From: Celeribacter marinus
Lineage (GTDB): Bacteria > Pseudomonadota > Alphaproteobacteria > Rhodobacterales > Rhodobacteraceae
DNA length: 64,000 nt
Direction of reading: 5' to 3'
Assembly (NCBI RefSeq): GCF_001308265.1
Contig: NZ_CP012023.1
Coordinates: forward strand, 310,001-374,000
Both the position numbers and the translations under genes were made by a program. The notes under the pieces were generated by a model. It saw only the letters and a list, made by a program, of their open reading frames with translations, was not told where the DNA came from and ran no database searches. Of this stretch, positions 1-64,000 are shown in pieces (the stretch's first letter is position 1; each line of letters starts with the position of its first letter).

Positions 1-428
1 TCAACCCCGCCCAGATGGGCCAGAAATTCGGTATGACCCGGATAGGCAAAGCCAGCCCCATCTTGGAGGACTTTCTTGTTGATCGGTGCGGTGCAAACGG
101 CGGAGGCTTTGCCAGATCGTACAAGAGACACGGCGCGGCCAATAACATCGACAACCCCTTGTGCGTTGGCGTGATCTGGAGTTCCGGCCTGTGTTGGGCG
201 CGCAAAGTCGTGGCGCAAAACCGCAAGGCGTCCGGTGGGGACATGCATGGCCTCGGCGGGATCATCGATCTCGAAAATGTCGGTGGTGCGGGGAAGGTGG
301 CGCGGATCGCCGATCCAAAAGAACGGCACGCGCCCCTCTAGGTTTGCGGCCGCTTTGAGCGCCAGTTCGGGGCCAACGCCCGCGGGTTCGCCGCATGTCA
401 ATGCGATCGGTGCAGGCACGCCCGTCAT
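1..428 (-). CDS. pdxA: 4-hydroxythreonine-4-phosphate dehydrogenase, N-terminal part (cut by window edge)
   Basis: PdxA oxidises 4-phosphohydroxy-L-threonine in the DXP-dependent pyridoxal phosphate pathway, in the cytoplasm. Only the first 142 residues lie in the window. They show the family opening TCGEPAGVGPE (residues 11-21), the APINK stretch (about 114-118) and PGHTEF with the metal-ligand histidine (His132). The ATG at 428 follows AAGGAG at a normal spacing and lies 12 bases after the surA stop, so it belongs to the lptF-lptG-lptD-surA-pdxA operon. The order surA-pdxA, often followed by ksgA, is well known in proteobacteria; ksgA would lie beyond the edge. The family assignment is firm. 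Confidence 0.95.
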   Translation of the reverse strand, partial: MTGVPAPIALTCGEPAGVGPELALKAAANLEGRVPFFWIGDPRHLPRTTDIFEIDDPAEAMHVPTGRLAVLRHDFARPTQAGTPDHANAQGVVDVIGRAVSLVRSGKASAVCTAPINKKVLQDGAGFAYPGHTEFLAHLGGV

Positions 429-440
429 GGCAAGTGCTCC

Positions 441-1796
441 TTATTTGTAGGTGATGACCGCGTCAGCCTTCAACTCGGACAGGTAGCTGTCTGCGAGGGC
501 TGTCAGGCGTTTTCCCTGAAGTGTGTTGCGAACAGTCTCGCGGTCGGCTGTACCCGTTTCGGCAAAATTACGACCGCACATCATCAAGAATACCAAGGTT
601 TGTCCATTGGCGCGGGTGAGGGCGGTCGAAATCTCGCCTGTGTCCAGTTTGGCAAGTTCTACGGCGACATCCGTTGGAATATCTGCAAAGGCAAGCGTGT
701 CAATCTCGAGCGTGCTTTCTGGCTCGCCCTTGGCGATGCCGTAGAGATCATCACAGGTGTCGACTTGCGCCGCGACTTTTGCCGCGCGTGTTGTCGCCGC
801 CTCCGAGCGTCCGCCCGCAATGTAATAGGCCGCGTATTCAATCGATGTGGGGGTCGGTGTTGCAACGTCGACCTCTTGCAGGCCGCGCAGCTGAAACAGT
901 CCGATGGCGTTGGCGGTTTGTAGCGGGGCCGTGATGCCGCCCGTGGTCAGCGATGAGATTGACGATTGCAAAGCGGGGGGGAGATTGCCCAGCGGCACCC
1001 AATCAAGGCGGCCACTTTTGTCTTTGCTTGGTGCCACGGAATAGGCGCGCGCGGCAGCGGCAAAGGCGGCTACTGTGGGCTTGGCCGTGATGTTGGCCGC
1101 AAGGCGTTCAGAGGCTGCGCGCTCGGTGGCATCGCGGGCGGGCAAGAAGATTTCAGACAACAAAACCCGCAAGCCACCAGATGGCCCGTTTTGTTGCAGG
1201 GCACGGTCAATTTCCGCTTCGGAAATCGTGACTTTGGAGGCAAAACGCGCGCGGGCATAATCGCGCCACACGATACCAACCGTGACAAAGTCGCGAAAGC
1301 TTTCGTAGGCAACGCCGCTCTTGGCGAGAAAGGCGAGTAATTCGTCACCCGACAGGTTGCCGCGTGCGGCGAACTCTTCGATGCCCGCTTTGATCCCTGC
1401 GTCTGTGGCGACAAGGCCATCACGGCGCGCTGCCGCGATTTGTAAGCGCTCGTTGATCAGAGCCTCGCGTGCAACGCTCTGCGTGGCGCCCCCGCCAATC
1501 GCGGTCATCAACTTGATCCGCTGATCAATCTCATAGCGTGTAATAATCTGGTCATTGACCTGCACAACGGGGGCAAACAGGTTTTGAGCCTCAGCCGCGC
1601 GCGGTGCCAACGTGGCGGTCATAAGAGAAACGGCCAGTGTGGCGCATATCACCATGCGTGAAAAACGGCGCTGTGTGTGGCTCTCGCGGTCGTGCACTGT
1701 GCGTGTCATACTCACCCTCATGTCTTTGCTCTGGTCGTTCGGTCGGTTCTTCTTAGTGCGTTTCGCCTTTCGGGCCAAGCGGATTGCGCGGTTCAT
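441..1796 (-). CDS. surA: SurA-type periplasmic peptidyl-prolyl isomerase/chaperone
   Basis: SurA-family protein, a periplasmic chaperone for outer-membrane beta-barrel proteins such as LptD. The N-terminal chaperone region (about residues 72-200, with VNDQIITRYEID at its start) is followed by one parvulin-like domain (about 205-310) and a C-terminal helical region. A hydrophobic signal segment lies at about residues 48-70. The start used here is the ATG that overlaps the lptD stop as TAATG, which implies coupling, but it leaves an unusually long basic stretch before the signal peptide. In-frame ATGs near residues 26, 30 and 48 are real alternatives. Its place between lptD and pdxA supports the assignment. 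Confidence 0.9.
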   Translation of the reverse strand: MNRAIRLARKAKRTKKNRPNDQSKDMRVSMTRTVHDRESHTQRRFSRMVICATLAVSLMTATLAPRAAEAQNLFAPVVQVNDQIITRYEIDQRIKLMTAIGGGATQSVAREALINERLQIAAARRDGLVATDAGIKAGIEEFAARGNLSGDELLAFLAKSGVAYESFRDFVTVGIVWRDYARARFASKVTISEAEIDRALQQNGPSGGLRVLLSEIFLPARDATERAASERLAANITAKPTVAAFAAAARAYSVAPSKDKSGRLDWVPLGNLPPALQSSISSLTTGGITAPLQTANAIGLFQLRGLQEVDVATPTPTSIEYAAYYIAGGRSEAATTRAAKVAAQVDTCDDLYGIAKGEPESTLEIDTLAFADIPTDVAVELAKLDTGEISTALTRANGQTLVFLMMCGRNFAETGTADRETVRNTLQGKRLTALADSYLSELKADAVITYK

Positions 1797-3961
1797 TATG
1801 GCATCACGCCACAGCTGCTGCGCGCACGTTTGCCCGTATCACCAAAGGCGCCAAACCCGATCTTTAGCGAATAGGTCGTATCGGGGTCTAAGGCCGCAGT
1901 ATCGGTGTAGCGATGCGAGACGCCCAGTTCCACCTTTGTGCATTCATTCTGGAATGTAAGGCCAAGACCCGCCGAGTTCGTCAGATTATCAATAAGATCG
2001 TGGCGCAGGTCGGCCTCGGCGCTCCAGTAGGATGACAGCTTCACGCCACTTTCGAGGCGCAGCTCGTTAATATCGGCCTCACGTCCCGCACCTGTATCGG
2101 CTATGCCATAGGCATGTGTGCCCGACACAGAGTAGCTGTTACGCGATAGCCCGAACCGCGTCTCCCATGAGGATAAATCAAGAGACGCATCAAAAATACC
2201 GCGCGACACCACGTTAAAGCCGGTATCAAATGTCGCAAAGCCGCCCACCACCCAGTTGACGCCAGACCCGAGCAAGGATGTGGTGTCCGAGGGGTTAATC
2301 TCTTCAACGCGTCCCACGGTCAGGCCATAATGCGCAGTGGGGGCGACTGATGTGAACCGCAGACCAACTGCGGAACTCGCCCCCGATCCCGAGCGGTCAT
2401 ATCCCGGAAAGCGGGTCAGATTGAGCATGTTGCCCTCATCAAGCTCCAACAGGGTACTGTCAGAGTTGGGAATATCGCCCCCATAGGTTTGGGCCCACCC
2501 AAGCTGTGCAAACGGCTCGACGATTTGGCGCGCGCCACCTGCCGTGGTGCGAACCATCGGATAGCTGATCAGGGCCGATGTCTGCGGCGTCACCCGTGCT
2601 GTTGCCGTGTCATAATCACTGTTTTGACGAATGGTATAAAGATTGAGGTCAAGGCCCGCGTCCGCCTTGAGACGTACACCCGATTGGGTAGTGAGGCTAT
2701 GCGCCCATCCCAAAGACCCGCCCAAGCGCAATACATCCATGCCGCCCGCCGTTGTTGACAGGGCCGTGTCCACGTCCGAGCGGCGCAAAAATCCCGAGGC
2801 TGATAGGCCATAGGTCAAGGTGCCAGGTAGCCGGTCAAACTCGGTACTTTGGCTATAGGTGGCCTCGCCCAAGACAAAGGGGATTGTATCCTTGATCGAG
2901 ATCTCGGATTCACGCAAGCTGCGCGATGTGATAACAGCGGCATCAAACCCGCTGTCGGCGTCAAACCGTGACACTGTGACGTTGGATCTCAATCGATCCC
3001 CTGAATATATATCATAATCAATGAGGTAGCTGATGTCTGAGGTCAGGCGTAGATCGACGCCAAGCGTATATCCGCCCGCAACGTCCCAAGCGCCATTGGC
3101 GAATATATACCCGCGTAGCCCGTCCGATATCGCGTCCGATGTGACGGCGCTCTGAACTGTCAAATCGCCGGTCACAAAGGCTTGGCGGTAGCCGAGTTTG
3201 AGTGTGCGCGTTTCGGAGGACACGAACGGCGCAAGTGTCAGATCGCGGTGATCGCCAAGTTTGATAAAATAAGGGATTTCAGCCCCCCAACCGAGCGTGG
3301 TGGAGTTGTGCAAGCTTGGGATCATAAACCCTGTCGCGCGTTTGAGTGTCGGGTCGGGAAGGCGCAGATGCGGAAGATATGCGATTGGGACACCTGCCAC
3401 GCGAAACTGTGCATCCGTGAAATAGACTTGCCTGTCTTGATTGTCGTGAATGACGCTGCGCGCGCGAATTTCCCATAGCGGGGTGGGATTTGTCGCGCAG
3501 ACCTTGCACGCGGATGTGACGGTGTTGCTCAGCTGTGTATACCGCCCGTCCACGACATCAATCTGTGTACTGGCCAGTTGTAGCTGTTGATCAATGACCA
3601 AGCGTGCCGAGGTCAAAATCCCGTTGCGCAGATCGGCGTCCAATTGCGCCGCTTGAGCATAGATGACGGTTTTTCCCTCAGGATCGCTCAGACGGATCGG
3701 CCCCTCAATCGACAAGGCGCCACTGGCGCGGTCATAGCGGATCGCACCAGATGTGAGATGCACATCACCATAAAAGATTTCGACATGTCCCGTGGCGCGC
3801 AGCGATGTGCCGTCAAACGCAACCGAGTCTGCGACAAGGGTGGCTGTGGGGGCTGTTTGGGCGTAGGCCACTGATCCGTGTGGAGCCAAAATGTTAAAGG
3901 CCGCGCCAGATATCCCGATCAAGGATAGACAGGCCGCACGTAAAACCCTGCGCGACACCAT
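1796..3961 (-). CDS. lptD: LPS-assembly outer membrane protein LptD
   Basis: LptD is the outer-membrane barrel that inserts lipopolysaccharide into the outer leaflet. The 721-residue product has a signal peptide (about 1-34), an LptA/OstA-like beta-jellyroll (about 40-190) and a long beta-rich barrel region. A cysteine pair is visible at residues 152 and 155 and two more cysteines lie near the C-terminus, matching the two-disulfide pattern known for LptD. The chosen ATG overlaps the lptG stop as TAATG. A start 22 codons upstream would lie inside lptG and is unlikely. It is co-transcribed with the transporter permeases lptF and lptG and the barrel chaperone surA. Confidence 0.95.
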   Translation of the reverse strand: MVSRRVLRAACLSLIGISGAAFNILAPHGSVAYAQTAPTATLVADSVAFDGTSLRATGHVEIFYGDVHLTSGAIRYDRASGALSIEGPIRLSDPEGKTVIYAQAAQLDADLRNGILTSARLVIDQQLQLASTQIDVVDGRYTQLSNTVTSACKVCATNPTPLWEIRARSVIHDNQDRQVYFTDAQFRVAGVPIAYLPHLRLPDPTLKRATGFMIPSLHNSTTLGWGAEIPYFIKLGDHRDLTLAPFVSSETRTLKLGYRQAFVTGDLTVQSAVTSDAISDGLRGYIFANGAWDVAGGYTLGVDLRLTSDISYLIDYDIYSGDRLRSNVTVSRFDADSGFDAAVITSRSLRESEISIKDTIPFVLGEATYSQSTEFDRLPGTLTYGLSASGFLRRSDVDTALSTTAGGMDVLRLGGSLGWAHSLTTQSGVRLKADAGLDLNLYTIRQNSDYDTATARVTPQTSALISYPMVRTTAGGARQIVEPFAQLGWAQTYGGDIPNSDSTLLELDEGNMLNLTRFPGYDRSGSGASSAVGLRFTSVAPTAHYGLTVGRVEEINPSDTTSLLGSGVNWVVGGFATFDTGFNVVSRGIFDASLDLSSWETRFGLSRNSYSVSGTHAYGIADTGAGREADINELRLESGVKLSSYWSAEADLRHDLIDNLTNSAGLGLTFQNECTKVELGVSHRYTDTAALDPDTTYSLKIGFGAFGDTGKRARSSCGVMP

Positions 3962-5061
3962 TACCCGTCCTCCAAATGCAATAACAACGCCGTTGCGGCA
4001 AGGATGACGGCCACAGGCGCACCCCACGCCGCCAAGCCAATCGGAACCTCTCCGCTTTGTCCCAGGATACTAGCGAAGTTGCGCAGAAAGAAAAACAGGA
4101 AGGCGAGCAATATTGCGATCAACACCCGCTTGGCCGTGCCCCCCAGACGCGTGTGCCGCATCGTCAGCCCCGCAGCAATCAAAACCATGGCGACGAAAGA
4201 TAGCGGTAGCGCAAGTTCACTTTGCAGCCACATCTTATAAGAGCGCGCCGAAAAACCGGAGGCTTCAAGTTTAGAGATATAAGCGGGTAGATCCCAAATA
4301 TTGACTTCTTTGGGCTTGCCAAACCGGTCGCGTATTTCATCGGTCGACAGCTGTGTGGGCAATTTCATCGTCGGGTGTACGGTCGCGCCCGCTTCGGGGT
4401 TTTGCGTCCCTGCGTCGAGCGCCCAGTGCTTTGCATCGGTGAGCATCCAATTGCCCTGTTCGATTTGCGCCTGATCGGCCTCAATGCGAAATTTCAAGGT
4501 GCCACTGGTCTCAAACCCCAAAAACGTCACATCTCTCAGGATCGAGGCGTCGAAATTGGAGCGTGATGCACGGATGACCGTTTGGCCGCTATCGTCCCCC
4601 TCGCGCAGCCAAAGACCTTCGTCGGAGATAGAAAAGGCTTGCGCCGCTTTGCCGGTCATTTGCGCGGCGCGTTGGTCGTATTCGCGTGACGCCGCAGCCG
4701 CGAGCGGGTTGAGCACGCCCACGGTTAGCAAGCCGAACACAAACGCCATGATCACAGGGGGCACCAACGCCCGCATGGCAGAGCGACCCGCGGCCCGTGT
4801 CACCACCAGTTCCGATGAGCGCGCCAGCCCCAAAAACATCACAAGCGTGGACAGGGCGATGACGATGGGCAACAACTCATAAATCGTAGCGGGCAGGCGC
4901 AGCATAGCAAACGAGAAGAGCGTGCGCGTGCTCAGGCCCGCATCAGAAAACTTGCTCGCCAACTCAAGCATTTCAATCATCACAATCAAGCCGGCGAATG
5001 CGCCGCCGACAATCATAAGGGCGCGTAAAAACCGCCGTGCAAAATAGTAATCCAGTGTCAT
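3961..5061 (-). CDS. lptG: LPS export ABC transporter permease LptG
   Basis: LptG is one of the two inner-membrane permeases of the LptB2FG exporter that extracts LPS from the inner membrane. The 366-residue protein has the YjgP/YjgQ architecture: membrane helices near the N-terminus, a large periplasmic beta domain (about residues 120-270) and helices at the C-terminus. The ATG at 5061 overlaps the lptF stop as ATGA, and the sequence MTLDYYFARRFLRAL is a typical family N-terminus. Longer upstream starts would run inside lptF and are rejected. The partner ATPase LptB is not in the window. Confidence 0.95.
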   Translation of the reverse strand: MTLDYYFARRFLRALMIVGGAFAGLIVMIEMLELASKFSDAGLSTRTLFSFAMLRLPATIYELLPIVIALSTLVMFLGLARSSELVVTRAAGRSAMRALVPPVIMAFVFGLLTVGVLNPLAAAASREYDQRAAQMTGKAAQAFSISDEGLWLREGDDSGQTVIRASRSNFDASILRDVTFLGFETSGTLKFRIEADQAQIEQGNWMLTDAKHWALDAGTQNPEAGATVHPTMKLPTQLSTDEIRDRFGKPKEVNIWDLPAYISKLEASGFSARSYKMWLQSELALPLSFVAMVLIAAGLTMRHTRLGGTAKRVLIAILLAFLFFFLRNFASILGQSGEVPIGLAAWGAPVAVILAATALLLHLEDG

Positions 5062-6188
5062 GGCGCGTCTCCTCGCACCGCCGCTAGGGGACGCAATCGC
5101 GGATTTGCCGCACGCCACAACATACCATACGCGATGCTCAATCCCGCCACGGCGGGCAGATAGGCCATAAACCACAACTGCGCGCTGCGTCCGACACTCT
5201 CAGCGGCAGAGGTGTCTAATATTTTGACGACAATCAAAAGCACGATGGCAAAGACGATCTGGCGCCACAATCCAAAGCGCGAAAACCCACCCGCCAAAAG
5301 GGTTGCAAATCCGATCATCGCCGCAGCAATCGCCAAAAGCGGCGCGCGGTTGCGGTCGTGGATCAAGGTGCGGACCTCTTGTTGGGTTGTGCCCAACCGC
5401 GCCAATTCTTCGGGTGTTGCGCGCATCAATGTATACGAGTCCGTCGAGGAGGGCCTTGGCGCAGGAACGGCAGTGGTGTCGAACAACGGGCCAAGGGCAT
5501 AGGCAAAGCTGTCAAACCGCGTCACAGCCAAAGTGCGGTTGCTGTTTGTGTAATCTTGCACCATCCCGTCAAACATCAACAACATCGGGCCGTTTTGTTC
5601 ATTGACCAAAAGGGCGCGGGTAGCGTTGAAGCTCTGGCGGTCGCCAGTCGTATCTTTGCGCGACAGATAGATATCGCGCAGCTCACCGGCGGGTGTGATC
5701 TCGCGCACATAAAACGTAAGCCCGTCACCGGGATGCACAAAACTGCCTTCGGTTAGAAACTGCGCCGTCATGTCTTGGGCCAGTTCGGCGCGCCGCAACG
5801 CCCCTTCGCGTAGCGACATCGGGACAAGAGCGTGTGACAACACCCCAATCATCAGCGTCACAACGATGGAAAAGACGAAAACGGACCGCGACAAGCGATA
5901 AGGCGAATATCCAGAAGCCTGTACCACAACCAGTTCGGATTCATTTGAGAGGCGATTTGTGACGAACACGGCCGCCGCAAATCCGGCAATCGCAAGCACG
6001 CGCGACATCACCGAAGGCAGTGACAACAAGGTGAGGTAGAAAAACGCCCGCGCGGATTGTCCGTCTCCAAGCAACTTATCAAGGAGCGACACCGCCGAAT
6101 TCACCCAGAACACCAGAATCAAAACGAGCGAAAAGAACCCGAACAGCATCAGCAACTGTTGAAAAAGGTATCTGTCGAATCGTCCCAA
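5058..6188 (-). CDS. lptF: LPS export ABC transporter permease LptF
   Basis: LptF pairs with LptG in LPS extraction from the inner membrane. The 376-residue product opens with GRFDRYLFQQL after the initiator, followed by a strong membrane helix, and has the same helix / periplasmic domain / helix plan as LptG. No ATG is available at the expected N-terminus. The likely start is the TTG at 6188, preceded by a G-rich Shine-Dalgarno stretch, so initiation may be weak. This is the first gene of the minus-strand envelope operon. The operon promoter should lie in the 170-base gap shared with the divergent pepA. Confidence 0.93.
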   Translation of the reverse strand: MGRFDRYLFQQLLMLFGFFSLVLILVFWVNSAVSLLDKLLGDGQSARAFFYLTLLSLPSVMSRVLAIAGFAAAVFVTNRLSNESELVVVQASGYSPYRLSRSVFVFSIVVTLMIGVLSHALVPMSLREGALRRAELAQDMTAQFLTEGSFVHPGDGLTFYVREITPAGELRDIYLSRKDTTGDRQSFNATRALLVNEQNGPMLLMFDGMVQDYTNSNRTLAVTRFDSFAYALGPLFDTTAVPAPRPSSTDSYTLMRATPEELARLGTTQQEVRTLIHDRNRAPLLAIAAAMIGFATLLAGGFSRFGLWRQIVFAIVLLIVVKILDTSAAESVGRSAQLWFMAYLPAVAGLSIAYGMLWRAANPRLRPLAAVRGDAP

Positions 6189-6358
6189 AGAGTGCCCCCC
6201 CGAGGACTACACGCAACTTATCCCTAACATTAACGTCAACCGTGGCGCGCTGAAAGCGGGAAAGTGCTCTGGTCACTGTCGCGTGCGCCCGTTACCAATG
6301 ACAAAAAGGCCGATATGCATACTGCACGCGCGGCCCGTCAGATTTTAGGAGTTGCCCC

Positions 6359-7825
6359 ATGACATCACCCGCCAACTTGACCGTTATCGAACCTGATCTC
6401 GACGCAATTGCGACCAGCGAGGCGTTGGTTGCCGTTTTGATCGGTCCGGACGCCGTATTGGGACAAGCCGCGCGGCGCGTGAACCGTCTCACCAAAGGGG
6501 CGGTCAAACGCGTTGTCGACAGCGCAGGATTTGCCGCATTGGACGAAGGCGATGCGATGACGCTTGCGTTTCCGGTGGGCCTTGCGAGCGAAACGCTTTT
6601 GGTTGTGAAACTGGCGCGCAACACCTCATCAGATCTGGCACGCAAAGCGGGGGCCACAATCGGAGCGGCCATGGGCAAAACAGGCGCGCTTATTCAGGTG
6701 ACCAACCCCAAACGTGGCGGCGATATTGCCCTTGGCGCGTTGCTCAAAGCCTATAAATTCACCGATCACACCTCTGCTGGTCCCGCCAAAGAGGTGCCAC
6801 ATGTTACGGTCGCTGTGAGCAAACCCGAGGAGGTCGATGCAGCGTCTGTCAGTGCCTTGGCCGAGGGCGTATTTTTCACCCGCGATCTCGTCACCGAGCC
6901 TGCGAACATTCTAACCACAACCGAGTTTTCCAACCGCCTTGCGGCGCTCACGGCCTTGGGCGTCGAGGTCGAAGTGCTCGATGAACCCGCGCTTGAGGCG
7001 CTTGGGATGCGCACGCTTTTGGCCGTGGGGCAGGGCTCGCGCAGCCCGTCCAAGGTCGTGGTGATGCAGTGGAACAAGGGCGTCAAAGGTGACGCGCCAC
7101 TGGCGCTTGTCGGCAAAGGCGTGGTGTTCGACACGGGCGGCATTTCCATCAAACCCGCCGCTGGCATGGAAGATATGACCATGGACATGGGCGGCGCGGG
7201 CGTTGTGGCCGGTGTGATGAAATCCATCGCCCTGCGCGGCGTCAAAGCCAACGTTGTGGGCCTTGTCGGCTTGGTCGAAAACATGCCAGACGGCAACGCG
7301 ATCCGCCCCGGAGATGTGATCAAATCGATGAAGGGCGACACTGTCGAAATCATCAACACCGACGCTGAGGGCCGCATGGTTCTGTGTGACGTGATGTGGT
7401 ATACACAAGAGCGCTTTGCCCCGCGCGGTATGATCGATTTGGCGACCCTCACGGGGGCGGTCATTATTGGGTTGGGCCATGATAACGCGGGTGTGTTTTC
7501 CAACGATGATGCGTTTTGCAAATCCTTCCTCAAGGCCGCCGAAATCGAGGGCGAGGGCGCATGGCGCCTACCGCTTGGCGCGTCCTACGACAAGCAACTC
7601 AAATCCGATGTGGCCGACATGAAGAACGTTGGCGGGCGTCCCGCAGGGTCGATTACGGCGGCGCAGTATTTGCAACGCTTTGTCAAAGAGGGCACGCCGT
7701 GGATTCACCTCGATATTGCGGGCGTGGCCGAGGTCAAAGCGCCGACTGCGATGGCGCCAAAGGGTGCAACAGGGTGGGGCGTGTTGGCGCTTAACCGCCT
7801 CATCGACGATCTAGTGGTGGAGTAA
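6359..7825 (+). CDS. pepA: Leucyl aminopeptidase (M17 family)
   Basis: Cytosolic dizinc M17 aminopeptidase that releases N-terminal amino acids from peptides; some PepA homologues also bind DNA. The 488-residue protein has an N-terminal macro-like domain (about 1-160) and the catalytic domain with GVVFDTGG (254-261, metal-binding Asp258 next to Lys253) and the M17 signature NTDAEGR (333-339). The ATG at 6359 follows GGAG. It is transcribed away from lptF and followed after 6 bases by holC, a pairing that is common in proteobacteria. Confidence 0.96.
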   Translation: MTSPANLTVIEPDLDAIATSEALVAVLIGPDAVLGQAARRVNRLTKGAVKRVVDSAGFAALDEGDAMTLAFPVGLASETLLVVKLARNTSSDLARKAGATIGAAMGKTGALIQVTNPKRGGDIALGALLKAYKFTDHTSAGPAKEVPHVTVAVSKPEEVDAASVSALAEGVFFTRDLVTEPANILTTTEFSNRLAALTALGVEVEVLDEPALEALGMRTLLAVGQGSRSPSKVVVMQWNKGVKGDAPLALVGKGVVFDTGGISIKPAAGMEDMTMDMGGAGVVAGVMKSIALRGVKANVVGLVGLVENMPDGNAIRPGDVIKSMKGDTVEIINTDAEGRMVLCDVMWYTQERFAPRGMIDLATLTGAVIIGLGHDNAGVFSNDDAFCKSFLKAAEIEGEGAWRLPLGASYDKQLKSDVADMKNVGGRPAGSITAAQYLQRFVKEGTPWIHLDIAGVAEVKAPTAMAPKGATGWGVLALNRLIDDLVVE

Positions 7826-7831
7826 ATCCAG

Positions 7832-8299
7832 ATGGGAGCCGCCTATTTCTATCACCTCACGCGCAACCCGCTCGACGTGACTTTGGCCACTCTGGTGGAA
7901 AAGTCACTCGGCGCGGGGTGGCGTGTCGAGGTGCGTGGGCGCGAGGATCAAACACTTCAACGTCTCGACGCAAGTCTCTGGCAACGTGAGGGATTTTTGC
8001 CGCACGGCATTGCGGGCGGCGACCATGACGCGGATCAGCCAGTGTTGTTGACGACCGGATCAGGGGGCAATGGCGCAAGTTGTGTGATGGCGATTGAGGG
8101 CGCGGATGTTACGGCCGCCGAGATTATCGCGGCGCAGCGTGTGTGCATCTTGTTCGACGGGCATGACGGGGACGCAGTCGCTCATGCCCGCACCCAGTGG
8201 AAATCGCTCACCGATGCGGGATGCACCGCGCAATACTGGTCCGAGGACTCGGGTCGGTGGGAGAAAAAGGCAGATACGGACGATAAAAAGGACGGATAG
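7832..8299 (+). CDS. holC: DNA polymerase III subunit chi
   Basis: HolC (chi) connects the clamp-loader to single-strand binding protein in the replisome. The 155-residue protein begins AAYFYHLTRNPLDVTLATLV and continues through the typical chi fold, with the segment DASLWQREGFLPHG where the family conserves the SSB-facing region. It follows pepA by 6 bases with a GGAG supplied by the end of pepA, so the two are almost surely co-transcribed. The C-terminal 15 residues are charged and variable. The next gene converges on it 8 bases away. Confidence 0.9.
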   Translation: MGAAYFYHLTRNPLDVTLATLVEKSLGAGWRVEVRGREDQTLQRLDASLWQREGFLPHGIAGGDHDADQPVLLTTGSGGNGASCVMAIEGADVTAAEIIAAQRVCILFDGHDGDAVAHARTQWKSLTDAGCTAQYWSEDSGRWEKKADTDDKKDG

Positions 8300-8307
8300 G
8301 GTGTGCG

Positions 8308-8886
8308 TTAGCGGGTCAGGATCAACTTGTCGCGGCTGATCTCGATCTTTTCGAACCGCTGCAAATATTCCATACCCAACAGTGATCCAAACAGCTCGCC
8401 GTCTGTCACATAGGCTTTGACGCGGTCGTCCTGAATGCCGCCGATTTCCATCGTGTCAATGCGCACAGGTGCGGTTCGTACCGTGCCATTGGCCGTTTGT
8501 GCCTGACCGACAAAGGCAAGATCATCGACATCGATGCCCACGCGCGCGGCGTCATCGGCGGATAAAACGACATTGGATGCGCCTGTGTCGACCAGAAACT
8601 CGACGTCTGCGCCGTTTACATTGGCGATGACGACATAATGCCCGCTGCGATCACGTGGGATTTCAACAACACCATTGCCGTGGTTGATTTGTGCAGGCGC
8701 GAGGCGGGGTTTCACATCTGTCCAAAGACCGACACCCGCAAGGATGCCGATAAAGATCAACGCCCATAGCACGGCATGGCGCACCATTTGCCCCATCCGT
8801 TTGCGGTTGGAGATCAAATAGTAAAAGCCCACTGCGCCAAGCAGGAGCGACAAATACAATACGCGTGCGGTGTCATCACTGGTCAT
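8308..8886 (-). CDS. Membrane-anchored retropepsin-like aspartic protease (TIGR02281 type)
   Basis: Predicted clan AA aspartic protease of the TIGR02281 type. The 192-residue product has two N-terminal membrane helices (about 8-25 and 37-54) and then a retropepsin-like domain with the active-site motif VDTGAS (Asp100-Thr-Gly). A single catalytic motif implies action as a dimer, probably on the periplasmic face. The ATG at 8886 gives the usual short N-terminus; a start 21 codons upstream would overlap marC. The substrate is not known. It is downstream of marC in the same direction. Confidence 0.85.
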   Translation of the reverse strand: MTSDDTARVLYLSLLLGAVGFYYLISNRKRMGQMVRHAVLWALIFIGILAGVGLWTDVKPRLAPAQINHGNGVVEIPRDRSGHYVVIANVNGADVEFLVDTGASNVVLSADDAARVGIDVDDLAFVGQAQTANGTVRTAPVRIDTMEIGGIQDDRVKAYVTDGELFGSLLGMEYLQRFEKIEISRDKLILTR

Positions 8887-8917
8887 TGGGTATAGATAGG
8901 GCGCATTGGTGCAAATG

Positions 8918-9547
8918 TCAGTAGGACAAAGCGACCACATCGCGCACACCGTCGATCACAAATTGGACAGAGAGTGCGGCAAGCAGCATGCCAAAGATCC
9001 GCGTAACCACGTTAATCCCAGTCGCGCCGAGCACCTTTTCCATAAAGCCGGAGACAACAAAGAATAGCAAAACAATGGCGAGGACGGACACCAGCACCAA
9101 TTCAACAACAAGTGCGCCAACAAGGCCATTGCTTTGGTCCATCAACAAAATCATTGACGTGATCGCACCGGGACCGGCCAAGAGCGGCGTGGCCAATGGA
9201 AAGACGGAGGGGTCTTCGACGGGTTGATGTTCGGGGTGTTGCGCATGTTCCTCGCGCCGCTTTGTCCGTTTCTCGAACAACATTTCAAGTGCGGTCAAAA
9301 ACAACAATATCCCCCCCGCAATGCGAAAGGCGGGCATGGAAATCCCTGCAAACGTAAGCACTTGGTCGCCTAAGACGCCAAATAGCGTCAAGATGCAAAA
9401 GGCGATAAACACCGCGCGAATGGCAATCGCGCGGCGGTGTTTGGCGTCAAGGCGCGGCGTCAAACCCACAAACAACGGCGCAAGGCCGATGGGGTCAATG
9501 ATCACGAAGAGCGTCACAAAGGCAGTGATGATCTCGGTGTGGGTCAT
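8918..9547 (-). CDS. marC: MarC-family inner membrane protein
   Basis: A 209-residue polytopic membrane protein of the MarC/UPF0056 family. It opens with THTEIITAFVTLFVIIDPIG, in which the IDPIG motif is characteristic, and has about six hydrophobic helices broken by a charged loop (about residues 94-116). The family's function is unresolved; the old link to multiple antibiotic resistance has not held up. It ends close to the aspartic protease start, so the two may be one transcription unit. Confidence 0.88.
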   Translation of the reverse strand: MTHTEIITAFVTLFVIIDPIGLAPLFVGLTPRLDAKHRRAIAIRAVFIAFCILTLFGVLGDQVLTFAGISMPAFRIAGGILLFLTALEMLFEKRTKRREEHAQHPEHQPVEDPSVFPLATPLLAGPGAITSMILLMDQSNGLVGALVVELVLVSVLAIVLLFFVVSGFMEKVLGATGINVVTRIFGMLLAALSVQFVIDGVRDVVALSY

Positions 9548-9649
9548 GGCGCATCCTCATCTTGAAATGTAAGAGGCCCGCACCCAAACATGGGCGCGAG
9601 CCGAACGCAATCTTTGTGATTTGTAACCTCGCGTGAGGCAGAACGGCGC

Positions 9650-11503
9650 TTAGCCCTGCGCCTTTTCCAGTTTTTCGAGCGCGGTCATCCACATCTCTTC
9701 GGCACGCTCTTGTGCACCGCAGACTTCGGCGTATTTCTTTTGCCAAATCACAGCCGCTTCTTTGTCTTCATACAACGCAGGATCGGCTAGTTTAACCTGA
9801 AGCTTTTTGGACATATCTTCCAATTTGCTCATCCGCTCTTCGCATTTCTTTGCATCGGCCTTGAGGGCTTGGACTTCTTCACGCGTGGCTTTGCGCGCGG
9901 GTTTTGGCGCAACCTTGGGCTTTTTCTCAGCTTTTGGCTTTTCATCGCCTTGCAACAACAGATTGCGGTAGGCTTCCAAATCGTCTGAATAAGGCGCCAC
10001 ATGGCCATCTTTAACCAGCCACAACCGATCGGCCACGAGCGACAACAAGTGCATGTCGTGCGATACCAAAACAACCGCGCCCGTGTAGGCGGTCAGCGCC
10101 TCGACAAGAGCCTCGCGGCTTTCGATATCAAGGTGGTTGGTCGGCTCATCGAGGATCAGCAGGTGCGGCGCATCAAGCGTGGCCAGTAACAGCGACAAAC
10201 GCGCTTTTTGGCCCCCCGATAGACGGCCCACTTCGGTGTCGGCCTGATCAGCCCCTAAACCAAAGGTCGCCAGTTTCGCGCGCAATTTTGGCGGCAAAAC
10301 ACCCGGCATCGCACTTTGAAGGTGCTGAATGGGCGTCTCATTGAGGTGCAACTCGTCGACTTGGTGCTGCGCGAAAAAGCCGATGCGCAATTTGTTGTGG
10401 CGCGTCAGGCGTCCGCCCATCGGCTCCAAGCGATCCGAGAGCAATTTGGAGAGCGTTGATTTGCCCTCACCATTGCGGCCCAAGAGGGCAATACGGTCAT
10501 CTTGGTCGATGCGCAGGTCGAGCTTGCCGAGAATTTGCTTGCCGTCATAGCCCACCGATACGTTTTCCATATTGATGATCGGCGGTGACAACTCTTCGGG
10601 TTCGGGGAAGGTAAAGACCACGCGCGCCGCATCTTCGGGAGCGGTGATTTTGACCATCTTGTCGAGCATCTTAACACGTGACTGCGCTTGTTTCGCTTTG
10701 GAGGCCTTGGCCTTGAACCGGTCCACAAAGGATTGCAGGTGTTCGCGTTGCAGGTCTTGTTTCTTGGCCGCGGCGACGATCACGGCGCGTTTGGCGGCGC
10801 GCGCTTTGGCGAAATCGTCGTAGCCGCCCGTATAAAGCGTCAGCTTTTTGCTCTCCAGATGCAAAATCGCACCCACAGCACGGTTCAAAAGTGCACGGTC
10901 GTGCGAAATCAACAGCACAGTGTGCGGATATTTACCAAGGTAAGTCTCAAGCCACAACGCGCCCTCAAGATCGAGGTAGTTGGTCGGCTCATCGAGCAGC
11001 AAAAAGTCGGGCTGAGAGAACAAGACACCCGCGAGGGCCACACGCATCCGCCAGCCACCTGAAAAGGCGGAGCAGGGCATGTGGATTTCGGATTCGGTAA
11101 AGCCCAACCCTTTGAGAATGCTTGAGGCGCGCCCTTCGGCGCTCCATGCATCAATGTCCGCCAGACGGGTCTGAACCTCGGCAATGCGGTGCGGATCGGT
11201 GGCGGTTTCGGCCTCGGCCATCAACGCCTCGCGCTCCTCATCAGATGCCAAAACGGTATTGATCAAAGAGACCTCGTTGCCGGGCACCTCTTGGGCGACA
11301 CCGCCAATGCGCGCGCCGCGCGGGATTTCAATCGACCCGCCCTCAAGGCCCAATTCGCCGCGAATTATGCGAAACAGCGTGGTTTTGCCCGCGCCATTAC
11401 GGCCGACAATACCAACCTTGTGGCCGGTGGGGACGGTGACAGACGCGTTCTCGATCAGAGTGCGGCCTTCGACGGAGTATGTGATATCGTGGATTTTAAG
11501 CAT
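9650..11503 (-). CDS. ABC-F family ATP-binding protein (Uup/YheS type)
   Basis: Cytoplasmic ABC-F protein with two ATP-binding cassettes and no membrane domain; members act on ribosomes to resolve stalled translation. The 617-residue product has Walker A GRNGAGKT (34-41) in the first cassette and GRNGEGKS in the second. The second cassette has the canonical signature LSGGQ, while the first is degenerate (FSGGW). A lysine-rich linker near residues 215-270 and a charged coiled-coil C-terminus (about 530-617) are typical. [10 protein letters not shown] is a normal family N-terminus. The exact subfamily cannot be fixed without a tree. Confidence 0.92.
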
Positions 11504-11662
11504 GGGCTTCCATTGCCTGTGTTTGCGTCCCGCGTCAATCGCCGCTTTCGCAATCATCGCTTTTCAATGGCCTCTGTGCGTGGTAATCGGCGCGCAATCT
11601 TGCGGCGCGGGCCATTGGTCTGTTGTCGTTACCGCTATCAACGCAATTCAATGAGGTCCATC

Positions 11663-12085
11663 ATGGCTATTCAGCGCACATTCTCCATCATCAAACCAGA
11701 CGCCACAAAACGCAACCTGACAGGCGCAATTGCCGCCAAGTTCGAAGAGGCCGGCCTGCGCATCGTTGCAAGCAAGCGTATTCAATTGACACTTGCACAA
11801 GCCCAAGAATTCTACGGCGTCCACTCCGAGCGCCCCTTCTTTGGCGAATTGTGTGAGTTCATGATCTCCGAGCCAATCGTTGTTCAGGTTCTCGAAGGCG
11901 AAAACGCAATCGCTAAAAACCGCGAAGTCATGGGTGCAACAAACCCAGCAGACGCGGCAGACGGCACAATCCGCAAAGAGTTCGCACTCTCCATCGGTGA
12001 AAACTCCGTACACGGTTCCGACGCCCCTGAAACGGCCGCTGCAGAAATCGCATACTTCTTCTCCGGTCTCGAACTGGTTGGCTAA
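11663..12085 (+). CDS. ndk: Nucleoside diphosphate kinase
   Basis: Ndk transfers the gamma phosphate between nucleoside triphosphates and diphosphates through a phosphohistidine. The 140-residue protein is full length for the family, with the opening [15 protein letters not shown], the active-site His117 in ENSVHGSD, and the conserved FFGELCEFM segment. It is monocistronic: divergent from the ABC-F gene and closed by a strong terminator 30 bases downstream. Confidence 0.98.
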
Positions 12086-12115
12086 ACCCATACGGGTTTA
12101 CGGCAAAAGAACACG

Positions 12116-12146
12116 AAAGACCGCTCCTTTTGGGGCGGTCTTTTTT
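12116..12146 (+). terminator. Rho-independent terminator of ndk
   Basis: AAAGACCGCTCC and GGGGCGGTCTTT form a stem around a TTTT loop, followed by a run of six T. It sits 30 bases after the ndk stop. Confidence 0.9.
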
Positions 12147-12174
12147 ATTGGGCATATATGAATATTGGCGGCGT

Positions 12175-12549
12175 CTAACGCTTTGTGCCTGTGTCGATCG
12201 CATTCAAGATCTGTTCGATGCCTGCGGGTGGCGCGTCCGGATTTTTCAAATTCTCGGCTTTAAGCCTGTCGAATTGTATGCGCAGCGCCTTTTTCTCATC
12301 GCCTTTGCAGTCGTTCCATGGTCGTCCCTGAAGGCCCATCACCAACGCATAGTAGCCGATGAAATGCGGCTGAGACCCACAGGCTAGCAGTTTGGCATAG
12401 GCCGCATCCGCACCAAGGTCGCGCAGCTGCTGCGCACTCGTGATCCCCGCGCGTGCAAAACTTGCATCGGACGCGGGTCCAAGGTTGCGGATGGTTGAAA
12501 CGGGCGCTGACGCAGAAGGCGGTCTAGCTGGTGACATGGGTGGTGACAT
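12175..12549 (-). CDS. TfoX/Sxy C-terminal domain protein
   Basis: A 124-residue protein whose region from about residue 20 to 95 matches the TfoX C-terminal domain: STIRNLGPASDASFARAGI is the typical opening, followed by a helix-hairpin-helix-like AQQLRDLGADAAYAKL and a GYYALVMGLQGRPW segment. The N-terminal TfoX domain is absent, as in many stand-alone homologues. Competence roles known for Sxy in Enterobacteria cannot be assumed here. The ATG at 12549 is used; another in-frame ATG lies four codons later, and a Pro/Ser-rich linker follows. It lies downstream of the small ORF at 12606-12719. Confidence 0.75.
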   Translation of the reverse strand: MSPPMSPARPPSASAPVSTIRNLGPASDASFARAGITSAQQLRDLGADAAYAKLLACGSQPHFIGYYALVMGLQGRPWNDCKGDEKKALRIQFDRLKAENLKNPDAPPAGIEQILNAIDTGTKR

Positions 12550-12605
12550 TGGCAACTCACACTCGGGAGCGTTCAGTTTAGTCAGCCCTGTGCACCGCGC
12601 AATGG

Positions 12606-12719
12606 CTAGATGTCGGCCCAGTCACGAAAGTTCACAGGCGGCGCATTTTGCGGTTTGCGTGGACCTAAGGGTGCGGTTTTGACGGGTTGTTTCGGGAGCG
12701 GTTGTGTTGCCGTTGCCAT
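12606..12719 (-). CDS. Small hypothetical protein (37 aa)
   Basis: A short reading frame that gene callers easily miss. It starts with an ATG at 12719 preceded by TGAGG with a 6-base spacer, and encodes a 37-residue Pro/Lys/Thr-rich peptide ending in VNFRDWADI before a TAG stop. An in-frame ATG four codons upstream is also possible. Proline-rich basic composition with an aromatic, acidic tail looks like a real small protein, and the codons resemble neighbouring genes. I do not recognise a family. It could be co-transcribed with the TfoX-domain gene 57 bases downstream. Confidence 0.5.
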   Translation of the reverse strand: MATATQPLPKQPVKTAPLGPRKPQNAPPVNFRDWADI

Positions 12720-12851
12720 GATATGCCTCATACGATTTAAACCTCTAACGGGTTCATTTGATCATGAGACTATGCCACAGGTATGGCCCAATTTTGACCA
12801 TTCAGTTTGAAATTGGACCACATTGTGACAAAAATGCCGTGAGGCGCGAGG

Positions 12852-13682
12852 TTAGAATCCTTTGACCACACTGTCGATGGCGTGAAGTGTGCCAAGGAGC
12901 GGGCCAAGATCCTCGATACGGATCATGTTTGGCCCATCTGAGGGCGCGTTGTCAGGGTCTTCGTGCGTCTCGATAAACAGACACGCTGTTCCAACGGCGA
13001 CGGCGGCGCGCGCCAGCGGCGGCACCATTGTGCGATCTCCGCCCGACGAGTTGCCGTTGCCGCCGGGCTGTTGCACCGAATGTGTCGCGTCAAAACAGAC
13101 GGGATAGCCGGTTTGTGCCATACGGGGCAGGCCGCGAAAGTCGCTCACAAGCGTATTGTAACCAAAGGACGTGCCGCGATCGCAGAGCATAATGTTTTCA
13201 TTGCCCGTCGACGCGACCTTTGCTGCGACATTGTCCATATCCCACGGCGCAAGGAATTGACCCTTTTTGATGTTGATCGCCTTGCCGGTTTCCCCAGCGG
13301 CCAATAGCAAATCGGTTTGACGACACAGAAACGCAGGGATCTGCAAGATATCGACGGCCTGCGCCGCCATGGCGCAGTGGTGGGTTTCATGGACATCTGT
13401 CAACACAGGGCAACCGAACTCGTCACGGATTTTCGACAAGATTTCGAGACCTTGCTCGGCACCAAGGCCGCGTTGTCCACCCAAAGACGAGCGGTTCGCC
13501 TTGTCGTATGAGCCCTTAAAGATGAACGGGGTTTTGGTGGCGGCACAGCTTTCGGCAATTTTTTCCGCCAACATCCGCGCGTGATCGAGACTTTCCAACT
13601 GGCATGGCCCCGCAATCAGGCCAAAGGCGAGGTCATTGGACAGGGTGATGTTGCCGACTGAAATGGATTTCGCGTGCGTCAT
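12852..13682 (-). CDS. kdsA: 3-deoxy-8-phosphooctulonate (KDO-8-P) synthase
   Basis: KdsA condenses phosphoenolpyruvate with arabinose 5-phosphate to make KDO-8-phosphate for the LPS inner core. The 276-residue protein has the family motifs GLIAGPCQLES near residue 20, IFKGSYDKANRSS near 56, TDVHE, and FDATHSVQQPGG. The ATG at 13682 follows AAGGAG and gives a normal length; the longer frame upstream adds a nonconserved stretch and is rejected. It is one of two LPS-related loci in the window, the other being lptFGD. Confidence 0.96.
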   Translation of the reverse strand: MTHAKSISVGNITLSNDLAFGLIAGPCQLESLDHARMLAEKIAESCAATKTPFIFKGSYDKANRSSLGGQRGLGAEQGLEILSKIRDEFGCPVLTDVHETHHCAMAAQAVDILQIPAFLCRQTDLLLAAGETGKAINIKKGQFLAPWDMDNVAAKVASTGNENIMLCDRGTSFGYNTLVSDFRGLPRMAQTGYPVCFDATHSVQQPGGNGNSSGGDRTMVPPLARAAVAVGTACLFIETHEDPDNAPSDGPNMIRIEDLGPLLGTLHAIDSVVKGF

Positions 13683-13954
13683 AAAAGGCTCCTTTGGTGT
13701 TGATGTCATAAACCACACATCACAGGTCAGGGGCAAGAGAGGGCAGGTGCGGCGGTACTCGCGTGGTGATGTTGCGCCATTAACTATGCGTTAACTACCT
13801 CAGGTATGCGCCAATCGCATAGCGGGTTGACCATCTTGGCGATTGTCCCAAAGCGCTTTTAGGCGCATTTAGATCACATCCGAAACGGGCCGTTGTTCAA
13901 AGGCCCATTCCTCAAAAGGGCCTCATCGAAATGGCCCGCATACTGGAGACCGAT

Positions 13955-14170
13955 ATGGCCTATGCAACACAAATCCTGACTTCCCATGACACTTTTGCTG
14001 CTCGTGTAGAGCGCGCAATCGACGGCCTGCGCCACTGGCGCGCCCAACGTGCCGAGTTCACAAAAATTTACAATGAACTCGCCTCAATGACAGACCGCGA
14101 CCTCGCAGACATCGGTATTTCGCACGGTCAAATCCGTGAAATCGCTGAGCAAGCCGCCGCAGCCGTCTAA
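13955..14170 (+). CDS. DUF1127 (YjiS-like) small protein
   Basis: A 71-residue protein with the C-terminal DUF1127 domain: an amphipathic arginine-rich helix followed by LASMTDRDLADIGISHGQIRE, the family hallmark. Small DUF1127 proteins are common in Rhodobacterales and some have been linked to RNA binding and stress or phosphate responses; its role here is unknown. The ATG at 13955 follows GGAG with a 6-base spacer. An in-frame ATG at 13931 would add eight residues. The gene is single, with a terminator 47 bases downstream. Confidence 0.8.
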   Translation: MAYATQILTSHDTFAARVERAIDGLRHWRAQRAEFTKIYNELASMTDRDLADIGISHGQIREIAEQAAAAV

Positions 14171-14217
14171 TCAAATTCTCCCTCTAGGTCGGTACCTCCT
14201 CCCGTCGACCTAAACGG

Positions 14218-14247
14218 TAAAACCCGCGCTCAATGGCGCGGGTTTTA
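14218..14247. terminator. Bidirectional terminator between the DUF1127 gene and choV
   Basis: The arms TAAAACCCGCGC and GCGCGGGTTTTA flank a six-base loop. T-rich tails occur on both strands, so it can serve the converging plus-strand DUF1127 gene and the minus-strand choXWV operon. Confidence 0.85.
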
Positions 14248-14282
14248 GTGTTTTAAAGTAGGCAATTAACCGGTGATGTACG

Positions 14283-15323
14283 TCACGCGCTGTGCGGTGT
14301 CACAAGTTTGGTCAGGAGTGATTCAGACGTGACCACGCCGATTGCAACGCCGTTGCGCGTCACAATAACCGGACTGTGCGTTGCCGTAAGATGCGCTGCG
14401 AAGTCCAAAACAGGCGTTTGTTCATCGACATGTCTGACATCCGCGACACTTACATTGCCCGCATGCGCCGTCATCACGTCTCCTGCGCGCAAAAAGGTGA
14501 GCGGGTTGGAGTGGGCCACAAATTCAGCCACATACGCGTCAACGGGGGTTTTGGCGATGCCGTTTGGCGTATCGCATTGCACGATACGCCCGCCGTCCAT
14601 CATGGCGATGCGATTGCCCAGTTTGAACGCCTCGTCGAGATCATGACTGACAAAGATGATTGTGCGTTTCAGGCGCTCTTGCAGCTCTAACAACTCGTCT
14701 TGTAACTTGGTTCGGATCAGCGGATCGAGGGCCGAAAACGGCTCGTCCATTAGTAGAATAGGGGCTTGGGTCGCAAAGGCGCGTGCGAGCCCGACACGTT
14801 GTTGCATGCCACCCGACAATTCACTGACCTTGTTGTCCGCCCAATCGGAAAGCCCAACAAGATCAAGCTGCTCCAAGACAACCTTGCGCCGCTGCGCCTT
14901 GCCCATACCGCCAAGTTCAAGGCCAAGCCCGACATTTTCCGCGACACTACGCCATGGCAACAGGCCAAATTGTTGAAACACCATCGCCACGCGTTCGCGG
15001 CGAATACGGCGCAAATCGGCGGGTGAGGCATCCGTGACATTGACGAGCGTATCACCCTCGCGCACATGCACCGCACCGCGCACCACCGGATTTAGCCCGT
15101 TCACGGCACGCAACAGCGTTGATTTCCCCGACCCGGACAGGCCCATCAGGACCAGAATTTCACCCTCGTGGACGTCAAGTGAACAGTCATGCACGCCCAA
15201 AACCTGACCGGATTTTTCCTGCACGGTGGTGCGATCAAGACCCTCATCCATCAACGGGAGCGCCGAGGCGGGCGCGTCACCAAACACAATAGAGACGTTT
15301 TCGATTTTGACCGCGACACTCAT
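14283..15323 (-). CDS. choV: Choline ABC transporter ATP-binding protein
   Basis: ATPase of a choline / quaternary amine importer of the ProV/OpuAA type. The 346-residue product has Walker A GLSGSGKST (61-69), signature LSGGMQQRV, Walker B ILLMDEP, and a C-terminal extension (about 270-346) that resembles CBS domains used for osmotic or ionic gating in this family. Its start overlaps the choW stop as ATGA. Position beside betIBA makes choline the likely substrate, as in the Sinorhizobium meliloti ChoXWV system. Confidence 0.92.
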   Translation of the reverse strand: MSVAVKIENVSIVFGDAPASALPLMDEGLDRTTVQEKSGQVLGVHDCSLDVHEGEILVLMGLSGSGKSTLLRAVNGLNPVVRGAVHVREGDTLVNVTDASPADLRRIRRERVAMVFQQFGLLPWRSVAENVGLGLELGGMGKAQRRKVVLEQLDLVGLSDWADNKVSELSGGMQQRVGLARAFATQAPILLMDEPFSALDPLIRTKLQDELLELQERLKRTIIFVSHDLDEAFKLGNRIAMMDGGRIVQCDTPNGIAKTPVDAYVAEFVAHSNPLTFLRAGDVMTAHAGNVSVADVRHVDEQTPVLDFAAHLTATHSPVIVTRNGVAIGVVTSESLLTKLVTPHSA

Positions 15324-16156
15324 GTGTCTTTCCCCCAGTTCAGCATGCGATCAAGCACGATGGCGACCACCACAATCACCATCCCGCTTTCAAATCCGAG
15401 CGCGGTGTTGACTTGGTTCAGCGCCCGTACAACTGGCACGCCTAACCCGTCCGCGCCCACAAGGGCCGCGATCACAACCATGGACAGCGCAAGCATGATC
15501 GTCTGGTTGAGTCCCGCCATGATCTGGGGCAGGGCATAGGGCAATTCGGCCTTGATCAACACGTCGCGGTTGGTGCCGCCAAAGGCGCGCACAGCTTCGG
15601 TGAGGCGCTCGGGTGTCGAGGCAATGCCAAGTTGCGTCAGGCGGATCGGCGCGGGCAGCACAAAGATCACGGTGGCGATCAGGCCCGGCACCATGCCGAT
15701 GCCGAAAAACACAATGGCGGGAATGAGATAGACGAATGTAGGAAGGGTCTGCATGAGGTCTAGAACGGGCCGCATCACCGCATACAGGCGCGGACGGTGC
15801 GCTGCCGCAATCCCGATGGGAACCCCCACGGACATACACACAACACAGGCCGAAATGACGAGTGTCAGACTTTCGGTTGTTTCCTCCCAATAGTCTTGGT
15901 TTAGGATAAACAAAAACCCCAGCGCCACGAGAACGCAAGTTTTCCAGTTGCGTTGGATCACCCATGTCAGGGTGACAAAAACGCCGATAATGATGAGAGG
16001 CGAGGGCGTTTGCAGTACCCATAAAAACGTATCAATCATCGCCTCAAGGGCAACGGATAGCGCATCAAGCCCGCCTTCGGCATGTGTGCTGATCCAGTTA
16101 AAGGCTGCACTTGCAAGGGCGCCAACGGGGATCTTGTGAGACGTCAGCCAATCCAC
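15320..16156 (-). CDS. choW: Choline ABC transporter permease
   Basis: ProW-like inner membrane permease of 278 residues with about six hydrophobic helices. It carries the cytoplasmic coupling loop of binding-protein-dependent permeases around FGGTNRDVLIKAELPYALPQIMAGLNQ (here the residues before and after the Ala-Leu-Pro turn contact the ATPase). The start is a GTG at 16156 with AAGG ten bases upstream; no better ATG exists. It is coupled to choV by a 4-base overlap and separated from choX by about 80 bases. Confidence 0.92.
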   Translation of the reverse strand: MDWLTSHKIPVGALASAAFNWISTHAEGGLDALSVALEAMIDTFLWVLQTPSPLIIIGVFVTLTWVIQRNWKTCVLVALGFLFILNQDYWEETTESLTLVISACVVCMSVGVPIGIAAAHRPRLYAVMRPVLDLMQTLPTFVYLIPAIVFFGIGMVPGLIATVIFVLPAPIRLTQLGIASTPERLTEAVRAFGGTNRDVLIKAELPYALPQIMAGLNQTIMLALSMVVIAALVGADGLGVPVVRALNQVNTALGFESGMVIVVVAIVLDRMLNWGKDT

Positions 16157-16239
16157 TGCGGGCCTGCCTTTCGAAGAGGGGGTATAAGACGGGGTCGGGG
16201 CCTCGCATCACCTGCAAGGCCCCGCATTCAGGTTTGGTG

Positions 16240-17160
16240 TTACAGCCCGAGAGCGGTTTTGACGGCGCTCAAACCATCTGTCTCGTCGGCAGCTGTTACA
16301 CCGTCAAGCCATGCATCCAAAACGGACGGGTTCGCAGTCAGCCATGTTTTTGCGGCGTCCGTGGCCTCAATCCCGTCATTGAGGATTGCCCCCATAATCT
16401 CGTTTTCCATTTCAAGCGAGAAAGACAGGTTTTGGAGCAGCGCGCCGACATTCGGACACTGCGCCACATAGCCCGCGCGGGTATTGGTGTGAACGGTTGC
16501 GCCGCCATAGTTTGGCCCGAACCACTCATCGCCACCCGATAGATACGTGAGGTCGAAATTGGCGTTCATCGGGTGCGGTGCCCATCCCAAGAACACAATT
16601 GGCTCGTCCTTTTTCGATAGGCGGGCCACTTGCGACAACATGCCTTGCTCGGAGCTTTCTTTAACGTCGAAGTCTTTGAGACCAAATGCATCGGCCGTGA
16701 TCATATCAAGGATCAAACGGTTCCCGTCATTGCCCGGCTCGATCCCGAAAATCGTTGCGTCCAACGCGTCTGCCTGTGCTGCAATCGCGGCGAAATCCGT
16801 AATCCCAAGCGCCGCCCCCGCAGCGTTGGTGGCAAGCGTGTATTTCGCGCCCTCAAGGTTGGCACGCAAGCTATCAACCGTGCCTTTTTCGAGGTAGGGG
16901 GCAATATCGGCCTCCATCGTTGGCATCCAGTTGCCCAAGAAGACGTCAACATCGCCTTGTTCCAACGACACATATGTGACGGGCACGGACAGCACGCGGG
17001 TTTCGGTGTCGTAGCCTAAGGCCTCCAGAACTGTCGTGGCCACTGCGGTTGTCGCCGTGATATCTGTCCAGCCGACATCAGAGAAGGTGACGGTGGAACA
17101 ATCAGCCATTGCAGATGCGGCTGTGAGCGCTAATACAGATGTGGTAAGAGCAATTTTCAT
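16240..17160 (-). CDS. choX: Choline-binding periplasmic protein
   Basis: Periplasmic substrate-binding protein of the OpuAC-like family. The 306-residue precursor has a clear signal peptide (cleavage near Ala19-Asp20). Aromatic residues expected to cage the quaternary ammonium are present, such as Trp in VGWTDI, GNWMPT and LGWAPHPMN. Two cysteines may form a disulfide. It is the first gene of choXWV and is transcribed away from betI, with a BetI-type palindrome between them, so the operon is probably choline-inducible. Confidence 0.93.
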   Translation of the reverse strand: MKIALTTSVLALTAASAMADCSTVTFSDVGWTDITATTAVATTVLEALGYDTETRVLSVPVTYVSLEQGDVDVFLGNWMPTMEADIAPYLEKGTVDSLRANLEGAKYTLATNAAGAALGITDFAAIAAQADALDATIFGIEPGNDGNRLILDMITADAFGLKDFDVKESSEQGMLSQVARLSKKDEPIVFLGWAPHPMNANFDLTYLSGGDEWFGPNYGGATVHTNTRAGYVAQCPNVGALLQNLSFSLEMENEIMGAILNDGIEATDAAKTWLTANPSVLDAWLDGVTAADETDGLSAVKTALGL

Positions 17161-17196
17161 GGAGTCCTCGATGCGGTTAAGGGAGCTGTGGAAAAG

Positions 17197-17222
17197 TTAT
17201 TGATTGACGAGTCAATTAATAA
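17197..17222. promoter_or_regulatory. BetI-type operator between choX and betI
   Basis: Two 12-base arms, TTATTGATTGAC and GTCAATTAATAA, are inverted around a 2-base spacer and match at 11 of 12 positions. The site lies in the 141-base gap between the divergent choX and betI genes. BetI repressors bind palindromes of this AT-rich ATTGA...TCAAT type, so one site could control both units. Assignment to BetI is an inference from position and form. Confidence 0.8.
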
Positions 17223-17301
17223 GCGCATATTTTAGAAAAGCAACCACGCAATGGTGCTGCCTGCTTTGTCACGCACATGTGCCCCAATCCGAAAGTGTGA
17301 C

Positions 17302-17985
17302 ATGGCCCGAAAACCCGAAGAAGAACGGCGCGCAGACCTCATTGCCGCCACTATCCGCGAAATCGGCGCAACTGGCACGTTAAATGTGACCACAAGCCAG
17401 ATTGCCAAAAGTGCAGGCGTCTCACCCGGTTTGGCGTTTCACTATTTTCGCGACAAAGAGGGGCTATTCTTGGCCGCGATGCGTTCCATTCTGAGTGGGT
17501 ACGGCGCGGATGTGCGCACGGCCCTCAAAGACACCAAAACACCGGATGAACGCCTAGAGGCGATTGCATATGCCAGTTTTGGGATGACGAGTTTTCGGCG
17601 CGAGGCGATTTCGGCATGGGTGAATTTCTACGCCTTGGCGCTGCGCTCTGATGCGGCGCGCCGCCTTTTGTACGTCTATCACCGCCGGTTGCATTCCAAC
17701 CTTGTGTACGGCTTGCGGCCAAAGGTGGGAGAGCGCGCACCCGATGTGGCACGCCGCATTGCGGGACTGATTGACGGGCTATATCTGCGCTATGCCCTTG
17801 ATACCAAGTCGATGCCTGCGCGCGATCTCATTGCATCTGATCCTGACGGGTCCGAAGGCTCGCACCACATTTTGCGCGCCATTGCCGCCGAGTGCACCGA
17901 AGTCCACGAAAATGACGATATCTCGATCGAACACGTCGATCCCGACCCCATGGCGCCCCTTGCGGGGCCACAGGAGCACGCATGA
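17302..17985 (+). CDS. betI: Choline-responsive transcriptional repressor BetI
   Basis: TetR-family repressor of 227 residues controlling choline uptake and oxidation. The N-terminal helix-turn-helix (about 25-60) contains [20 protein letters not shown], and the conserved [17 protein letters not shown] segment of BetI is present. The ATG at 17302 gives the typical [10 protein letters not shown] start; the 17-codon upstream extension is not conserved. Its last bases overlap the betB start as ATGA, so betI-betB-betA form one operon. Confidence 0.94.
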
Positions 17986-19442
17986 CATTGACCTACCAAC
18001 CCACCGCCAGCCATTTCGTTAATGGACGCTACGTTGAAGATACCGATGGCGCACGCATTGACGTGATCTATCCACATACGGGCGCGGTGATTGCAACGGT
18101 ACATGCCGCCACACCTGCGTTGATTGACGAAGCCCTTGCGAGTGCGAAAGCGGCACAGGTGGAGTGGGCCGCGCGATCAGGCACCGAGCGGGGCCGCGTG
18201 TTGCGGTATGCCGCCGACATCATGCGGCAGCGCAATCGTGAGCTATCACACCTTGAAACCCATGATACGGGCAAACCTCTCTCAGAGACACTTGTTGCGG
18301 ATGCCGCGTCTGGCGCAGATGCGCTTGAGTATTTCGGTGGGCTTGCGGGCACATTAACGGGCGAGCATATCCCACTTTCGGACGGGGATTTCGTCTATAC
18401 ACGCCGCGAACCTTTGGGCGTGTGTGTCGGGTTGGGCGCGTGGAACTACCCCATTCAAATTGCCAGTTGGAAAGCCGCACCTGCGCTGGCATGCGGCAAT
18501 GCGGTTGTGTTCAAACCCTCGGAGATGACGCCACTGTCCGCGCTCAAACTGGCGGAAATTCTGATGGAGGCGGGCGCACCCGCCGGTCTGTTCAATGTGC
18601 TCCAAGGCGCGGGAGACGTGGGCGCGGCTTTGGTGACAGACCCACGCGTGGCCAAAGTGTCCCTCACAGGATCGGTCCCGACAGGGCGCAAGGTCTACGC
18701 CGCAGCCGCAGACGGAATACGCCACGTTACCATGGAACTTGGCGGCAAATCCCCCATTGTGGTGTTCGATGATGCGCACCTTGAAAATGCAGTCTCCGCC
18801 GCGATCAATGGTAATTTCTACTCGACCGGACAGATTTGTTCCAACGGTACGCGCGTCTTCGTTCACGATGCAATCTATGATGCCTTTGTGGCCCGCGTGG
18901 CGCAGCGCATGGACGGCGCAGTGATTGGCGATCCGATGGATGAGGCCACCACCGTTGGCCCGATGGTCTCGGCGCGCCAACGCGAGATCGTCGCGGGCTA
19001 TATAACAGCGGGCCGTGAGGAGGGCGCGCGCCTTGTCAAAGGCGGGGCCATGTTGGACGGTGACGGCTTCTACATCGAACCTGCACTCTTTGCCGATGTC
19101 ACGGACGAGATGCGTATTGCGCGCGAAGAGATCTTTGGTCCTGTGATGTCCGTGCTGCGCTTTCATGAGGAGGCGGAGGTCGTGGCGCGCGCCAACGCCA
19201 CCGAATTTGGCCTTGCGGCGGGCGTGTTCACCAGTGACCTCACGCGCGCACACCGTGTTGCGGCCGCGTTCGAGGCGGGCACATGCTATATCAATGCCTA
19301 TAATCTCACCCCCGTCGAGGCACCATTCGGGGGCGTCAAAGCCTCGGGTGTGGGGCGTGAAAACTCCAAAGCGGCGATTGAACACTACACCCAGATAAAA
19401 ACCGTCTACGTCGGGATGAACGACACCGAAGCGGCGTTTTAA
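17982..19442 (+). CDS. betB: Betaine aldehyde dehydrogenase
   Basis: BetB oxidises betaine aldehyde to glycine betaine with NAD(P)+, the second step of osmoprotectant synthesis. The 486-residue aldehyde dehydrogenase has [11 protein letters not shown] in the cofactor site, the general base Glu252 in MELGGKSP and the catalytic Cys286 in [15 protein letters not shown] precedes the ATG, which overlaps the betI stop. It is followed by betA after 10 bases. Confidence 0.97.
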
Positions 19443-19452
19443 GGGGGCTGAT

Positions 19453-21111
19453 ATGCACGCGGATTACATCATTATTGGCGCAGGCTCTGCGGGCTGCGCC
19501 ATTGCATATCGTTTGGCGCAGGCCGGAAAATCCGTGATCGTGATTGAACACGGCGGCACGGATGCGGGGCCGTTTATCCAGATGCCTGGTGCCTTGTCCT
19601 ATCCGATGAGTATGTCGCGGTACAATTGGGGGTTCGAGAGTGAGCCTGAACCGCATTTGGGCGGGCGCAAAATGGCCACGCCGCGCGGCAAAGTGTTGGG
19701 GGGATCGTCCTCCATCAACGGTATGGTGTACGTGCGCGGACATGCCCGTGATTTTGACACTTGGGCGGATATGGGCGCAGATGGATGGGCCTTTGCCGAT
19801 GTGTTGCCCTATTACAAACGCATGGAGAATTGGGATGCGGGCGGGCACGGCGGGGATGCGGCGTGGCGCGGCACGCACGGCCCGCTGTATGTCTCACGCG
19901 GGCCACGCGACAACCCGCTCGTTACCGCCTTTGTCGAGGCGGGCGTTCAGGCGGGCTACCTCAGAACCGACGACTACAACGGCGCACAACAAGAGGGCTT
20001 TGGCCCGTTTGAGGCGACGATTCACAACGGCACGCGGTGGTCGGCGTATAAAGCCTATCTCAAACCCGCAATCGCCACGGGCCGTGTCAAAGTGGTGCGC
20101 GCGTTTGCCCGCAAGGTTGTGATAAAGGACGGGCGTGCAATTGGCGTCGAGGTTGCGCGAAAAGGCAAGATCGAGATCATAAACGCGGACGCCGAGGTCA
20201 TTGTCTCTGCCTCATCCATCAATTCGCCCAAACTGTTGATGCTGTCAGGGATCGGTCCGGCGGCACATCTCAAAGAGCATGGTATTGACGTGGTCGCGGA
20301 CCGTGCGGGGGTTGGTCAAAACCTCCAAGATCACTTGGAGCTGTACATCCAACAGGCCGCGACAAAACCTGTATCCTTGTTCAAATACTGGAGCTTGTTG
20401 GGCAAAGCCTTTGTCGGGGCGCAGTGGCTGTTTACGCGCCGTGGCGTTGGGGCATCCAACCAGTTCGAGAGCACGGGATTTATCCGCTCAAAGGCTGGGG
20501 TTGCCTATCCCGATATTCAATTCCACTTCTTACCGATTGCAGTGCGCTATGATGGCAAAGCTGCTGCTGAAGGCCACGGGTATCAGGCCCATGTCGGACC
20601 AATGCGCTCGCCATCACGCGGGGCGGTTACACTCACGTCGAGCAATCCAGATGACGCGCCCAAGATCGTGTTCAACTATATGTCCGACCCCGAGGATTGG
20701 CGCGATTTTCGCACCTGTATACGCCTGACACGCGAGATTTTTGGCCAAGAGGCCTTTGCGCCGTATCGAGGCTGTGAAATCCAACCGGGGGCGCAGATGC
20801 AAACAGATGCGCAGTTAGATGAGTTTATCCGCGATCACGCCGAAAGTGCGTATCATCCGTGTGGGACATGCCGGATGGGGGCGGCGGATGATCCAATGGC
20901 CGTGGTCGATCCGACATGTCGGGTGATTGGCGTTGACGGGTTGCGTGTGGCTGACAGCTCTATTTTCCCGCAAATCACCAACGGCAACCTGAATGCGCCC
21001 TCGATTATGACCGGCGAAAAGGCGGCGGATCATATCCTTGGACACACTCCATTGCCGCGCGAAGCGGTCGACACATGGATCGCACCCGACTGGCAACAGG
21101 CCCAACGTTAG
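19453..21111 (+). CDS. betA: Choline dehydrogenase
   Basis: BetA is a membrane-associated FAD-dependent GMC oxidoreductase that converts choline to betaine aldehyde. The 552-residue protein has the FAD dinucleotide motif [15 protein letters not shown] (about 6-20), the GMC signature [14 protein letters not shown] and the catalytic histidine in [12 protein letters not shown] near the C-terminus, followed by the conserved asparagine region in [11 protein letters not shown]. It is the last gene of betIBA. Choline sulfatase (betC), which often joins this operon, is not here. Confidence 0.96.
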
Positions 21112-21132
21112 TGGCCAGTGTCATCAAGGCCC

Positions 21133-21170
21133 GTGATCATCAAGACACCATGCGCCGCCTTGATGATCAC
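21133..21170. terminator. Inverted repeat between betA and the RraA-like gene
   Basis: GTGATCATCAAG and CTTGATGATCAC are perfect 12-base inverted arms around a 14-base loop, between two convergent genes. No T-run follows on either strand, so it is an atypical terminator or an mRNA-stabilising hairpin rather than a textbook Rho-independent signal. Confidence 0.5.
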
Positions 21171-21191
21171 TCGTAAAGCCAAGGAGTGGTT

Positions 21192-21935
21192 TTAGGCGTT
21201 CTGCGCCGCTTTCCATGCCTCGAAACGGGTCAATGTATCGGGATCTGTTGGTGGATACAGACCAATGACGGCCACGCCGCGCAAGATCTCTTCGAGCACA
21301 AAATCCTCGAATTGCTCCATCGGTGCGCCTTCGTCGGCGATTTCATTGGCGAGGTGGCGGGGGATAACCATCGTGCCATCTGCGTCCCCAAGGACGATGT
21401 CACCGGGGTAGACCGCAACACCGCCACAGCTGATCGGCACATCAATGTCGATGGCGTGGTGTTTGGTCAAATTGGTCGGGGCGGATGGCTTTGCCGCAAA
21501 CACCGGCATATCCAGTTTGGCGGCACCTGCGGCATCGCGAATACCACCGTCTGTGACAACACCGGCACCGCCGCGCACCTGAAGGCGGGTCAACAAAATC
21601 GAGCCTGCGGAGGCCGCTGTTGCATCCTGACGGCAATCCATCACCAACACATGGCCCTCAGGACAAGTTTCAATCGCCACACGCTGCGGATGATCAAGCT
21701 CGCGAAACGCCTCAATTGGATCGGTGTCTTCGCGCGCCGCGATGTAGCGCAGAGTAAACGCTGGTCCGACCATGCGCGGGCTGTCAGGGTTGAGGGGCAT
21801 GACACCTTGAACGTAGCAGGTTTTAAAGCCCTTTTTGTAGAGCAAGGTGGCAACTGTCGCGGTGCTGATCCCTTTGAGACGGCTCAGTGTATCGGCGTTG
21901 AGGGGCAGCGCGGAGGCGGGTTGTGGGTTTGGCAT
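21192..21935 (-). CDS. RraA-like / HMG-CHA aldolase family protein
   Basis: A 247-residue member of the family that includes RNase E regulator RraA and class II 4-hydroxy-4-methyl-2-oxoglutarate / 4-carboxy-4-hydroxy-2-oxoadipate aldolases. The signature stretch GAGVVTDGGIRDAAG with the Arg-Asp pair used for metal and pyruvate-enolate chemistry in the aldolases is present, as is GDIVLGDADGTMVIPRHLA. It is longer than RraA itself, which favours a catabolic enzyme acting on an oxo-acid. It is divergent from the kdgF-like gene across an ATACTAGTA-type operator, so it probably belongs to the uronate regulon; the actual substrate is unknown. Confidence 0.8.
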   Translation of the reverse strand: MPNPQPASALPLNADTLSRLKGISTATVATLLYKKGFKTCYVQGVMPLNPDSPRMVGPAFTLRYIAAREDTDPIEAFRELDHPQRVAIETCPEGHVLVMDCRQDATAASAGSILLTRLQVRGGAGVVTDGGIRDAAGAAKLDMPVFAAKPSAPTNLTKHHAIDIDVPISCGGVAVYPGDIVLGDADGTMVIPRHLANEIADEGAPMEQFEDFVLEEILRGVAVIGLYPPTDPDTLTRFEAWKAAQNA

Positions 21936-22082
21936 AAGGCGTCCTGTTCTGAAGATGGATTATGTGAGGTGGCGGAGGTCACCGCACCTGTGTGTCTGGA
22001 GCGTGGTCAATTTCTGTTTGGGGTAGCTGCAAAAAGGATAGGGCGGGCATCACGTTGATGGCTTTCCTGATTGAATTGAGAC

Positions 22083-22092
22083 TAGTATACTA
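22083..22092. promoter_or_regulatory. Uronate regulon operator, site 1
   Basis: TAGTATACTA is a perfect 10-base palindrome and overlaps ACTAGTATAC (22081-22090). It lies in the gap between the divergent RraA-like and kdgF-like genes. Closely related palindromes occur upstream of the other transcription units of this cluster, so it is probably bound by the GntR regulator encoded at 23513. Confidence 0.65.
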
Positions 22093-22130
22093 CCGTTCAT
22101 TATTTTGTCTCATAAAAAGGAAAACACCCG

Positions 22131-22442
22131 ATGAGCACACTTCCCGTTGTTTCGACTGGCGAGGATGTCACGCGGCAGGTTTTGGCGGATCATCCTGATT
22201 TGATGGTCGTGGCCTTTCGGTTTGGTGCGGTGGGTGCCGAAGGTGCGTTGCACCATCATCCGCATATTCAATCGACGTTTGTCGAAAGCGGGAGGTTCCG
22301 ATTCACGGTTGGCGATGAGCAAACGGAGGTGGCCGCAGGTGACAGCTTTGTCATTCCGACCGAGGCCGTGCATGGCTGTGTGTGTTTGGAGCCTGGCACA
22401 TTGATCGATTGCTTCACGCCACGGCGCGACGACTTTTTGTAA
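22131..22442 (+). CDS. kdgF: KdgF-type cupin (unsaturated uronate processing)
   Basis: A 103-residue single-domain cupin that resembles KdgF. KdgF converts 4,5-unsaturated monouronates from pectin or alginate lyases into linear keto forms. The metal-binding pattern is intact: HHHPH (about 40-44) and a later His in EAVHGCVCLEPG, with the family-typical tail IDCFTPRRDDFL. It is divergent from the RraA-like gene and converges on a uronate-reductase-like SDR. The symbol is offered by similarity of these motifs; a generic sugar-binding cupin is the alternative. Confidence 0.8.
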   Translation: MSTLPVVSTGEDVTRQVLADHPDLMVVAFRFGAVGAEGALHHHPHIQSTFVESGRFRFTVGDEQTEVAAGDSFVIPTEAVHGCVCLEPGTLIDCFTPRRDDFL

Positions 22443-22454
22443 GTCCTACAGAGT

Positions 22455-22490
22455 GATACGGCGCGCCATGACAGCGCGCCGTGTCGTTTT
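22455..22490 (+). terminator. Terminator after kdgF
   Basis: GATACGGCGCGC pairs with GCGCGCCGTGTC (one G-U) around a 7-base loop and is followed by TTTT. It lies 13 bases after the kdgF stop and also separates it from the converging SDR gene. Confidence 0.85.
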
Positions 22491-23232
22491 AGCTAAACAA
22501 CATGCCGCCATTGATATCGAGGTTTGCACCGGTGATGAACGCCGCTTGATCGCTGGCGAGATAGGTCACCAGATTGGCAACATCCATGGACGTGCCTTGG
22601 CGTTTCAATGGGGTGGCCCCCTCAACAATTTTGCGCACTTCCGGCTTTGTAAAGATGTTGTGGAAATCGGTGTCGATCATGCCGGGGCAAACGGCATTAA
22701 CGCGCACATCGGGACCAAGCTCTTTGGCCAAACCGCGAGTCATCGTCATCACCGCACCTTTGGATGTGGCATATGCAATGGCACCGCCGCCACCGCCGTC
22801 ACGACCCGCTTGGCTCGCGAGGTTGATGATTGCGCCGCTTTTAAGGTGGGGAAGGCAGGCTTTGACCATCAAGAACGTGCTTGTCAGGTTGAGGTCCATC
22901 ACCGCGTTCCAATGCTCAAGAGACATCTCGGAAATGGTTTTGCGCGCGATCAGGCCGCCGGTATTGTTGACCAAAATGTCAACGCCGCCAAATTCGGATA
23001 CGGCTTTGGCAACCAACGCGTCTACACCCTCTTGGGTGTTGAGATCGCCCTGAAGGGCCACCGCTTTACCGCCTGCGGCAGTGATGGCAGCCACGGCGGC
23101 GTCTGCGCCTTCGCTGCTTGAGAAGTAGTTGAGCACAACGTTTGCGCCTGCTTGTGCGAGACGCTCGGCACATGCGCGACCAATGTCACGTCCTGCGCCC
23201 GTTACGATTGCTGTTTTGCCCTGAAGTGTCAT
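22489..23232 (-). CDS. Short-chain dehydrogenase, probable 4-deoxy-5-hexoseulose uronate reductase type
   Basis: Classical SDR of 247 residues. It has the cofactor motif [10 protein letters not shown] (about 10-19), NNTGG, and a catalytic YATSK with an upstream Ser in [14 protein letters not shown]. The stretches [27 protein letters not shown] and [17 protein letters not shown] recall the alginate-monomer reductases of the Sphingomonas A1-R type, and the kdgF-like neighbour supports that reading; 3-oxoacyl-ACP reductase-like activity is the generic alternative. The ATG at 23232 has AGGAG with a 7-base spacer, better than the ATG two codons upstream. It is divergent from gntR across two operator copies. 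Confidence 0.8.
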
Positions 23233-23340
23233 GCGCATTCTCCTGCGTTCATTTGCTCTGATATCGTCCCACGGGGGTGCGGATGTTTGATCCGAACGCG
23301 GTGCGCGGGGATGGGATTCGTCTAAATTGCAAAAACTGGT

Positions 23341-23368
23341 ATACTAGTAACGAAACAGGGATACTAGT
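23341..23368. promoter_or_regulatory. Uronate regulon operators, sites 2 and 3
   Basis: TACTAGTA (23342-23349) and ATACTAGTT (23361-23369) repeat the same ACTAGT core exactly 20 bases apart, that is, on the same helical face, in the gap between the divergent SDR and gntR genes. Tandem same-face operators fit cooperative binding of an FCD-GntR dimer and autoregulation. Confidence 0.7.
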
Positions 23369-23512
23369 TGTAAATGTGACAAAGACGCTCCACGCATGCG
23401 GGGTACGTGCACAAAGCGGCGCGACCCTACGCGTCATCGTATGAACACATATGCACAACTAGAACTTTATAAGAGATTGAGCTAAGAGACACCGACTTAA
23501 AGGATGCGAGAC

Positions 23513-24196
23513 ATGGAACCGATCATTCAAACACGTGATAGCCGCACAAATGTGGATATTATTTTTGACCATCTTTACGATGAGATCACATCCCTTGGCC
23601 TCTTGCCGGGTACAAAAATTTCCGAAGCTGATATCGCTGCGCGCTTTGGTGTGTCACGCCAACCGGTGCGCGATGCGTTTAGCCGCCTTGAAAACATGGA
23701 TCTGGTTTTAATCCGGCGTCAAAAGGCAACAGAGGTGAAGCGCTTCTCTCTCCATGCGATCACCAAGGCCCGTTTTATCCGTGCCGCGGTCGAATCCGAA
23801 GTGCTGCGGCGCGCGGCGCGTGAATGTGGTCCGGCCGAGGCGGCTTTGCTCGAGGACTGTCTGGATCAACAACGCGCCGCTGTGGCCGCGGGCGATCATA
23901 TCGAATTTGGCGTGTTGGATTATGAGTTCCACCAGACCTTATGTGACATTGCAAAGGTCGCGTTTGCCTTTGATGTCATTTCAGCTGAGAAGGCCAAAGT
24001 GGACCGGTTATGCCTCTTGGGTCTGTCCAAACTGGACCGTATGCCGGACCTGCTGGCCGATCACGTGGCCATTGCCGCCGCTGTTCAGGCGGGCAACGCC
24101 GATGGCGCGGTCGAGGTGGGCATGATGCACTTGTCGCGCCTTGACGCGACAATCGAGGCCATCATCGAGCAACAAAGCAACTATTTCGAAGCATGA
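23513..24196 (+). CDS. GntR-family (FadR subfamily, FCD domain) regulator
   Basis: A 227-residue regulator with an N-terminal winged helix (about 12-75, including GTKISEADIAARFGVSRQPV) and a C-terminal FCD ligand-binding helical bundle with the metal-site histidines expected in this fold (for example in EFHQTLCD and ADHVAIAAAV). FCD-GntR proteins commonly sense uronates and related sugar acids. The ATG at 23513 sits 8 bases after AAGGA; the ATG three codons earlier has no spacing. Its position amid kdgF, the SDR and the TRAP genes, all carrying the same palindrome upstream, makes it the likely local repressor. Confidence 0.88.
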   Translation: MEPIIQTRDSRTNVDIIFDHLYDEITSLGLLPGTKISEADIAARFGVSRQPVRDAFSRLENMDLVLIRRQKATEVKRFSLHAITKARFIRAAVESEVLRRAARECGPAEAALLEDCLDQQRAAVAAGDHIEFGVLDYEFHQTLCDIAKVAFAFDVISAEKAKVDRLCLLGLSKLDRMPDLLADHVAIAAAVQAGNADGAVEVGMMHLSRLDATIEAIIEQQSNYFEA

Positions 24197-24526
24197 CCCG
24201 ATAGCGCGGTGTTGTTAGGGGCGGCTTCGCAAGAGGCGGTCTTTGGTTGGCCGCGCGATCGGCGGATTTGCACCAACGCGATGTTGGATGCGGCGGGGCA
24301 ATTGTATGCACGCATCGGGTAATCCGCGCCCGCAACCATAAATATACCCATTTAAATCATCATATTAGGCCGTAATCCGTGCTTCGCCGCGTGCCAAAAG
24401 TCAGACTCATTTTGACAGGCCAACTATACTAATATACTAGTATTTGCGTGAGCAGCGACTCGGAGCGTGGAGACCTCCGCAAGACGGGTCGCATTGCCGC
24501 CATTTAATTGATCAGGGAGGATCAAA
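24197..24526 (+). promoter_or_regulatory. Intergenic region upstream of the TRAP operon with operator site 4
   Basis: The region holds no recognised gene. ATACTAGTAT at 24434-24443 is a perfect 10-base palindrome and the best copy of the cluster motif; a degenerate copy TATACTAATA (24425-24434) abuts it. It lies about 85 bases before dctP, a plausible promoter position. A short unassigned open frame (24209-24322, 37 codons, GTG start, no visible Shine-Dalgarno) ends before the operator and might be a gene remnant; I do not recognise it. Confidence 0.6.
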
Positions 24527-25513
24527 ATGAGTTTTCTAAGCGGAATGAAAAAAGTGGCACTTGGTGCCGTATTGGCTGGTACAGCTGCAACAACAGCGGG
24601 CGCGGTCGAACTGCGCGGCTGGAACATCCACGTCGAGGACTATCCTGTGTCCATCGCAATGGATTCGTTCATGGCAGAAGTTGCCGAGCGCACCAACGGT
24701 GACGTGACAGGCAAAACCTACCACAACGGCGTTTTGGGTAGCCAGCCAGACGCAATCGAACAGATCCGCCTCGGCGTCATCGACTTTGGTGAATTCAGCC
24801 TCGGCCCAATGGGTCAGTCGATCCCTGAAACCAACGTTGTGTCCTTGCCCTTCATCTTCAAAAGCATCCCACAGATGTATGAGTTGATGGACGGCGCAGT
24901 CGGCGACGCAATCGGCGAAGGCATGAAAGCCAAAGGTATCGTGCCACTAGGTTGGTATGACGCTGGTGCACGTTCGTTCTACAACTCCGTGCGTCCGATC
25001 AACACGCCTGCCGATGTTGAAGGTCTCAAAATTCGTGTCATGAGCAACGATCTGTTCGTGAAAATGGTTGAATCCATGGACGGCAACGCGACACCAATGG
25101 CGTTTGCCGAGGTGTATCAGTCGATCAAGACGGGCGTTGTTGACGGTGCGGAAAACAACCCGCCATCCTACGACTCGACCAACCACTTTGAAGTTGCGAA
25201 ATACTACTCGCTCACCGAGCACCTGATCATTCCTGAATGTCTCTGCATGAGCTTGAAGTCATGGGAAAAACTCACTGCTGATCAGCAGGAAATTCTCAAA
25301 GATGCAGGTCACAAGAGTGCTGTTCTTCAGCGCGAACTTTGGGCCGCACGCGAAGCCAAGAGCATGGAAACGGTTAAGGCCGGTGGCACAGAAGTGAACA
25401 CAATCGCTGACAAAGCACCGTTTCAGGCGGCTATGGCTCCGGTCTACGAGAGCTTTCTTGCCAACAACCCAGATCTAACTGGCCTTGTCGACATGATCCG
25501 CAACGCCGACTAA
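24527..25513 (+). CDS. dctP: TRAP transporter substrate-binding protein (DctP family), probable uronate
   Basis: Periplasmic binding protein of a TRAP transporter. The 328-residue precursor has a signal peptide (cleavage near residue 26) and the DctP fold, with the conserved arginine that clamps the substrate carboxylate in GLKIRVMSNDLF and the GVVDGAENNPPSYDSTNHFEVA motif seen in sugar-acid binders. AGGGAGG precedes the ATG. Substrate prediction as a uronate or keto-uronate rests on gene context, not on a measured match. A hairpin just downstream may let it be made in excess over the membrane subunits. Confidence 0.9.
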   Translation: MSFLSGMKKVALGAVLAGTAATTAGAVELRGWNIHVEDYPVSIAMDSFMAEVAERTNGDVTGKTYHNGVLGSQPDAIEQIRLGVIDFGEFSLGPMGQSIPETNVVSLPFIFKSIPQMYELMDGAVGDAIGEGMKAKGIVPLGWYDAGARSFYNSVRPINTPADVEGLKIRVMSNDLFVKMVESMDGNATPMAFAEVYQSIKTGVVDGAENNPPSYDSTNHFEVAKYYSLTEHLIIPECLCMSLKSWEKLTADQQEILKDAGHKSAVLQRELWAAREAKSMETVKAGGTEVNTIADKAPFQAAMAPVYESFLANNPDLTGLVDMIRNAD

Positions 25514-25532
25514 TCCGGCTTTGATCTCTAAG

Positions 25533-25565
25533 AGGCCCGTTTGTGTAAGTGCAAGCGGGCCTTTT
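25533..25565 (+). terminator. Intra-operon attenuating hairpin between dctP and dctQ
   Basis: AGGCCCGTTTG pairs with CAAGCGGGCCT (11 pairs, one G-U) and is followed by TTTT. It lies 17 bases after the dctP stop, inside the dctPQM operon, and would reduce read-through so that the binding protein exceeds the permease subunits. Confidence 0.8.
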
Positions 25566-25607
25566 GGTTTCATCTTTTGCCAGTCCAATCGCTATGCGGA
25601 GGCCCAC

Positions 25608-26138
25608 ATGTCGCATGCATCCCCAGTCCTTACTTTTTTTGAACGCGCACTCGATCGTATCAGCGCGTTATGCCTGTTGGTCGCGTCAATCGCGCTGATT
25701 GTTTTGATTGCCACTTTCGGGTGGCTCGTCTTTGGGCGTTATGTACTCAATGTCACGCCGACATGGGTGGAACAACTCGCTCTCCTTCTCATTTGTTATA
25801 TCGCGTTTCTGGGCGCCGCCGCGGGGGTCAAGGAAGACACCCATATCGGTGTGACGCTGTTTCGCGAAATGCTGCCATTTGGCGCGCAAAAGGTTGTGAT
25901 GATCGTCATTGATCTGATCTTGGCGGCTTTTGGCACCATCATGCTCATCGCAGGCATATCGTTGATGCAATTCGGCTGGTCGACGCTGCTGCCGATGCTC
26001 GATATCCCCGAGAGCTTTCGCACCCTTGCGATTACCTCGTGCGGCGCACTTACGTTGATGTTCGCCGGAACGCGCGCCGCAGTGCGTATTTTGAAATTTC
26101 GGGCGTGGTCGCCTGACGACGCTTACAAGGATAACTAA
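25608..26138 (+). CDS. dctQ: TRAP transporter small permease (DctQ family)
   Basis: The 176-residue small membrane subunit of the TRAP transporter with four hydrophobic helices (about 18-40, 53-72, 92-115, 131-155) and the family segment WVEQLALLLICYIAFLGAAAG. The ATG at 25608 follows GGAGG; upstream codons in the same frame include the hairpin and are not conserved. It ends 2 bases before dctM. Confidence 0.9.
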   Translation: MSHASPVLTFFERALDRISALCLLVASIALIVLIATFGWLVFGRYVLNVTPTWVEQLALLLICYIAFLGAAAGVKEDTHIGVTLFREMLPFGAQKVVMIVIDLILAAFGTIMLIAGISLMQFGWSTLLPMLDIPESFRTLAITSCGALTLMFAGTRAAVRILKFRAWSPDDAYKDN

Positions 26139-26140
26139 AC

Positions 26141-27421
26141 ATGGGATTGGCCATTTTATTAGGCGTCTTTGGCGTCGGTGTTGTGATCGGCTTTCCGGTT
26201 GCGTTCGCCATGGGAATTGCAGCGGCCTCCGCGTTTTGGTTCGAGGGCTTTCCAATGCTCATTACGTTCCAGCGCGCCACGGCGGGCGTCACTGTCTTTT
26301 CGCTCCTCGCCATTCCGTTCTTTGTGTTTGCGGGCGAGATCATGCTGCACGGCGGGATCGCCTCGCGATTGGTCAAATTGGCCTCGGCCTTGGTTGGCCA
26401 CCTCAAAGGCGGCTTGGCGATGGTCAACATCTTTTCAAGCATGCTGTTCGGGGGCATCTCCGGGTCGGCCGTTGCCGACATTTCGGCCCTTGGATCGCTC
26501 TTGGTCCCTGTGATGAAAGAACGCGGGTACCGACCTGATTTTGCGGTGAACGTCACCGTGACCTCATCTATCGCGGGTATCGTCATCCCGCCAAGCCATA
26601 ATATGATCATCTTTGCCGTAGCGGCGGGCGGGGGCATTTCCGTGTCCAAGCTGTTCCTTGCGGGTGTGATCCCTGGCATCTTGATGTGTGTCAGCTTGGC
26701 CATTGCAGCCTATATTTTGTCGATCAAGCACAACTATCCGTCCGAGCCGTTTCCGGGTTGGCGCGCGGTTGGTCGGGCCTCTGCCGATGCGATCCCCGGT
26801 TTCATGACGGCGGTTATCATCGTTGGCGGCACGCTATCGGGTGTGTTCACGGTCACGGAATCCGGTGCATTTGGTGCGCTTTACGCGGTGTTCCTCACAC
26901 GCTTCTACTACCGCAGCTTGAGCATGTCCGCGTTCAAACTGGCCGTGGTCGGCGCTGTGCGCACCACCGCAATGGTGATGATCCTGATCGCATTCGCAAG
27001 CTCGTTTGCGTATCTGTTGGCCTTGTACCAAGTCCCTGAAAAGCTCAGCAATCTCTTGGTGTCGATCTCCGACAATCCGATTGTGATCTTGTTGATGATC
27101 AACATCATTTTGTTGATCCTCGGGATGATCATGGACATGGCTGCGTTGATCTTGATCTGTACGCCGATCTTTTTGCCGATTGCCGTTGGCCTTGGCATGG
27201 ATCCCACCCAGTTCGGGATTATGATGTTGATCAACCTTGGTTTGGGTCTGTGCACACCACCCGTTGGAACCTGTTTGTTCGTCGGCTGCGCCGTGGGCAA
27301 AATTAAGATCGAAGAGGCGCTCAAATCCATTTGGCCATTCTATCTGGCGATTTTGGCAGCACTTTTGTTGGTCACCTATGTGCCGGCTGTGTCGCTTTGG
27401 TTGCCATCTTTGTACAACTAA
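26141..27421 (+). CDS. dctM: TRAP transporter large permease (DctM family)
   Basis: The 426-residue large subunit that forms the sodium-coupled elevator of the transporter. It is almost wholly hydrophobic with about 12 helices, and carries the DctM motifs GGISGSAVADISALGSLLVP, IVIPPSHNMI and, near the C-terminus, GLGLCTPPVGTCLFVGCAVG. It is the last gene of dctPQM and is closed by a terminator. Confidence 0.95.
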   Translation: MGLAILLGVFGVGVVIGFPVAFAMGIAAASAFWFEGFPMLITFQRATAGVTVFSLLAIPFFVFAGEIMLHGGIASRLVKLASALVGHLKGGLAMVNIFSSMLFGGISGSAVADISALGSLLVPVMKERGYRPDFAVNVTVTSSIAGIVIPPSHNMIIFAVAAGGGISVSKLFLAGVIPGILMCVSLAIAAYILSIKHNYPSEPFPGWRAVGRASADAIPGFMTAVIIVGGTLSGVFTVTESGAFGALYAVFLTRFYYRSLSMSAFKLAVVGAVRTTAMVMILIAFASSFAYLLALYQVPEKLSNLLVSISDNPIVILLMINIILLILGMIMDMAALILICTPIFLPIAVGLGMDPTQFGIMMLINLGLGLCTPPVGTCLFVGCAVGKIKIEEALKSIWPFYLAILAALLLVTYVPAVSLWLPSLYN

Positions 27422-27485
27422 AACCGAGCGGGCAGGGCGCGCGGGCCACTCATGCGGCGTGCGAGCCCTAAACCTCTAACGAATT

Positions 27486-27517
27486 GGCCACGGTGCACCG
27501 CGCATCGTGGCCTTTTT
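27486..27517 (+). terminator. Terminator of the dctPQM operon
   Basis: GGCCACG and CGTGGCC enclose a 13-base loop and are followed by TTTTT, 65 bases after dctM. Confidence 0.8.
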
Positions 27518-27543
27518 CGTCTCATCTCGGATGAACGCTCACG

Positions 27544-27583
27544 TTTGAGTGATCGCTCAAATTCAGCCATGAGTGATCACTCA
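27544..27583. promoter_or_regulatory. Paired TetR-type operators upstream of the carboxymuconolactone decarboxylase-type gene
   Basis: TTTGAGTGATCGCTCAAA (27544-27561, one mismatched pair) and TGAGTGATCACTCA (27570-27583, perfect) are palindromes with centres 24 bases apart. They lie 49 to 88 bases before the start at 27632. The form fits two dimers of the TetR-family regulator encoded just downstream. Confidence 0.8.
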
Positions 27584-27631
27584 AATATCCCTAAATCCCC
27601 TGTGACGCAAACACGCACAGGAGAACACCCA

Positions 27632-28189
27632 ATGACCGATTTTACCATTCACACCATCGAAAGCGCACCCGACGAGTCCAAAGCGGGCCTTGAAACCTCG
27701 TTCAAGGCGGTCGGACGCGTTCCGGGCCTACACGGCGTTATGGCCGAAGCGCCTGCGCTCTTGGCCGCCTATCATTTTGCCCACGCGCAATTTCTGGCCA
27801 CGAGTTTCGACGCCGAAGAAAAGACAGTTGTCTGGCAGTCGGTGAACGTTGAGCAAGATTGTCACTACTGTGTGCCTGCTCACACAGGGATTGCCAAAAT
27901 GATGAAGGTCGATGACGCCATCACCGAGGCTCTGCGCAATGAGACGCCGCTTCCAACCGCCAAACTTGAAGCGTTGCGCACCTTTACCGTGAGTGTTGTG
28001 CGCAATCGTGGTTTTGTCGATGAGACTGAGACACAAGCGTTCCTTGACGCCGGTTACACCCAACGTCACATCCTCGAAGTGATCTTGGGCGTGTCGCAAA
28101 AGGTGATGTCAAACTACACAAACCACTTTGCCCAAACGCCCGTGGATCAAGTGTTTGAAAAATTCGCTTGGCAAAAAGCCGGCGCATAA
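27632..28189 (+). CDS. Carboxymuconolactone decarboxylase / AhpD-like family protein
   Basis: A 185-residue all-helical protein with the AhpD/CMD core motif CHYCVPAHTG (about residues 75-84), a CxxC followed by His, as in peroxidase-reducing AhpD proteins. A disulfide-based reductase role in peroxide or electrophile defence is therefore more likely than ring-cleavage decarboxylation, but the substrate is unknown. The ATG at 27632 follows a GGAGA. Two TetR-type palindromes precede it and a tetR gene follows after 87 bases, so it is probably an inducible stress unit. Confidence 0.85.
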   Translation: MTDFTIHTIESAPDESKAGLETSFKAVGRVPGLHGVMAEAPALLAAYHFAHAQFLATSFDAEEKTVVWQSVNVEQDCHYCVPAHTGIAKMMKVDDAITEALRNETPLPTAKLEALRTFTVSVVRNRGFVDETETQAFLDAGYTQRHILEVILGVSQKVMSNYTNHFAQTPVDQVFEKFAWQKAGA

Positions 28190-28276
28190 CCATCTTGGCG
28201 GTCCGCGCGCCTGTGCGGGCTGCCTCACTCGACCCGATTTAGTGCGCACAATCCGCGCCGCATGAAAGGACACGCT

Positions 28277-28873
28277 ATGGCACGTACAGCCGCCTATGAT
28301 CGCGATGCCGCCCTTGATGCGGCCATGGCGCTGTTTTGGGACAAAGGATATCATGCAACCTCGCTCAAGGATCTTGAGGCGGGGCTACACATGAAACCGG
28401 GTAGTATTTACGCGGCCTTCACCAGCAAGGAAAACCTATATCTGTTGGCATTGGCGCGGTATTTCGAGGCCTCGCGTGCGAGTTTTCGTGCCGCCATGGC
28501 GCGCGCCGACACACCGCTCACTGGATTGGCCAATCATTTTCGCACCTTCGCAAATCTGGATCCAAGCGACAAAGCCCGCCAAGCCTGTATGGTGACAAAA
28601 ACCCTCATCGACACCCGCACAACCGACCCTGAAATTGTCGCAAAAGCCCGTGAATACCTCGGCGCGATGCATCAGGAGTTCAAAAGCTGTTTCGCACAGG
28701 CCATTGCCCAAGGCGCACTGTCACAGTCGTCTGACCCTGACCGCCTTGCACGGCGGTATCAGGCCAACATTTCGGCACTCAGGCTTGAGCTGGCGCGCGG
28801 TGCACCCGACGAGGATGTGATCGCATTGGCCGAAGACATGGCACATGAAATTGAGGCCATGACATTAGCATGA
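28277..28873 (+). CDS. TetR/AcrR-family transcriptional regulator
   Basis: A 198-residue regulator with an N-terminal helix-turn-helix (about 8-50, containing FWDKGYHATSLKDLEAGL and KPGSIYAAFTSKENLY) and a C-terminal TetR_C-type ligand domain. The N-terminus recalls the NemR / AcrR-like group that senses electrophiles through cysteines; one Cys lies at about residue 95 and another near 140. The ATG at 28277 has AAAGGA six bases upstream; the ATG five codons earlier lacks a site. It likely regulates itself and the upstream CxxC protein gene through the paired palindromes. Confidence 0.87.
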   Translation: MARTAAYDRDAALDAAMALFWDKGYHATSLKDLEAGLHMKPGSIYAAFTSKENLYLLALARYFEASRASFRAAMARADTPLTGLANHFRTFANLDPSDKARQACMVTKTLIDTRTTDPEIVAKAREYLGAMHQEFKSCFAQAIAQGALSQSSDPDRLARRYQANISALRLELARGAPDEDVIALAEDMAHEIEAMTLA

Positions 28874-28884
28874 CACTGGCGTGT

Positions 28885-29589
28885 TTACGTGCTTGATTTC
28901 GGGGCAGGGGCTGGAGTGCTCGGGTTTTTCGGGTTGGGATAGACCAGACCCGCAGAGATCACCAGTTTCGCCGCATCTTCGACCGTCATATCAAGCGTGA
29001 TGAGATCAGACCGCGGGAAAAAGAGTAGAAAGCCGGACGTGGGATTGGGCGTTGTTGGCACAAACACCGACACCATTTCCTCTTGCTGTGGTGTGCGTTT
29101 GGCAATCTCGCCTTTGGCGGTTGTCGACACAAACCCGATCGCCCAAATGCCCTTGCGCGGGTACTCTAGCAAACACGCCTCATCAAACGAGGTTTCCGTT
29201 TGCGCAAATACGGTCTCCGCAATCTGTTTGGCCCCGTTATAGATCGAGCGCACCACGGGTGTGCGATCCACAAGACCCTCGGCAAAGCGCAACAACGACC
29301 GCCCCACGAGGCCTTTCGCAATCCAGCCAACGATGATCGTGAACATCAAAAAGATGATGACGCCTACACCGCGTAGATTGATGCCGATATATTGTTCAGG
29401 TTGGAATTTCAGCGGTACAAACGTAAGCGCCCATCCGTCAACCCAGCCAATCACGGTCCAGATCACATAGGCCGTAAGCCCGATGGGGGCCACGACGACA
29501 AGACCCGTCAGGAACGACGAGCGCAACCACCCGAAAAAGCCGCTGCGACGGTGTTTTGGGAGGATATCCTCTTCGAAGGGATTGTTCAT
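28885..29589 (-). CDS. DUF502 family membrane protein
   Basis: A 234-residue protein of the DUF502 family. It has two membrane helices (about 25-48 and 73-92) around the conserved PIGLTAYVIWTVIGWVDGW stretch, then a soluble domain with the family motif VPTTPNPTSGFLLFFPRSD. The C-terminal tail is proline-rich. The function is not established. It converges on the tetR gene 11 bases away and appears monocistronic. Confidence 0.88.
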   Translation of the reverse strand: MNNPFEEDILPKHRRSGFFGWLRSSFLTGLVVVAPIGLTAYVIWTVIGWVDGWALTFVPLKFQPEQYIGINLRGVGVIIFLMFTIIVGWIAKGLVGRSLLRFAEGLVDRTPVVRSIYNGAKQIAETVFAQTETSFDEACLLEYPRKGIWAIGFVSTTAKGEIAKRTPQQEEMVSVFVPTTPNPTSGFLLFFPRSDLITLDMTVEDAAKLVISAGLVYPNPKNPSTPAPAPKSST

Positions 29590-29723
29590 TTAGATGTGTC
29601 GCTCGCTGCCTAAGGGGCCGTGCGGGTCAACCGCAGGCCTGTTGAGTTGAACTTAGGCAGCAAAGCGAGAATGCACAAGTAAACGGCGCGCGATTTAACG
29701 TGTCTTTCGCGCTATCGCACGCC

Positions 29724-30635
29724 TCAAAGGGCGTAAGCGACCGCAATTTGTGCAGCAAGGCGCGCGTTGTTGCGCACCAAGGCGATGTTCGCGACCAAGG
29801 AACGGCCTTCGGTCAACTCGAACATGCGCTGTAGCAAGAACGGGGTGACGGCCTTGGCGGCGATGCCTTGGGCCTCGGCCTCTGCGAGGGCTTGTTCTAC
29901 GTAGGGCATGATAATGTCGCGTGTGATCTCGTCGGCCAGCGGGATTGGATTAGCGACCAGTTGACCGCCCTTGAGGCCCATGGCCGCACGCGTCTTTGCG
30001 GATTTGGCGATCAATGCAGGATCATCAAGGCGCAGCGGGGCGGTAATACCGGACTCACGCGACCAAAAAGCGGGTAACGCATCTTGACCATATGCAATCA
30101 CCGGCACGCCGTGGGTTTCCAACACTTCGAGCGTCTTGGGGATATCAAGAATGGCTTTGGGACCGGCTGCAACCACGGTCACAGGCGTTTCGCCCAGCTC
30201 CAACAGGTCGGCGGAGATATCGAATGTCTCTTGGGCACCGCGGTGAACGCCGCCGATCCCGCCCGTTGCAAAGACCGAAATCCCCGCCATGTGCGCCGCA
30301 ATCATGGTTGCCGCAACGGTTGTGGCCCCTGTAGCCCCTTTGGCGATACATACCGGCATATCGGCGCGCGACACTTTCATTACGTCCGTGGCTTGGGCCA
30401 GTTCGGTGAGTTGCGCGTCCGTCAGTCCGATATGCAAGACACCGTTCAAAATCGCGATGGTCGCAGGTGTGGCCCCTGCGGCGCGCACATCGGCCTCGAC
30501 CATCTGCGCGGTCTCGACGTTTTGAGGGTAGGGCATCCCGTGGGTGATGATCGTGCTCTCCAAGGCCACAACAGGAGCGCCCGCTTTGAGGGCCGTGGCA
30601 ACTTCGGGCGAATAGGTCAGGGGCAGGGTGGTCAT
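29724..30635 (-). CDS. psuG: Pseudouridine-5'-phosphate glycosidase
   Basis: PsuG cleaves pseudouridine 5'-phosphate to uracil and ribose 5-phosphate. The 303-residue protein has the family opening ALESTIITHGMPYPQN (about 25-40) with the catalytic Glu, a conserved lysine in ADMPVCIAKGATGATTVAA, and FATGGIGGVHRGAQETFDIS. Its ATG overlaps the stop of the upstream kinase gene, so the two enzymes of pseudouridine salvage are coupled. No dedicated transporter is adjacent. Confidence 0.96.
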   Translation of the reverse strand: MTTLPLTYSPEVATALKAGAPVVALESTIITHGMPYPQNVETAQMVEADVRAAGATPATIAILNGVLHIGLTDAQLTELAQATDVMKVSRADMPVCIAKGATGATTVAATMIAAHMAGISVFATGGIGGVHRGAQETFDISADLLELGETPVTVVAAGPKAILDIPKTLEVLETHGVPVIAYGQDALPAFWSRESGITAPLRLDDPALIAKSAKTRAAMGLKGGQLVANPIPLADEITRDIIMPYVEQALAEAEAQGIAAKAVTPFLLQRMFELTEGRSLVANIALVRNNARLAAQIAVAYAL

Positions 30636-31525
30636 AGTGGTGTGTCTCCAGAAACATAGTGGGCAGCGGCTTGTAGCGCTTGGGTCAATGCGGCTTCATC
30701 ACTTGCGCCGCGCAGCTCGGCCGCGATGTGCGCGGCCATAAACGTGTCGCCCGCACCGGTGACGCGGGCCACCAAAACCTCGGGTGGGGTTTGGGTAATG
30801 AGATGACCAGCGCGTGCCAATGACGCATCGTGGCCACCATTGGTGACGAGGACACGGTGCGCGCCGAGTTCAACCAATGCTGTCGCAGCATCGGCCGCAC
30901 TGTCGAAGGCGCGATGCGCCAAAAGGCCGGCCTCTTCCAAATTGACGTACAGCGTAGCTTTGGGATGTGTGAGCAGGGGCATCAACCGCTCCGCCTTACC
31001 CGGTGAGGCGGGGGCCACACGCAGATCGGCCAAGGCAAAGACCGGCGAACGGGCAATATCGCGTAGCAATTCCGTGGTCAGATTGCCGTCCAGCGCAACA
31101 AGACCACAATAGGGGGCGTGCTCAGAGCCAAGGCGTCCATCTTTGAGCGGGCGCAAAATTTTGTCACCTGCCGCCTCAAGCGAGTGGGCATCGGCAATCG
31201 CCGCGATCAACCCGTTTGCACCCTCGATGGCCATATAGGTGTCGGTGGGCAAATCGTCGGAGCGGTAGACATGAGCGGTTTCAATCCCGCGCACGGTGGC
31301 CGCCGCGATCAATTCATCGCCCTCGGCATCCCGCCCAACGGCCGTGAGCACGGACGGCGCAAGTCCGAAGCGTGACAGGGCCATGGCAATATTCATCGCC
31401 ACACCGCCCGGCACACGCACAATGCGTCCGGGCACGTCCGATCCGACCCTCATCGAGCGGTCAGAGCGGCCAATGATGTCCCAAAGAACGGACCCGATAC
31501 AAAGGATGTCAGGATGTTGTGTCAT
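30632..31525 (-). CDS. psuK: Pseudouridine kinase (PfkB family)
   Basis: PfkB-type kinase of 297 residues expected to phosphorylate pseudouridine for PsuG. It has IGSVLWDIIGR at the N-terminus, the PfkB substrate signature GGVAMNIAMALSRFG (about 39-53) and the C-terminal ATP/anion-hole signature VTGAGDTFMAA with the catalytic Asp. The ATG at 31525 gives a normal kinase N-terminus; the long upstream open stretch runs into the rpsB promoter region and is not coding. The assignment as pseudouridine kinase rather than another nucleoside kinase rests on its overlap with psuG. Confidence 0.92.
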   Translation of the reverse strand: MTQHPDILCIGSVLWDIIGRSDRSMRVGSDVPGRIVRVPGGVAMNIAMALSRFGLAPSVLTAVGRDAEGDELIAAATVRGIETAHVYRSDDLPTDTYMAIEGANGLIAAIADAHSLEAAGDKILRPLKDGRLGSEHAPYCGLVALDGNLTTELLRDIARSPVFALADLRVAPASPGKAERLMPLLTHPKATLYVNLEEAGLLAHRAFDSAADAATALVELGAHRVLVTNGGHDASLARAGHLITQTPPEVLVARVTGAGDTFMAAHIAAELRGASDEAALTQALQAAAHYVSGDTPL

Positions 31526-31684
31526 ACGCCACAAGTCGGCGTTTTTTGACCGTTTGGCAAGAGATGGCGTGCGCTTTGGCGCAGACAGCCGCTTTTTACG
31601 GTGAAAACACCTGAAATAACCGCTATTCGTCGTGCAGGGCTTGCACAGGGCCAAAAACGCTTCTATATGCGCGATCACTTCACA

Positions 31685-31758
31685 GGCGGAGGCGGGCCTT
31701 CGAGGGAGAAATCCTCGCAAGTCCACCGGTTGGGGCAATCGCTCTGAGACCCTCCGCC
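31685..31758 (+). ncRNA. Structured 5' leader of rpsB (candidate S2 autoregulatory element)
   Basis: GGCGGAGG (31685-31692) pairs perfectly with CCTCCGCC (31751-31758), closing a domain of about 58 bases. Inside, CGAGG (31701-31705) pairs with CCTCG (31713-31717) and a second small hairpin can form at CCA/TGG (about 31723-31733). The domain ends 27 bases before the rpsB start, whose AAGGAA is just outside it. Autoregulation of rpsB by S2 through the leader is known in E. coli; that this fold does the same is an inference. Confidence 0.5.
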
Positions 31759-31785
31759 AAGGTATAAAACCGGAAAGGAAAAGAC

Positions 31786-32553
31786 ATGGGTCTTCCTGAT
31801 TTCTCCATTCGTCAGCTCTTGGAAGCTGGCGTTCACTATGGTCACCAGACACAGCGCTGGAACCCACGTATGGGCGAGTTTATCTACGGCTCGCGCAACG
31901 GCATCCACATTTTCGACCTGACACAGACTGTTCCAATGCTCGACCAAGCGTTGCAGGTTGTGCGCGATACAGCCGCTAAAGGCGGTCGTATTCTGTTTGT
32001 TGGCACAAAGCGTCAGGCCGCTGGCCCCGTGGCACAGGCCGCAGAGCAGTGTGCACAGTACTACATGAACCACCGCTGGCTCGGTGGCACGCTGACCAAC
32101 TGGAAAACCGTTTCCCAGTCGATCCAGCGTCTCAACAAAATTGACGAGACACTCGGCGGTGGCGCAGAAGGCCTCACCAAGAAAGAGCGCCTCCACATGG
32201 AACGTGACCAGACCAAATTGCAGGCGTCGCTCGGCGGCATCCGCGAAATGGGCGGTGTTCCTGACCTTCTCTTCGTCATCGACGTGAAAAAAGAGACCCT
32301 CGCAATCGCTGAAGCCAACAAACTGGGTATCCCTGTTGTGGCTGTTGTTGACTCCAACTGCCCACCGGATGGCATCGATTACATCATCCCAGGCAACGAC
32401 GATGCATCGCGTGCGATCAGCCTCTACACCGACCTCGTGGCGCGTGCCGCCCTTGACGGTATGACTGAGCAGATGGGTGCCGCAGGCATCGACATCGGCG
32501 CAATGGAAGAGGCGCTTGTTGAAGACGCCGTTGCGGACGCCGCAACCGAGTAA
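31786..32553 (+). CDS. rpsB: 30S ribosomal protein S2
   Basis: S2 is needed for S1 assembly on the small ribosomal subunit. The 255-residue protein carries the family motifs [19 protein letters not shown] (about 10-28), [25 protein letters not shown] and [18 protein letters not shown]. The acidic C-terminal tail is typical of alphaproteobacteria. It is first in the usual rpsB-tsf operon. Confidence 0.98.
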
Positions 32554-32577
32554 TCTCGACGTCGTTACAAGACTGAC

Positions 32578-32604
32578 ACGGGGGCAGGGTAAGCCCGCCC
32601 CCGT
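32578..32604 (+). promoter_or_regulatory. Intercistronic hairpin between rpsB and tsf
   Basis: ACGGGGGC and GCCCCCGT form a strong 8-base stem with a loop that can pair further (GGG/CCC). There is no T-run, so it is more likely an mRNA processing or partial attenuation element than a terminator. Confidence 0.55.
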
Positions 32605-32636
32605 AACCGTTTCAAAGAATTTACAGGAGAGCCAAC

Positions 32637-33509
32637 ATGGCAATCACTGCTGCAATGGTAAAAGAACTGCGCGAAGCAACCGCCGCAGGCATGATGGACG
32701 CTAAAAAAGCGCTGACCGAAACCGATGGCGATTTTGAAGCTGCGGTTGACTGGTTGCGTACAAAAGGTCTCGCAAAAGCTGCAAAGAAATCCGGCCGTAC
32801 CGCCGCCGAGGGCCTTGTCGCCGTCGCCGTTGAAGGTGGCAAAGGGGTCGCGGTCGAAGTGAACTCCGAGACCGATTTCGTTGCGAAAAACGCCGAATTC
32901 CAAGGCATGGTTGCCTCCATCGCTCAAGCTGCTTTGGGTGTTTCGACAACCGAAGAACTTGCTGCGGCTGATGTTGCTGGCAAATCCGTAGCCGACACAA
33001 TCACCGCAAAAATCGCGACGATTGGTGAAAACATGGGCCTGCGCCGCATGGCCACCGTTGAGGGCGACACAGTTGTGTCCTACGTCCACAACGCGGCTGC
33101 TGACGGTCTTGGCCGTATCGGCGTGCTTGTTGCACTCAAAGGCGACAATCCAGCGTTTGGCAAACAGGTTGCAATGCACATTGCGGCAGCAAACCCCGCG
33201 GCCTTGAGCGAAGCAGACATGGATGCGTCCATTGTCGAAAAAGAAAAGCAGGTTCAAATGGATATCGCTCGCGAATCCGGCAAGCCAGAGAACATCATCG
33301 AGAACATGATTGTCGGTCGTATGAAGAAATTCGTTGCCGAAAGCACACTTCTTGGTCAGGCGTTCGTGATCAATCCTGATCTCACAGTTGAGAAAGCGGC
33401 AGCTGAAGCTGGCGTTGAGATCCTCAGCTTTGTTCGCCTCGAAGTTGGCGAAGGCATTGAAAAAGAAGAAGACAACTTTGCAGCTGAAGTGGCCGCAATG
33501 CAGGGCTAA
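32637..33509 (+). CDS. tsf: Translation elongation factor Ts
   Basis: EF-Ts is the nucleotide exchange factor of EF-Tu. The 290-residue protein has the N-terminal UBA-like domain with [20 protein letters not shown] (about 8-27), the core motif TDFVAKN, and the C-terminal subdomain with [25 protein letters not shown] split over residues 200-225. AGGAG precedes the ATG. It is the second gene of rpsB-tsf and is followed by a strong terminator. Confidence 0.98.
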
Positions 33510-33537
33510 GCCCAGCGTTCTTTTTTAGACCTACGAG

Positions 33538-33568
33538 AGGCCGATGCAGCGATGTGTCGGCCTTTTTT
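33538..33568 (+). terminator. Terminator of rpsB-tsf
   Basis: AGGCCGA and TCGGCCT enclose a 12-base loop and are followed by TTTTTT. Confidence 0.9.
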
Positions 33569-33635
33569 GTATCTCAAGCATCTGTCTCAACGAAACCGAC
33601 ACGCGGCACCCAAAGGCACACGGCACCCAAAATTA

Positions 33636-33663
33636 AAAAGCGGCACCCGAGGGCACCGCTTTT
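33636..33663 (-). terminator. Minus-strand terminator downstream of the broken luxR gene
   Basis: AAAAGCGG and CCGCTTTT form an inverted repeat; read on the minus strand it is followed by a T-rich tail. It lies in a 367-base gap (33569-33935) that otherwise holds no gene I can support. The short element CGGCACCC occurs three times at 33604-33650, once inside this hairpin. Confidence 0.65.
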
Positions 33664-33935
33664 ATGTCTGAAACATCGCAATTTCGGGATGAGATCACGC
33701 GACAACCAGATAAATATGGGAGGGTGACGATCAGACCAATATGACCGCCCCCTGAAGGCTAACAAGCAACCCAAAACGTAGAACGATCAGAAATACCAGA
33801 CCGCGATCTACATCCAATTCCGAGGCTTAGCCTCATACACGGAATACACTCTAAGTGCACGAATTGGACCAATCTGGAAAGTGTGGAAAACCCCACCTTT
33901 GGCTAAAAAGATACTAACGAGTGCGTTTTGAAACT

Positions 33936-34696
33936 TTAGTTTGGCCGCTCTGTGAATATTTGGTTGTACACAGATGCCTTGTGAATCGCTTGAGCTGTCG
34001 TTTGGACGCCGAGGGCCTCGCGCGCGAGACGTAGGTGTTTTTCGACCGTGCGCTGCGTCAAACCAATGATCGCCGCCGCGTCCGCAATTGATTTGCCGCT
34101 GCCAACCCATTCCAGAACTTCGGTCTGGCGCGCGGTTAACACTCGGCGGGGAAGGGGCAGTGACATAATGCGCAAATGGCCACTTCGCTGATCATCGACA
34201 GATCATCCCCGTGCGCCTCCCACAACGCATCCGCCTTATCCTGATCGTCATCAAATGGCGCAAGGGCAAATCCCATGCCTGCCTTTTCGTGCGATCGTGA
34301 CGGGCGGAACCCCAAGGTCAATCCAGCCATCATCCCGTGTTGAAGGTTAAAGGCCACAACTTCCTTTTGCACGTCATCGAACGTGTGGTAGTTCTCAGAG
34401 ATCAAACGCCAAGACCGTACACCGTTGTTTTCAAGGGCCCATTTGGCCATCGGTGCCACTTTGTAGCGTTCCTGATCGAGCACAAACCCCTTGATAAACG
34501 CCGTTGGGTAGTTCGACATCACAAGGTGGTCGCCTTCGTCACCCATGCCGTTGGCCGTGCGAAAGCGCGTAAAGGCGTACATCGCCAATGGAAATCCGCG
34601 TTCCTGTATCGCCTCAAGCAAATGTTGCCATGCCGTTTCAGCCGATGTTGCATCAACGATATTGCGCAGGACATTTTGAATGTTTTTGATGGTCAC
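33936..34696 (-). pseudogene. Solo LuxR-family regulator, split by a one-base frameshift
   Basis: The upstream frame (34696 down to 34136) encodes a LuxR autoinducer-binding domain of about 185 residues, with a run of conserved aromatic and acidic residues around NYPTAFIKGFVLDQERYKVAP and VRSWRLI. The downstream frame (34175 to 33936) encodes a complete C-terminal LuxR helix-turn-helix: LTARQTEVLEWVGSGKSIAD and TQRTVEKHLRLAREALGV. The frames meet at GTGGCCATTTGCGC; adding one C to the CC run (near 34178-34181) would read Val-Ala-His-Leu-Arg and join the two halves in frame, with the His that LuxR proteins often have here. So this looks like a recent deletion or a sequencing error. A GTG at 34696 with GGAG seven bases upstream is the likely start. 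No luxI is in the window. Confidence 0.85.
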
Positions 34697-34756
34697 GTTC
34701 AATCTCCGATTGAGGTCGATTGTGTTTACCTTTGGGGTGAGTGTCAATTCGATGCA

Positions 34757-34772
34757 TCCGTATTTATACGGA
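34757..34772. promoter_or_regulatory. Palindrome upstream of luxR (lux-box-like)
   Basis: TCCGTAT and ATACGGA are perfect 7-base arms around TT, about 60 bases upstream of the luxR start. Position and dyad symmetry fit an operator for the LuxR protein or another dimeric regulator; the sequence is not a canonical lux box. Confidence 0.5.
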
Positions 34773-35192
34773 CTGACCTTATGCTACAACGCCCTAAACC
34801 TAAGATCACATGTCGCATCGGCGTTGTGTTTTGCAGTTCAACAGGGAATGCATTATTGTTTGATTACTTATTAAAAGCAGATAGTTATCGCGACATCTAA
34901 AAGCAAAAATGCAAGCCGCCGTGCGAGGTTTGTCGTTCTGGCTATATCTTAAATTTACATAATACAGATTATAAGAATAACGCTACGTTCTGAAATGCGC
35001 TTGGCTATACGTGGTAAATCATGCACGCGAGTTCACCCCCCACACCCATGTCGGCGTTGCGCAGCAACCCGTGCGCTTTGGCGTGCGCGCGCCTGTCGGG
35101 TCACTCGGTCACACCCACGTCATTGGGGGTTCCACACAGCCCTGCGTATCGCTAAACCAAGTTGACGAAAACCAACCAACGGACGCGCGCGC
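34773..35192. other. Long intergenic region between luxR and ccmI
   Basis: No gene is supported in these 420 bases. The part from about 34840 to 35000 is clearly richer in A and T than its surroundings, and the part nearest ccmI has several GTGTG/CACAC-like repeats (for example CACACCCATG at 35039 and CACACCCACG at 35110). It probably holds the promoters of luxR and ccmI. Confidence 0.5.
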
Positions 35193-36428
35193 ATGACATT
35201 CTGGATTATCACCCTTGTGATTGCACTTTTGGCTACGGCCCCCTTGGTGGTGGCGTTTCGACGTGCGCGTGGCCTTGGTCGGCTTGATACATCCAAAGCA
35301 GATGTCGAAATGAGCGTCTACCGTGACCAATTGTCCGAAGTGGATCGTGATTTCGAGCGTGGCGTGTTTTCGCCCGAAGATGCCAAACGCGCCAAATTAG
35401 AGATTTCGCGGCGCTTGCTTGAGGCCGATGCTGCGCGCACAGGATCGCACTCTGGTGATGGCAAAGCATCATTGTTTGGCGCGCTCGCCCTTGGCGGTGT
35501 CATTATCGGCGCAGGTCTTTGGCTTTATAATGATCTTGGTGCGCCCAACTACGAAGACTTGCCCCTGTCTCGTCGCTTTGAGATGGCGGCGCAGACACGC
35601 GCAGATCGTCCTGCCCAGATTGAGGCCGAGGCGCTTGCACGTCCGGCGGCGGCCATACAAGAGCCTGACGCGCGCCACGTTGAATTGCTCGAAAAACTGC
35701 GTTCTGCCATGATTGAACGCCCCGATGATCTACAAGGGTACATGCTCTTGGCGCGCAACGAGGCCGTGGTGGGCAATTACAAAGAGGCCTATACCGCACA
35801 ACAAGAGGTTGTACGCCTGAGGGCTTCTGCTGCCACCGCAGACGACTACGCGGATCTCGCCGACATGATGATTTTGGCCGCAGGTGGCTTTGTGTCGCCC
35901 GAGGCGGAAAATGCTTTGAGCAAGGCGCTCTCGCTTGACCCTCAAAACGGTGCTGCGATCTACTATTCGGGGTTGATGTTTGCCCAAACCGGACGTCCCG
36001 ACATGACATTTCGCCTTTGGAGTGGTCTGTTGAGCTCCTCCGCACCAGACGCCCCATGGGTGCCGCCTGTGCGGGGTCAGATCGAGGCCGTTGCTCAAGC
36101 CGCTGGCGTGAAATACACCCTACCCCCGCTTTCGAACGGTGGCGCGCTGAATGGGCCATCTGCTGAAGACATTGAAAACGCTGCAGATATGACGCCGCAG
36201 GAGCGCCAAGAGATGATCCGTGGCATGGTCGAAGGATTGTCGGCGCGCTTGGCCAATTCGGGCGGCACCGCAGAGGAATGGTCGCGCCTGATTTCGTCAC
36301 TGGCCATGCTTGGTGAAATGGACCGCGCCACAGCGATCTGGAAAGAAGCACAAGTGATTTTCGGAGCCACGCCCGAGGCGATGGCAATCGTACGCGGTGG
36401 CGCAGTTCAAGCGGGCATCGTTCAGTGA
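35193..36428 (+). CDS. ccmI: Cytochrome c maturation protein CcmI
   Basis: CcmI (CycH) presents apocytochrome c to the CcmFH haem ligation complex at the periplasmic face of the inner membrane. The 411-residue protein has the typical start with two membrane helices (about 3-20 and 92-110) separated by a cytoplasmic leucine-zipper-like loop containing [22 protein letters not shown], and a periplasmic TPR region (about 165-300) with a long C-terminal domain. The other ccm genes are not nearby. Its stop overlaps the GTG start of ruvX. Confidence 0.92.
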
Positions 36429-36898
36429 GCGGCCTGATATTCGACGACATAGGCGCGTTTAAGGCCACCCTGCCCGCAATGCGGTCTGTGGCGGGCTTGG
36501 ATTTGGGCGATAAAACCATTGGCGTGGCGATCTCGGACCGCTTGCTCACGGTTGCCACCCCGACAGACACGATCCGGCGTAAAAAATTCGGTGTGGACGC
36601 GGAAAGCTTGCTCGCCCTTTTGACGGCGCGCGAGGTCGGCGGGATCATATTGGGCCTGCCGCGCAATATGGACGGATCAGAGGGACCACGGTGTCAAAAG
36701 ACGCGGGCCTTTGCGCGCAACCTGTCGCAACTCACCCCCCTGCCGATCACCTTTTGGGACGAACGCCTGTCCACTGTCGCGGCTGAGCGCGCCATGTTGG
36801 AGGCCGATATGTCACGCGCCAAACGGGCCGAAAAGATCGACCAAGTGGCCGCCAGTGTGATTTTGCAAGGCGCGTTAGATCGCTTGCGGAATATTTGA
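36425..36898 (+). CDS. ruvX: RuvX/YqgF family Holliday junction resolvase-like protein
   Basis: A 157-residue RNase H-like nuclease of the YqgF family, implicated in 16S rRNA 5'-end maturation and in recombination. It shows the first catalytic Asp in [16 protein letters not shown] (about 23-38), [13 protein letters not shown] and [12 protein letters not shown] with the second acidic pair. The start is a GTG overlapping the ccmI stop; about 20 residues precede the conserved core, which suggests an alternative internal start. DUF1289 follows by one base. Confidence 0.92.
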
Positions 36899-36899
36899 C

Positions 36900-37151
36900 A
36901 TGAACAGCAATGAGAGCCGCAAGGTCTGGTCGCGGGCCGAAATTGAAAGCCCTTGCACCAATGTGTGCCAGATTGATCCTGATACCCGTTTGTGTCTGGG
37001 CTGTGCGCGCTCGATTGACGAGATTGGCGCATGGGGCAGTTTGAGCGCCGAGGCGCGCCGCACCATTATGGCCGAGCTGCCCACGCGTCAGATCAGTACC
37101 GGCAAACGCAAAGGCGGCCGTGCGGCGCGCCTCAAACGCAAATCGGTCTGA
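36900..37151 (+). CDS. DUF1289 small cysteine-rich protein
   Basis: An 83-residue DUF1289 protein with the cysteine pattern CTNVCQIDPDTRLCLGCAR (four cysteines, about 19-35), which looks like a metal-binding knuckle, followed by a helix with the conserved EIGAWGSLS. The C-terminus is very basic and may bind nucleic acid. The function is unknown. It is the last gene of the ccmI-ruvX unit and converges on the TauE/SafE gene. Confidence 0.85.
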   Translation: MNSNESRKVWSRAEIESPCTNVCQIDPDTRLCLGCARSIDEIGAWGSLSAEARRTIMAELPTRQISTGKRKGGRAARLKRKSV

Positions 37152-37154
37152 GCC

Positions 37155-37976
37155 TTATCCCCAAAGTGCCTTGCGCAGCATGTTGAGCGCCACAAGGATC
37201 AAGAACCCGCCAAAGACGCGCTTGAGTGGTTTGGGGTCCATGGCGTGGGCAATTCTCGCTCCAATTGGCGCGGTCAAAAGCGTCATTGAAACGACAACCA
37301 AAAACGCCGCGATATTCACCGCCCCGACCGTAAAGGGAGGTGTGACCTCAGCTGGCAAATCCGCGAACAAGAACCCGATCACAGAGGGCACGGCGATAAT
37401 GGCCCCAAATCCCGCAGCGGTCGCAACCGCGCGGTGAATAGGCACGCCGTAAAGTGTCATGGTGGGCACCCCGAAAGAGCCGCCGCCAATGCCCATCAGC
37501 ACCGACATAAACCCGATGAAGGGGGCAACCACGGCGCGCATCGCGCCTTTTGGCATCTCGGTGCCCAAACGCCATGCCGAATTTCCGAACGCCATATAAA
37601 GACCAATAAAGATACCGACACCGCCAAAGATCAAGATCAGCGTCTCAGAGCGCAAGCTTGAGGCGACGAACACCCCGACAATGGCCCCGATCACGATGCC
37701 GGGGGCAAAGCTCTTGAGGATCGGCCATTCGACCGCGCCCTTTTTGTGGTGTGAGGAGACAGAGCGCACGGAGGTGACAATGATCGTGGCCAGTGATGTG
37801 GCCAGACAGATTTGCATCAATTGCGGACTGTCATATCCAAGGCCCGAAAAGGCATAGTAGAACGCCGGAACCAAGACGATCCCGCCGCCCACGCCCAACA
37901 ATCCCGCAAGAACACCTGCAAAGGCTCCGATCACGGCAATCATCGCCGCGAAGGGTAAAATTGTTGCAATATCCAT
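37155..37976 (-). CDS. TauE/SafE-family sulfite/organosulfonate exporter-like protein
   Basis: A 273-residue membrane protein with about eight helices in two inverted halves. The family motif GVGGGIVLVPAFYYAFS is near residue 30 and a matching GIGGGSFGVPTM near 160. TauE/SafE proteins export sulfite, sulfoacetate or related anions; the substrate here is unknown. The ATG at 37976 was chosen because the 26 upstream codons are not membrane-like and lack a ribosome site. It is transcribed away from the MFS gene. Confidence 0.9.
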   Translation of the reverse strand: MDIATILPFAAMIAVIGAFAGVLAGLLGVGGGIVLVPAFYYAFSGLGYDSPQLMQICLATSLATIIVTSVRSVSSHHKKGAVEWPILKSFAPGIVIGAIVGVFVASSLRSETLILIFGGVGIFIGLYMAFGNSAWRLGTEMPKGAMRAVVAPFIGFMSVLMGIGGGSFGVPTMTLYGVPIHRAVATAAGFGAIIAVPSVIGFLFADLPAEVTPPFTVGAVNIAAFLVVVSMTLLTAPIGARIAHAMDPKPLKRVFGGFLILVALNMLRKALWG

Positions 37977-38111
37977 TCCGCACACCCCTTGTTGTCTGAA
38001 TACGTCAGTAAACGCACCAGCAGTACTTGACCAGACGCACAAATGTCGATCCAAGATGCACGAAAACGCACATGTTTGGGCCGCGTACGGCCCGCTTTTT
38101 GGAGAGTATGA

Positions 38112-39308
38112 ATGTCACCCCTTATGCGTAGCGCCATCGTTCTTGGGCTTTTGTCGGCTGTTGGGCCGTTTGCGATTGATATGTTCTTGCCCGCCCTGCC
38201 CGCGATTGCCGCCGATCTGGGCGCGTCTGTGGCCACGACACAAGGGACAATCACGTTCTACTTTATCGCCTTTGGCCTTACACAACTGATCTACGGGCCG
38301 TGGTCGGATCAGGTGGGGCGCAAGCTGCCGCTTTATGTTGGACTGGGGCTGTTTCTCATTGCATCTTTGTGCGCCACACTGGCACCGACAATTGACATGC
38401 TGATTTTGGCGCGTGTGGGTCAAGGACTTGGGGCCGCCTCATTGATGGTTGTCACCCGTGCGATCATTCGTGACGAATACACCGGCTACGAGGCCACAAA
38501 ACTTATGGGGCTGATTATGCTCGTCTTTTCCGTCTCGCCGATGTTTGCGCCGCTGTCGGGTGCGGCTCTGATCACGGTGACGGGATGGCGCGGGATTTTC
38601 GCGGCAATGGCCGTTGCCGCTTTGGTGGCGATGCTTGTCACGGCCGTGTGGCAGGCCGAAACCCTCCCCAAAGAACACCGTGTTCCTGTGCACCTCAAAA
38701 CGATGGGGCGCGGCATCCGCACGCTAATGCGTGACCCTGTTTTTATGGGGCTGACGTTTGTTGGCGGCTTCGGGATGGCGGCGTTCTTTATCTTTATTGC
38801 CTCGGCTGCGTTTGTCTATGTCGAGACATTCGGCCTGACGCCCACGCAATTCTCCTTGGCCTTTACGGTCAATGCCATGGGCTTTATCGGCGCATCACAA
38901 GCCGCAGCGCCGTTGATGCAAAAACATGGCGCGCTCACGATCATCTTGCTCGGCGTGGGCGGGTTTGCCGCGTCGATGTACGTGTTGATGGCCTTGGCGC
39001 TGATGGGTCTCGCAAGTTTCCCCGTAATCCTCGCGGGGTTGATCGCGGGCTTTGGCTTTATGGGGTTGGTGATCCCGACCACAATGGTCGCCGCTCTTGA
39101 TCCGCATGGCGATATCGCGGGATTGGCGTCCTCACTTGGCGGGACATTGCAAATGGTGGCCGGTGGCGTGATGGTCGCCGCATCCGGCCCGTTTTTCGAC
39201 GGCACACCAACCCCGATGATCGGGGCAATGACCGTGTGTTCGCTCATCACACTTGGCCTGCTTTTGGCGATTTTGCCCCGCGCGCGCCGCATCATGTCAG
39301 CGGGTTAG
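38112..39308 (+). CDS. MFS multidrug efflux transporter (Bcr/CflA type)
   Basis: A 398-residue major facilitator with 12 predicted helices. The drug:H+ antiporter motif C-like and motif A segments are present: DMFLPALPAIAADL near residue 20, GPWSDQVGRKLPLYVGL near 58, and RAIIRDEYTG near 118, all typical of Bcr/CflA. GGAG precedes the ATG at 38112; another ATG four bases earlier is out of frame. The substrate cannot be read from sequence. Confidence 0.92.
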   Translation: MSPLMRSAIVLGLLSAVGPFAIDMFLPALPAIAADLGASVATTQGTITFYFIAFGLTQLIYGPWSDQVGRKLPLYVGLGLFLIASLCATLAPTIDMLILARVGQGLGAASLMVVTRAIIRDEYTGYEATKLMGLIMLVFSVSPMFAPLSGAALITVTGWRGIFAAMAVAALVAMLVTAVWQAETLPKEHRVPVHLKTMGRGIRTLMRDPVFMGLTFVGGFGMAAFFIFIASAAFVYVETFGLTPTQFSLAFTVNAMGFIGASQAAAPLMQKHGALTIILLGVGGFAASMYVLMALALMGLASFPVILAGLIAGFGFMGLVIPTTMVAALDPHGDIAGLASSLGGTLQMVAGGVMVAASGPFFDGTPTPMIGAMTVCSLITLGLLLAILPRARRIMSAG

Positions 39309-39327
39309 GCGCGAGGCAAAGCCGTGG

Positions 39328-40317
39328 TTAGGCGTTGACGTCGACGACAACACGGCCTTTGATGCCGCCCTTCAGGATCGCCGCACCCAAGTCGGGCAGC
39401 TCGGTGAGCGTGGCGGGGTGAACCATGTCGTGCAGCTTTGCCAATGGCAGATCCGTGGCCACCCGCGCCCATGCCCGTTTGCGGTTCTCGGTCGGCTGCG
39501 TCACTGAATCAATGCCAAGCAAGTTCACACCGCGCAACAAAAACGGCACTACGGATGCAGGCAAATGCGCCCCACCGGCAAGACCCACGGCTGCAACAGA
39601 AGCGCCGTATTTCATCTGGCCAAGAATGCGCGCCAACATATCACCGCCGACTGCATCAATGCAGCCCGCCCATGTCTCGGTCTCAAGCGGACGTTTGACC
39701 GTCTCGTTGATCTCGTCGCGCGCAATGATTGTTTTGGCCCCTAGCGATTTGAGGTAGTCCGCCTGCTCGGGACGCCCCGTCACAGCCGCCACATCATAGC
39801 CAATGTGGGCCAAAATTGCAGTCGCCACAGAGCCAACCCCGCCCGCAGCGCCGGTGACCAACACCGGCCCCTTGTCTGGGGTCAGCCCGTGATCCTCAAG
39901 CGCCATAACGGCCAGCATCGCGGTGAAGCCCGCCGTGCCCACGGCCATCGCGTCATGCGGGCTAAGCCCATCGGGCAGCGGCACAAGCCAATCGGCTTTC
40001 ACACGGGCTTTCTCGGCATAGCCGCCCCACCGGTTTTCACCCACACGCCAACCGGTCAACACGACCTTATCGCCCGCTGCAAACCGTGGATCGTCCGATG
40101 TTTCGACCGTGCCAGCAAAATCAATGCCCGGAACATGGGGGTAGTTGCGCACCAAACCGCCGCCCTTGGGCGACAGGCACAACCCGTCTTTGTAGTTGAG
40201 CGTCGAATACTCCACGGCCACTGTTACGTCACCCTCAGGCAGCATGGCCTCGTCGATGTCCGTAATCTGTGCAGCGGCCAAACCGTCCTCACCTTGTTCC
40301 ATCACCAATGCGCGCAT
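39328..40317 (-). CDS. acuI: Acrylyl-CoA reductase (AcuI/YhdH family)
   Basis: An NADPH-dependent MDR-family enzyme of 329 residues that reduces toxic acryloyl-CoA to propionyl-CoA, a step in DMSP-derived acrylate and 3-hydroxypropionate metabolism in Rhodobacterales. It matches the AcuI/YhdH pattern: STLNYKDGL (about 38-46), PGIDFAGTV, and the Rossmann motif VTGAAGGVGSVA (about 154-165). It lacks zinc-binding residues, as expected. The ATG at 40317 lies 49 bases from a palindrome shared with a divergent GntR gene, which may be its regulator. Confidence 0.93.
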   Translation of the reverse strand: MRALVMEQGEDGLAAAQITDIDEAMLPEGDVTVAVEYSTLNYKDGLCLSPKGGGLVRNYPHVPGIDFAGTVETSDDPRFAAGDKVVLTGWRVGENRWGGYAEKARVKADWLVPLPDGLSPHDAMAVGTAGFTAMLAVMALEDHGLTPDKGPVLVTGAAGGVGSVATAILAHIGYDVAAVTGRPEQADYLKSLGAKTIIARDEINETVKRPLETETWAGCIDAVGGDMLARILGQMKYGASVAAVGLAGGAHLPASVVPFLLRGVNLLGIDSVTQPTENRKRAWARVATDLPLAKLHDMVHPATLTELPDLGAAILKGGIKGRVVVDVNA

Positions 40318-40365
40318 GTCGTCCTCCGATCCTGAGCTTGCAATACAATCGTCTTGCCTCCATAA

Positions 40366-40407
40366 TTGTCAGACAAATGCAGGAGTTGGCAAGTCAAATG
40401 TCAGACA
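40366..40407. promoter_or_regulatory. TTGTCAGACAA operator pair between acuI and the GntR regulator
   Basis: TTGTCAGACAA (40366-40376) is a perfect palindrome around a central A, and TGTCAGACA (40399-40407) repeats it 32 bases on, overlapping the ATG of the GntR gene at 40398. TTGTCTG and GCAGACAG (about 40438-40459) are further half sites in the coding region. The arrangement suggests autorepression and control of acuI. Confidence 0.75.
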
Positions 40408-41111
40408 ATTTACAAGCCACTGATATTAAGCAAGATTTGTCTGCGTCAATCGCAGACAGAATACGCGCCGACATTCTTTCGGGCCGTTTGGCCGCCGATG
40501 ACCGCCTTCCCTGCGAACAGGATCTGGCCGAGGCCCACGGCGTGTCCCGTGCCACCGTGCGAGAGGCGTTGAAACGACTTGCGGCGCAAAGCCTCATCCG
40601 GACCAAGCGCGGCGCCACGGGCGGTGCCTTTGTCAATCGCCAGTCCTTTCGTGAGGCCTATGCACAGATGGCCTCCACCGCCACCTTGTTGATTACGCTA
40701 AACGAAGTGGATATCGCCACGGCCTGCGAAGCGCGGTTCGCACTTGAACGCGGGTGCGCTCGGCTTGCGGCCAAACATCGCGAACAGGTCCACATCGACA
40801 CCATGCGCCGCGAAGTGGCCCGCCAACGCGATCCGAACCTGAGCGACGAGGCATTTTGTGCCTCCGATGTGGTGTTTCACCGGGCTTTGGTCGATGCCGC
40901 CGCCAACCCCGTTTTGTCGTGGCAACTGGCCGCCGCAATCGAAGGTATCGAGCCGTTGATGAATATTCTCACCTACCGGCAACGCGACCGCGATGCGGTT
41001 GTGACACTGCACAATGCGATCGTCGATGCATTGGAAAACCGTGTCGGCTCTAAAATCGAGAGCCTGTTGGACCACTTGTGCGACCAGACCCTGCGCACCG
41101 CACTGGCCTGA
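40398..41111 (+). CDS. GntR-family (FCD) regulator next to acuI
   Basis: A 237-residue FadR-type regulator with the winged helix at about 15-80 (RLPCEQDLAEAHGVSRATVR and LAAQSLIRTKRGATGG) and an FCD domain with metal-site residues expected in DVVFHRALVDAA and VTLHNAIVDAL. The ATG at 40398 is preceded by AGGAG with a 12-base spacer; an ATG at 40377 is possible but lacks a site. It is divergent from acuI. In Rhodobacter sphaeroides acuI is controlled by a TetR protein (AcuR), so a GntR neighbour is different wiring. The ligand is unknown. Confidence 0.87.
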   Translation: MSDNLQATDIKQDLSASIADRIRADILSGRLAADDRLPCEQDLAEAHGVSRATVREALKRLAAQSLIRTKRGATGGAFVNRQSFREAYAQMASTATLLITLNEVDIATACEARFALERGCARLAAKHREQVHIDTMRREVARQRDPNLSDEAFCASDVVFHRALVDAAANPVLSWQLAAAIEGIEPLMNILTYRQRDRDAVVTLHNAIVDALENRVGSKIESLLDHLCDQTLRTALA

Positions 41112-41204
41112 CTAGAGTGGCCTGACCTCACACTGGCCTGACCTGACACCGCAAGAGCCCTTGAACCTGCGCGCACAAACGCCTACATCAGTCGTGTCGG
41201 GCTT

Positions 41205-41545
41205 GCTCGACTATGAACATAAACGCGCATGTAATAAGCGGATCGGACCCGGGGGCGGTACCCGGCGTCTCCACCAATCATTCCCGCATTGGCCCTCATT
41301 TGGGGTGAATATGGGGCACATGGGGACGAAATAGGATCGACGGACGTCTAAAGATGTTTGCTTTGTTTCGGTGAGTTACCACCGTTATCGGTACACTAAA
41401 GCTAGTTGCAAATGACAACAAAGCTCCAATGGCTCTCGCAGCGTAAGCTGTGCGAAACATTGAAACCTAAGTCCTTAGGTTTAGCGACTTAAGGCGGGGT
41501 TCGCAGGTACCTGGCAACAGAAACCTGCACTTTTCCCTCCCTCAG
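41205..41545 (+). ncRNA. ssrA: tmRNA, circularly permuted two-piece form
   Basis: The gene is in the permuted alphaproteobacterial order. The acceptor piece comes first and ends CGTCTCC-ACCA (41266-41276), which pairs with GGGGACG (41322-41328) at the 5' end of the coding piece to form the acceptor stem. The coding piece continues ATAGGATCGACGG, a strong tmRNA signature, and encodes the tag reading frame at 41408-41446: ANDNKAPMALAA followed by TAA. A conserved downstream hairpin with ACCTAAGTCCTTAGGT and later pairing GCAGGT/ACCTGC supports the fold. The outer ends are approximate. sspB follows. Confidence 0.9.
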
Positions 41546-41652
41546 TGTGACCCACAATTCATGCGAACACGCGTGTCAGGCGGCTATCCCCTTTCCTTCA
41601 CTTTCGAATCCCGTATGGTATGGGTGTTAAGGTTTTAAAAGGGCGACAAGAT

Positions 41653-42168
41653 ATGGCTAAAAGCATCGATTACGGCAATCTGATGCACGACGCGATGCGT
41701 GGGCTGATCCGCAAAGTACTTGACGGGATCAAGCCCAACGGATTGCCCGGCGATCACCATTTTTTCATTACCTTCGACACGATGCACCCCGATGTTGAAT
41801 TGGCGGATTGGCTGTCGGATCGCTATCCCGAGGAAATGACCGTTGTTATTCAACATTGGTTCGACAACCTCGACGTCACCGATGACGGCTTTTCCATCAC
41901 GCTCAATTTTGGCGACAATCCCGAACCACTCTACATTCCATATGATTCCATTCGCACGTTCGTGGATCCGTCCGTCGAGTTTGGTCTGCGGTTCGAGACC
42001 CAAGAGGTCGACGCGGATGAAATGGACGACGATGACGAGGCCTTGCACCCCACTGCCCCACAGGCGGATGTCTCGACGCTAAAAACCACCAGCGCCGATG
42101 CTACGGACAAAGGCCCCAAGCCATCGAAAGCGGCTGAAATCGTGTCCCTCGACAAGTTTCGCAAGTAA
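41653..42168 (+). CDS. sspB: SspB family ClpXP adaptor
   Basis: SspB binds the ssrA degradation tag and hands tagged proteins to the ClpXP protease. The 171-residue protein has the conserved alphaproteobacterial SspB core (about 8-125): MRGLIRKVLDGIKPNGLPGDHHFFITF, YPEEMTVVIQHWFDNL and FSITLNFGDNPEPLYIPY, each split over these residues. The acidic linker and a conserved C-terminal AEIVSLDKFRK probably contact ClpX. The ATG at 41653 gives the standard MAKSIDYGNLM start. It is the first gene after ssrA. Confidence 0.92.
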   Translation: MAKSIDYGNLMHDAMRGLIRKVLDGIKPNGLPGDHHFFITFDTMHPDVELADWLSDRYPEEMTVVIQHWFDNLDVTDDGFSITLNFGDNPEPLYIPYDSIRTFVDPSVEFGLRFETQEVDADEMDDDDEALHPTAPQADVSTLKTTSADATDKGPKPSKAAEIVSLDKFRK

Positions 42169-42350
42169 GCAAGAGATGTATTGCGGCGCGCGATGACGCG
42201 CCGCACGCTCCCAAATCAGGCCCATTCCCGAAACAAGCGGTAGTTTAGCGCAAACACACGGCGTGTATGCGCTCGTATACATTGCGTTGATCCTGATGAC
42301 GGGCTATAGAAATTCCGACGAATTTGGCACCATCAAGGGAGAGAGCCCCG

Positions 42351-43745
42351 ATGACAAACACCCGTACAGAAACCGACAGTTTTGGCCCACTTGAGGTTCC
42401 CGCAGACAAATATTGGGGCGCACAGACGCAGCGCTCGATCCTGAATTTCCCGATTGGATGGGAAAAACAGCCCGTGCCGATCATTCGCGCCCTTGGTGTG
42501 GTCAAAAAAGCCTGTGCAATGGCCAACAAGACCCTTGGCACGATGGAGCCCGAGATTGCCGATGCCATCATCGCGGCGGCTGGCGAAGTGATCGACGGCA
42601 AGTTCGACGACAACTTCCCGCTGGTAGTTTGGCAGACGGGATCAGGTACCCAGTCGAACATGAACGCCAACGAAGTGATTTCAAACCGCGCGATTGAAAT
42701 GCTCGGTGGTGTGATGGCGTCGAAATCGCCCGTCCACCCCAACGATCATTGCAACATGGGCCAGTCGTCCAACGACACGTTCCCGACCGCGATGCACGTA
42801 GGTATCGGCATGCAAGCCCGCGATGTGTTTATCCCCGGTCTGACAAAATTGGCCGAAGCGTTGGAGGCGAAATCCGAAAAGTTCAAGGATATCATCAAGA
42901 TCGGCCGCACCCACACGCAAGATGCAACACCTTTGACCCTTGGCCAAGAGTTCGGCGGATATGCCCACCAAGTGCGCAAGGGCATCGCGCGCGTTGAGGC
43001 CTGTCTCGGTGATATTTACGAATTGGCACAGGGCGGCACCGCGGTTGGCACGGGGCTAAACACGCAAAAAGGCTGGGCGGAAATGGTTGCGGCCAACATG
43101 GCCGAAATCACCGATCTGCCGTTCGTAACCGCGCCGAACAAGTTCGAAGCCCTTGCCGCACATGACGCGATGGTGATGTTCTCGGGTGCGCTCAACACGG
43201 TTGCTGCGTCCTTGTTCAAGATCGCCAACGACATCCGCCTGCTCGGTTCCGGCCCGCGTTGTGGCCTTGGAGAATTGAACTTGCCAGAAAACGAGCCGGG
43301 CTCGTCGATTATGCCCGGCAAAGTGAACCCGACACAGGCCGAAGCGCTGACCATGGTGTGCGCCCACGTCATGGGCAACAACGCCGCCGTTGGCATCGCA
43401 GGTAGCCAAGGTCATTTCGAGCTGAACGTTTACAACCCGATGATGTCCTATAACGTGTTGCAATCTATGCAGCTTTTGGGTGATAGCGCCTCAGCGTTCA
43501 CGGATAACATGGTTGTAGGCATTGAGGCCAACGAGGCACGTATTGAGAAATTGTTGCATGAATCCTTGATGCTCGTCACAGCACTTGCGCCTACCATCGG
43601 CTACGACAACGCGACCAAAGTCGCGAAAACCGCGCATAAAAACGGCACCACTCTGAAACAAGAAGCCATCGCTCTTGGCTTTGTCGATGAGGCCACGTTC
43701 GACGCGGTTGTGCGTCCTGAACAGATGATTGGTCCAAAAGACTAA
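42351..43745 (+). CDS. fumC: Class II fumarate hydratase
   Basis: FumC hydrates fumarate to malate in the citric acid cycle without an iron-sulfur cluster. The 464-residue protein has the family motifs [28 protein letters not shown] and [16 protein letters not shown], and the catalytic His region [20 protein letters not shown] precedes the ATG at 42351; the short extension to 42324 is not conserved. It is closed by a strong terminator. Confidence 0.97.
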
Positions 43746-43768
43746 ACGAGCGCGCATAAATGAGAGAC

Positions 43769-43793
43769 GGGCGGCCTTTGGGTCGCCCTTTTT
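43769..43793 (+). terminator. Terminator of fumC
   Basis: GGGCGGCC pairs with GGTCGCCC (one G-T) around a short loop and is followed by TTTTT, 24 bases after the fumC stop. Confidence 0.88.
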
Positions 43794-43863
43794 CGTTTGC
43801 CGCACGTCTTTATCGATTTTGAGTCTTTACGGCTCAAAGGCGCGCGTGGTATCAAATTACCCC

Positions 43864-44052
43864 ATGAGCAAGGACAATATCATAAACCTCAATCAGGCGC
43901 GCAAGTCAAAGTCGCACCTTAAGAGGCGCGCGCAAGCAAATGAAAATGCTATAAAATTTGGCCGCACCAAGGCGCAAAAACGCATCGAAGACCTTGATGC
44001 CGCGCGGGCGGCTGCGGCGCTAGAGGGTAAGAAACGTCAGGATGACGAATGA
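43864..44052 (+). CDS. DUF4169 small basic protein
   Basis: A 62-residue protein of the DUF4169 type with IINLNQARKSKSHLKRRAQA and the conserved AIKFGRTKAQK. It is strongly basic and helical. The function is unknown. It overlaps the next gene by ATGA, so the two are co-translated. Confidence 0.75.
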   Translation: MSKDNIINLNQARKSKSHLKRRAQANENAIKFGRTKAQKRIEDLDAARAAAALEGKKRQDDE

Positions 44053-44282
44053 CTACGCGTCCCGTCAAACGCTCCCTCACCTTGCGCGGCCACCGCACGT
44101 CTGTCTCGCTCGAAGATCCGTTCTGGCGCGCCTTTCGAGATATTGCACATCGCGAGGACAAGCCCATCAACGTCTTGGCCGCACAGATTGACGAAACACG
44201 CGGTGTCGATGCGGGCCTTGCGTCAGCCATCCGTATCTACGTCCTTGAGTATTATCAGAAAACTGCCCAATTCGAGAGCTGA
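44049..44282 (+). CDS. Ribbon-helix-helix domain protein (RHH_4 type)
   Basis: A 77-residue protein resembling the RHH_4 family: VKRSLTLRGHRTSVSLEDPFWRAFRDIA is the beta strand and first helix, followed by a second helix with INVLAAQID and a C-terminal helical tail. It may bind DNA as a dimer; the target is unknown. It is coupled to the DUF4169 gene by ATGA, and its last 28 bases overlap the convergent phytoene-synthase-like gene. Confidence 0.8.
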   Translation: MTTRPVKRSLTLRGHRTSVSLEDPFWRAFRDIAHREDKPINVLAAQIDETRGVDAGLASAIRIYVLEYYQKTAQFES

Positions 44283-45034
44283 GACACCCCCGCGAGACGC
44301 AAAGAGGCCTTAACCGGTCCCTGCCCCAAACGCCCCTCAATCACCGCCACCGGATCTTTGGCCGCTTGACGCAAGAGCGGTAGGTGCATCATCGCGTCAA
44401 GCATCGGCGCGCGGGCCGATTTGCTCACCCCTTTGAGGTTTTGCGCGCCCCACCGTGCCTTTTGCACCGTCTCTTTGGCCAAGGCAGCAACGGCGTCCGC
44501 GCGTCCATCCAAAAGCGGCGTGCGCCCGTGCTCCTGCAACGCAGGAATCGCCGCAAAATACCGCCCCAATGCCCCCGCAAACCCCAATCTATTCAACGCT
44601 TTGCCATGTGTTTCTTCAGCGCCAAGCAGGCGGGCTGCCACATGCATCGGGATCACATATGTGGCGTGCAAATAGCGGTGCAACGCTGCCTCATTCTCAT
44701 GCGGATCGCTATAGATGTCCCACTGACGCGCCGTGACAGACGCGTCAAGCGCCAGTGCGGCTGCATGATCCAAAACACCCGCCAAGGGGGCCGCAACCTC
44801 ATGGGCGCGCGGCGCTTTGTTCTCTTGGATTTCACTTAGAACATCGCGCCAGAACTGAAGCCGCATCTCTGCAATCATACTCTCTTTTGTCACCCATGGC
44901 GCTTTGGCCACTTCGAGACAAAAGGCATGGATGGGAAACAACACCGCACGGGCCGCGACAGGTGCGGCCATCGTGGTGCGAAACCGCATGATGTCCGCCG
45001 CCTCGACCAATTGCGCACATGCATTTATGCTCAT
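44255..45034 (-). CDS. Squalene/phytoene synthase family protein (NDUFAF6-like)
   Basis: A 259-residue all-helical protein of the isoprenoid synthase fold. It keeps a degenerate version of the first aspartate region around FRTTMAAPVAARAVLFPIHAFCLEVAKAP and has LQFWRDVL, but it lacks the classic DXXXD aspartates of a squalene or phytoene synthase, as do the mitochondrial NDUFAF6 complex I assembly factors that resemble alphaproteobacterial proteins. It is therefore probably not a terpene enzyme. Its start overlaps the cimA stop by ATGA, and its 3' end overlaps the RHH gene. Confidence 0.8.
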   Translation of the reverse strand: MSINACAQLVEAADIMRFRTTMAAPVAARAVLFPIHAFCLEVAKAPWVTKESMIAEMRLQFWRDVLSEIQENKAPRAHEVAAPLAGVLDHAAALALDASVTARQWDIYSDPHENEAALHRYLHATYVIPMHVAARLLGAEETHGKALNRLGFAGALGRYFAAIPALQEHGRTPLLDGRADAVAALAKETVQKARWGAQNLKGVSKSARAPMLDAMMHLPLLRQAAKDPVAVIEGRLGQGPVKASLRLAGVSQLSNWAVF

Positions 45035-46665
45035 TGTGACACCAAGGGCGTGGCACCATCGCGCACTAGCTTCCAGATAATCGCATCAAGCAGCGCCTCA
45101 AAAGAGGCATCAATAATGTTCGACGACACGCCCACGGTCGACCAACGCCGCCCCTGTCCGTCTTCGTGGTCGATGATCACACGCGTTTTCGCGGCCGTGC
45201 CACCTTGGGTGATGCGCACCTTGTAATCCACCAAATCAATATCATCGATCAGGGCCTGATAGGGACCGAGATCTTTCATCAGGGCGCGGGCCAATGCGTT
45301 CACGGGTCCGGCGTCCTTGCCCTCCGCATCAAGGCTATCGGAGACCGCGAGCATCTTCTGCTCACCGATTTTGGTCACCACAACGGCCTCGGACAAAGAC
45401 ACCATTTTGTTGCGCTTGTTCTTGCGCCGCTCGACCGTGACGCGGTAGCGCTTTATCTCGAAAAAGGATGGCAACAGACCCAACTCGCGGCGTGCTTCCA
45501 ACTCGAACGAGGCCTGTGCACTATCATAGGCGTAGCCCTCGCTTTCGCGGTCTTTGATACGGTCGAGAATGCGCGAAAGATCGGTCTTGTCGGACACCTC
45601 CAACCCCATCTCGGACAGGCGTCTGCGCAAATTGCTTTGCCCTGCTTGGTTCGACATCGGCACAATGCGCGCGTTGCCAACCGTTTCGGGCGCAATATGT
45701 TCATAGGTGGTCGGATCTTTGAGAATGGCAGAGGCATGCAGCCCCGCCTTATGGGCAAAGGCCGATGCTCCGACATAGGGCGCAGAGCGCAGCGGCACAC
45801 GGTTCAAAATGTCGTCCAACGTGCGCGATGTTTTCACCAACCCCGCCAACGCGTCATGGGTCACCCCCGTTTGCAAGGTCGAGCAATAGGGCTCTTTGAG
45901 CAAAAAGGTCGGGATCAAACTGGTCAGATTGGCATTGCCGCACCGCTCGCCCAACCCATTCAATGTGCCTTGGACGTGGCGCGCACCGGCATTGACGGCG
46001 GCCAAAGTGTTTGCGACCGCGTTGCCCGTGTCATCATGTGTATGGATGCCAAGCCGGTCGCCGGTGATGCCGCTATCAATCACCGCGCGGGTGATCTGTG
46101 CGACCTCATCGGGGAGCGTTCCGCCATTGGTGTCACACAACACGATCCAGCGCGCCCCCGCATCATATGCGGCGTGCAGGCATTTGAGCGCGTACTCAGG
46201 ATTGGACTTGTAGCCGTCAAAGAAGTGTTCGGCGTCAAATAGCGCCTCGCGCCCCTGTTCAACCACATATTCAATGGAGCGCGCGATGTTTTCGAGGTTC
46301 TCGTCAAGCGTGAATCCAAGCGCCGTGGTGACGTGAAAATCATGGGTTTTGCCGACCAGACATACGGCCTTGGTCTTTGCGTTGAGCACGCCTGCCAGCA
46401 CATCGTCGTTGGCCGCAGAGCGCCCTGCCCGTTTGGTCATCCCGAAGGCCAAAAAGGTCGCGTTGACCTTTGGCGGGGCGTCAAAAAACTCGGTGTCGGT
46501 GGGATTGGCACCGGGCCAACCGCCCTCGATATAATCCATCCCAAGTGCGTCGAGCGCATGGGCAATCTGGTGTTTTTCTTGGGTGGAAAACTGCACGCCT
46601 TGGGTCTGTTGGCCGTCGCGTAATGTGGTGTCAAACAGGTAGAGGCGTTGTTTTTGGGTGCTCAT
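45031..46665 (-). CDS. cimA: (R)-citramalate synthase
   Basis: CimA condenses pyruvate and acetyl-CoA to (R)-citramalate, the entry to a threonine-independent isoleucine route. The 544-residue protein has the DRE-TIM domain with [18 protein letters not shown] (about 8-26) and the metal-ligand His in [22 protein letters not shown], followed by the LeuA dimer domain at about 390-540. The family closely resembles 2-isopropylmalate synthase, and the sequence pattern favours citramalate synthase. It is coupled by ATGA to cysS upstream and to the phytoene-synthase-like gene downstream. Confidence 0.92.
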
Positions 46666-48068
46666 AACAGCCCCTCCAGTTTTGACGCGTCAAAGGTGGG
46701 GCCAGCGTCCAATTCCACGCCGGTTTTCGACATGCGAACCTCAACGCCCGCGTCCAAAAGCGCGGTTTTGAGCGCATCGACGGGGCCGAAGTCTTTGGTC
46801 TCCATGGCTGTGGCGCGCAGGGTGGCGAGGCGGTCGGCGTAGGCGGATAGGTCAAACCCTGCGTCGTCGGCTTCGGACGGTGTCGTCAACAAGCCGAGCA
46901 ATTGCGCAGAGGCTAACATCGCCCCCTTTTCATAAAAACAGTCCTTTTGCGGGTTTGCTGCAATGTCCTTTGCCATTTTATGCAGTAGGGTAATGGCCCC
47001 AGCGGTGTTCAAATCATCCGCGACCAACTCTACAACGGCTTGGTCCGCGCCCGTTGGCTCAGCTCCGTCCAAAAGTTTACGCCACGATTTCAACGTGGCC
47101 TCTGCCTGCGCCGCCTTCTCTGCGGTCCAGTCCATCGGCTTGCGGTAGTGCGTGCTCAAGAACACGAAGCGGATCACTTCGCCCGCAACGCCCTGATCCA
47201 ACAAATCGCGCACGGTAAAGAAATTGCCAAGCGACTTGGACATTTTCTTGCCTTCGACCTGTAGCATTTCATTGTGGAGCCAGACATTGGCAAACCCGTC
47301 CCCATCGTCGGCGTGACCCGAGGCGCAGCAGCTTTGCGCGATCTCGTTTTCGTGGTGCGGGAACATCAAATCGTTGCCGCCGCCGTGAATATCAAAATGG
47401 TCGCCAAGCAAGTCCTTGGCCATGGCCGAGCATTCGATGTGCCATCCCGGACGCCCAACACCCCACGGGCTATCCCATCCCGGTTGATCACCAACAGACG
47501 GTTTCCAAAGCACAAAATCCATCGGGTCGCGTTTGTAATCGGCCACTTCGACGCGTGCGCCCGCGATCATATCATCGGTGGAGCGCCCCGACAGAGCGCC
47601 GTATTTGGCGTAGCTGTCGACCGAGAACAACACATGACCCGCGCCATCGCTATAGGCGTGACCCTTGGCAATCAGTTCCTCGATCATCGCAATCATCTGG
47701 GGGATATACCGTGTTGCGCGTGGCATTTGGTCGGGATCAAGCGCGCCCACGGCCCGCATGTCGTCCAGATACCATTGGATGGTCTCATCGGTGATCTCGT
47801 TGATGGTGCGCCCACTGGCCGCCGCGCGTGCGTTGATCTTGTCGTCCACATCGGTGAAGTTGCGCACATATGTGACGTGATCGGCCCCGTAGATTTCGCG
47901 CAACAAACGGTAGAGCACATCAAACACAATCACGGGCCGCGCATTGCCGATGTGGGCGCGATCATAGACCGTTGGCCCACACACATACATGCGAACATTC
48001 GTGTCATCTATCGGCACAAAGACGTCCTTTTTGCGGGTCTTTGTATTTGTCAGTTTGATCTCGGTCAT
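46662..48068 (-). CDS. cysS: Cysteinyl-tRNA synthetase
   Basis: CysS charges tRNA-Cys. The 468-residue class I enzyme has the zinc-ligand Cys30 and the HIGH-like HIGN (39-42) in [16 protein letters not shown], a second zinc-binding region (CSAMA and HHENE), and KMSKS in [11 protein letters not shown] around residue 270, followed by the anticodon-binding region. It is the first gene of the cysS-cimA-phytoene-synthase-like operon, divergent from mazG. Confidence 0.97.
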
Positions 48069-48263
48069 CAGCGTGCAGGCCTCTTTATCGGGTGTCCCCG
48101 CGGGCTTATCAGCTTCATCTGTTAGAGAAAAGAGACCGGACCCGCGTAACGTGTGTTAGCGGATAATGCAGCGGATAATAATGGTGCATGTCATAGTCAT
48201 GACGCGACCTTAGCGCGCGTTTTGCCGCTTGCAAACCCCTTTGTCCGCCGCCACCTTAGTCAG

Positions 48264-49094
48264 ATGACAGACGCACCCAAAGACCCGATCCACGCCGTCC
48301 CCGAGGGGATCACGCAACTCTTGGACATCATGCGCCGCTTGCGTGACCCAAAGGGCGGGTGCCCGTGGGATATCGAACAGGATTTTGCGACCATTTCGCC
48401 CTACACGATTGAAGAAGCCTATGAGGTCGATGATGCAATTGCGCGCGGCGACATGGAGGATTTGAAATCGGAACTCGGCGATTTGCTGTTTCAATCTGTG
48501 TTTCAGGCGCAAATTGCGGCGGACAAGGGTCTGTTTGATTTCCACGATGTGGCCAAATCCATCTCGGCCAAAATGATTTCGCGTCATCCGCATGTGTTCG
48601 GGGACGAGAGCAATCAAAAATCCCCCGAGCAACAAACACGTGATTGGGAGCGCGAGAAAGCAACCGAGCGCACACGGCGCGGAGAGATCCGCGTCCTTGA
48701 CGGGGTTGCCATGGGATTACCTGCCTTGATGCGCGCTCAAAAACTGCAAAAGCGTGCCGCGCGAGTCGGATTCGATTGGCCGGATGCATCGCATGTCCTC
48801 GATAAAATTCGCGAGGAAGCCGCAGAACTCGAGGAAGCACGCGACACTTTGAGCCAAGCGGAGGTGTTTGAGGAGTTCGGTGATTTGCTCTTTGTTATGG
48901 TCAATCTGGGGCGCCATTTGGGCGTCGATGCCGAGGAAGCGCTACGGGCAACGAATGCCAAATTTATACGCCGTTTCAATTCGGTAGAGGACCGTCTTGC
49001 CGCCATCGGCAAGGCTCCGAGTGATAGTAATCTGGCCGAGATGGACGCGCTTTGGAATGATGCCAAAGCCTGCGACAAGCAGGGCAAATTGTAG
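48264..49094 (+). CDS. mazG: Nucleoside triphosphate pyrophosphohydrolase
   Basis: MazG hydrolyses damaged or excess NTPs to the monophosphate and pyrophosphate. The 276-residue protein has two MazG repeats: the first with GGCPWDIEQDFATISPYTIEEAYEVDDAI and EELGDLLFQ-like LKSELGDLLFQSVFQ, and the second with KIREEAAELEEA and EEFGDLLFVMVNLGRH near residues 200-245. The ATG at 48264 is used; about 37 upstream codons are not conserved. It is divergent from cysS. Confidence 0.93.
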   Translation: MTDAPKDPIHAVPEGITQLLDIMRRLRDPKGGCPWDIEQDFATISPYTIEEAYEVDDAIARGDMEDLKSELGDLLFQSVFQAQIAADKGLFDFHDVAKSISAKMISRHPHVFGDESNQKSPEQQTRDWEREKATERTRRGEIRVLDGVAMGLPALMRAQKLQKRAARVGFDWPDASHVLDKIREEAAELEEARDTLSQAEVFEEFGDLLFVMVNLGRHLGVDAEEALRATNAKFIRRFNSVEDRLAAIGKAPSDSNLAEMDALWNDAKACDKQGKL

Positions 49095-49190
49095 CCCAAA
49101 GCCGCAACCCATTTTAATCCTGATTTTTTTAGTCACCTATTGACCAAGCGTTTTTGTCGGAATAAAAGCGCCTCAACCAAGGAGGCAATT

Positions 49191-50204
49191 ATGCACATTC
49201 GTAAAACAGTTCTCGCCACAACCACGGCCCTGATCGCCCTGCCCGTCTTGCCTGCAGTGGCAGATGTAAACGTCTATTCCTACCGCCAGCCGGAATTGAT
49301 CGCACCGCTCACCGATGCGTTCACCGCACAAACAGGTATCGCCGTAAACGTGGCCTTTCTCGAAAAGGGTATGGTTGAGCGGCTCAAGGCAGAGGGCGAC
49401 CGCTCCCCCGCCGATGTCATTCTAACGGTTGATATTTCACGTTTGGCCGAGGCCGTTGAGGCGGGAGTGACGCAACCGTTGGTGACGCAGACGCTGACGG
49501 AAAATGTCCCCGCTGAGTTTCACGATCCAGACGGCAATTGGTGGGGTCTGACCACCCGTGCGCGCATCGTATACGCCTCGCGCGACCGCGTGGCCGAGGG
49601 CGATGTGACAACCTACGAAGGACTCGCAGACCCCAAATGGCAGGGCCGCATTTGCACGCGGTCCGGCACGCACACCTATATGATCGGCCTAACCTCCGCC
49701 TATCTCGCGCACCACGGCGAAGAGGCCACAAAGACATGGCTTGAGGGTGTGAAATCGAACCTTGCGCGCAAACCACAGGGCAACGACCGCGCTCAAGTCA
49801 AAGCAATCTGGGCAGGCGAATGCGATATTTCGCTCGGTAACACCTACTACATGGGCGAAATGTTGGCAGACCCCGAGCAAAAGGAATGGGCGGACAGTGT
49901 ACGCCTTGATTTCCCTGTGTTCGAGAATGGCGGCACGCACGTCAATATCTCCGGCGTGGCGCTCACAAAGGCCTCCAAAAACCGTGATGAAGCCGTACAA
50001 TTCATTGAATATCTGACATCGCCCGAGGCCCAAGAGGTCTACGCCAGCGCTAATTCAGAATACCCGATTGCGCCCGGCTCTACGGCCTCCGATCTGGTTT
50101 CAAGTTGGGGCGCGTTTACCTCTGACTCGATCAACCTGATGGAGATCGCAGCCCACCGCGCGGACGCGTTGCGCCTCACCGAAGAGGTCGATTACGACGG
50201 CTAA
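49191..50204 (+). CDS. Iron(III)-type ABC transporter substrate-binding protein, orphan
   Basis: A 337-residue periplasmic binding protein of the Fbp/Afu type with a signal peptide ending near Ala24. The lobes are joined as in FbpA, with NTYYMG near the expected tyrosine iron-ligand region (about residues 216-222) and an upstream YASRDRVAEGDVTTYEGLADPKW. AAGGAGG precedes the ATG at 49191. No fbpB permease or fbpC ATPase adjoins it, so it must share a transporter encoded elsewhere. Substrate as Fe3+ is a family prediction. Confidence 0.87.
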   Translation: MHIRKTVLATTTALIALPVLPAVADVNVYSYRQPELIAPLTDAFTAQTGIAVNVAFLEKGMVERLKAEGDRSPADVILTVDISRLAEAVEAGVTQPLVTQTLTENVPAEFHDPDGNWWGLTTRARIVYASRDRVAEGDVTTYEGLADPKWQGRICTRSGTHTYMIGLTSAYLAHHGEEATKTWLEGVKSNLARKPQGNDRAQVKAIWAGECDISLGNTYYMGEMLADPEQKEWADSVRLDFPVFENGGTHVNISGVALTKASKNRDEAVQFIEYLTSPEAQEVYASANSEYPIAPGSTASDLVSSWGAFTSDSINLMEIAAHRADALRLTEEVDYDG

Positions 50205-50251
50205 ACGCTGCATAGCCCTAAAACTTTGCGTCTTGTGCAAGCGAAATTAGC

Positions 50252-50292
50252 CCCCGCCCTGACGTAAGTTGGTGCGGGAGTTTTGTTTTAAA
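50252..50292 (+). terminator. Terminator after the iron-type binding protein
   Basis: CCCGC and GCGGG (with further pairs around a G/C-rich loop) are followed by AGTTTTGTTTT, about 48 bases after the stop codon. Confidence 0.65.
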
Positions 50293-50559
50293 ACAGACTA
50301 TTATACGTAGCTCTTAATGCAACTTAACGCCCATAGGTCGTACGAAATTCCACCTCTTCTGCGTAAAATGTTATTTTGTGAATTGACATAGACCCGCCGG
50401 TTCGGCACGTTCGCCGCATGAAACACAACATGATCATGACTGCGTATTATTGGACCGACCTCATATAGAGAGCGGCCTATCGTCATGGAAAAATGAAAGG
50501 TCGCCGCAGGGCGGCTTTTTTGTTTTTCAAACTCCCTGTGGCGCACATAGGAGAGTACA
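50293..50559 (+). promoter_or_regulatory. Leader or small RNA region before the GNAT gene, with an internal terminator
   Basis: The 267 bases hold no recognised gene. At 50500-50521, GTCGCC and GGCGGC form a 6-base stem with a GCAG loop, followed by six T, 38 bases before the GNAT start. A transcript starting after the previous terminator could end here, which would make a small RNA, or it could attenuate the GNAT gene. TTGACA at 50383 is a possible -35 box, but no good -10 is visible. A 16-codon frame at 50418 with two Tyr and a Trp lies before the hairpin. Confidence 0.4.
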
Positions 50560-51039
50560 ATGAACACCCAGATCCGACATAAACCGTCCACCATAACCAT
50601 TCGCCCTGCCCTTTGGGCCGATAAGTCCAGATTACTTGCGATGATTGGCGATCTGTCGCGCCATCATGGCGAAGCGGCGACACTGGATTTGCCCGCTTTG
50701 GTGCATCTGCTTAAGGCGGATATGCCGTGGTTGAAGCTGCTTGTGGCGGAGCAAGATGGCCAATTGGTGGGGTACGCGGGTGTCACGGGCGGGATGCGCC
50801 TTCAGTTTGGTGAACGCGTGATGGACCTGCATCATCTGTTTGTCGACGAGGCGCACCGTGGCCGTGGGATCGGTCGTGCGCTGATCAATGCGTCTCACGA
50901 TCTGGCGCGAACATTGGGATGTGGCCGCATAACAGTCGGCACAATGACCACGAATATCGCCGCGCAAAAGGCCTATGTCGCGTGTGGATTTGTACCCGTG
51001 CCAATGACGGGAAAGCGGTTTTCAATGGCCGTGGCCTAA
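50560..51039 (+). CDS. GNAT-family N-acetyltransferase
   Basis: A 159-residue acetyltransferase. It has the four-part GNAT core: an N-terminal strand with ITIRPALWADKSRLLAMIGDL, the acetyl-CoA loop motif in LFVDEAHRGRGIGRALINASH (the R-G-x-G-x-G/A pattern near residues 95-108), and the C-terminal CGRITVGTMTTNIAAQKAYVACGFV. The acceptor substrate is unknown. A GGAGAG precedes the ATG. It ends 25 bases before a strong inverted terminator. Confidence 0.88.
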   Translation: MNTQIRHKPSTITIRPALWADKSRLLAMIGDLSRHHGEAATLDLPALVHLLKADMPWLKLLVAEQDGQLVGYAGVTGGMRLQFGERVMDLHHLFVDEAHRGRGIGRALINASHDLARTLGCGRITVGTMTTNIAAQKAYVACGFVPVPMTGKRFSMAVA

Positions 51040-51063
51040 AGGGATCGCACAACAGTGAGCCAT

Positions 51064-51098
51064 AAAAAAGCGGCGGAGCTCCTCCCTCTCCGCCGCTT
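51064..51098 (-). terminator. Terminator of rnd (bidirectional stem)
   Basis: AAGCGGCGGAG and CTCCGCCGCTT form an 11-base perfect stem. An A-run on its left becomes a T-run on the minus strand, so it terminates rnd; for the convergent GNAT gene the tail is weaker. Confidence 0.88.
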
Positions 51099-51119
51099 CA
51101 GATGTGGTTGCAAGCTCGA

Positions 51120-52277
51120 TTAGAGCGCGATCACATCAACCTTTTGACCCTTAACCGCGAGGCCAATTTTGCCCTCACACAAGAGTAACGCATCATCGCC
51201 AAACACCTCAAGTCGCCAGCCCCGAAGGGCCGTGACATCGCGCTCGCCCGCAGCAATACGGTCAAGGTCGGAGGCCGAGGCAATCATTTTAGCCGCTACG
51301 TTGTAATTGTCTGACTTTGCTTTCAAAAGGACGCGTAGCATGTCGGCCAGTGCGGGATTGACCTGCAACTTTTCGTTGCTACGATCCGCAATCGGCATAT
51401 CGCCGGCACCGTATTTAGCGGCGGCCGCAATCGCTGCAAAAATACCGTCAGCGATATCGCCACGGCGTGCTTCGCGTAGCAACAAACGCGAGCGCGACAG
51501 GTCTTCGGGCGTTTGCGGCTTGGTCGAGGCCAGCTCCAACATCGCATCATCTTTGTACACACGGCTGCGCGGGATATCGCGCGATTGCGCGTAGGATTCA
51601 CGAAACGCGGCCAACTCTTTTACCGCGGCCAGAAACTTGCCGGAATTGGTGCGGGTTTTTACCCGTTTCCACGCCTCATCTGGATGCACCACATAGGTGG
51701 ACGGCGAGGTCAGAATTTCTTCTTCCTCTTCCACCCATTTCTGGCGGCCTGTGCGTTTAATCTCTTTGTCGAGGTATTCGTAAATCACCCGCAAATGCGT
51801 CACGTCAGCCAAGGCGTAGGTTTCTTGGGCGGACGTCAACGGGCGGCGCGACCAATCGGTGAACCGCGAGGTTTTATCAAGGCTCTCTTTGGCAATTTTG
51901 CGCACAAGGGTCTCATAGCCCACCTGTTCGCCAAACCCGCATACCATCGCGGCCACTTGCGTGTCGAACAATGGCTTTGGGATAACCTGCCCTTGGATAT
52001 AGAAAATTTCGAGATCCTGACGTGCGGCGTGGAACACTTTGACCACGCTTTCGTCTTTGAACAGCTCGTAAAGTGGCGCAAGGTCAATGCCATTGGCCAG
52101 TGGATCGACCAAAACAGCGTCTTCTTCGGCATCCCCGGGGACAGCAAGTTGAACGAGGCAAAGTTTGGAATAATACGTCCGTTCACGCAAAAATTCGGTG
52201 TCTACGGTGACGTAATCATGCGCCTTGGCGCGGTCGCAGAAAGCTTGCAAGCCTTCGGTCGTTTTAACTGTGATCAT
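51120..52277 (-). CDS. rnd: Ribonuclease D
   Basis: 3'-5' exoribonuclease that trims tRNA precursors. The 385-residue protein shows the DEDDy active site: Asp26 and Glu28 in VTVDTEFLRE, the second Asp in FHAARQDLEI, and the Tyr-x3-Asp pair in YALADV (around residues 164-169). An HRDC domain (about 200-280) and a C-terminal HRDC-like part follow. It is downstream of purM-purN on the same strand and is terminated by the stem at 51064. Confidence 0.95.
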   Translation of the reverse strand: MITVKTTEGLQAFCDRAKAHDYVTVDTEFLRERTYYSKLCLVQLAVPGDAEEDAVLVDPLANGIDLAPLYELFKDESVVKVFHAARQDLEIFYIQGQVIPKPLFDTQVAAMVCGFGEQVGYETLVRKIAKESLDKTSRFTDWSRRPLTSAQETYALADVTHLRVIYEYLDKEIKRTGRQKWVEEEEEILTSPSTYVVHPDEAWKRVKTRTNSGKFLAAVKELAAFRESYAQSRDIPRSRVYKDDAMLELASTKPQTPEDLSRSRLLLREARRGDIADGIFAAIAAAAKYGAGDMPIADRSNEKLQVNPALADMLRVLLKAKSDNYNVAAKMIASASDLDRIAAGERDVTALRGWRLEVFGDDALLLCEGKIGLAVKGQKVDVIAL

Positions 52278-52387
52278 TCTAATATCTTTTTGCTGCGCTA
52301 CGGGGTCATCCCGCGTATCGTTGAAATGTTCTACGCAGGTTCACCACAAAAGGAAAGCATGTTGCCCCTTCGTGACGCCTGCGCCAA

Positions 52388-52978
52388 TTATAGATCAACG
52401 CGCGCACGATCTCCGTCGATAAAGCGGCGCAACGTTGCGGGGTAGATCAAGTGCTCTTTGGGCAAGACCCGTGCCGCCAAATCATCGGCGGTGTCGCCCG
52501 CCAACACAGGCACGCGGGCTTGGGTCAAGATCGGCCCACCGTCCAGTTCCGCCGTCACTTCGTGGACACTACAGCCTGCTTCGGCATCCCCCGCCTCAAT
52601 AGCACGGGCATGGGTGTGCAGACCTTTGTATTTGGGCAACAGCGAGGGATGGATATTGAGCATACGGCCCGCATAATGCGTGATAAAGGCGGGCGTCAGG
52701 ATGCGCATGAACCCTGCAAGAGCGATGTAATCGGGCGCATGGGCATCTATCGCCGCCATCACAGCCGCGTCAAACGCCTCACGGTCGCCTTTGTAGTCTT
52801 TATGGTTCACCACCGCTGTGGGGATCCCCATGGCCGCTGCTTTGGCCAGTCCACCCGCATCTGGCACATTTGAAAGCACCAGACAGGGGCGCGCGGGATG
52901 ATCACCCGTCATGGATTGGGCGAGCGTCACCATGTTGGAGCCGCTCCCCGAGATCAGGATCGCCACGCGTTTGGTCAA
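52388..52978 (-). CDS. purN: Phosphoribosylglycinamide formyltransferase
   Basis: PurN adds the formyl group of 10-formyl-THF to glycinamide ribonucleotide. The 196-residue protein has [16 protein letters not shown] at the start, the catalytic pair in [13 protein letters not shown] with Asn/His/Asp in [18 protein letters not shown] and the Asp in [11 protein letters not shown]. The apparent start is a TTG that overlaps the purM stop as TTGA, so it is coupled to purM. The purM-purN order is a standard purine operon. Confidence 0.94.
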
Positions 52979-54021
52979 ACCAGTGCGCCCTCATAGGTCA
53001 CGCCGCCGCCTGTTGTCACGGTGCCGAGCGTGTAAACCGTCTCGCCCTCACCCTCCAACAGCGTTTTGAGCGCATCCGCGTGTGCGGCGTCTGCAACAAC
53101 GATCATGCCGATGCCGGAGTTAAAGGTCTTGAGCAACTCGTGCTGTGACAACTGCGCCGTCTCGGACAGCCATTTAAACACTGGCGGCAAGGTCCATGCA
53201 GTCAGATCGATATCGGCACCTAGGCCCTCGGGCAGCACGCGGGGAAGGTTTTCGGTAAGACCACCGCCCGTAATGTGCGCCAGCGCATGCACGCCACCCG
53301 AACGGATCGCGGAAAGAACGGATTTCACATACAAACGCGTCGGTTTGAGCAGCTCGTTGCCAAGGGTGTCATCGGAGAACGGCGCAATATCGCTCCATTT
53401 AAATCCCGAGAGATCAACGGTCTTGCGCACAAGCGAATAGCCGTTGGAATGCACCCCGTCAGACGCGAGGCCTAGCAACACATCGCCCGCTTTCACACCG
53501 GACGGTAGATCGCTGCCGCGCTCCATTGCGCCCACGGCAAAGCCCGCGAGGTCGAAATCGCCGTCTTCGTACATGCCCGGCATTTCCGCCGTCTCGCCGC
53601 CGATCAGCGCACAACCCGATAGCTCACAGCCCTTGGCGATGCCTTCGATGATCGAGGCGGCATTGTCGAGTTTGAGTTTACCCGTGGCGAAATAATCGAG
53701 AAAGAACAACGGCTCGGCACCCTGACACACCAGATCGTTGACGCACATGGCGACCAGATCGATGCCAACGGTTGCAACGTTGTCTGTGTCAATCGCGATG
53801 CGCAATTTGGTGCCAACACCATCCGTGGCCGCCACGAGGATCGGATCGTTATAACCCGCGCCTTTGAGGTCGAACATCGCGCCAAAGCCGCCAAGGCCTG
53901 ACATGACACCAGAACGTGCTGTTTTCTTGGCTGCGGGCTTTATCCGCTCGACAAGTGCATTGCCCGCGTCGATATCGACACCCGCATCAGCGTACGTGAG
54001 ACCTTTTTTACCCTGTGCCAT
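52975..54021 (-). CDS. purM: Phosphoribosylformylglycinamidine cyclo-ligase (AIR synthetase)
   Basis: PurM forms AIR in purine synthesis. The 348-residue protein has the ATP-grasp-like PurM signature [18 protein letters not shown] (about 3-20), [10 protein letters not shown] and [15 protein letters not shown], and a glycine-rich loop with [11 protein letters not shown]. The ATG at 54021 gives the normal length; the long frame upstream of it is noncoding and includes the spacing to the tRNA. It is first in purM-purN, with rnd downstream. Confidence 0.96.
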
Positions 54022-54189
54022 AGCGCGCGACTCCTTGGTATGGGTTGATTTTCCGCCCAGATACGACACCTGTCCCTTAAAGGAAAGACCAGCGTGACCT
54101 AAGGGCGCACTTTTGCGCGCAATTTGGATCTGAATTGCGCCTTGCCCCTCTTGACCCCGCCGCGCCCTCACCATAATCAGGGCGCAGGC

Positions 54190-54266
54190 GGGCCTGTAGC
54201 TCAACTGGTTAGAGCAGAGCGCTCATAACGCTTTGGTTGCGGGTTCAAGTCCTGCCGGGCCTACCA
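54190..54266 (+). tRNA. tRNA with CAU anticodon, probably tRNA-Ile2 (lysidine-modified)
   Basis: A 77-base cloverleaf: acceptor GGGCCTG pairs with CGGGCCT (one G-U at each of two positions), D-arm GCTC...GAGC, anticodon loop CTCATAA with CAT at the centre, T-arm GCGGG-TTCAAGT-CCTGC, and an encoded ACCA. Base pairs C4-G69 and C5-G68 are present; these are determinants recognised by lysidine synthetase TilS in tRNA-Ile2, while typical elongator Met tRNAs differ there. Initiator tRNA is excluded by the acceptor stem being paired at position 1. Confidence 0.75.
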
Positions 54267-54426
54267 ACTTTCCGCCCTCTGTGAGTTGTCATCATCGTGG
54301 CGTTCATGGTCATACGGTGACAAAAAGTCAGTGTGCCTGATTTTTACGGCAACACGCATTGCACCCATTGGCACATATCCCTTAAGTTCACCGCATATAT
54401 ATGTGCCATAGAGTGTGAATATTGAT

Positions 54427-55593
54427 ATGAAAATCGCCGTTGCAGGTATCGGGTATGTCGGCATGTCGAATGCCGTCCTTTTGGCTCAGCACAATACGGT
54501 TGTTGCCGTCGATGTGAGCGCCGAGCGTGTGGCGTTGGTGAATGCGCGACAAAGCCCGATCATTGACGCCGAATTGGAAGAGTTTCTTGCCCATAAAGAT
54601 TTGGATCTCACCGCAACCACGGACGCCGCCACCGCCTACACGGGTGCGGATTTTGTGATTGTGGCCACGCCAACCAATTATGACGCGCAATCGAATTATT
54701 TTGACACCTCATCCGTCGAGGCCGTTGTGGAGGCCGTAATGGCTGTTAATTCCACGGCTGCCATCGTCATCAAATCGACAATTCCCGTGGGCTTTATCGA
54801 TGATATTCGTGCGCGAACTGGATCGAGCAATATTTTGTTTTCGCCCGAATTTTTACGCGAAGGGCGCGCGCTTTACGACAACTTGCATCCCTCGCGCATC
54901 ATTGTGGGTGAGCGCTCGGATCGTGCGGGTGTGTTCGCCAACCTGCTGTTGGCGGGGGCGATCAAACAAGACGTGGAGGTGTTGTTCACGGACTCTCGCG
55001 AAGCCGAAGCGATCAAGCTTTTTGCAAACACGTATCTCGCCATGCGGGTGGCGTTTTTCAACGAATTGGACAGCTACGCGATGGCTGCGGGCATGGATAG
55101 CCGACAGGTCATCGAGGGCGTGGGGTTGGACCCACGCATCGGATCTCACTATAACAATCCATCGTTTGGCTATGGCGGCTATTGCCTGCCCAAAGACACC
55201 AAGCAACTTTTGGCCAACTATTCCGAGGTACCGCAAAACCTGATCCGCGCAATTGTCGATGCCAACCGCACCCGCAAGGATTTCTTGTCCGATCAGATCA
55301 TCGCGAAACGTCCAAAGGTCGTGGGCGTCTACCGCCTCGTGATGAAGGCAGGCAGCGACAATTTCAGACAATCCTCTATCCAAGGCATCATGAAACGGAT
55401 CAAGGCCAAGGGCGTTGAAGTCATCGTTTACGAACCGGTGATGGAGGAGGAGGAGTTTTTTAATTCTCGCGTGATCCGAGATCTCGATGCGTTTAAAGCC
55501 GAGGCAGATTTGATCATTGCCAACCGCATCACCGACGATATTGCGGACGTGGTCGACAAGGTATTTACACGCGATCTGTTCGGTGCGGACTAA
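54427..55593 (+). CDS. ugd: UDP-glucose 6-dehydrogenase
   Basis: Ugd oxidises UDP-glucose twice to UDP-glucuronate. The 388-residue protein is of the short bacterial type. It has the NAD motif GIGYVG (7-12), conserved KSTIPVGF near 116, EFLREG near 141, and the catalytic Cys253 in [13 protein letters not shown]. The ATG at 54427 is used; an in-frame GTG at 54415 is less likely. It is followed by the UDP-glucuronate epimerase, a pathway for UDP-galacturonate used in polysaccharide or LPS. Confidence 0.96.
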
Positions 55594-55615
55594 AGATTTA
55601 TTTAAGGACGTTGAT

Positions 55616-56626
55616 ATGCCCACAGCACTCGTGACCGGCGCGGCCGGATTTATTGGCTCATTTGTTTGCCGCAAACTGCTCGACGAAGGGTGGCGTGTGA
55701 TCGGTGTGGATTGCATGTCCGATTACTATGACGTGACCTTAAAAGAGCGCCGTGAGGCTATGCTCATGCAGTCTGAGAACTACCGCTCGGTGCACGATAT
55801 GGTTGAGACCCCCGGTTTGCTCATGTCCTTGTTTGACGCGGAAAAACCCGATGTGGTCATCCATCTCGCCGCTCAGGCGGGCGTGCGCTATTCCATCGAA
55901 AACCCGCGTGCATATCTCGAGAGTAACATTGTCGGTACGTTCGAATTGCTAGAGGCGGCCCGCGCCCATCCGCCCAAACATATGCTGCTCGCCTCGACCT
56001 CCTCAGCGTACGGTGCCAACGAGGATATGCCGTATTGCGAGACGGACAAAGCCGATCATCAAATGTCGTTCTATGCGGCCACCAAAAAATCGACCGAAAA
56101 CATGGCGCATTCTTATGCGCATCTGTTCGGACTGCCTGTCACCATGTTCCGGTTTTTTACGGTCTATGGCCCGTGGGGACGCCCCGACATGGCGCTGTTC
56201 AAATTCACCAAAGCCATCCTCGAAGACACACCTATCGATGTCTACAACCACGGCGATATGAAACGCGATTTCACCTATGTCGAGGATTTGGTGCACGCCA
56301 TTCGTCTCTTGATCGATGCGGCGCCTGTGCGCCCTGAGGGGGGTGATGTGCCCGTGGGCGATAGCCTTTCGCCTGTGGCCCCGTTTCGTGTTGTCAACAT
56401 TGGCAACTCAAATGCCGTTCAACTCACGGATTTCATTGCCGCAATCGAGACAGCAACAGGCAAGACCGCGATGCGCAATCTGATGCCCATGCAAGCGGGA
56501 GATGTGCCTGCAACATGGGCGGATGCCTCTTTACTCAACACCCTCACCGGCTATGCGCCACAGACCGATGTCAAAGACGGGGTGGCGTCCTTTGTCGATT
56601 GGTACCGCGATTACTACCAGATTTAA
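55616..56626 (+). CDS. lpsL: UDP-glucuronate 4-epimerase-type NAD-dependent epimerase
   Basis: An extended SDR of 336 residues resembling UDP-glucuronate 4-epimerases (LpsL/CapI group). It has GAAGFIG (8-14), the Ser-rich catalytic loop ASTSSAYG and Tyr153-x3-Lys157 in SFYAATKKS, and the RFFTVYGPWGRPDMA and RDFTYVEDLV segments typical of this group. AAGGA precedes the ATG at 55616. Paired with ugd, it should turn UDP-glucuronate into UDP-galacturonate. The symbol rests on group similarity. Confidence 0.88.
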   Translation: MPTALVTGAAGFIGSFVCRKLLDEGWRVIGVDCMSDYYDVTLKERREAMLMQSENYRSVHDMVETPGLLMSLFDAEKPDVVIHLAAQAGVRYSIENPRAYLESNIVGTFELLEAARAHPPKHMLLASTSSAYGANEDMPYCETDKADHQMSFYAATKKSTENMAHSYAHLFGLPVTMFRFFTVYGPWGRPDMALFKFTKAILEDTPIDVYNHGDMKRDFTYVEDLVHAIRLLIDAAPVRPEGGDVPVGDSLSPVAPFRVVNIGNSNAVQLTDFIAAIETATGKTAMRNLMPMQAGDVPATWADASLLNTLTGYAPQTDVKDGVASFVDWYRDYYQI

Positions 56627-56658
56627 GTCTGGTCGTCGTTTTACGTCTGGTGGTTGCC

Positions 56659-58056
56659 TCAGGACGGGCGGCGGTCCGCACTGGTTTCGCTCGTCTTAGG
56701 CCCGCGCGGCAACACGATATCCGCGCGCAAGCCGCCATGGGTCGCACTTTCGCTCAGCCTTAGAGACCCACCGTGGCGCCGCGCGATATCAACGGCAATC
56801 GATAGGCCAAGGCCAACGCCAGAGCCGTTGTTTTGATTGCGGGCACTGTCCAGTCGCACGAATGGGTGCAAGGCGCGTTCGCGGTCTGCCTCCGCAATAC
56901 CCGCCCCATCATCCTCAACGCTCAAAACCACCGATCTGTCGAGCGCATGACACGACACATAGGCGTGCGTGGCGTAGCGCATCGCATTGCCGATCAAGTT
57001 GTCGAGCGCGCGCGCCACGGCATCGGGGCGCGCCGAGATCAACACATCCCCCACGGGCATATCGGCGAACGTCACATCACCCCCTGCCCGTTTGGCCCGC
57101 GCCACAGCCGCCTCAACCAATGCCCCAAGGTCCACGGGCGCAGTTTCTTCGGCAGCATCGGCGCGCGCAAAGGCCAAGAACGCGTCAAGTAACCGCTCCA
57201 TCTCCGACATATCATCCTTGAGCGCGTCGATGTCCTCTTGTGGGACGCCTTCGGCCTCTAACAGCGACACCGTCAACCGCATCCGTGTCAGCGGCGTGCG
57301 CAAATCATGCGATACCCCTGACAACATCAAGGTACGCTGATCAATTTGCCGCTCAATCCGTGCACGCATGCTCAAAAACGCCGCCCCCGCCGAGCGCACT
57401 TCGGTGGCTCCGCTCAACCTGTAGGGCAGCGTTTCACCGCGTCCGAACGCATCCGCCACCCGCGCCAACTGTTTGATCGGGCGCATTTGGTTGCGTAAAA
57501 ATATGATGGAAATCGCCGTCATCACAAGCCCCGTGAAAAACGTCAGGACGATCAACTGGTGGGGATTGCTGGCGGACGCCCGCCGCCGGTTGACCTCAAG
57601 GTGCAAACGCCCCGCATCGGTCATGTATGAAAACGCAAAGCTGCTATTTCCATGGACAAAATTCACCCCGTCCAACGTGGGGAATGTCGCCGCTAAGACC
57701 CGCTCGATGGTGCGTCCCGAAATGTCGTACCACGGCCGGTAGGCCTCAACGGCCACCGCATCAGGGCCAAAGGTCGACACGATGTTCAACCGTGCATCCA
57801 GATCCGCCATAACGGACGCCGCATCACGCGGCTCCAACCCCTCAACCGCCACTTCGTAGAGGGCCACCTCGGCCACAACCCCCGTCATCAGCTGCTCTGT
57901 GATGTCATCGAAATAACGTTTCGAGAACGCGACAAGAACGACCATTTGCAGCACCACAATGGGCACCAGAATGATCAAAGCCGCGCGCCCATAGATGCCG
58001 CGTGGTGAAAACGTTTTGAGCCAAGTAAACAACATGGCTATTGGTAGCCTTGTCAT
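56659..58056 (-). CDS. Membrane sensor histidine kinase (EnvZ-like), orphan in this window
   Basis: A 465-residue sensor kinase with two membrane helices (about 25-45 and 167-187), a periplasmic domain between them (46-166), a HAMP linker with MRPIKQLARVADAFGRGE (about 191-208), the dimerisation H-box with His250 in GVSHDLRTPLTRMR, and the ATPase domain with the N box NLIGNAMRYA and G boxes DDGAGI and GVGLGLSI. The family plan resembles EnvZ/OmpR sensors, but no response regulator is adjacent within the window. Its start is 23 bases from the divergent MBL gene. Confidence 0.9.
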   Translation of the reverse strand: MTRLPIAMLFTWLKTFSPRGIYGRAALIILVPIVVLQMVVLVAFSKRYFDDITEQLMTGVVAEVALYEVAVEGLEPRDAASVMADLDARLNIVSTFGPDAVAVEAYRPWYDISGRTIERVLAATFPTLDGVNFVHGNSSFAFSYMTDAGRLHLEVNRRRASASNPHQLIVLTFFTGLVMTAISIIFLRNQMRPIKQLARVADAFGRGETLPYRLSGATEVRSAGAAFLSMRARIERQIDQRTLMLSGVSHDLRTPLTRMRLTVSLLEAEGVPQEDIDALKDDMSEMERLLDAFLAFARADAAEETAPVDLGALVEAAVARAKRAGGDVTFADMPVGDVLISARPDAVARALDNLIGNAMRYATHAYVSCHALDRSVVLSVEDDGAGIAEADRERALHPFVRLDSARNQNNGSGVGLGLSIAVDIARRHGGSLRLSESATHGGLRADIVLPRGPKTSETSADRRPS

Positions 58057-58079
58057 AGGGCAAAGGGAAAGGCCAAATC

Positions 58080-58997
58080 ATGCGCGACAGACCACAAGTG
58101 ATCACAGCGTTGGGCCACGGTGTTGTGCGCATCCTCGCCCCCAACCCCTCCCCCATGACCCATTGGGGCACGAATTGCTATCTGTTGGGCACAGGTGCCG
58201 AGCGCATTTTGATCGACGCGGGACCGCGTGACCCCGCCCACCATGATGCCGTTTTGTCGGCACTTCCCAAAGGGGCGCGCATTGCCGCCATTGCCATAAC
58301 GCACGCCCATCTTGATCATAGTGCGGGGGCAAAGGATTTGGCCCACGCCACGGGCGCACCTGTTTACGCCTTCGGGACCGCCGATGCGGGACGCTCACGC
58401 GTGATGGCGCACCTCGCCAAGCGGGAATTGGCGCAGGGTGGCGAAGGCGTGGATGCGGCGTTTACACCCGATATCATCGTGGAAGATGGCGAGACGATCC
58501 GCGTGGACGGTGCGCAGGTCACCGCCCTGCATGCGCCCGGACATATGGGCAATCACCTTGCCTTTGTATGGGGGGAGACCTGTTTTACCGGCGATCTCGT
58601 GATGGGATGGTCCTCGTCGCTCATTTCACCACCCGATGGAGACGCGTGCGCGTACCGCGACAGTTGCAATCGCCTTTTGGAATTCGGGTTTGCGCGGTTT
58701 TTACCGGGTCACGGCGCGCCAATTGATGCGCCCGCTGAGCGGATTACGGAACTGTTGGCGCACCGCGCACACCGCGAGGCACAAATCCTTGCACAATTGA
58801 CCTTAGGTCCGCGTGATCTCACGGCCCTTACCGCAGCGATCTACACCGACCTCCCCGCACAGGCCCTCCCCTACGCCGCCCGCAACACGTTTGCCCACCT
58901 CATTGATTTGGTTGAGCAAAAGAAGGTTGCGTGCACACCAACGCTCTGGGAAACTGCCCTATTCACACACCAAATACCCGAGACGAAAAGTTTTTGA
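58080..58997 (+). CDS. MBL-fold metallo-hydrolase (LACTB2-like)
   Basis: A 305-residue metallo-beta-lactamase-fold hydrolase. The metal motif HAHLDH (75-80), the downstream His in APGHMGNHL and the acidic FTGDLVMGW are all present. The C-terminal region (about 240-300) with a winged-helix-like stretch resembles LACTB2-type proteins, which include RNases. The substrate is unknown. It is transcribed away from the sensor kinase and followed by the tRNA-Asn gene. Confidence 0.88.
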   Translation: MRDRPQVITALGHGVVRILAPNPSPMTHWGTNCYLLGTGAERILIDAGPRDPAHHDAVLSALPKGARIAAIAITHAHLDHSAGAKDLAHATGAPVYAFGTADAGRSRVMAHLAKRELAQGGEGVDAAFTPDIIVEDGETIRVDGAQVTALHAPGHMGNHLAFVWGETCFTGDLVMGWSSSLISPPDGDACAYRDSCNRLLEFGFARFLPGHGAPIDAPAERITELLAHRAHREAQILAQLTLGPRDLTALTAAIYTDLPAQALPYAARNTFAHLIDLVEQKKVACTPTLWETALFTHQIPETKSF

Positions 58998-59055
58998 CCT
59001 TTTGTCATAAAACCCCCTTGCAGGCTCCGAAACCCATAGTTATACAGCCCTCAAT

Positions 59056-59130
59056 TCCGGCGTAGCTCAGCGGTAGAGCAGTTGACTGTTAATCAATTGG
59101 CCGTAGGTTCGATCCCTACCGCCGGAGCCA
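59056..59130 (+). tRNA. tRNA-Asn (GTT), site of integration
   Basis: A 75-base cloverleaf: acceptor TCCGGCG/CGCCGGA, D-arm GCTC...GAGC, anticodon loop CTGTTAA with GTT at the centre, T-arm GTAGG-TTCGATC-CCTAC, discriminator G and encoded CCA. The integrase gene starts 123 bases downstream in the same direction, so the 3' half of this tRNA is the likely attachment site. I found no second copy of the tRNA 3' end in the window. Confidence 0.95.
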
Positions 59131-59132
59131 AC

Positions 59133-59225
59133 TTCCTCATAAGCACTTGAAATGCAAGACCTTATGAGGAATTTGGACTATAACTGCGGCACCGCAGTGT
59201 TCCACCACCTCAGACAAAGTGTTCC
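59133..59225. repeat. Inverted and direct repeats between tRNA-Asn and the integrase (attL-like)
   Basis: TTCCTCATAAG (59133-59143) and CTTATGAGGAA (59161-59171) are perfect 11-base inverted arms starting 3 bases after the tRNA. CTGCGG/CCGCAG (59184-59197) is a second small palindrome. GTGTTCC occurs at 59197 and 59219. Such repeats often flank integration sites as integrase arm or core binding sites; the role is inferred. Confidence 0.55.
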
Positions 59226-59252
59226 ATCCGTTTATTGATGAACGGAACGATT

Positions 59253-60944
59253 ATGAACGCACAACCTCACCTGTCCAAACGTGGCGATGTCTATCAATGG
59301 CGGCGCAAAACGCGGAGGTTTTCCACAGAAATCATCGATATCAAGCTCTCTCTTGGGACGACAGATCGCACACAGGCACATATCTTAGCTCGGAAAGTAA
59401 GCGCTGAGAGTGATCTGATCATGGAACAAATCGTTGTAAACCGTATCACGCCCGAACATGGACGGGCCTTTCTGACCGCCGTGATCCACAAGGAACGCGC
59501 CAAGATCGAGCAACTGCAAATGTTGGCACGTATTGATAGCCTCGATCCAGCCGATGATGCGCGACATGATGATGCAATGGCGGAGGCGTGGGATCGGATT
59601 GCGAGCAGTGGGCTGAACCACGCCCTTGCCCCTGAAACTTCTGATCTCGTCAGAGAAACCACGGAGTTGATCCGCAAAGATCTGGCCAGCATCGCCCGCA
59701 GAAAAGCCATCACCAGCGCTTATCAAGAACAAACGAACCATAACAACCTGTCAGCCCTGGAATACGTTCAGGTTCTAGACATCTATGTGTCTGGCAAGGC
59801 CAAGGCATGGGTTGGCGGCGAAGAAATGGACCCGGTCGCCCAACCGGTCCAACCTGAAACGCCTGCCCCTTGTCCGGATCTGCCGTCACCCAAAATCATC
59901 GATGTGATTAACCGTATGAACGCCATCAAACGTATTGAAGGCATTGAAGAAAAGACCCTTCGCCAATACCAAAGCTTTGCGGCGCTGTTTGCTATGTTGT
60001 CAGGAACTGATGACATTACCAAAATCCGACAACCGGATGTAAAAGCCTTCCGCGCTGACCTCTCGATGATGCCTAAAAGCTGGGGCAAGAGCCCGAAGGA
60101 TCGAACTGCAACGCGCGATGAGGTTATGGCCAAAGCCGCCAGCCTGCCCCTCGACAAGATTGGGCTTTCTGTCGGAACCATCAATCGCCACCTAGAACAC
60201 CTCAACCAAATCGCTGATTGGGCGCGGGATGAAGGTTTGTCAGTTGATCCCAACCTCAATCCCGCCAAGTTGCGCAAAAAAGAAACTGTCCGCGCCCGTG
60301 ATAAACGCGCTGCGTTTTCTGTTGCGCAGCTTCAGGCGATTTTCCAAAATCCCGTCTGGACCGGTTCAAAGTCGGAGTACCACCAGACAAAGCCCGGACA
60401 AGACATCTTCCAAAACGGCGTCTACTGGTGCCCCCTGATCGGTGCATACACAGGGGCGCGGCGCGAAGAAATCGCGGGGCTTGCCCCATCCGACATCGTC
60501 AAAGTTGAGGGGATTTGGTGCTTCTCCATTGTGGACTCCGAACTACGCCGCATCAAGAACCTATCATCGCGCCGCATGATCCCAATCCACTCACATCTGA
60601 TTGAATTGGGGTTTCTTGATCATGGCTTGAAAGCACAAAATAACAATCAAAACAGCCTCTTCCCAGAGTTATATGAAGTAGGAAACGACGCCTATGGCCG
60701 CAAAGTTGGTCGCCGTATGCGCCAAATCATCGATCAAGAACTTCGGGAACATGGCGCAAAACTGTCCTTCCACAGCCTACGCCACTACGCGCAAAATCAA
60801 TTGGATCACGCTGGTGTGGACGACAAAATTGTTCGAGATATCATTGGTCACGAAGGCAAGGATATCCACGACAAGGTGTACCGCAAATCTGCGCCACTTC
60901 CTGCTCTGTCACAGGCAATCGCGCGCCTCCCCAAGGTTGCCTAA
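59253..60944 (+). CDS. Tyrosine recombinase / site-specific integrase
   Basis: A 563-residue integrase. The N-terminal part (about 1-220) contains a DUF6538-like opening (LSKRGDVYQWRRKTRRF); a SAM-like core-binding domain follows (about 225-345), then the catalytic domain (about 360-555). The active-site residues are visible: Arg in TGARREEI, HxxR in HSLRHYAQ, His in IIGHEGKD and the Tyr in DKVYRKS. It is not interrupted. The ATG at 59253 has CGGA upstream; an ATG five codons earlier is possible. It likely inserted the island next to tRNA-Asn. Confidence 0.92.
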   Translation: MNAQPHLSKRGDVYQWRRKTRRFSTEIIDIKLSLGTTDRTQAHILARKVSAESDLIMEQIVVNRITPEHGRAFLTAVIHKERAKIEQLQMLARIDSLDPADDARHDDAMAEAWDRIASSGLNHALAPETSDLVRETTELIRKDLASIARRKAITSAYQEQTNHNNLSALEYVQVLDIYVSGKAKAWVGGEEMDPVAQPVQPETPAPCPDLPSPKIIDVINRMNAIKRIEGIEEKTLRQYQSFAALFAMLSGTDDITKIRQPDVKAFRADLSMMPKSWGKSPKDRTATRDEVMAKAASLPLDKIGLSVGTINRHLEHLNQIADWARDEGLSVDPNLNPAKLRKKETVRARDKRAAFSVAQLQAIFQNPVWTGSKSEYHQTKPGQDIFQNGVYWCPLIGAYTGARREEIAGLAPSDIVKVEGIWCFSIVDSELRRIKNLSSRRMIPIHSHLIELGFLDHGLKAQNNNQNSLFPELYEVGNDAYGRKVGRRMRQIIDQELREHGAKLSFHSLRHYAQNQLDHAGVDDKIVRDIIGHEGKDIHDKVYRKSAPLPALSQAIARLPKVA

Positions 60945-61014
60945 ATCTGCGTGATGAATGGAAAGATTGGGCGAATTCCGTTGAAAAACTCTTCTTGATT
61001 TGAGGGTTGTTGAA

Positions 61015-61910
61015 TGTCACTTAAAACTGACCCGGTATTGTCACCGAGATTTGACCCGCTCAGTCGTTATGCTTTGTTCGTCATGATGTGATCAATACTG
61101 GTGTCTCCTTCCGTTTCTTTTTCGCTATCTCGGAGCTGGCTTTGAAGCGATAGCTGTCGTTGCCAGTCTCAAGGATATGGCAGCGGTGGGTGAGCCGGTC
61201 GAGCAAGGCCGTGGTCATCTTTGCGTCAACGAAGACCGCCGCCCATTCGCTGAAGCTCAGGTTGGTGGTGATGGTGACGCTGGTCCGCTCGTAGAGTTTG
61301 CTTAGCAGATGGATGAGCAGCGTGCCGCCTTCATATGATAGGGGTTGAACGCACCTCTCGTTCGGCCATTTCAGCCTTGAGCAGTTGCGAGAGCATTGGG
61401 GTGGCTGCGTCGAATGCAGGTGCTCCCTGTTCGATCAGGTCGCCCACAGCCTGTGCAATTCCAGGCAACTTCAAGCTGCGCAGCATGATGACAATGGCAG
61501 CACCAGCAGGATCATGACGCATGACGCGTACCTCCTTGCCGCAGCCCATCGTTGCGGCTGACATTGGCCTCAGGTTCCTAACTCAAAGAGAGCGCGGAAG
61601 GCGGCGTTACGTCGGGCTGATCAGTTGGCTTTCCATCTACCAGCCGATGAAGCAGGTTCAGCACATGGGTCTTGGTCGGCACGCCGGCTTCCAGCGCCAT
61701 TTCCACAGCGCAGAGCAAGGCCTGTTCGTCATGCTGCAAAACCAAGGACAGGATTCGACCATTTCCCGATCACCACCCGGCCTGCGCAGCATTAGGCTCT
61801 GAAGCTTGCGGAACGCCTCTGGAATCTCAACAAATGGCGCTCCGTTACGCAGTGCGCCCGGTTTGCGCTGCACGACGGCCAGATAATGGCGCAACGGCAT
61901 TAAGGTCGAC
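61015..61910 (-). mobile_element. IS21-family insertion sequence remnant
   Basis: The left boundary has the IS21-type terminus TGTCACTTAAAACTGACCC, followed by TTGACCC-type repeats. Inside are damaged istB (61081-61522) and the C-terminal end of istA (61578-61916), both on the minus strand in the usual istA-istB order. The istA front and the other IS end are missing; beyond 61910 the sequence is coding for the restriction protein. So the element inserted and then lost one side by deletion. Confidence 0.85.
61081..61522 (-). pseudogene. istB: istB helper ATPase of IS21, internally deleted
   Basis: The N-terminal part starts at ATG 61522 and reads MLRSLKLPGIAQAVGDLIEQ with LSQLLKAEMAEREVRS, typical of IstB. 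It breaks near 61349, and after a short scar the C-terminal part resumes in another frame with LLSKLYERTSVTITTNLSFS, ALLDRLTHRCHILETGNDSY and RFKASS, ending at the stop at 61081. About 110 codons including the Walker A and B region are missing, so it cannot be an active ATPase. Confidence 0.85.
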
Positions 61911-61916
61911 GGTGGT
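61578..61916 (-). pseudogene. istA: istA transposase of IS21, C-terminal remnant with frameshifts
   Basis: Reading from the junction, the minus strand encodes LRHYLAVVQRKPGALRNGAP and FRKLQSLMLRRPGGDREMVE, then in another frame QHDEQALLCAVEMALEAGVP and LNLLHRLVDGKP, ending SLS and a TAG. At least one base is missing near 61757 (GAATCC for GAAATCC), and an extra base seems present near 61897. Only about 110 of some 500 codons remain. Confidence 0.8.
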
Positions 61917-63428
61917 GATCGTCTTGGCAAGACCATCATCTTTGCTAAAAACAGTAAACATGCCCAGTTTATTGTTGATCGATTTAATGCCAACTACCCC
62001 CACCACAAAGGGGAATTCGCCAAACTAATTGATTATAGTGTGACCTACACGCAATCGCTCATCGATGACTTTTCTGAAAAAGATAAAGCACCGCACATCG
62101 CGGCTTCCGTCGACATGCTCGACACAGGTATCGATGTTCCCGAAGTTGTGAACCTCGTCTTCTTCAAAGTCGTGCGTTCAAAAACAAAATTCTGGCAGAT
62201 GGTTGGCCGTGGGACCCGATTGTGCCCTGATCTGTTTGGTCCAGATGAAGATAAAGACGAATTCGTCATCTTCGATTTTTGCCAAAACTTGGAATTTTTC
62301 AATGAAAACCCAAACTTCACAGACGGTGTTGGAAGCAAACCTATCAGTGAGCGCCTTTTCACGACACGGGTCGAGTTGATCGATGCGGCCCAAGAAGATG
62401 ATAATCCCCACGAAGATCTGGTGCGCTCCATCAAGCAACGACTTCAAGATGAAGTGGCTGGAATGCCTCTTGATAACTTCATCGTCCGAGCAAAGCGGCG
62501 CAGCGTCGAGCGGTTCCAAAAGCCCGACAGCTGGTCAGATTTAACGTTGGAAGCGCGCATGGCGTTGACAGACGATGTTGCAGGCCTCCCAAGTGCTTTT
62601 GAAGATGGCGCCCTACCCGCAAAACAGTTCGATCTTCTTTGCTTGAATAGCCAGCTGCGGCTGCTTCAAAACGATGGCGGTTTTAGTGTCCTACAACAAC
62701 GCATCATCCGCTTCGCTTCTGCTCTAGAAGAGCTCGAAAACGTGCCCTTGGTTGCAAAAGAGCTTGAGCTAATCTTGGACCTTCAGTCAGACGCTTTCTG
62801 GGAGGCCGTCACGGTTGAGAGTCTGGAAAGCGTACGCAAACGCCTTCGTGGTTTGGCCGAACTCATAAAGCCTAAAGAACGGAAAATAGTCATAACAGAC
62901 TTCATTGATGAAATAGATGAAGGCACAAACATCGTCATGCCCGATATCGGCAGTGGCGTGGACAAGGCCCGCTTCAAAATGAAAGTGCGCAAATTTGTTG
63001 AAGCACATCGCGACCACATCACGTTGAACAAAGTTAAGTTTGGACAGCAACTGACAAAGCAAGATTTGGATGAACTTTCAGCGATCCTTGTAAGCGAGGG
63101 GGTTACTGACCAAAAGACATTGAAGAATTTAGATGATAACGGTGGCTTAGGGCCCTTCTTAAGGTCACTAATCGGCCTAGACCGCGCCGCCGCGAAAGAT
63201 GCCTTTGGCGGATTTACGACACTCCATCGCCTTAGCGCAGATCAAACTGAATTCCTTGACCTTATTATCGACAGCTTAACGGAAGGCGGCATTGTAGAAC
63301 CCGCCGCGTTCTATGAAAGCCCGTTCACAGACATAGACGACCAAGGGATTGCAGGCGTCTTCAGTCGCGAGCAGGCAAAAACAATCGTTGCGATCGTCAG
63401 AACATTGAATGAATCCGCGGCAGCGTAA
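61911..63428 (+). pseudogene. Type I restriction HsdR-like protein, C-terminal half only
   Basis: An open frame of about 505 codons begins at the IS junction with GGDRLGKTIIFAKNSKHA and encodes the second helicase lobe of a type I restriction motor subunit: APHIAASVDMLDTGIDVPEV, the motif VI QMVGRGTRLCPDLFG, and the following EcoEI-type C-terminal helical domain. The endonuclease domain and the Walker A lobe are gone, so it cannot cut DNA. Internal GTG codons (such as 62040) are poor starts. hsdM and hsdS are absent. Base composition is richer in A and T than neighbouring host genes, which fits an acquired element. Confidence 0.88.
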
Positions 63429-63459
63429 TCGTAACGCGCTTTTCCCCCCCATTCGACAC

Positions 63460-64000
63460 TCAATGAAAATCGCGGCTTGGAAACAACCGTTTGGCTTGAT
63501 CGCGCGGGTGCATGGCGCGTGGCTGTGCGCGTGTGCGGGGGGCGTCGTCGGCTTGGGGTTGGGTGATGCCGATGGCGTTTTCCATCGGGTGGCCGAGCGT
63601 GCTCAGGCGGTGCGAGACATCTTCGATGTGCTGCGCAATGAGATGCACCACGATGCCTTCGCGTTGAACCACGCCCGTGACGCGCAGCAACCGCCCGCCC
63701 ATGACGGCGCGGCGAAACTGTTTGTAGACCGTCTTCCACACCACCACGTTTGATACGCCCGTTTCGTCCTCCAGCGTCAAAAACACAACGCCCGACGCGG
63801 TGCCGGGGCGCTGTCGTGTGATCACTAAGCCGCACACAGAAATGGCGCGCCCCGCAATCGGACCGAGGGGCACATCGGGGAGTGCCGCATGGGGCGTCAG
63901 CCCCTCCATTTCGGGGCGCAAAAGCTCCATCGGGTGGGCCTTGAGCGACAGGCGCATGGCAACGTAATCCTCGACGACCTCTTCGCCCAGATGCATCGCG
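63460..64000 (-). CDS. dnaE2: Error-prone DNA polymerase DnaE2, C-terminal part (cut by window edge)
   Basis: The last 180 residues of the DnaE2 translesion polymerase used with ImuA/ImuB in SOS mutagenesis. Seen are EEVVEDYVAMRLSLKAHPME, the OB-fold nucleic acid binding part with ISVCGLVITRQRPGTASGVVFLTLEDE split over its strands, and the C-terminal VTGVVQREGIVVHLIAQHIEDVS. The frame continues beyond the right edge. The end is 31 bases from the HsdR fragment, so the island borders it. Confidence 0.92.
   Translation of the reverse strand, partial: AMHLGEEVVEDYVAMRLSLKAHPMELLRPEMEGLTPHAALPDVPLGPIAGRAISVCGLVITRQRPGTASGVVFLTLEDETGVSNVVVWKTVYKQFRRAVMGGRLLRVTGVVQREGIVVHLIAQHIEDVSHRLSTLGHPMENAIGITQPQADDAPRTRAQPRAMHPRDQAKRLFPSRDFH

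Follow-up and report, generated by a model that had tools for sequence, protein, structure and literature searches.

A probable uronate-monomer cluster in Celeribacter marinus with a candidate RraA-family branch enzyme

A 64,000-nucleotide stretch of the Celeribacter marinus genome, here called the window, contains at positions 21192-27421 genes for an RraA-like protein, a KdgF-like cupin, an SDR oxidoreductase, an FCD-GntR regulator and a DctPQM TRAP transporter, all of them open and in place. This is almost certainly a uronate cluster, and it probably acts on unsaturated or 4-deoxy uronates. The explanation we favor, with somewhat better than even confidence, is that the genes constitute one GntR-controlled uronate-monomer island possessing an RraA oxidative branch to 2-oxoglutarate. 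The gene families, the conservation of the neighbourhood, a shared palindrome and the presence in the genome of homologues for the downstream steps are all shown by computation.

In the proposed mechanism, in which we infer the substrates and, above all, the RraA reaction, DctPQM would import D-uronates and probably also unsaturated or 4-deoxy uronates, and the cupin would open the unsaturated ring to yield DEHU. The SDR would turn DEHU mainly into 2-keto-3-deoxygluconate (KDG), to be finished by a candidate KdgK and a KDPG-aldolase-family enzyme encoded elsewhere in the genome. Like FlRed, the SDR may also oxidise DEHU to 2-keto-3-deoxy-hexarate, which the RraA-family enzyme would dehydrate and decarboxylate to alpha-ketoglutaric semialdehyde, and an unlinked putative aldehyde dehydrogenase (C1:673922-675403) would oxidise this product to 2-oxoglutarate.

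Gene content and genomic neighbourhoods

The initial annotation had placed a cupin, an SDR, an RraA/aldolase-family protein, an FCD-GntR regulator and DctPQM within about 6 kb, and open reading frames and profile matches confirmed this set. Judged from strand and gaps, the transcription units seem to be rraA (-), cupin (+), SDR (-), gntR (+) and dctPQM (+). Cluster homologues remain grouped in relatives, so the grouping is more than chance; in Pacificibacter marinus (L191), the nearest of these with a name, DctMQP, RraA, cupin, SDR and GntR are found at 64-93% identity.

The KdgF-like cupin (22131..22442, +; PF07883), which is proposed to linearise unsaturated uronate to DEHU, matched no NCBIfam model. 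Its top PDB row, 7zyb, bears the name 'Cupin' only; four of the six best rows are named KdgF or pectin degradation protein (5fq0 in two rows, 5fpz and 5fpx), and the KdgF matches extend from residue 7 or 13 to 103 of 103, near full length. An inverted repeat at 22458..22482, read by eye as a possible two-way terminator, lies between this gene and the convergent SDR gene (22489..23238, -). The SDR, a putative DEHU reductase or dehydrogenase, is 46% identical to the SDR of a Flavobacteriaceae-type alginate locus and 33-36% identical to KduD. Its identification as KduD (2-keto-3-deoxygluconate 5-dehydrogenase) was rejected: TIGR01832 (cut-off 338.85) does not appear in the top 25 of 229 models, where scores run down to 162.1, and the genome's KduD is a separate gene (375.3 bits). 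Among the matches of the window SDR, the entries that we take to be A1-R rank among generic SDRs.

The transporter comprises the solute-binding protein DctP (24527..25513, +; PF03480), the small permease DctQ (25608..26138, +; PF04290) and the large permease DctM (26141..27421, +; PF06808), with all three families above their cut-offs. The start of DctQ was placed by eye; the reading frame as listed begins at 25521 with TTG. Terminator-like hairpins are found between dctP and dctQ (25528..25567, +; 18 pairs) and, with a T run, 3' of dctM (27486..27512, +). DctP, a predicted uronate-binding protein, belongs to the same family as its best PDB matches, the EFI-solved TRAP binding proteins 4pf8 (69-72% identity), 4ovq and 4p1l, followed by 4x8r and 4n8y, which the excerpted source describes as glucuronate- and galacturonate-bound (PMC11668362).

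Orthologues of the SDR occur in 76 of 292 Rhodobacterales genomes. PF16332, the PL15-type lyase domain, is present in 32 of the 292, 30 of which also carry the SDR, leaving 46 SDR-bearing genomes without PF16332 (Fisher p 6e-18 for co-occurrence in the 292 genomes, kinship uncorrected). Within 15 kb of 80 SDR places we found cupin relatives at 54, DctP at 40 (67 of 97 DctP matches used), PL15 at 28 and an RraA relative at 23, the window's own among these last. A tally of 77 neighbourhoods gave KdgK in 29, PL15 in 27, UxuA in 14, KduI and KduD in 9 each and UxaC in 7, and every one of the 77 holds a TRAP DctP or a uronate enzyme gene. Homologous clusters thus do co-occur with uronate genes, and lyases do stand beside a share of them. 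The import and first processing of uronates, as proposed in the initial annotation, is well supported by these neighbourhoods, by the nearest solved relatives of DctP and by a palindrome also found in PL15 loci.

That annotation had also reported neither a lyase nor a KDG kinase. With respect to the kinase this holds for the cluster but fails for the genome, in which a KDG-kinase-like gene (C1:248154-249026) lies about 82 kb from the cluster in a second uronate locus, adjoining UxaC, KduI, KduD and a fructuronate-reductase-like gene. The kinase is 50% identical to a relative's KdgK and scores 250.5 with the KdgK equivalog model (cut-off 400). Two genes elsewhere in the genome exceed the cut-off for the KDPG-aldolase family PF01081. 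The open reading frame list and profile search revealed no polysaccharide lyase at 21192-27421; genome-wide, the claim stands for PF16332 only (0 matches in the window genome, G000), the lyase search having covered PF16332 and, as its sole test for PL17, PF07940. The genome's one PF07940 protein, as read by eye, follows an apparent rRNA-methyltransferase fragment. The monomer pathway does not require a lyase in the cluster. It is plausible that the uronates come from the lyases of other organisms.

A common palindrome and the candidate regulon

The GntR/FCD regulator (23504..24196, +), assigned by profile match, is presumed to bind the palindrome ACTAGTATACTAGT. With up to 3 mismatches allowed, the 64 kb contain four copies of this palindrome where 0.17 would be expected, and all four sites are in promoter regions of this cluster. 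One copy (ACTAGTATACTACC, 2 mismatches; 22081..22094) lies in the divergent rraA/cupin region, overlapping promoter-like hexamers on both strands; a second (ACTGGTATACTAGT, 1 mismatch; 23335..23348) and a weaker third (3 mismatches; 23355..23368) share the divergent SDR/gntR region; and the fourth (ACTAATATACTAGT, 1 mismatch; 24428..24441) is upstream of dctP. Across 84 loci, the window included, there are 104 intergenic sites and no genic ones, and the palindrome (up to 3 mismatches) lies upstream of 39 of the 65 GntR genes of related loci. We infer the pairing of regulator and palindrome from this distribution. The palindrome was found in 28 of 31 PL15 loci, with 30 sites between the GntR and UgpC genes of 19 loci, all 19 containing PL15; its occurrence in the window cluster as well suggests a single GntR regulon. 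Among the 53 loci that lack PL15, 37 have the palindrome too, so it is a marker of uronate loci at large rather than of alginate only.

This last observation is in keeping with a cluster that handles only saturated hexuronates (D-glucuronate or D-galacturonate), the cupin and SDR acting on those or on by-products. The DctP relatives with a source-stated ligand bind saturated uronates, glucuronate and galacturonate among them, and dctP adjoins UxaC/UxuB-type genes in some relatives (L105, L160, L161 and L172). We nevertheless consider such a restriction unlikely: the KdgF-like cupin, together with an SDR that is tied to PL15 loci, suggests lyase products, and UxaC, KduI and KduD reside at another locus of the genome.

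The RraA-family enzyme

The RraA-family protein (21192..21935, -) scores 112.5 bits with PF03737 and 321.9 bits with NF006093 (cut-off 208), placing it in the NF006093/PRK08245 subfamily, and is a candidate 2-keto-3-deoxy-hexarate dehydratase/decarboxylase. FlDet, an RraA-family enzyme of Flavobacterium published in 2021, makes alpha-ketoglutaric semialdehyde from the oxidised alginate monomer and, in the excerpted report, accepted neither KDG, KDPG nor DEHU (PMC8563752). The window protein, which has about the 240-aa length of this type of enzyme, shares 54-59% identity with its counterparts from 21 Flavobacteriaceae-type loci; inspection showed a PL6, PL7 or PL17-type (alginate-lyase-type) gene in all but one of the 21. 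Its likeness to FlDet was judged through these relatives rather than the full FlDet sequence, and some of them match as many as 12 of 19 residues of the published FlDet N-terminus. By this analogy, the window enzyme could, with about even confidence, be the semialdehyde-forming step. The initial annotation had suggested that the RraA-like enzyme could be a new branch step, but it is not unprecedented, given FlDet and the RraA relatives near SDR places.

Phylogenetic analysis placed the window RraA in a clade of uronate clusters (support 100/97). This clade and the Flavobacteriaceae-type clade are separately supported, though uniting the two could not be rejected (p-AU 0.119). The window clade carries K/R-H-H at positions 158-160, as opposed to L-H-Q in most Flavobacteriaceae-type rows; since residues 158 and 160 thus differ, the substrate may differ from that of FlDet.

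The candidate alpha-ketoglutaric semialdehyde dehydrogenase is 67% identical to the dehydrogenase that relatives encode close to SDR and RraA; the three genes lie within about 7 kb in nine genomes (G001, G008, G041, G070, G071, G093, G109, G142 and G193). None of the NCBIfam models shown reached its cut-off with this protein, 2,5-dioxovalerate dehydrogenase scoring 101 against 750. An operator-like site lies about 0.1 kb upstream of the gene, the only such case among 33 homologues, with none in the 10 in-cluster ones. Of eight genomes with SDR and RraA at 68% identity or more, the window's counted, four (G044, G095, G182 and G287) yielded no such dehydrogenase at E<=1e-100, which counts against the oxidative route. 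So do the usual neighbours of window-clade RraA genes: seven of the nine loci L191-L199 have KdgK, not the aldehyde dehydrogenase, next to RraA.

Membership in the Aldolase/RraA Pfam family and a cluster without a kinase would also suit an aldolase of the pyruvate type that takes KDG or a similar 2-keto acid as its substrate and avoids KDG kinase by a phosphate-free route. We regard this as improbable: HMG/CHA aldolase models were rejected at under half their cut-offs (NF006731, 86.6 versus 179; TIGR02798, 78.5 versus 304.5), FlDet was inactive on KDG or KDPG in the same report (PMC8563752), and relatives adjoining the aldehyde dehydrogenase fit a semialdehyde product. Furthermore, RraA adjoins KdgK in those seven loci. 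Very doubtful is a 2-keto-3-deoxy-pentonate dehydratase-like enzyme serving pentose acids, present here by chance or in a mixed-substrate role, even though 59 of the best 80 of 575 RraA relatives, most of them about 58-63% identical to the window protein, lie near an IlvD/EDD-type dehydratase and L192, a close relative, has a weak IlvD match (38%) about 5 kb away. At a threshold of 40%, no IlvD match turned up in the ten closest relatives (L191-L200), eight of which have the SDR; the well-supported clade with its own motif likewise argues against it. Records name relatives 'ribonuclease activity regulator RraA', but the catabolic neighbourhoods and the rejected equivalog models (NF006875, 47.1 versus 136; TIGR02998, 20.7 versus 241.25) make an RNase E regulator hardly credible.

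Returning to the oxidative branch, we tentatively offer a broader view that we hold with less than even confidence. A single Rhodobacterales GntR/FCD regulon marked by the palindrome might span alginate degraders that possess lyases and scavengers that do not; in some lineages of the latter, the RraA-family enzymes of the K/R-H-H clade might route part of the scavenged 4-deoxy-uronate to 2-oxoglutarate by way of an oxidised hexarate, so that KDG is bypassed. C. marinus would then be a monomer scavenger dependent on its neighbours' alginate lyases, with split reductive and oxidative catabolism. The palindrome, TRAP transporter, KdgF-like cupin, SDR and RraA in the absence of a PL15 lyase provide a testable genetic marker for marine bacteria that may subsist on monomers which other organisms release, a matter of interest for seaweed-carbon cycling. 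The findings also suggest that a single enzymology report, that of FlDet, may extend to a large RraA-family group named as RNase regulators in databases.

Comparison with known systems

Known systems are compared here as excerpts of their reports describe them. The alginate-monomer pathway KdgF-DehR-KdgK-Eda operates in Vibrio sp. C42 (PMC13390454) and Sphingomonas A1 (reviewed in PMC8778563). The window resembles it in its KdgF-like cupin, candidate DEHU-reductase SDR, GntR regulator and secondary tripartite transporter, and the genome in its KdgK-like and KDPG-aldolase-family genes; it differs in that the cluster lacks a lyase, kinase and aldolase are unlinked, and RraA is added. Vibrio C42 uses a TTT and an SSS transporter (PMC13390454), and the window cluster a TRAP transporter. 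The FlRed-FlDet-FlDeg system of Flavobacterium UMI-01 (PMC8563752) likewise combines an SDR and an RraA-family enzyme, the latter similar in length in the two systems (247 and 237 aa); the window genome has a candidate semialdehyde dehydrogenase, and RraA family members occur in alginate loci. Here, however, that dehydrogenase is unlinked and the RraA motif differs. With the PL15 alginate operons of the Falsirhodobacter alg1/Agrobacterium Atu3025 type (PMC4866713), the likeness lies in an F. algicola (L041) SDR that adjoins a DUF4962 gene and is 73% identical to the window SDR; the window genome differs in that it lacks a PF16332 lyase, and its cluster has no sugar ABC transporter beside it.

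Organization of the cluster and its neighborhoods in the Rhodobacterales

The genome, a single contig of 3.10 Mb, carries between positions 21192 and 27421 of the window a gene of the RraA family (21192-21935, minus strand), a KdgF-like cupin (22131-22442, plus), a short-chain dehydrogenase/reductase (SDR; 22489-23238, minus), a GntR/FCD regulator (23504-24196, plus) and dctPQM (24527-27421, plus), with no lyase among them, as the initial annotation had noted. On one side the cluster is flanked by a choline/betaine-type block (OpuAC, a BetI-type regulator, an aldehyde dehydrogenase and a GMC oxidoreductase); where genes of this block, or the xylose genes mentioned below, lack a family match, their names are presumed. 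A terminator-like hairpin (27486-27512) lies 3' of dctM and is followed by a carboxymuconolactone-decarboxylase-family gene and then a TetR gene. A second hairpin, of 18 pairs (25528-25567), separates dctP from dctQ and may bias expression toward the binding protein over the permease. Farther downstream (29724-31504, minus), an Indigoidine_A-family gene adjoins a PfkB kinase, a pair that we take to function, probably, in pseudouridine catabolism.

Among 292 genomes of the Rhodobacterales, orthologues of the SDR were found in 76 (E≤1e-60), of RraA in 61 (E≤1e-70), of the cupin in 92 (E≤1e-12) and of DctP in 96 (E≤1e-75). The domain PF16332, which in combination with Hepar_II_III_C we take to denote PL15 lyases, occurs in 32 genomes, 30 of which possess the SDR. 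The initial annotation had proposed a search for lyases beside homologous clusters, and PL15 lies within 15 kb of 28 of the 80 SDR places; the same interval holds the cupin at 54, DctP at 40 (counted from the top 67 of 97 DctP matches, down to 50% identity) and RraA at 23. Gene-by-gene reading of 77 of the 79 SDR loci fetched from outside the window (L098 and L099 were left out), with names taken from one representative of each gene cluster, revealed in every neighborhood either a TRAP DctP of one of two families or a tallied uronate enzyme gene, and at least one of PL15, KdgK, UxuA, KduI, KduD, UxaC and UxuB in 46. The proposal of a uronate utilization cluster was borne out, and the first reading was largely correct. 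Sequence comparison marks the cluster as a uronate-monomer island belonging to a known type, with putative substrates, the monomers perhaps being supplied by other organisms. A search of titles and the openings of abstracts found no description of the TRAP/KdgF/SDR/RraA combination.

A β-hydroxyacid dehydrogenase whose best NCBIfam model is GarR-like is repeatedly found close to the SDR (L119, L151, L160, L161, L172 and other loci). Since a GarR-like enzyme of Vibrio C42, DehR-2, is reported to reduce 4-deoxy-L-erythro-5-hexoseulose uronate (DEHU) (PMC13390454), many of these clusters may, by analogy, carry two DEHU reductases.

An operator-like palindrome and the second uronate locus

The palindrome ACTAGTATACTAGT, at up to three mismatches, has four sites in the 64 kb against 0.17 expected, a number reached by none of 100 shuffles, and all four lie within three promoter regions of the cluster. 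At up to two mismatches, 84 loci, including the window and two overlapping loci of one record (L041 and L107), contain 104 intergenic and no genic sites, the intergenic class depending on a gene caller that missed short genes, the window cupin included; 100 permuted palindromes gave a mean of 2.0 sites and a maximum of 18. At least one site is present in 65 of the 84 loci, namely 28 of 31 bearing PL15 versus 37 of 53 others. Thirty sites, distributed over 19 loci that all carry PL15, occupy the interval between GntR and UgpC, and 15 occur between GntR and the SDR. We infer that the window GntR binds this palindrome; of the new evidence, the most useful is that this cluster has the palindrome in common with loci that carry a lyase. 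In Zobellia, alginate genes are reportedly controlled by AusR, a regulator of the GntR family.

The initial annotation had also reported no kinase for 2-keto-3-deoxygluconate (KDG), which is true of the cluster but not of the genome. A second uronate locus (C1:240000-258000; L188:8158-14562), directly preceded by xylose genes, encodes a KdgK-like kinase, UxaC, KduI, KduD, a fructuronate-reductase-like protein and a GntR/FCD regulator 41% identical to that of the window; the kinase was called from 50% identity and its best family model, and scores below the equivalog cut-off of that model. Two KDPG-aldolase-family genes are also found outside the cluster. A three-mismatch palindrome site lies in the divergent KdgK/UxaC promoter (L188:9905; 0.04 expected in 18 kb), and another (L189:10533; 0.07 expected in 19 kb) upstream of a lone aldehyde dehydrogenase gene (C1:673922-675403). 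The latter may be local or due to chance, since among 33 homologues of the dehydrogenase a site precedes this one alone, and none of 10 in-cluster homologues has one. Within 250 bp of RraA genes, the palindrome (up to three mismatches) precedes just 2 of 17.

Binding protein and SDR

The best solved relatives of DctP are 4pf8, 4ovq and 4p1l, the first being 69-72% identical in structural alignments (model mean pLDDT 83.6). DctP scores 270.6 bits against 4N8Y and 277.9 bits against 4X8R, which are described as galacturonate- and glucuronate-bound, respectively (PMC11668362). The solved chains nearest to the SDR by sequence, 4yqy (Sulfitobacter, an EFI target) and 3edm (Agrobacterium), are both titled simply dehydrogenases. 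We take 3afm, 3afn and 4w7h to be A1-R/A1-R'. The SDR is 46% identical to that of a Flavobacteriaceae-type alginate locus (L313). Its identification as KduD was ruled out by 33-36% identity and by the NCBIfam models, the best 25 of 229 including a single one, the generic PRK07231, whose cut-off was passed.

The role of the RraA-family protein

In Flavobacterium UMI-01, FlRed acts on DEHU as a reductase and also as an oxidase, the oxidizing activity being lost when the enzyme bears a C-terminal tag; the RraA-family protein FlDet (237 aa) converts 2-keto-3-deoxy-hexarate to alpha-ketoglutaric semialdehyde, and FlDeg performs the finishing step (PMC8563752). RraA relatives were found in 34 of 378 genomes in the family of the Lutibacter genome G292, which we read as Flavobacteriaceae. 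In the 21 of these 34 matches whose neighbors were read (labels from one representative per cluster), they share 54-59% identity with the window protein, and 20 lie near a PL6, PL7 or PL17-type gene, PF14592 presumably denoting PL6 alginate lyases. Comparison of these relatives with FlDet, confined to its published N-terminus, gave up to 12 matches in 19 residues. The SDR, RraA and a candidate dehydrogenase lie within about 7 kb in nine genomes; the NADP+ aldehyde dehydrogenase class includes alpha-ketoglutaric semialdehyde dehydrogenases. In Nereida sp. MMG025 (L200:750-10360), RraA of the window clade accompanies a uronate-dehydrogenase-like gene, an SMP-30-type lactonase, an enolase-superfamily gene, the candidate aldehyde dehydrogenase and a TRAP transporter, apparently an oxidative sugar-acid pathway of the uronate or pentose type. 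The FlDet precedent, the relatives in alginate loci, the nine packed genomes and the Nereida cluster support semialdehyde formation as the predicted role of RraA. Against this role stand its frequent adjacency to KdgK, the finding that four of eight genomes with both the SDR and a close RraA yielded no homologue of the dehydrogenase, and the fact that this dehydrogenase is itself a candidate. Replacement of KdgK by RraA was dropped, since the two genes adjoin each other in seven of nine loci (L191-L199), and identities as an RNase regulator or an HMG/CHA aldolase were ruled out by model cut-offs.

Among the best 80 of 575 RraA relatives (L191-L270), the SDR is nearby in 8 of the ten closest (69-87% identity), and an IlvD/EDD-type dehydratase, defined by at least 40% identity to one Rhizobium dehydratase, is near 59. 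These RraA-IlvD/EDD neighbors span Alpha- and Betaproteobacteria, include plasmid copies annotated as ribonuclease regulators, and perhaps represent an unrecognised 2-keto-3-deoxy-pentonate step.

A tree of 124 RraA rows, which omits 5 of 30 Flavobacteriaceae-type loci (three not extracted, two of odd length), resolved a window clade (17 rows, support 100/97), a Flavobacteriaceae-type clade (26 rows, 100/100) and a TRAP-RraA-SDR-dehydrogenase clade (7 rows, 100/100). The idea that uronate clusters recruited RraA independently was dropped, because neither of the two joint clades tested, which paired the window clade with the Flavobacteriaceae-type clade (p-AU 0.119) or with the TRAP block (0.31), was rejected. 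No clean discriminating column common to the three groups was found in the alignment, and the histidine at residue 160 is also seen in 3 of 59 IlvD-linked rows.

Of the suggestion that RraA constitutes a new branch step, the co-located candidate branch stands, but its novelty is doubtful: the branch may be the known, rarely recognised oxidative route of FlDet. A further point against the semialdehyde role is that the window clade has K/R-H-H at residues 158-160, where most Flavobacteriaceae-type proteins have L-H-Q.
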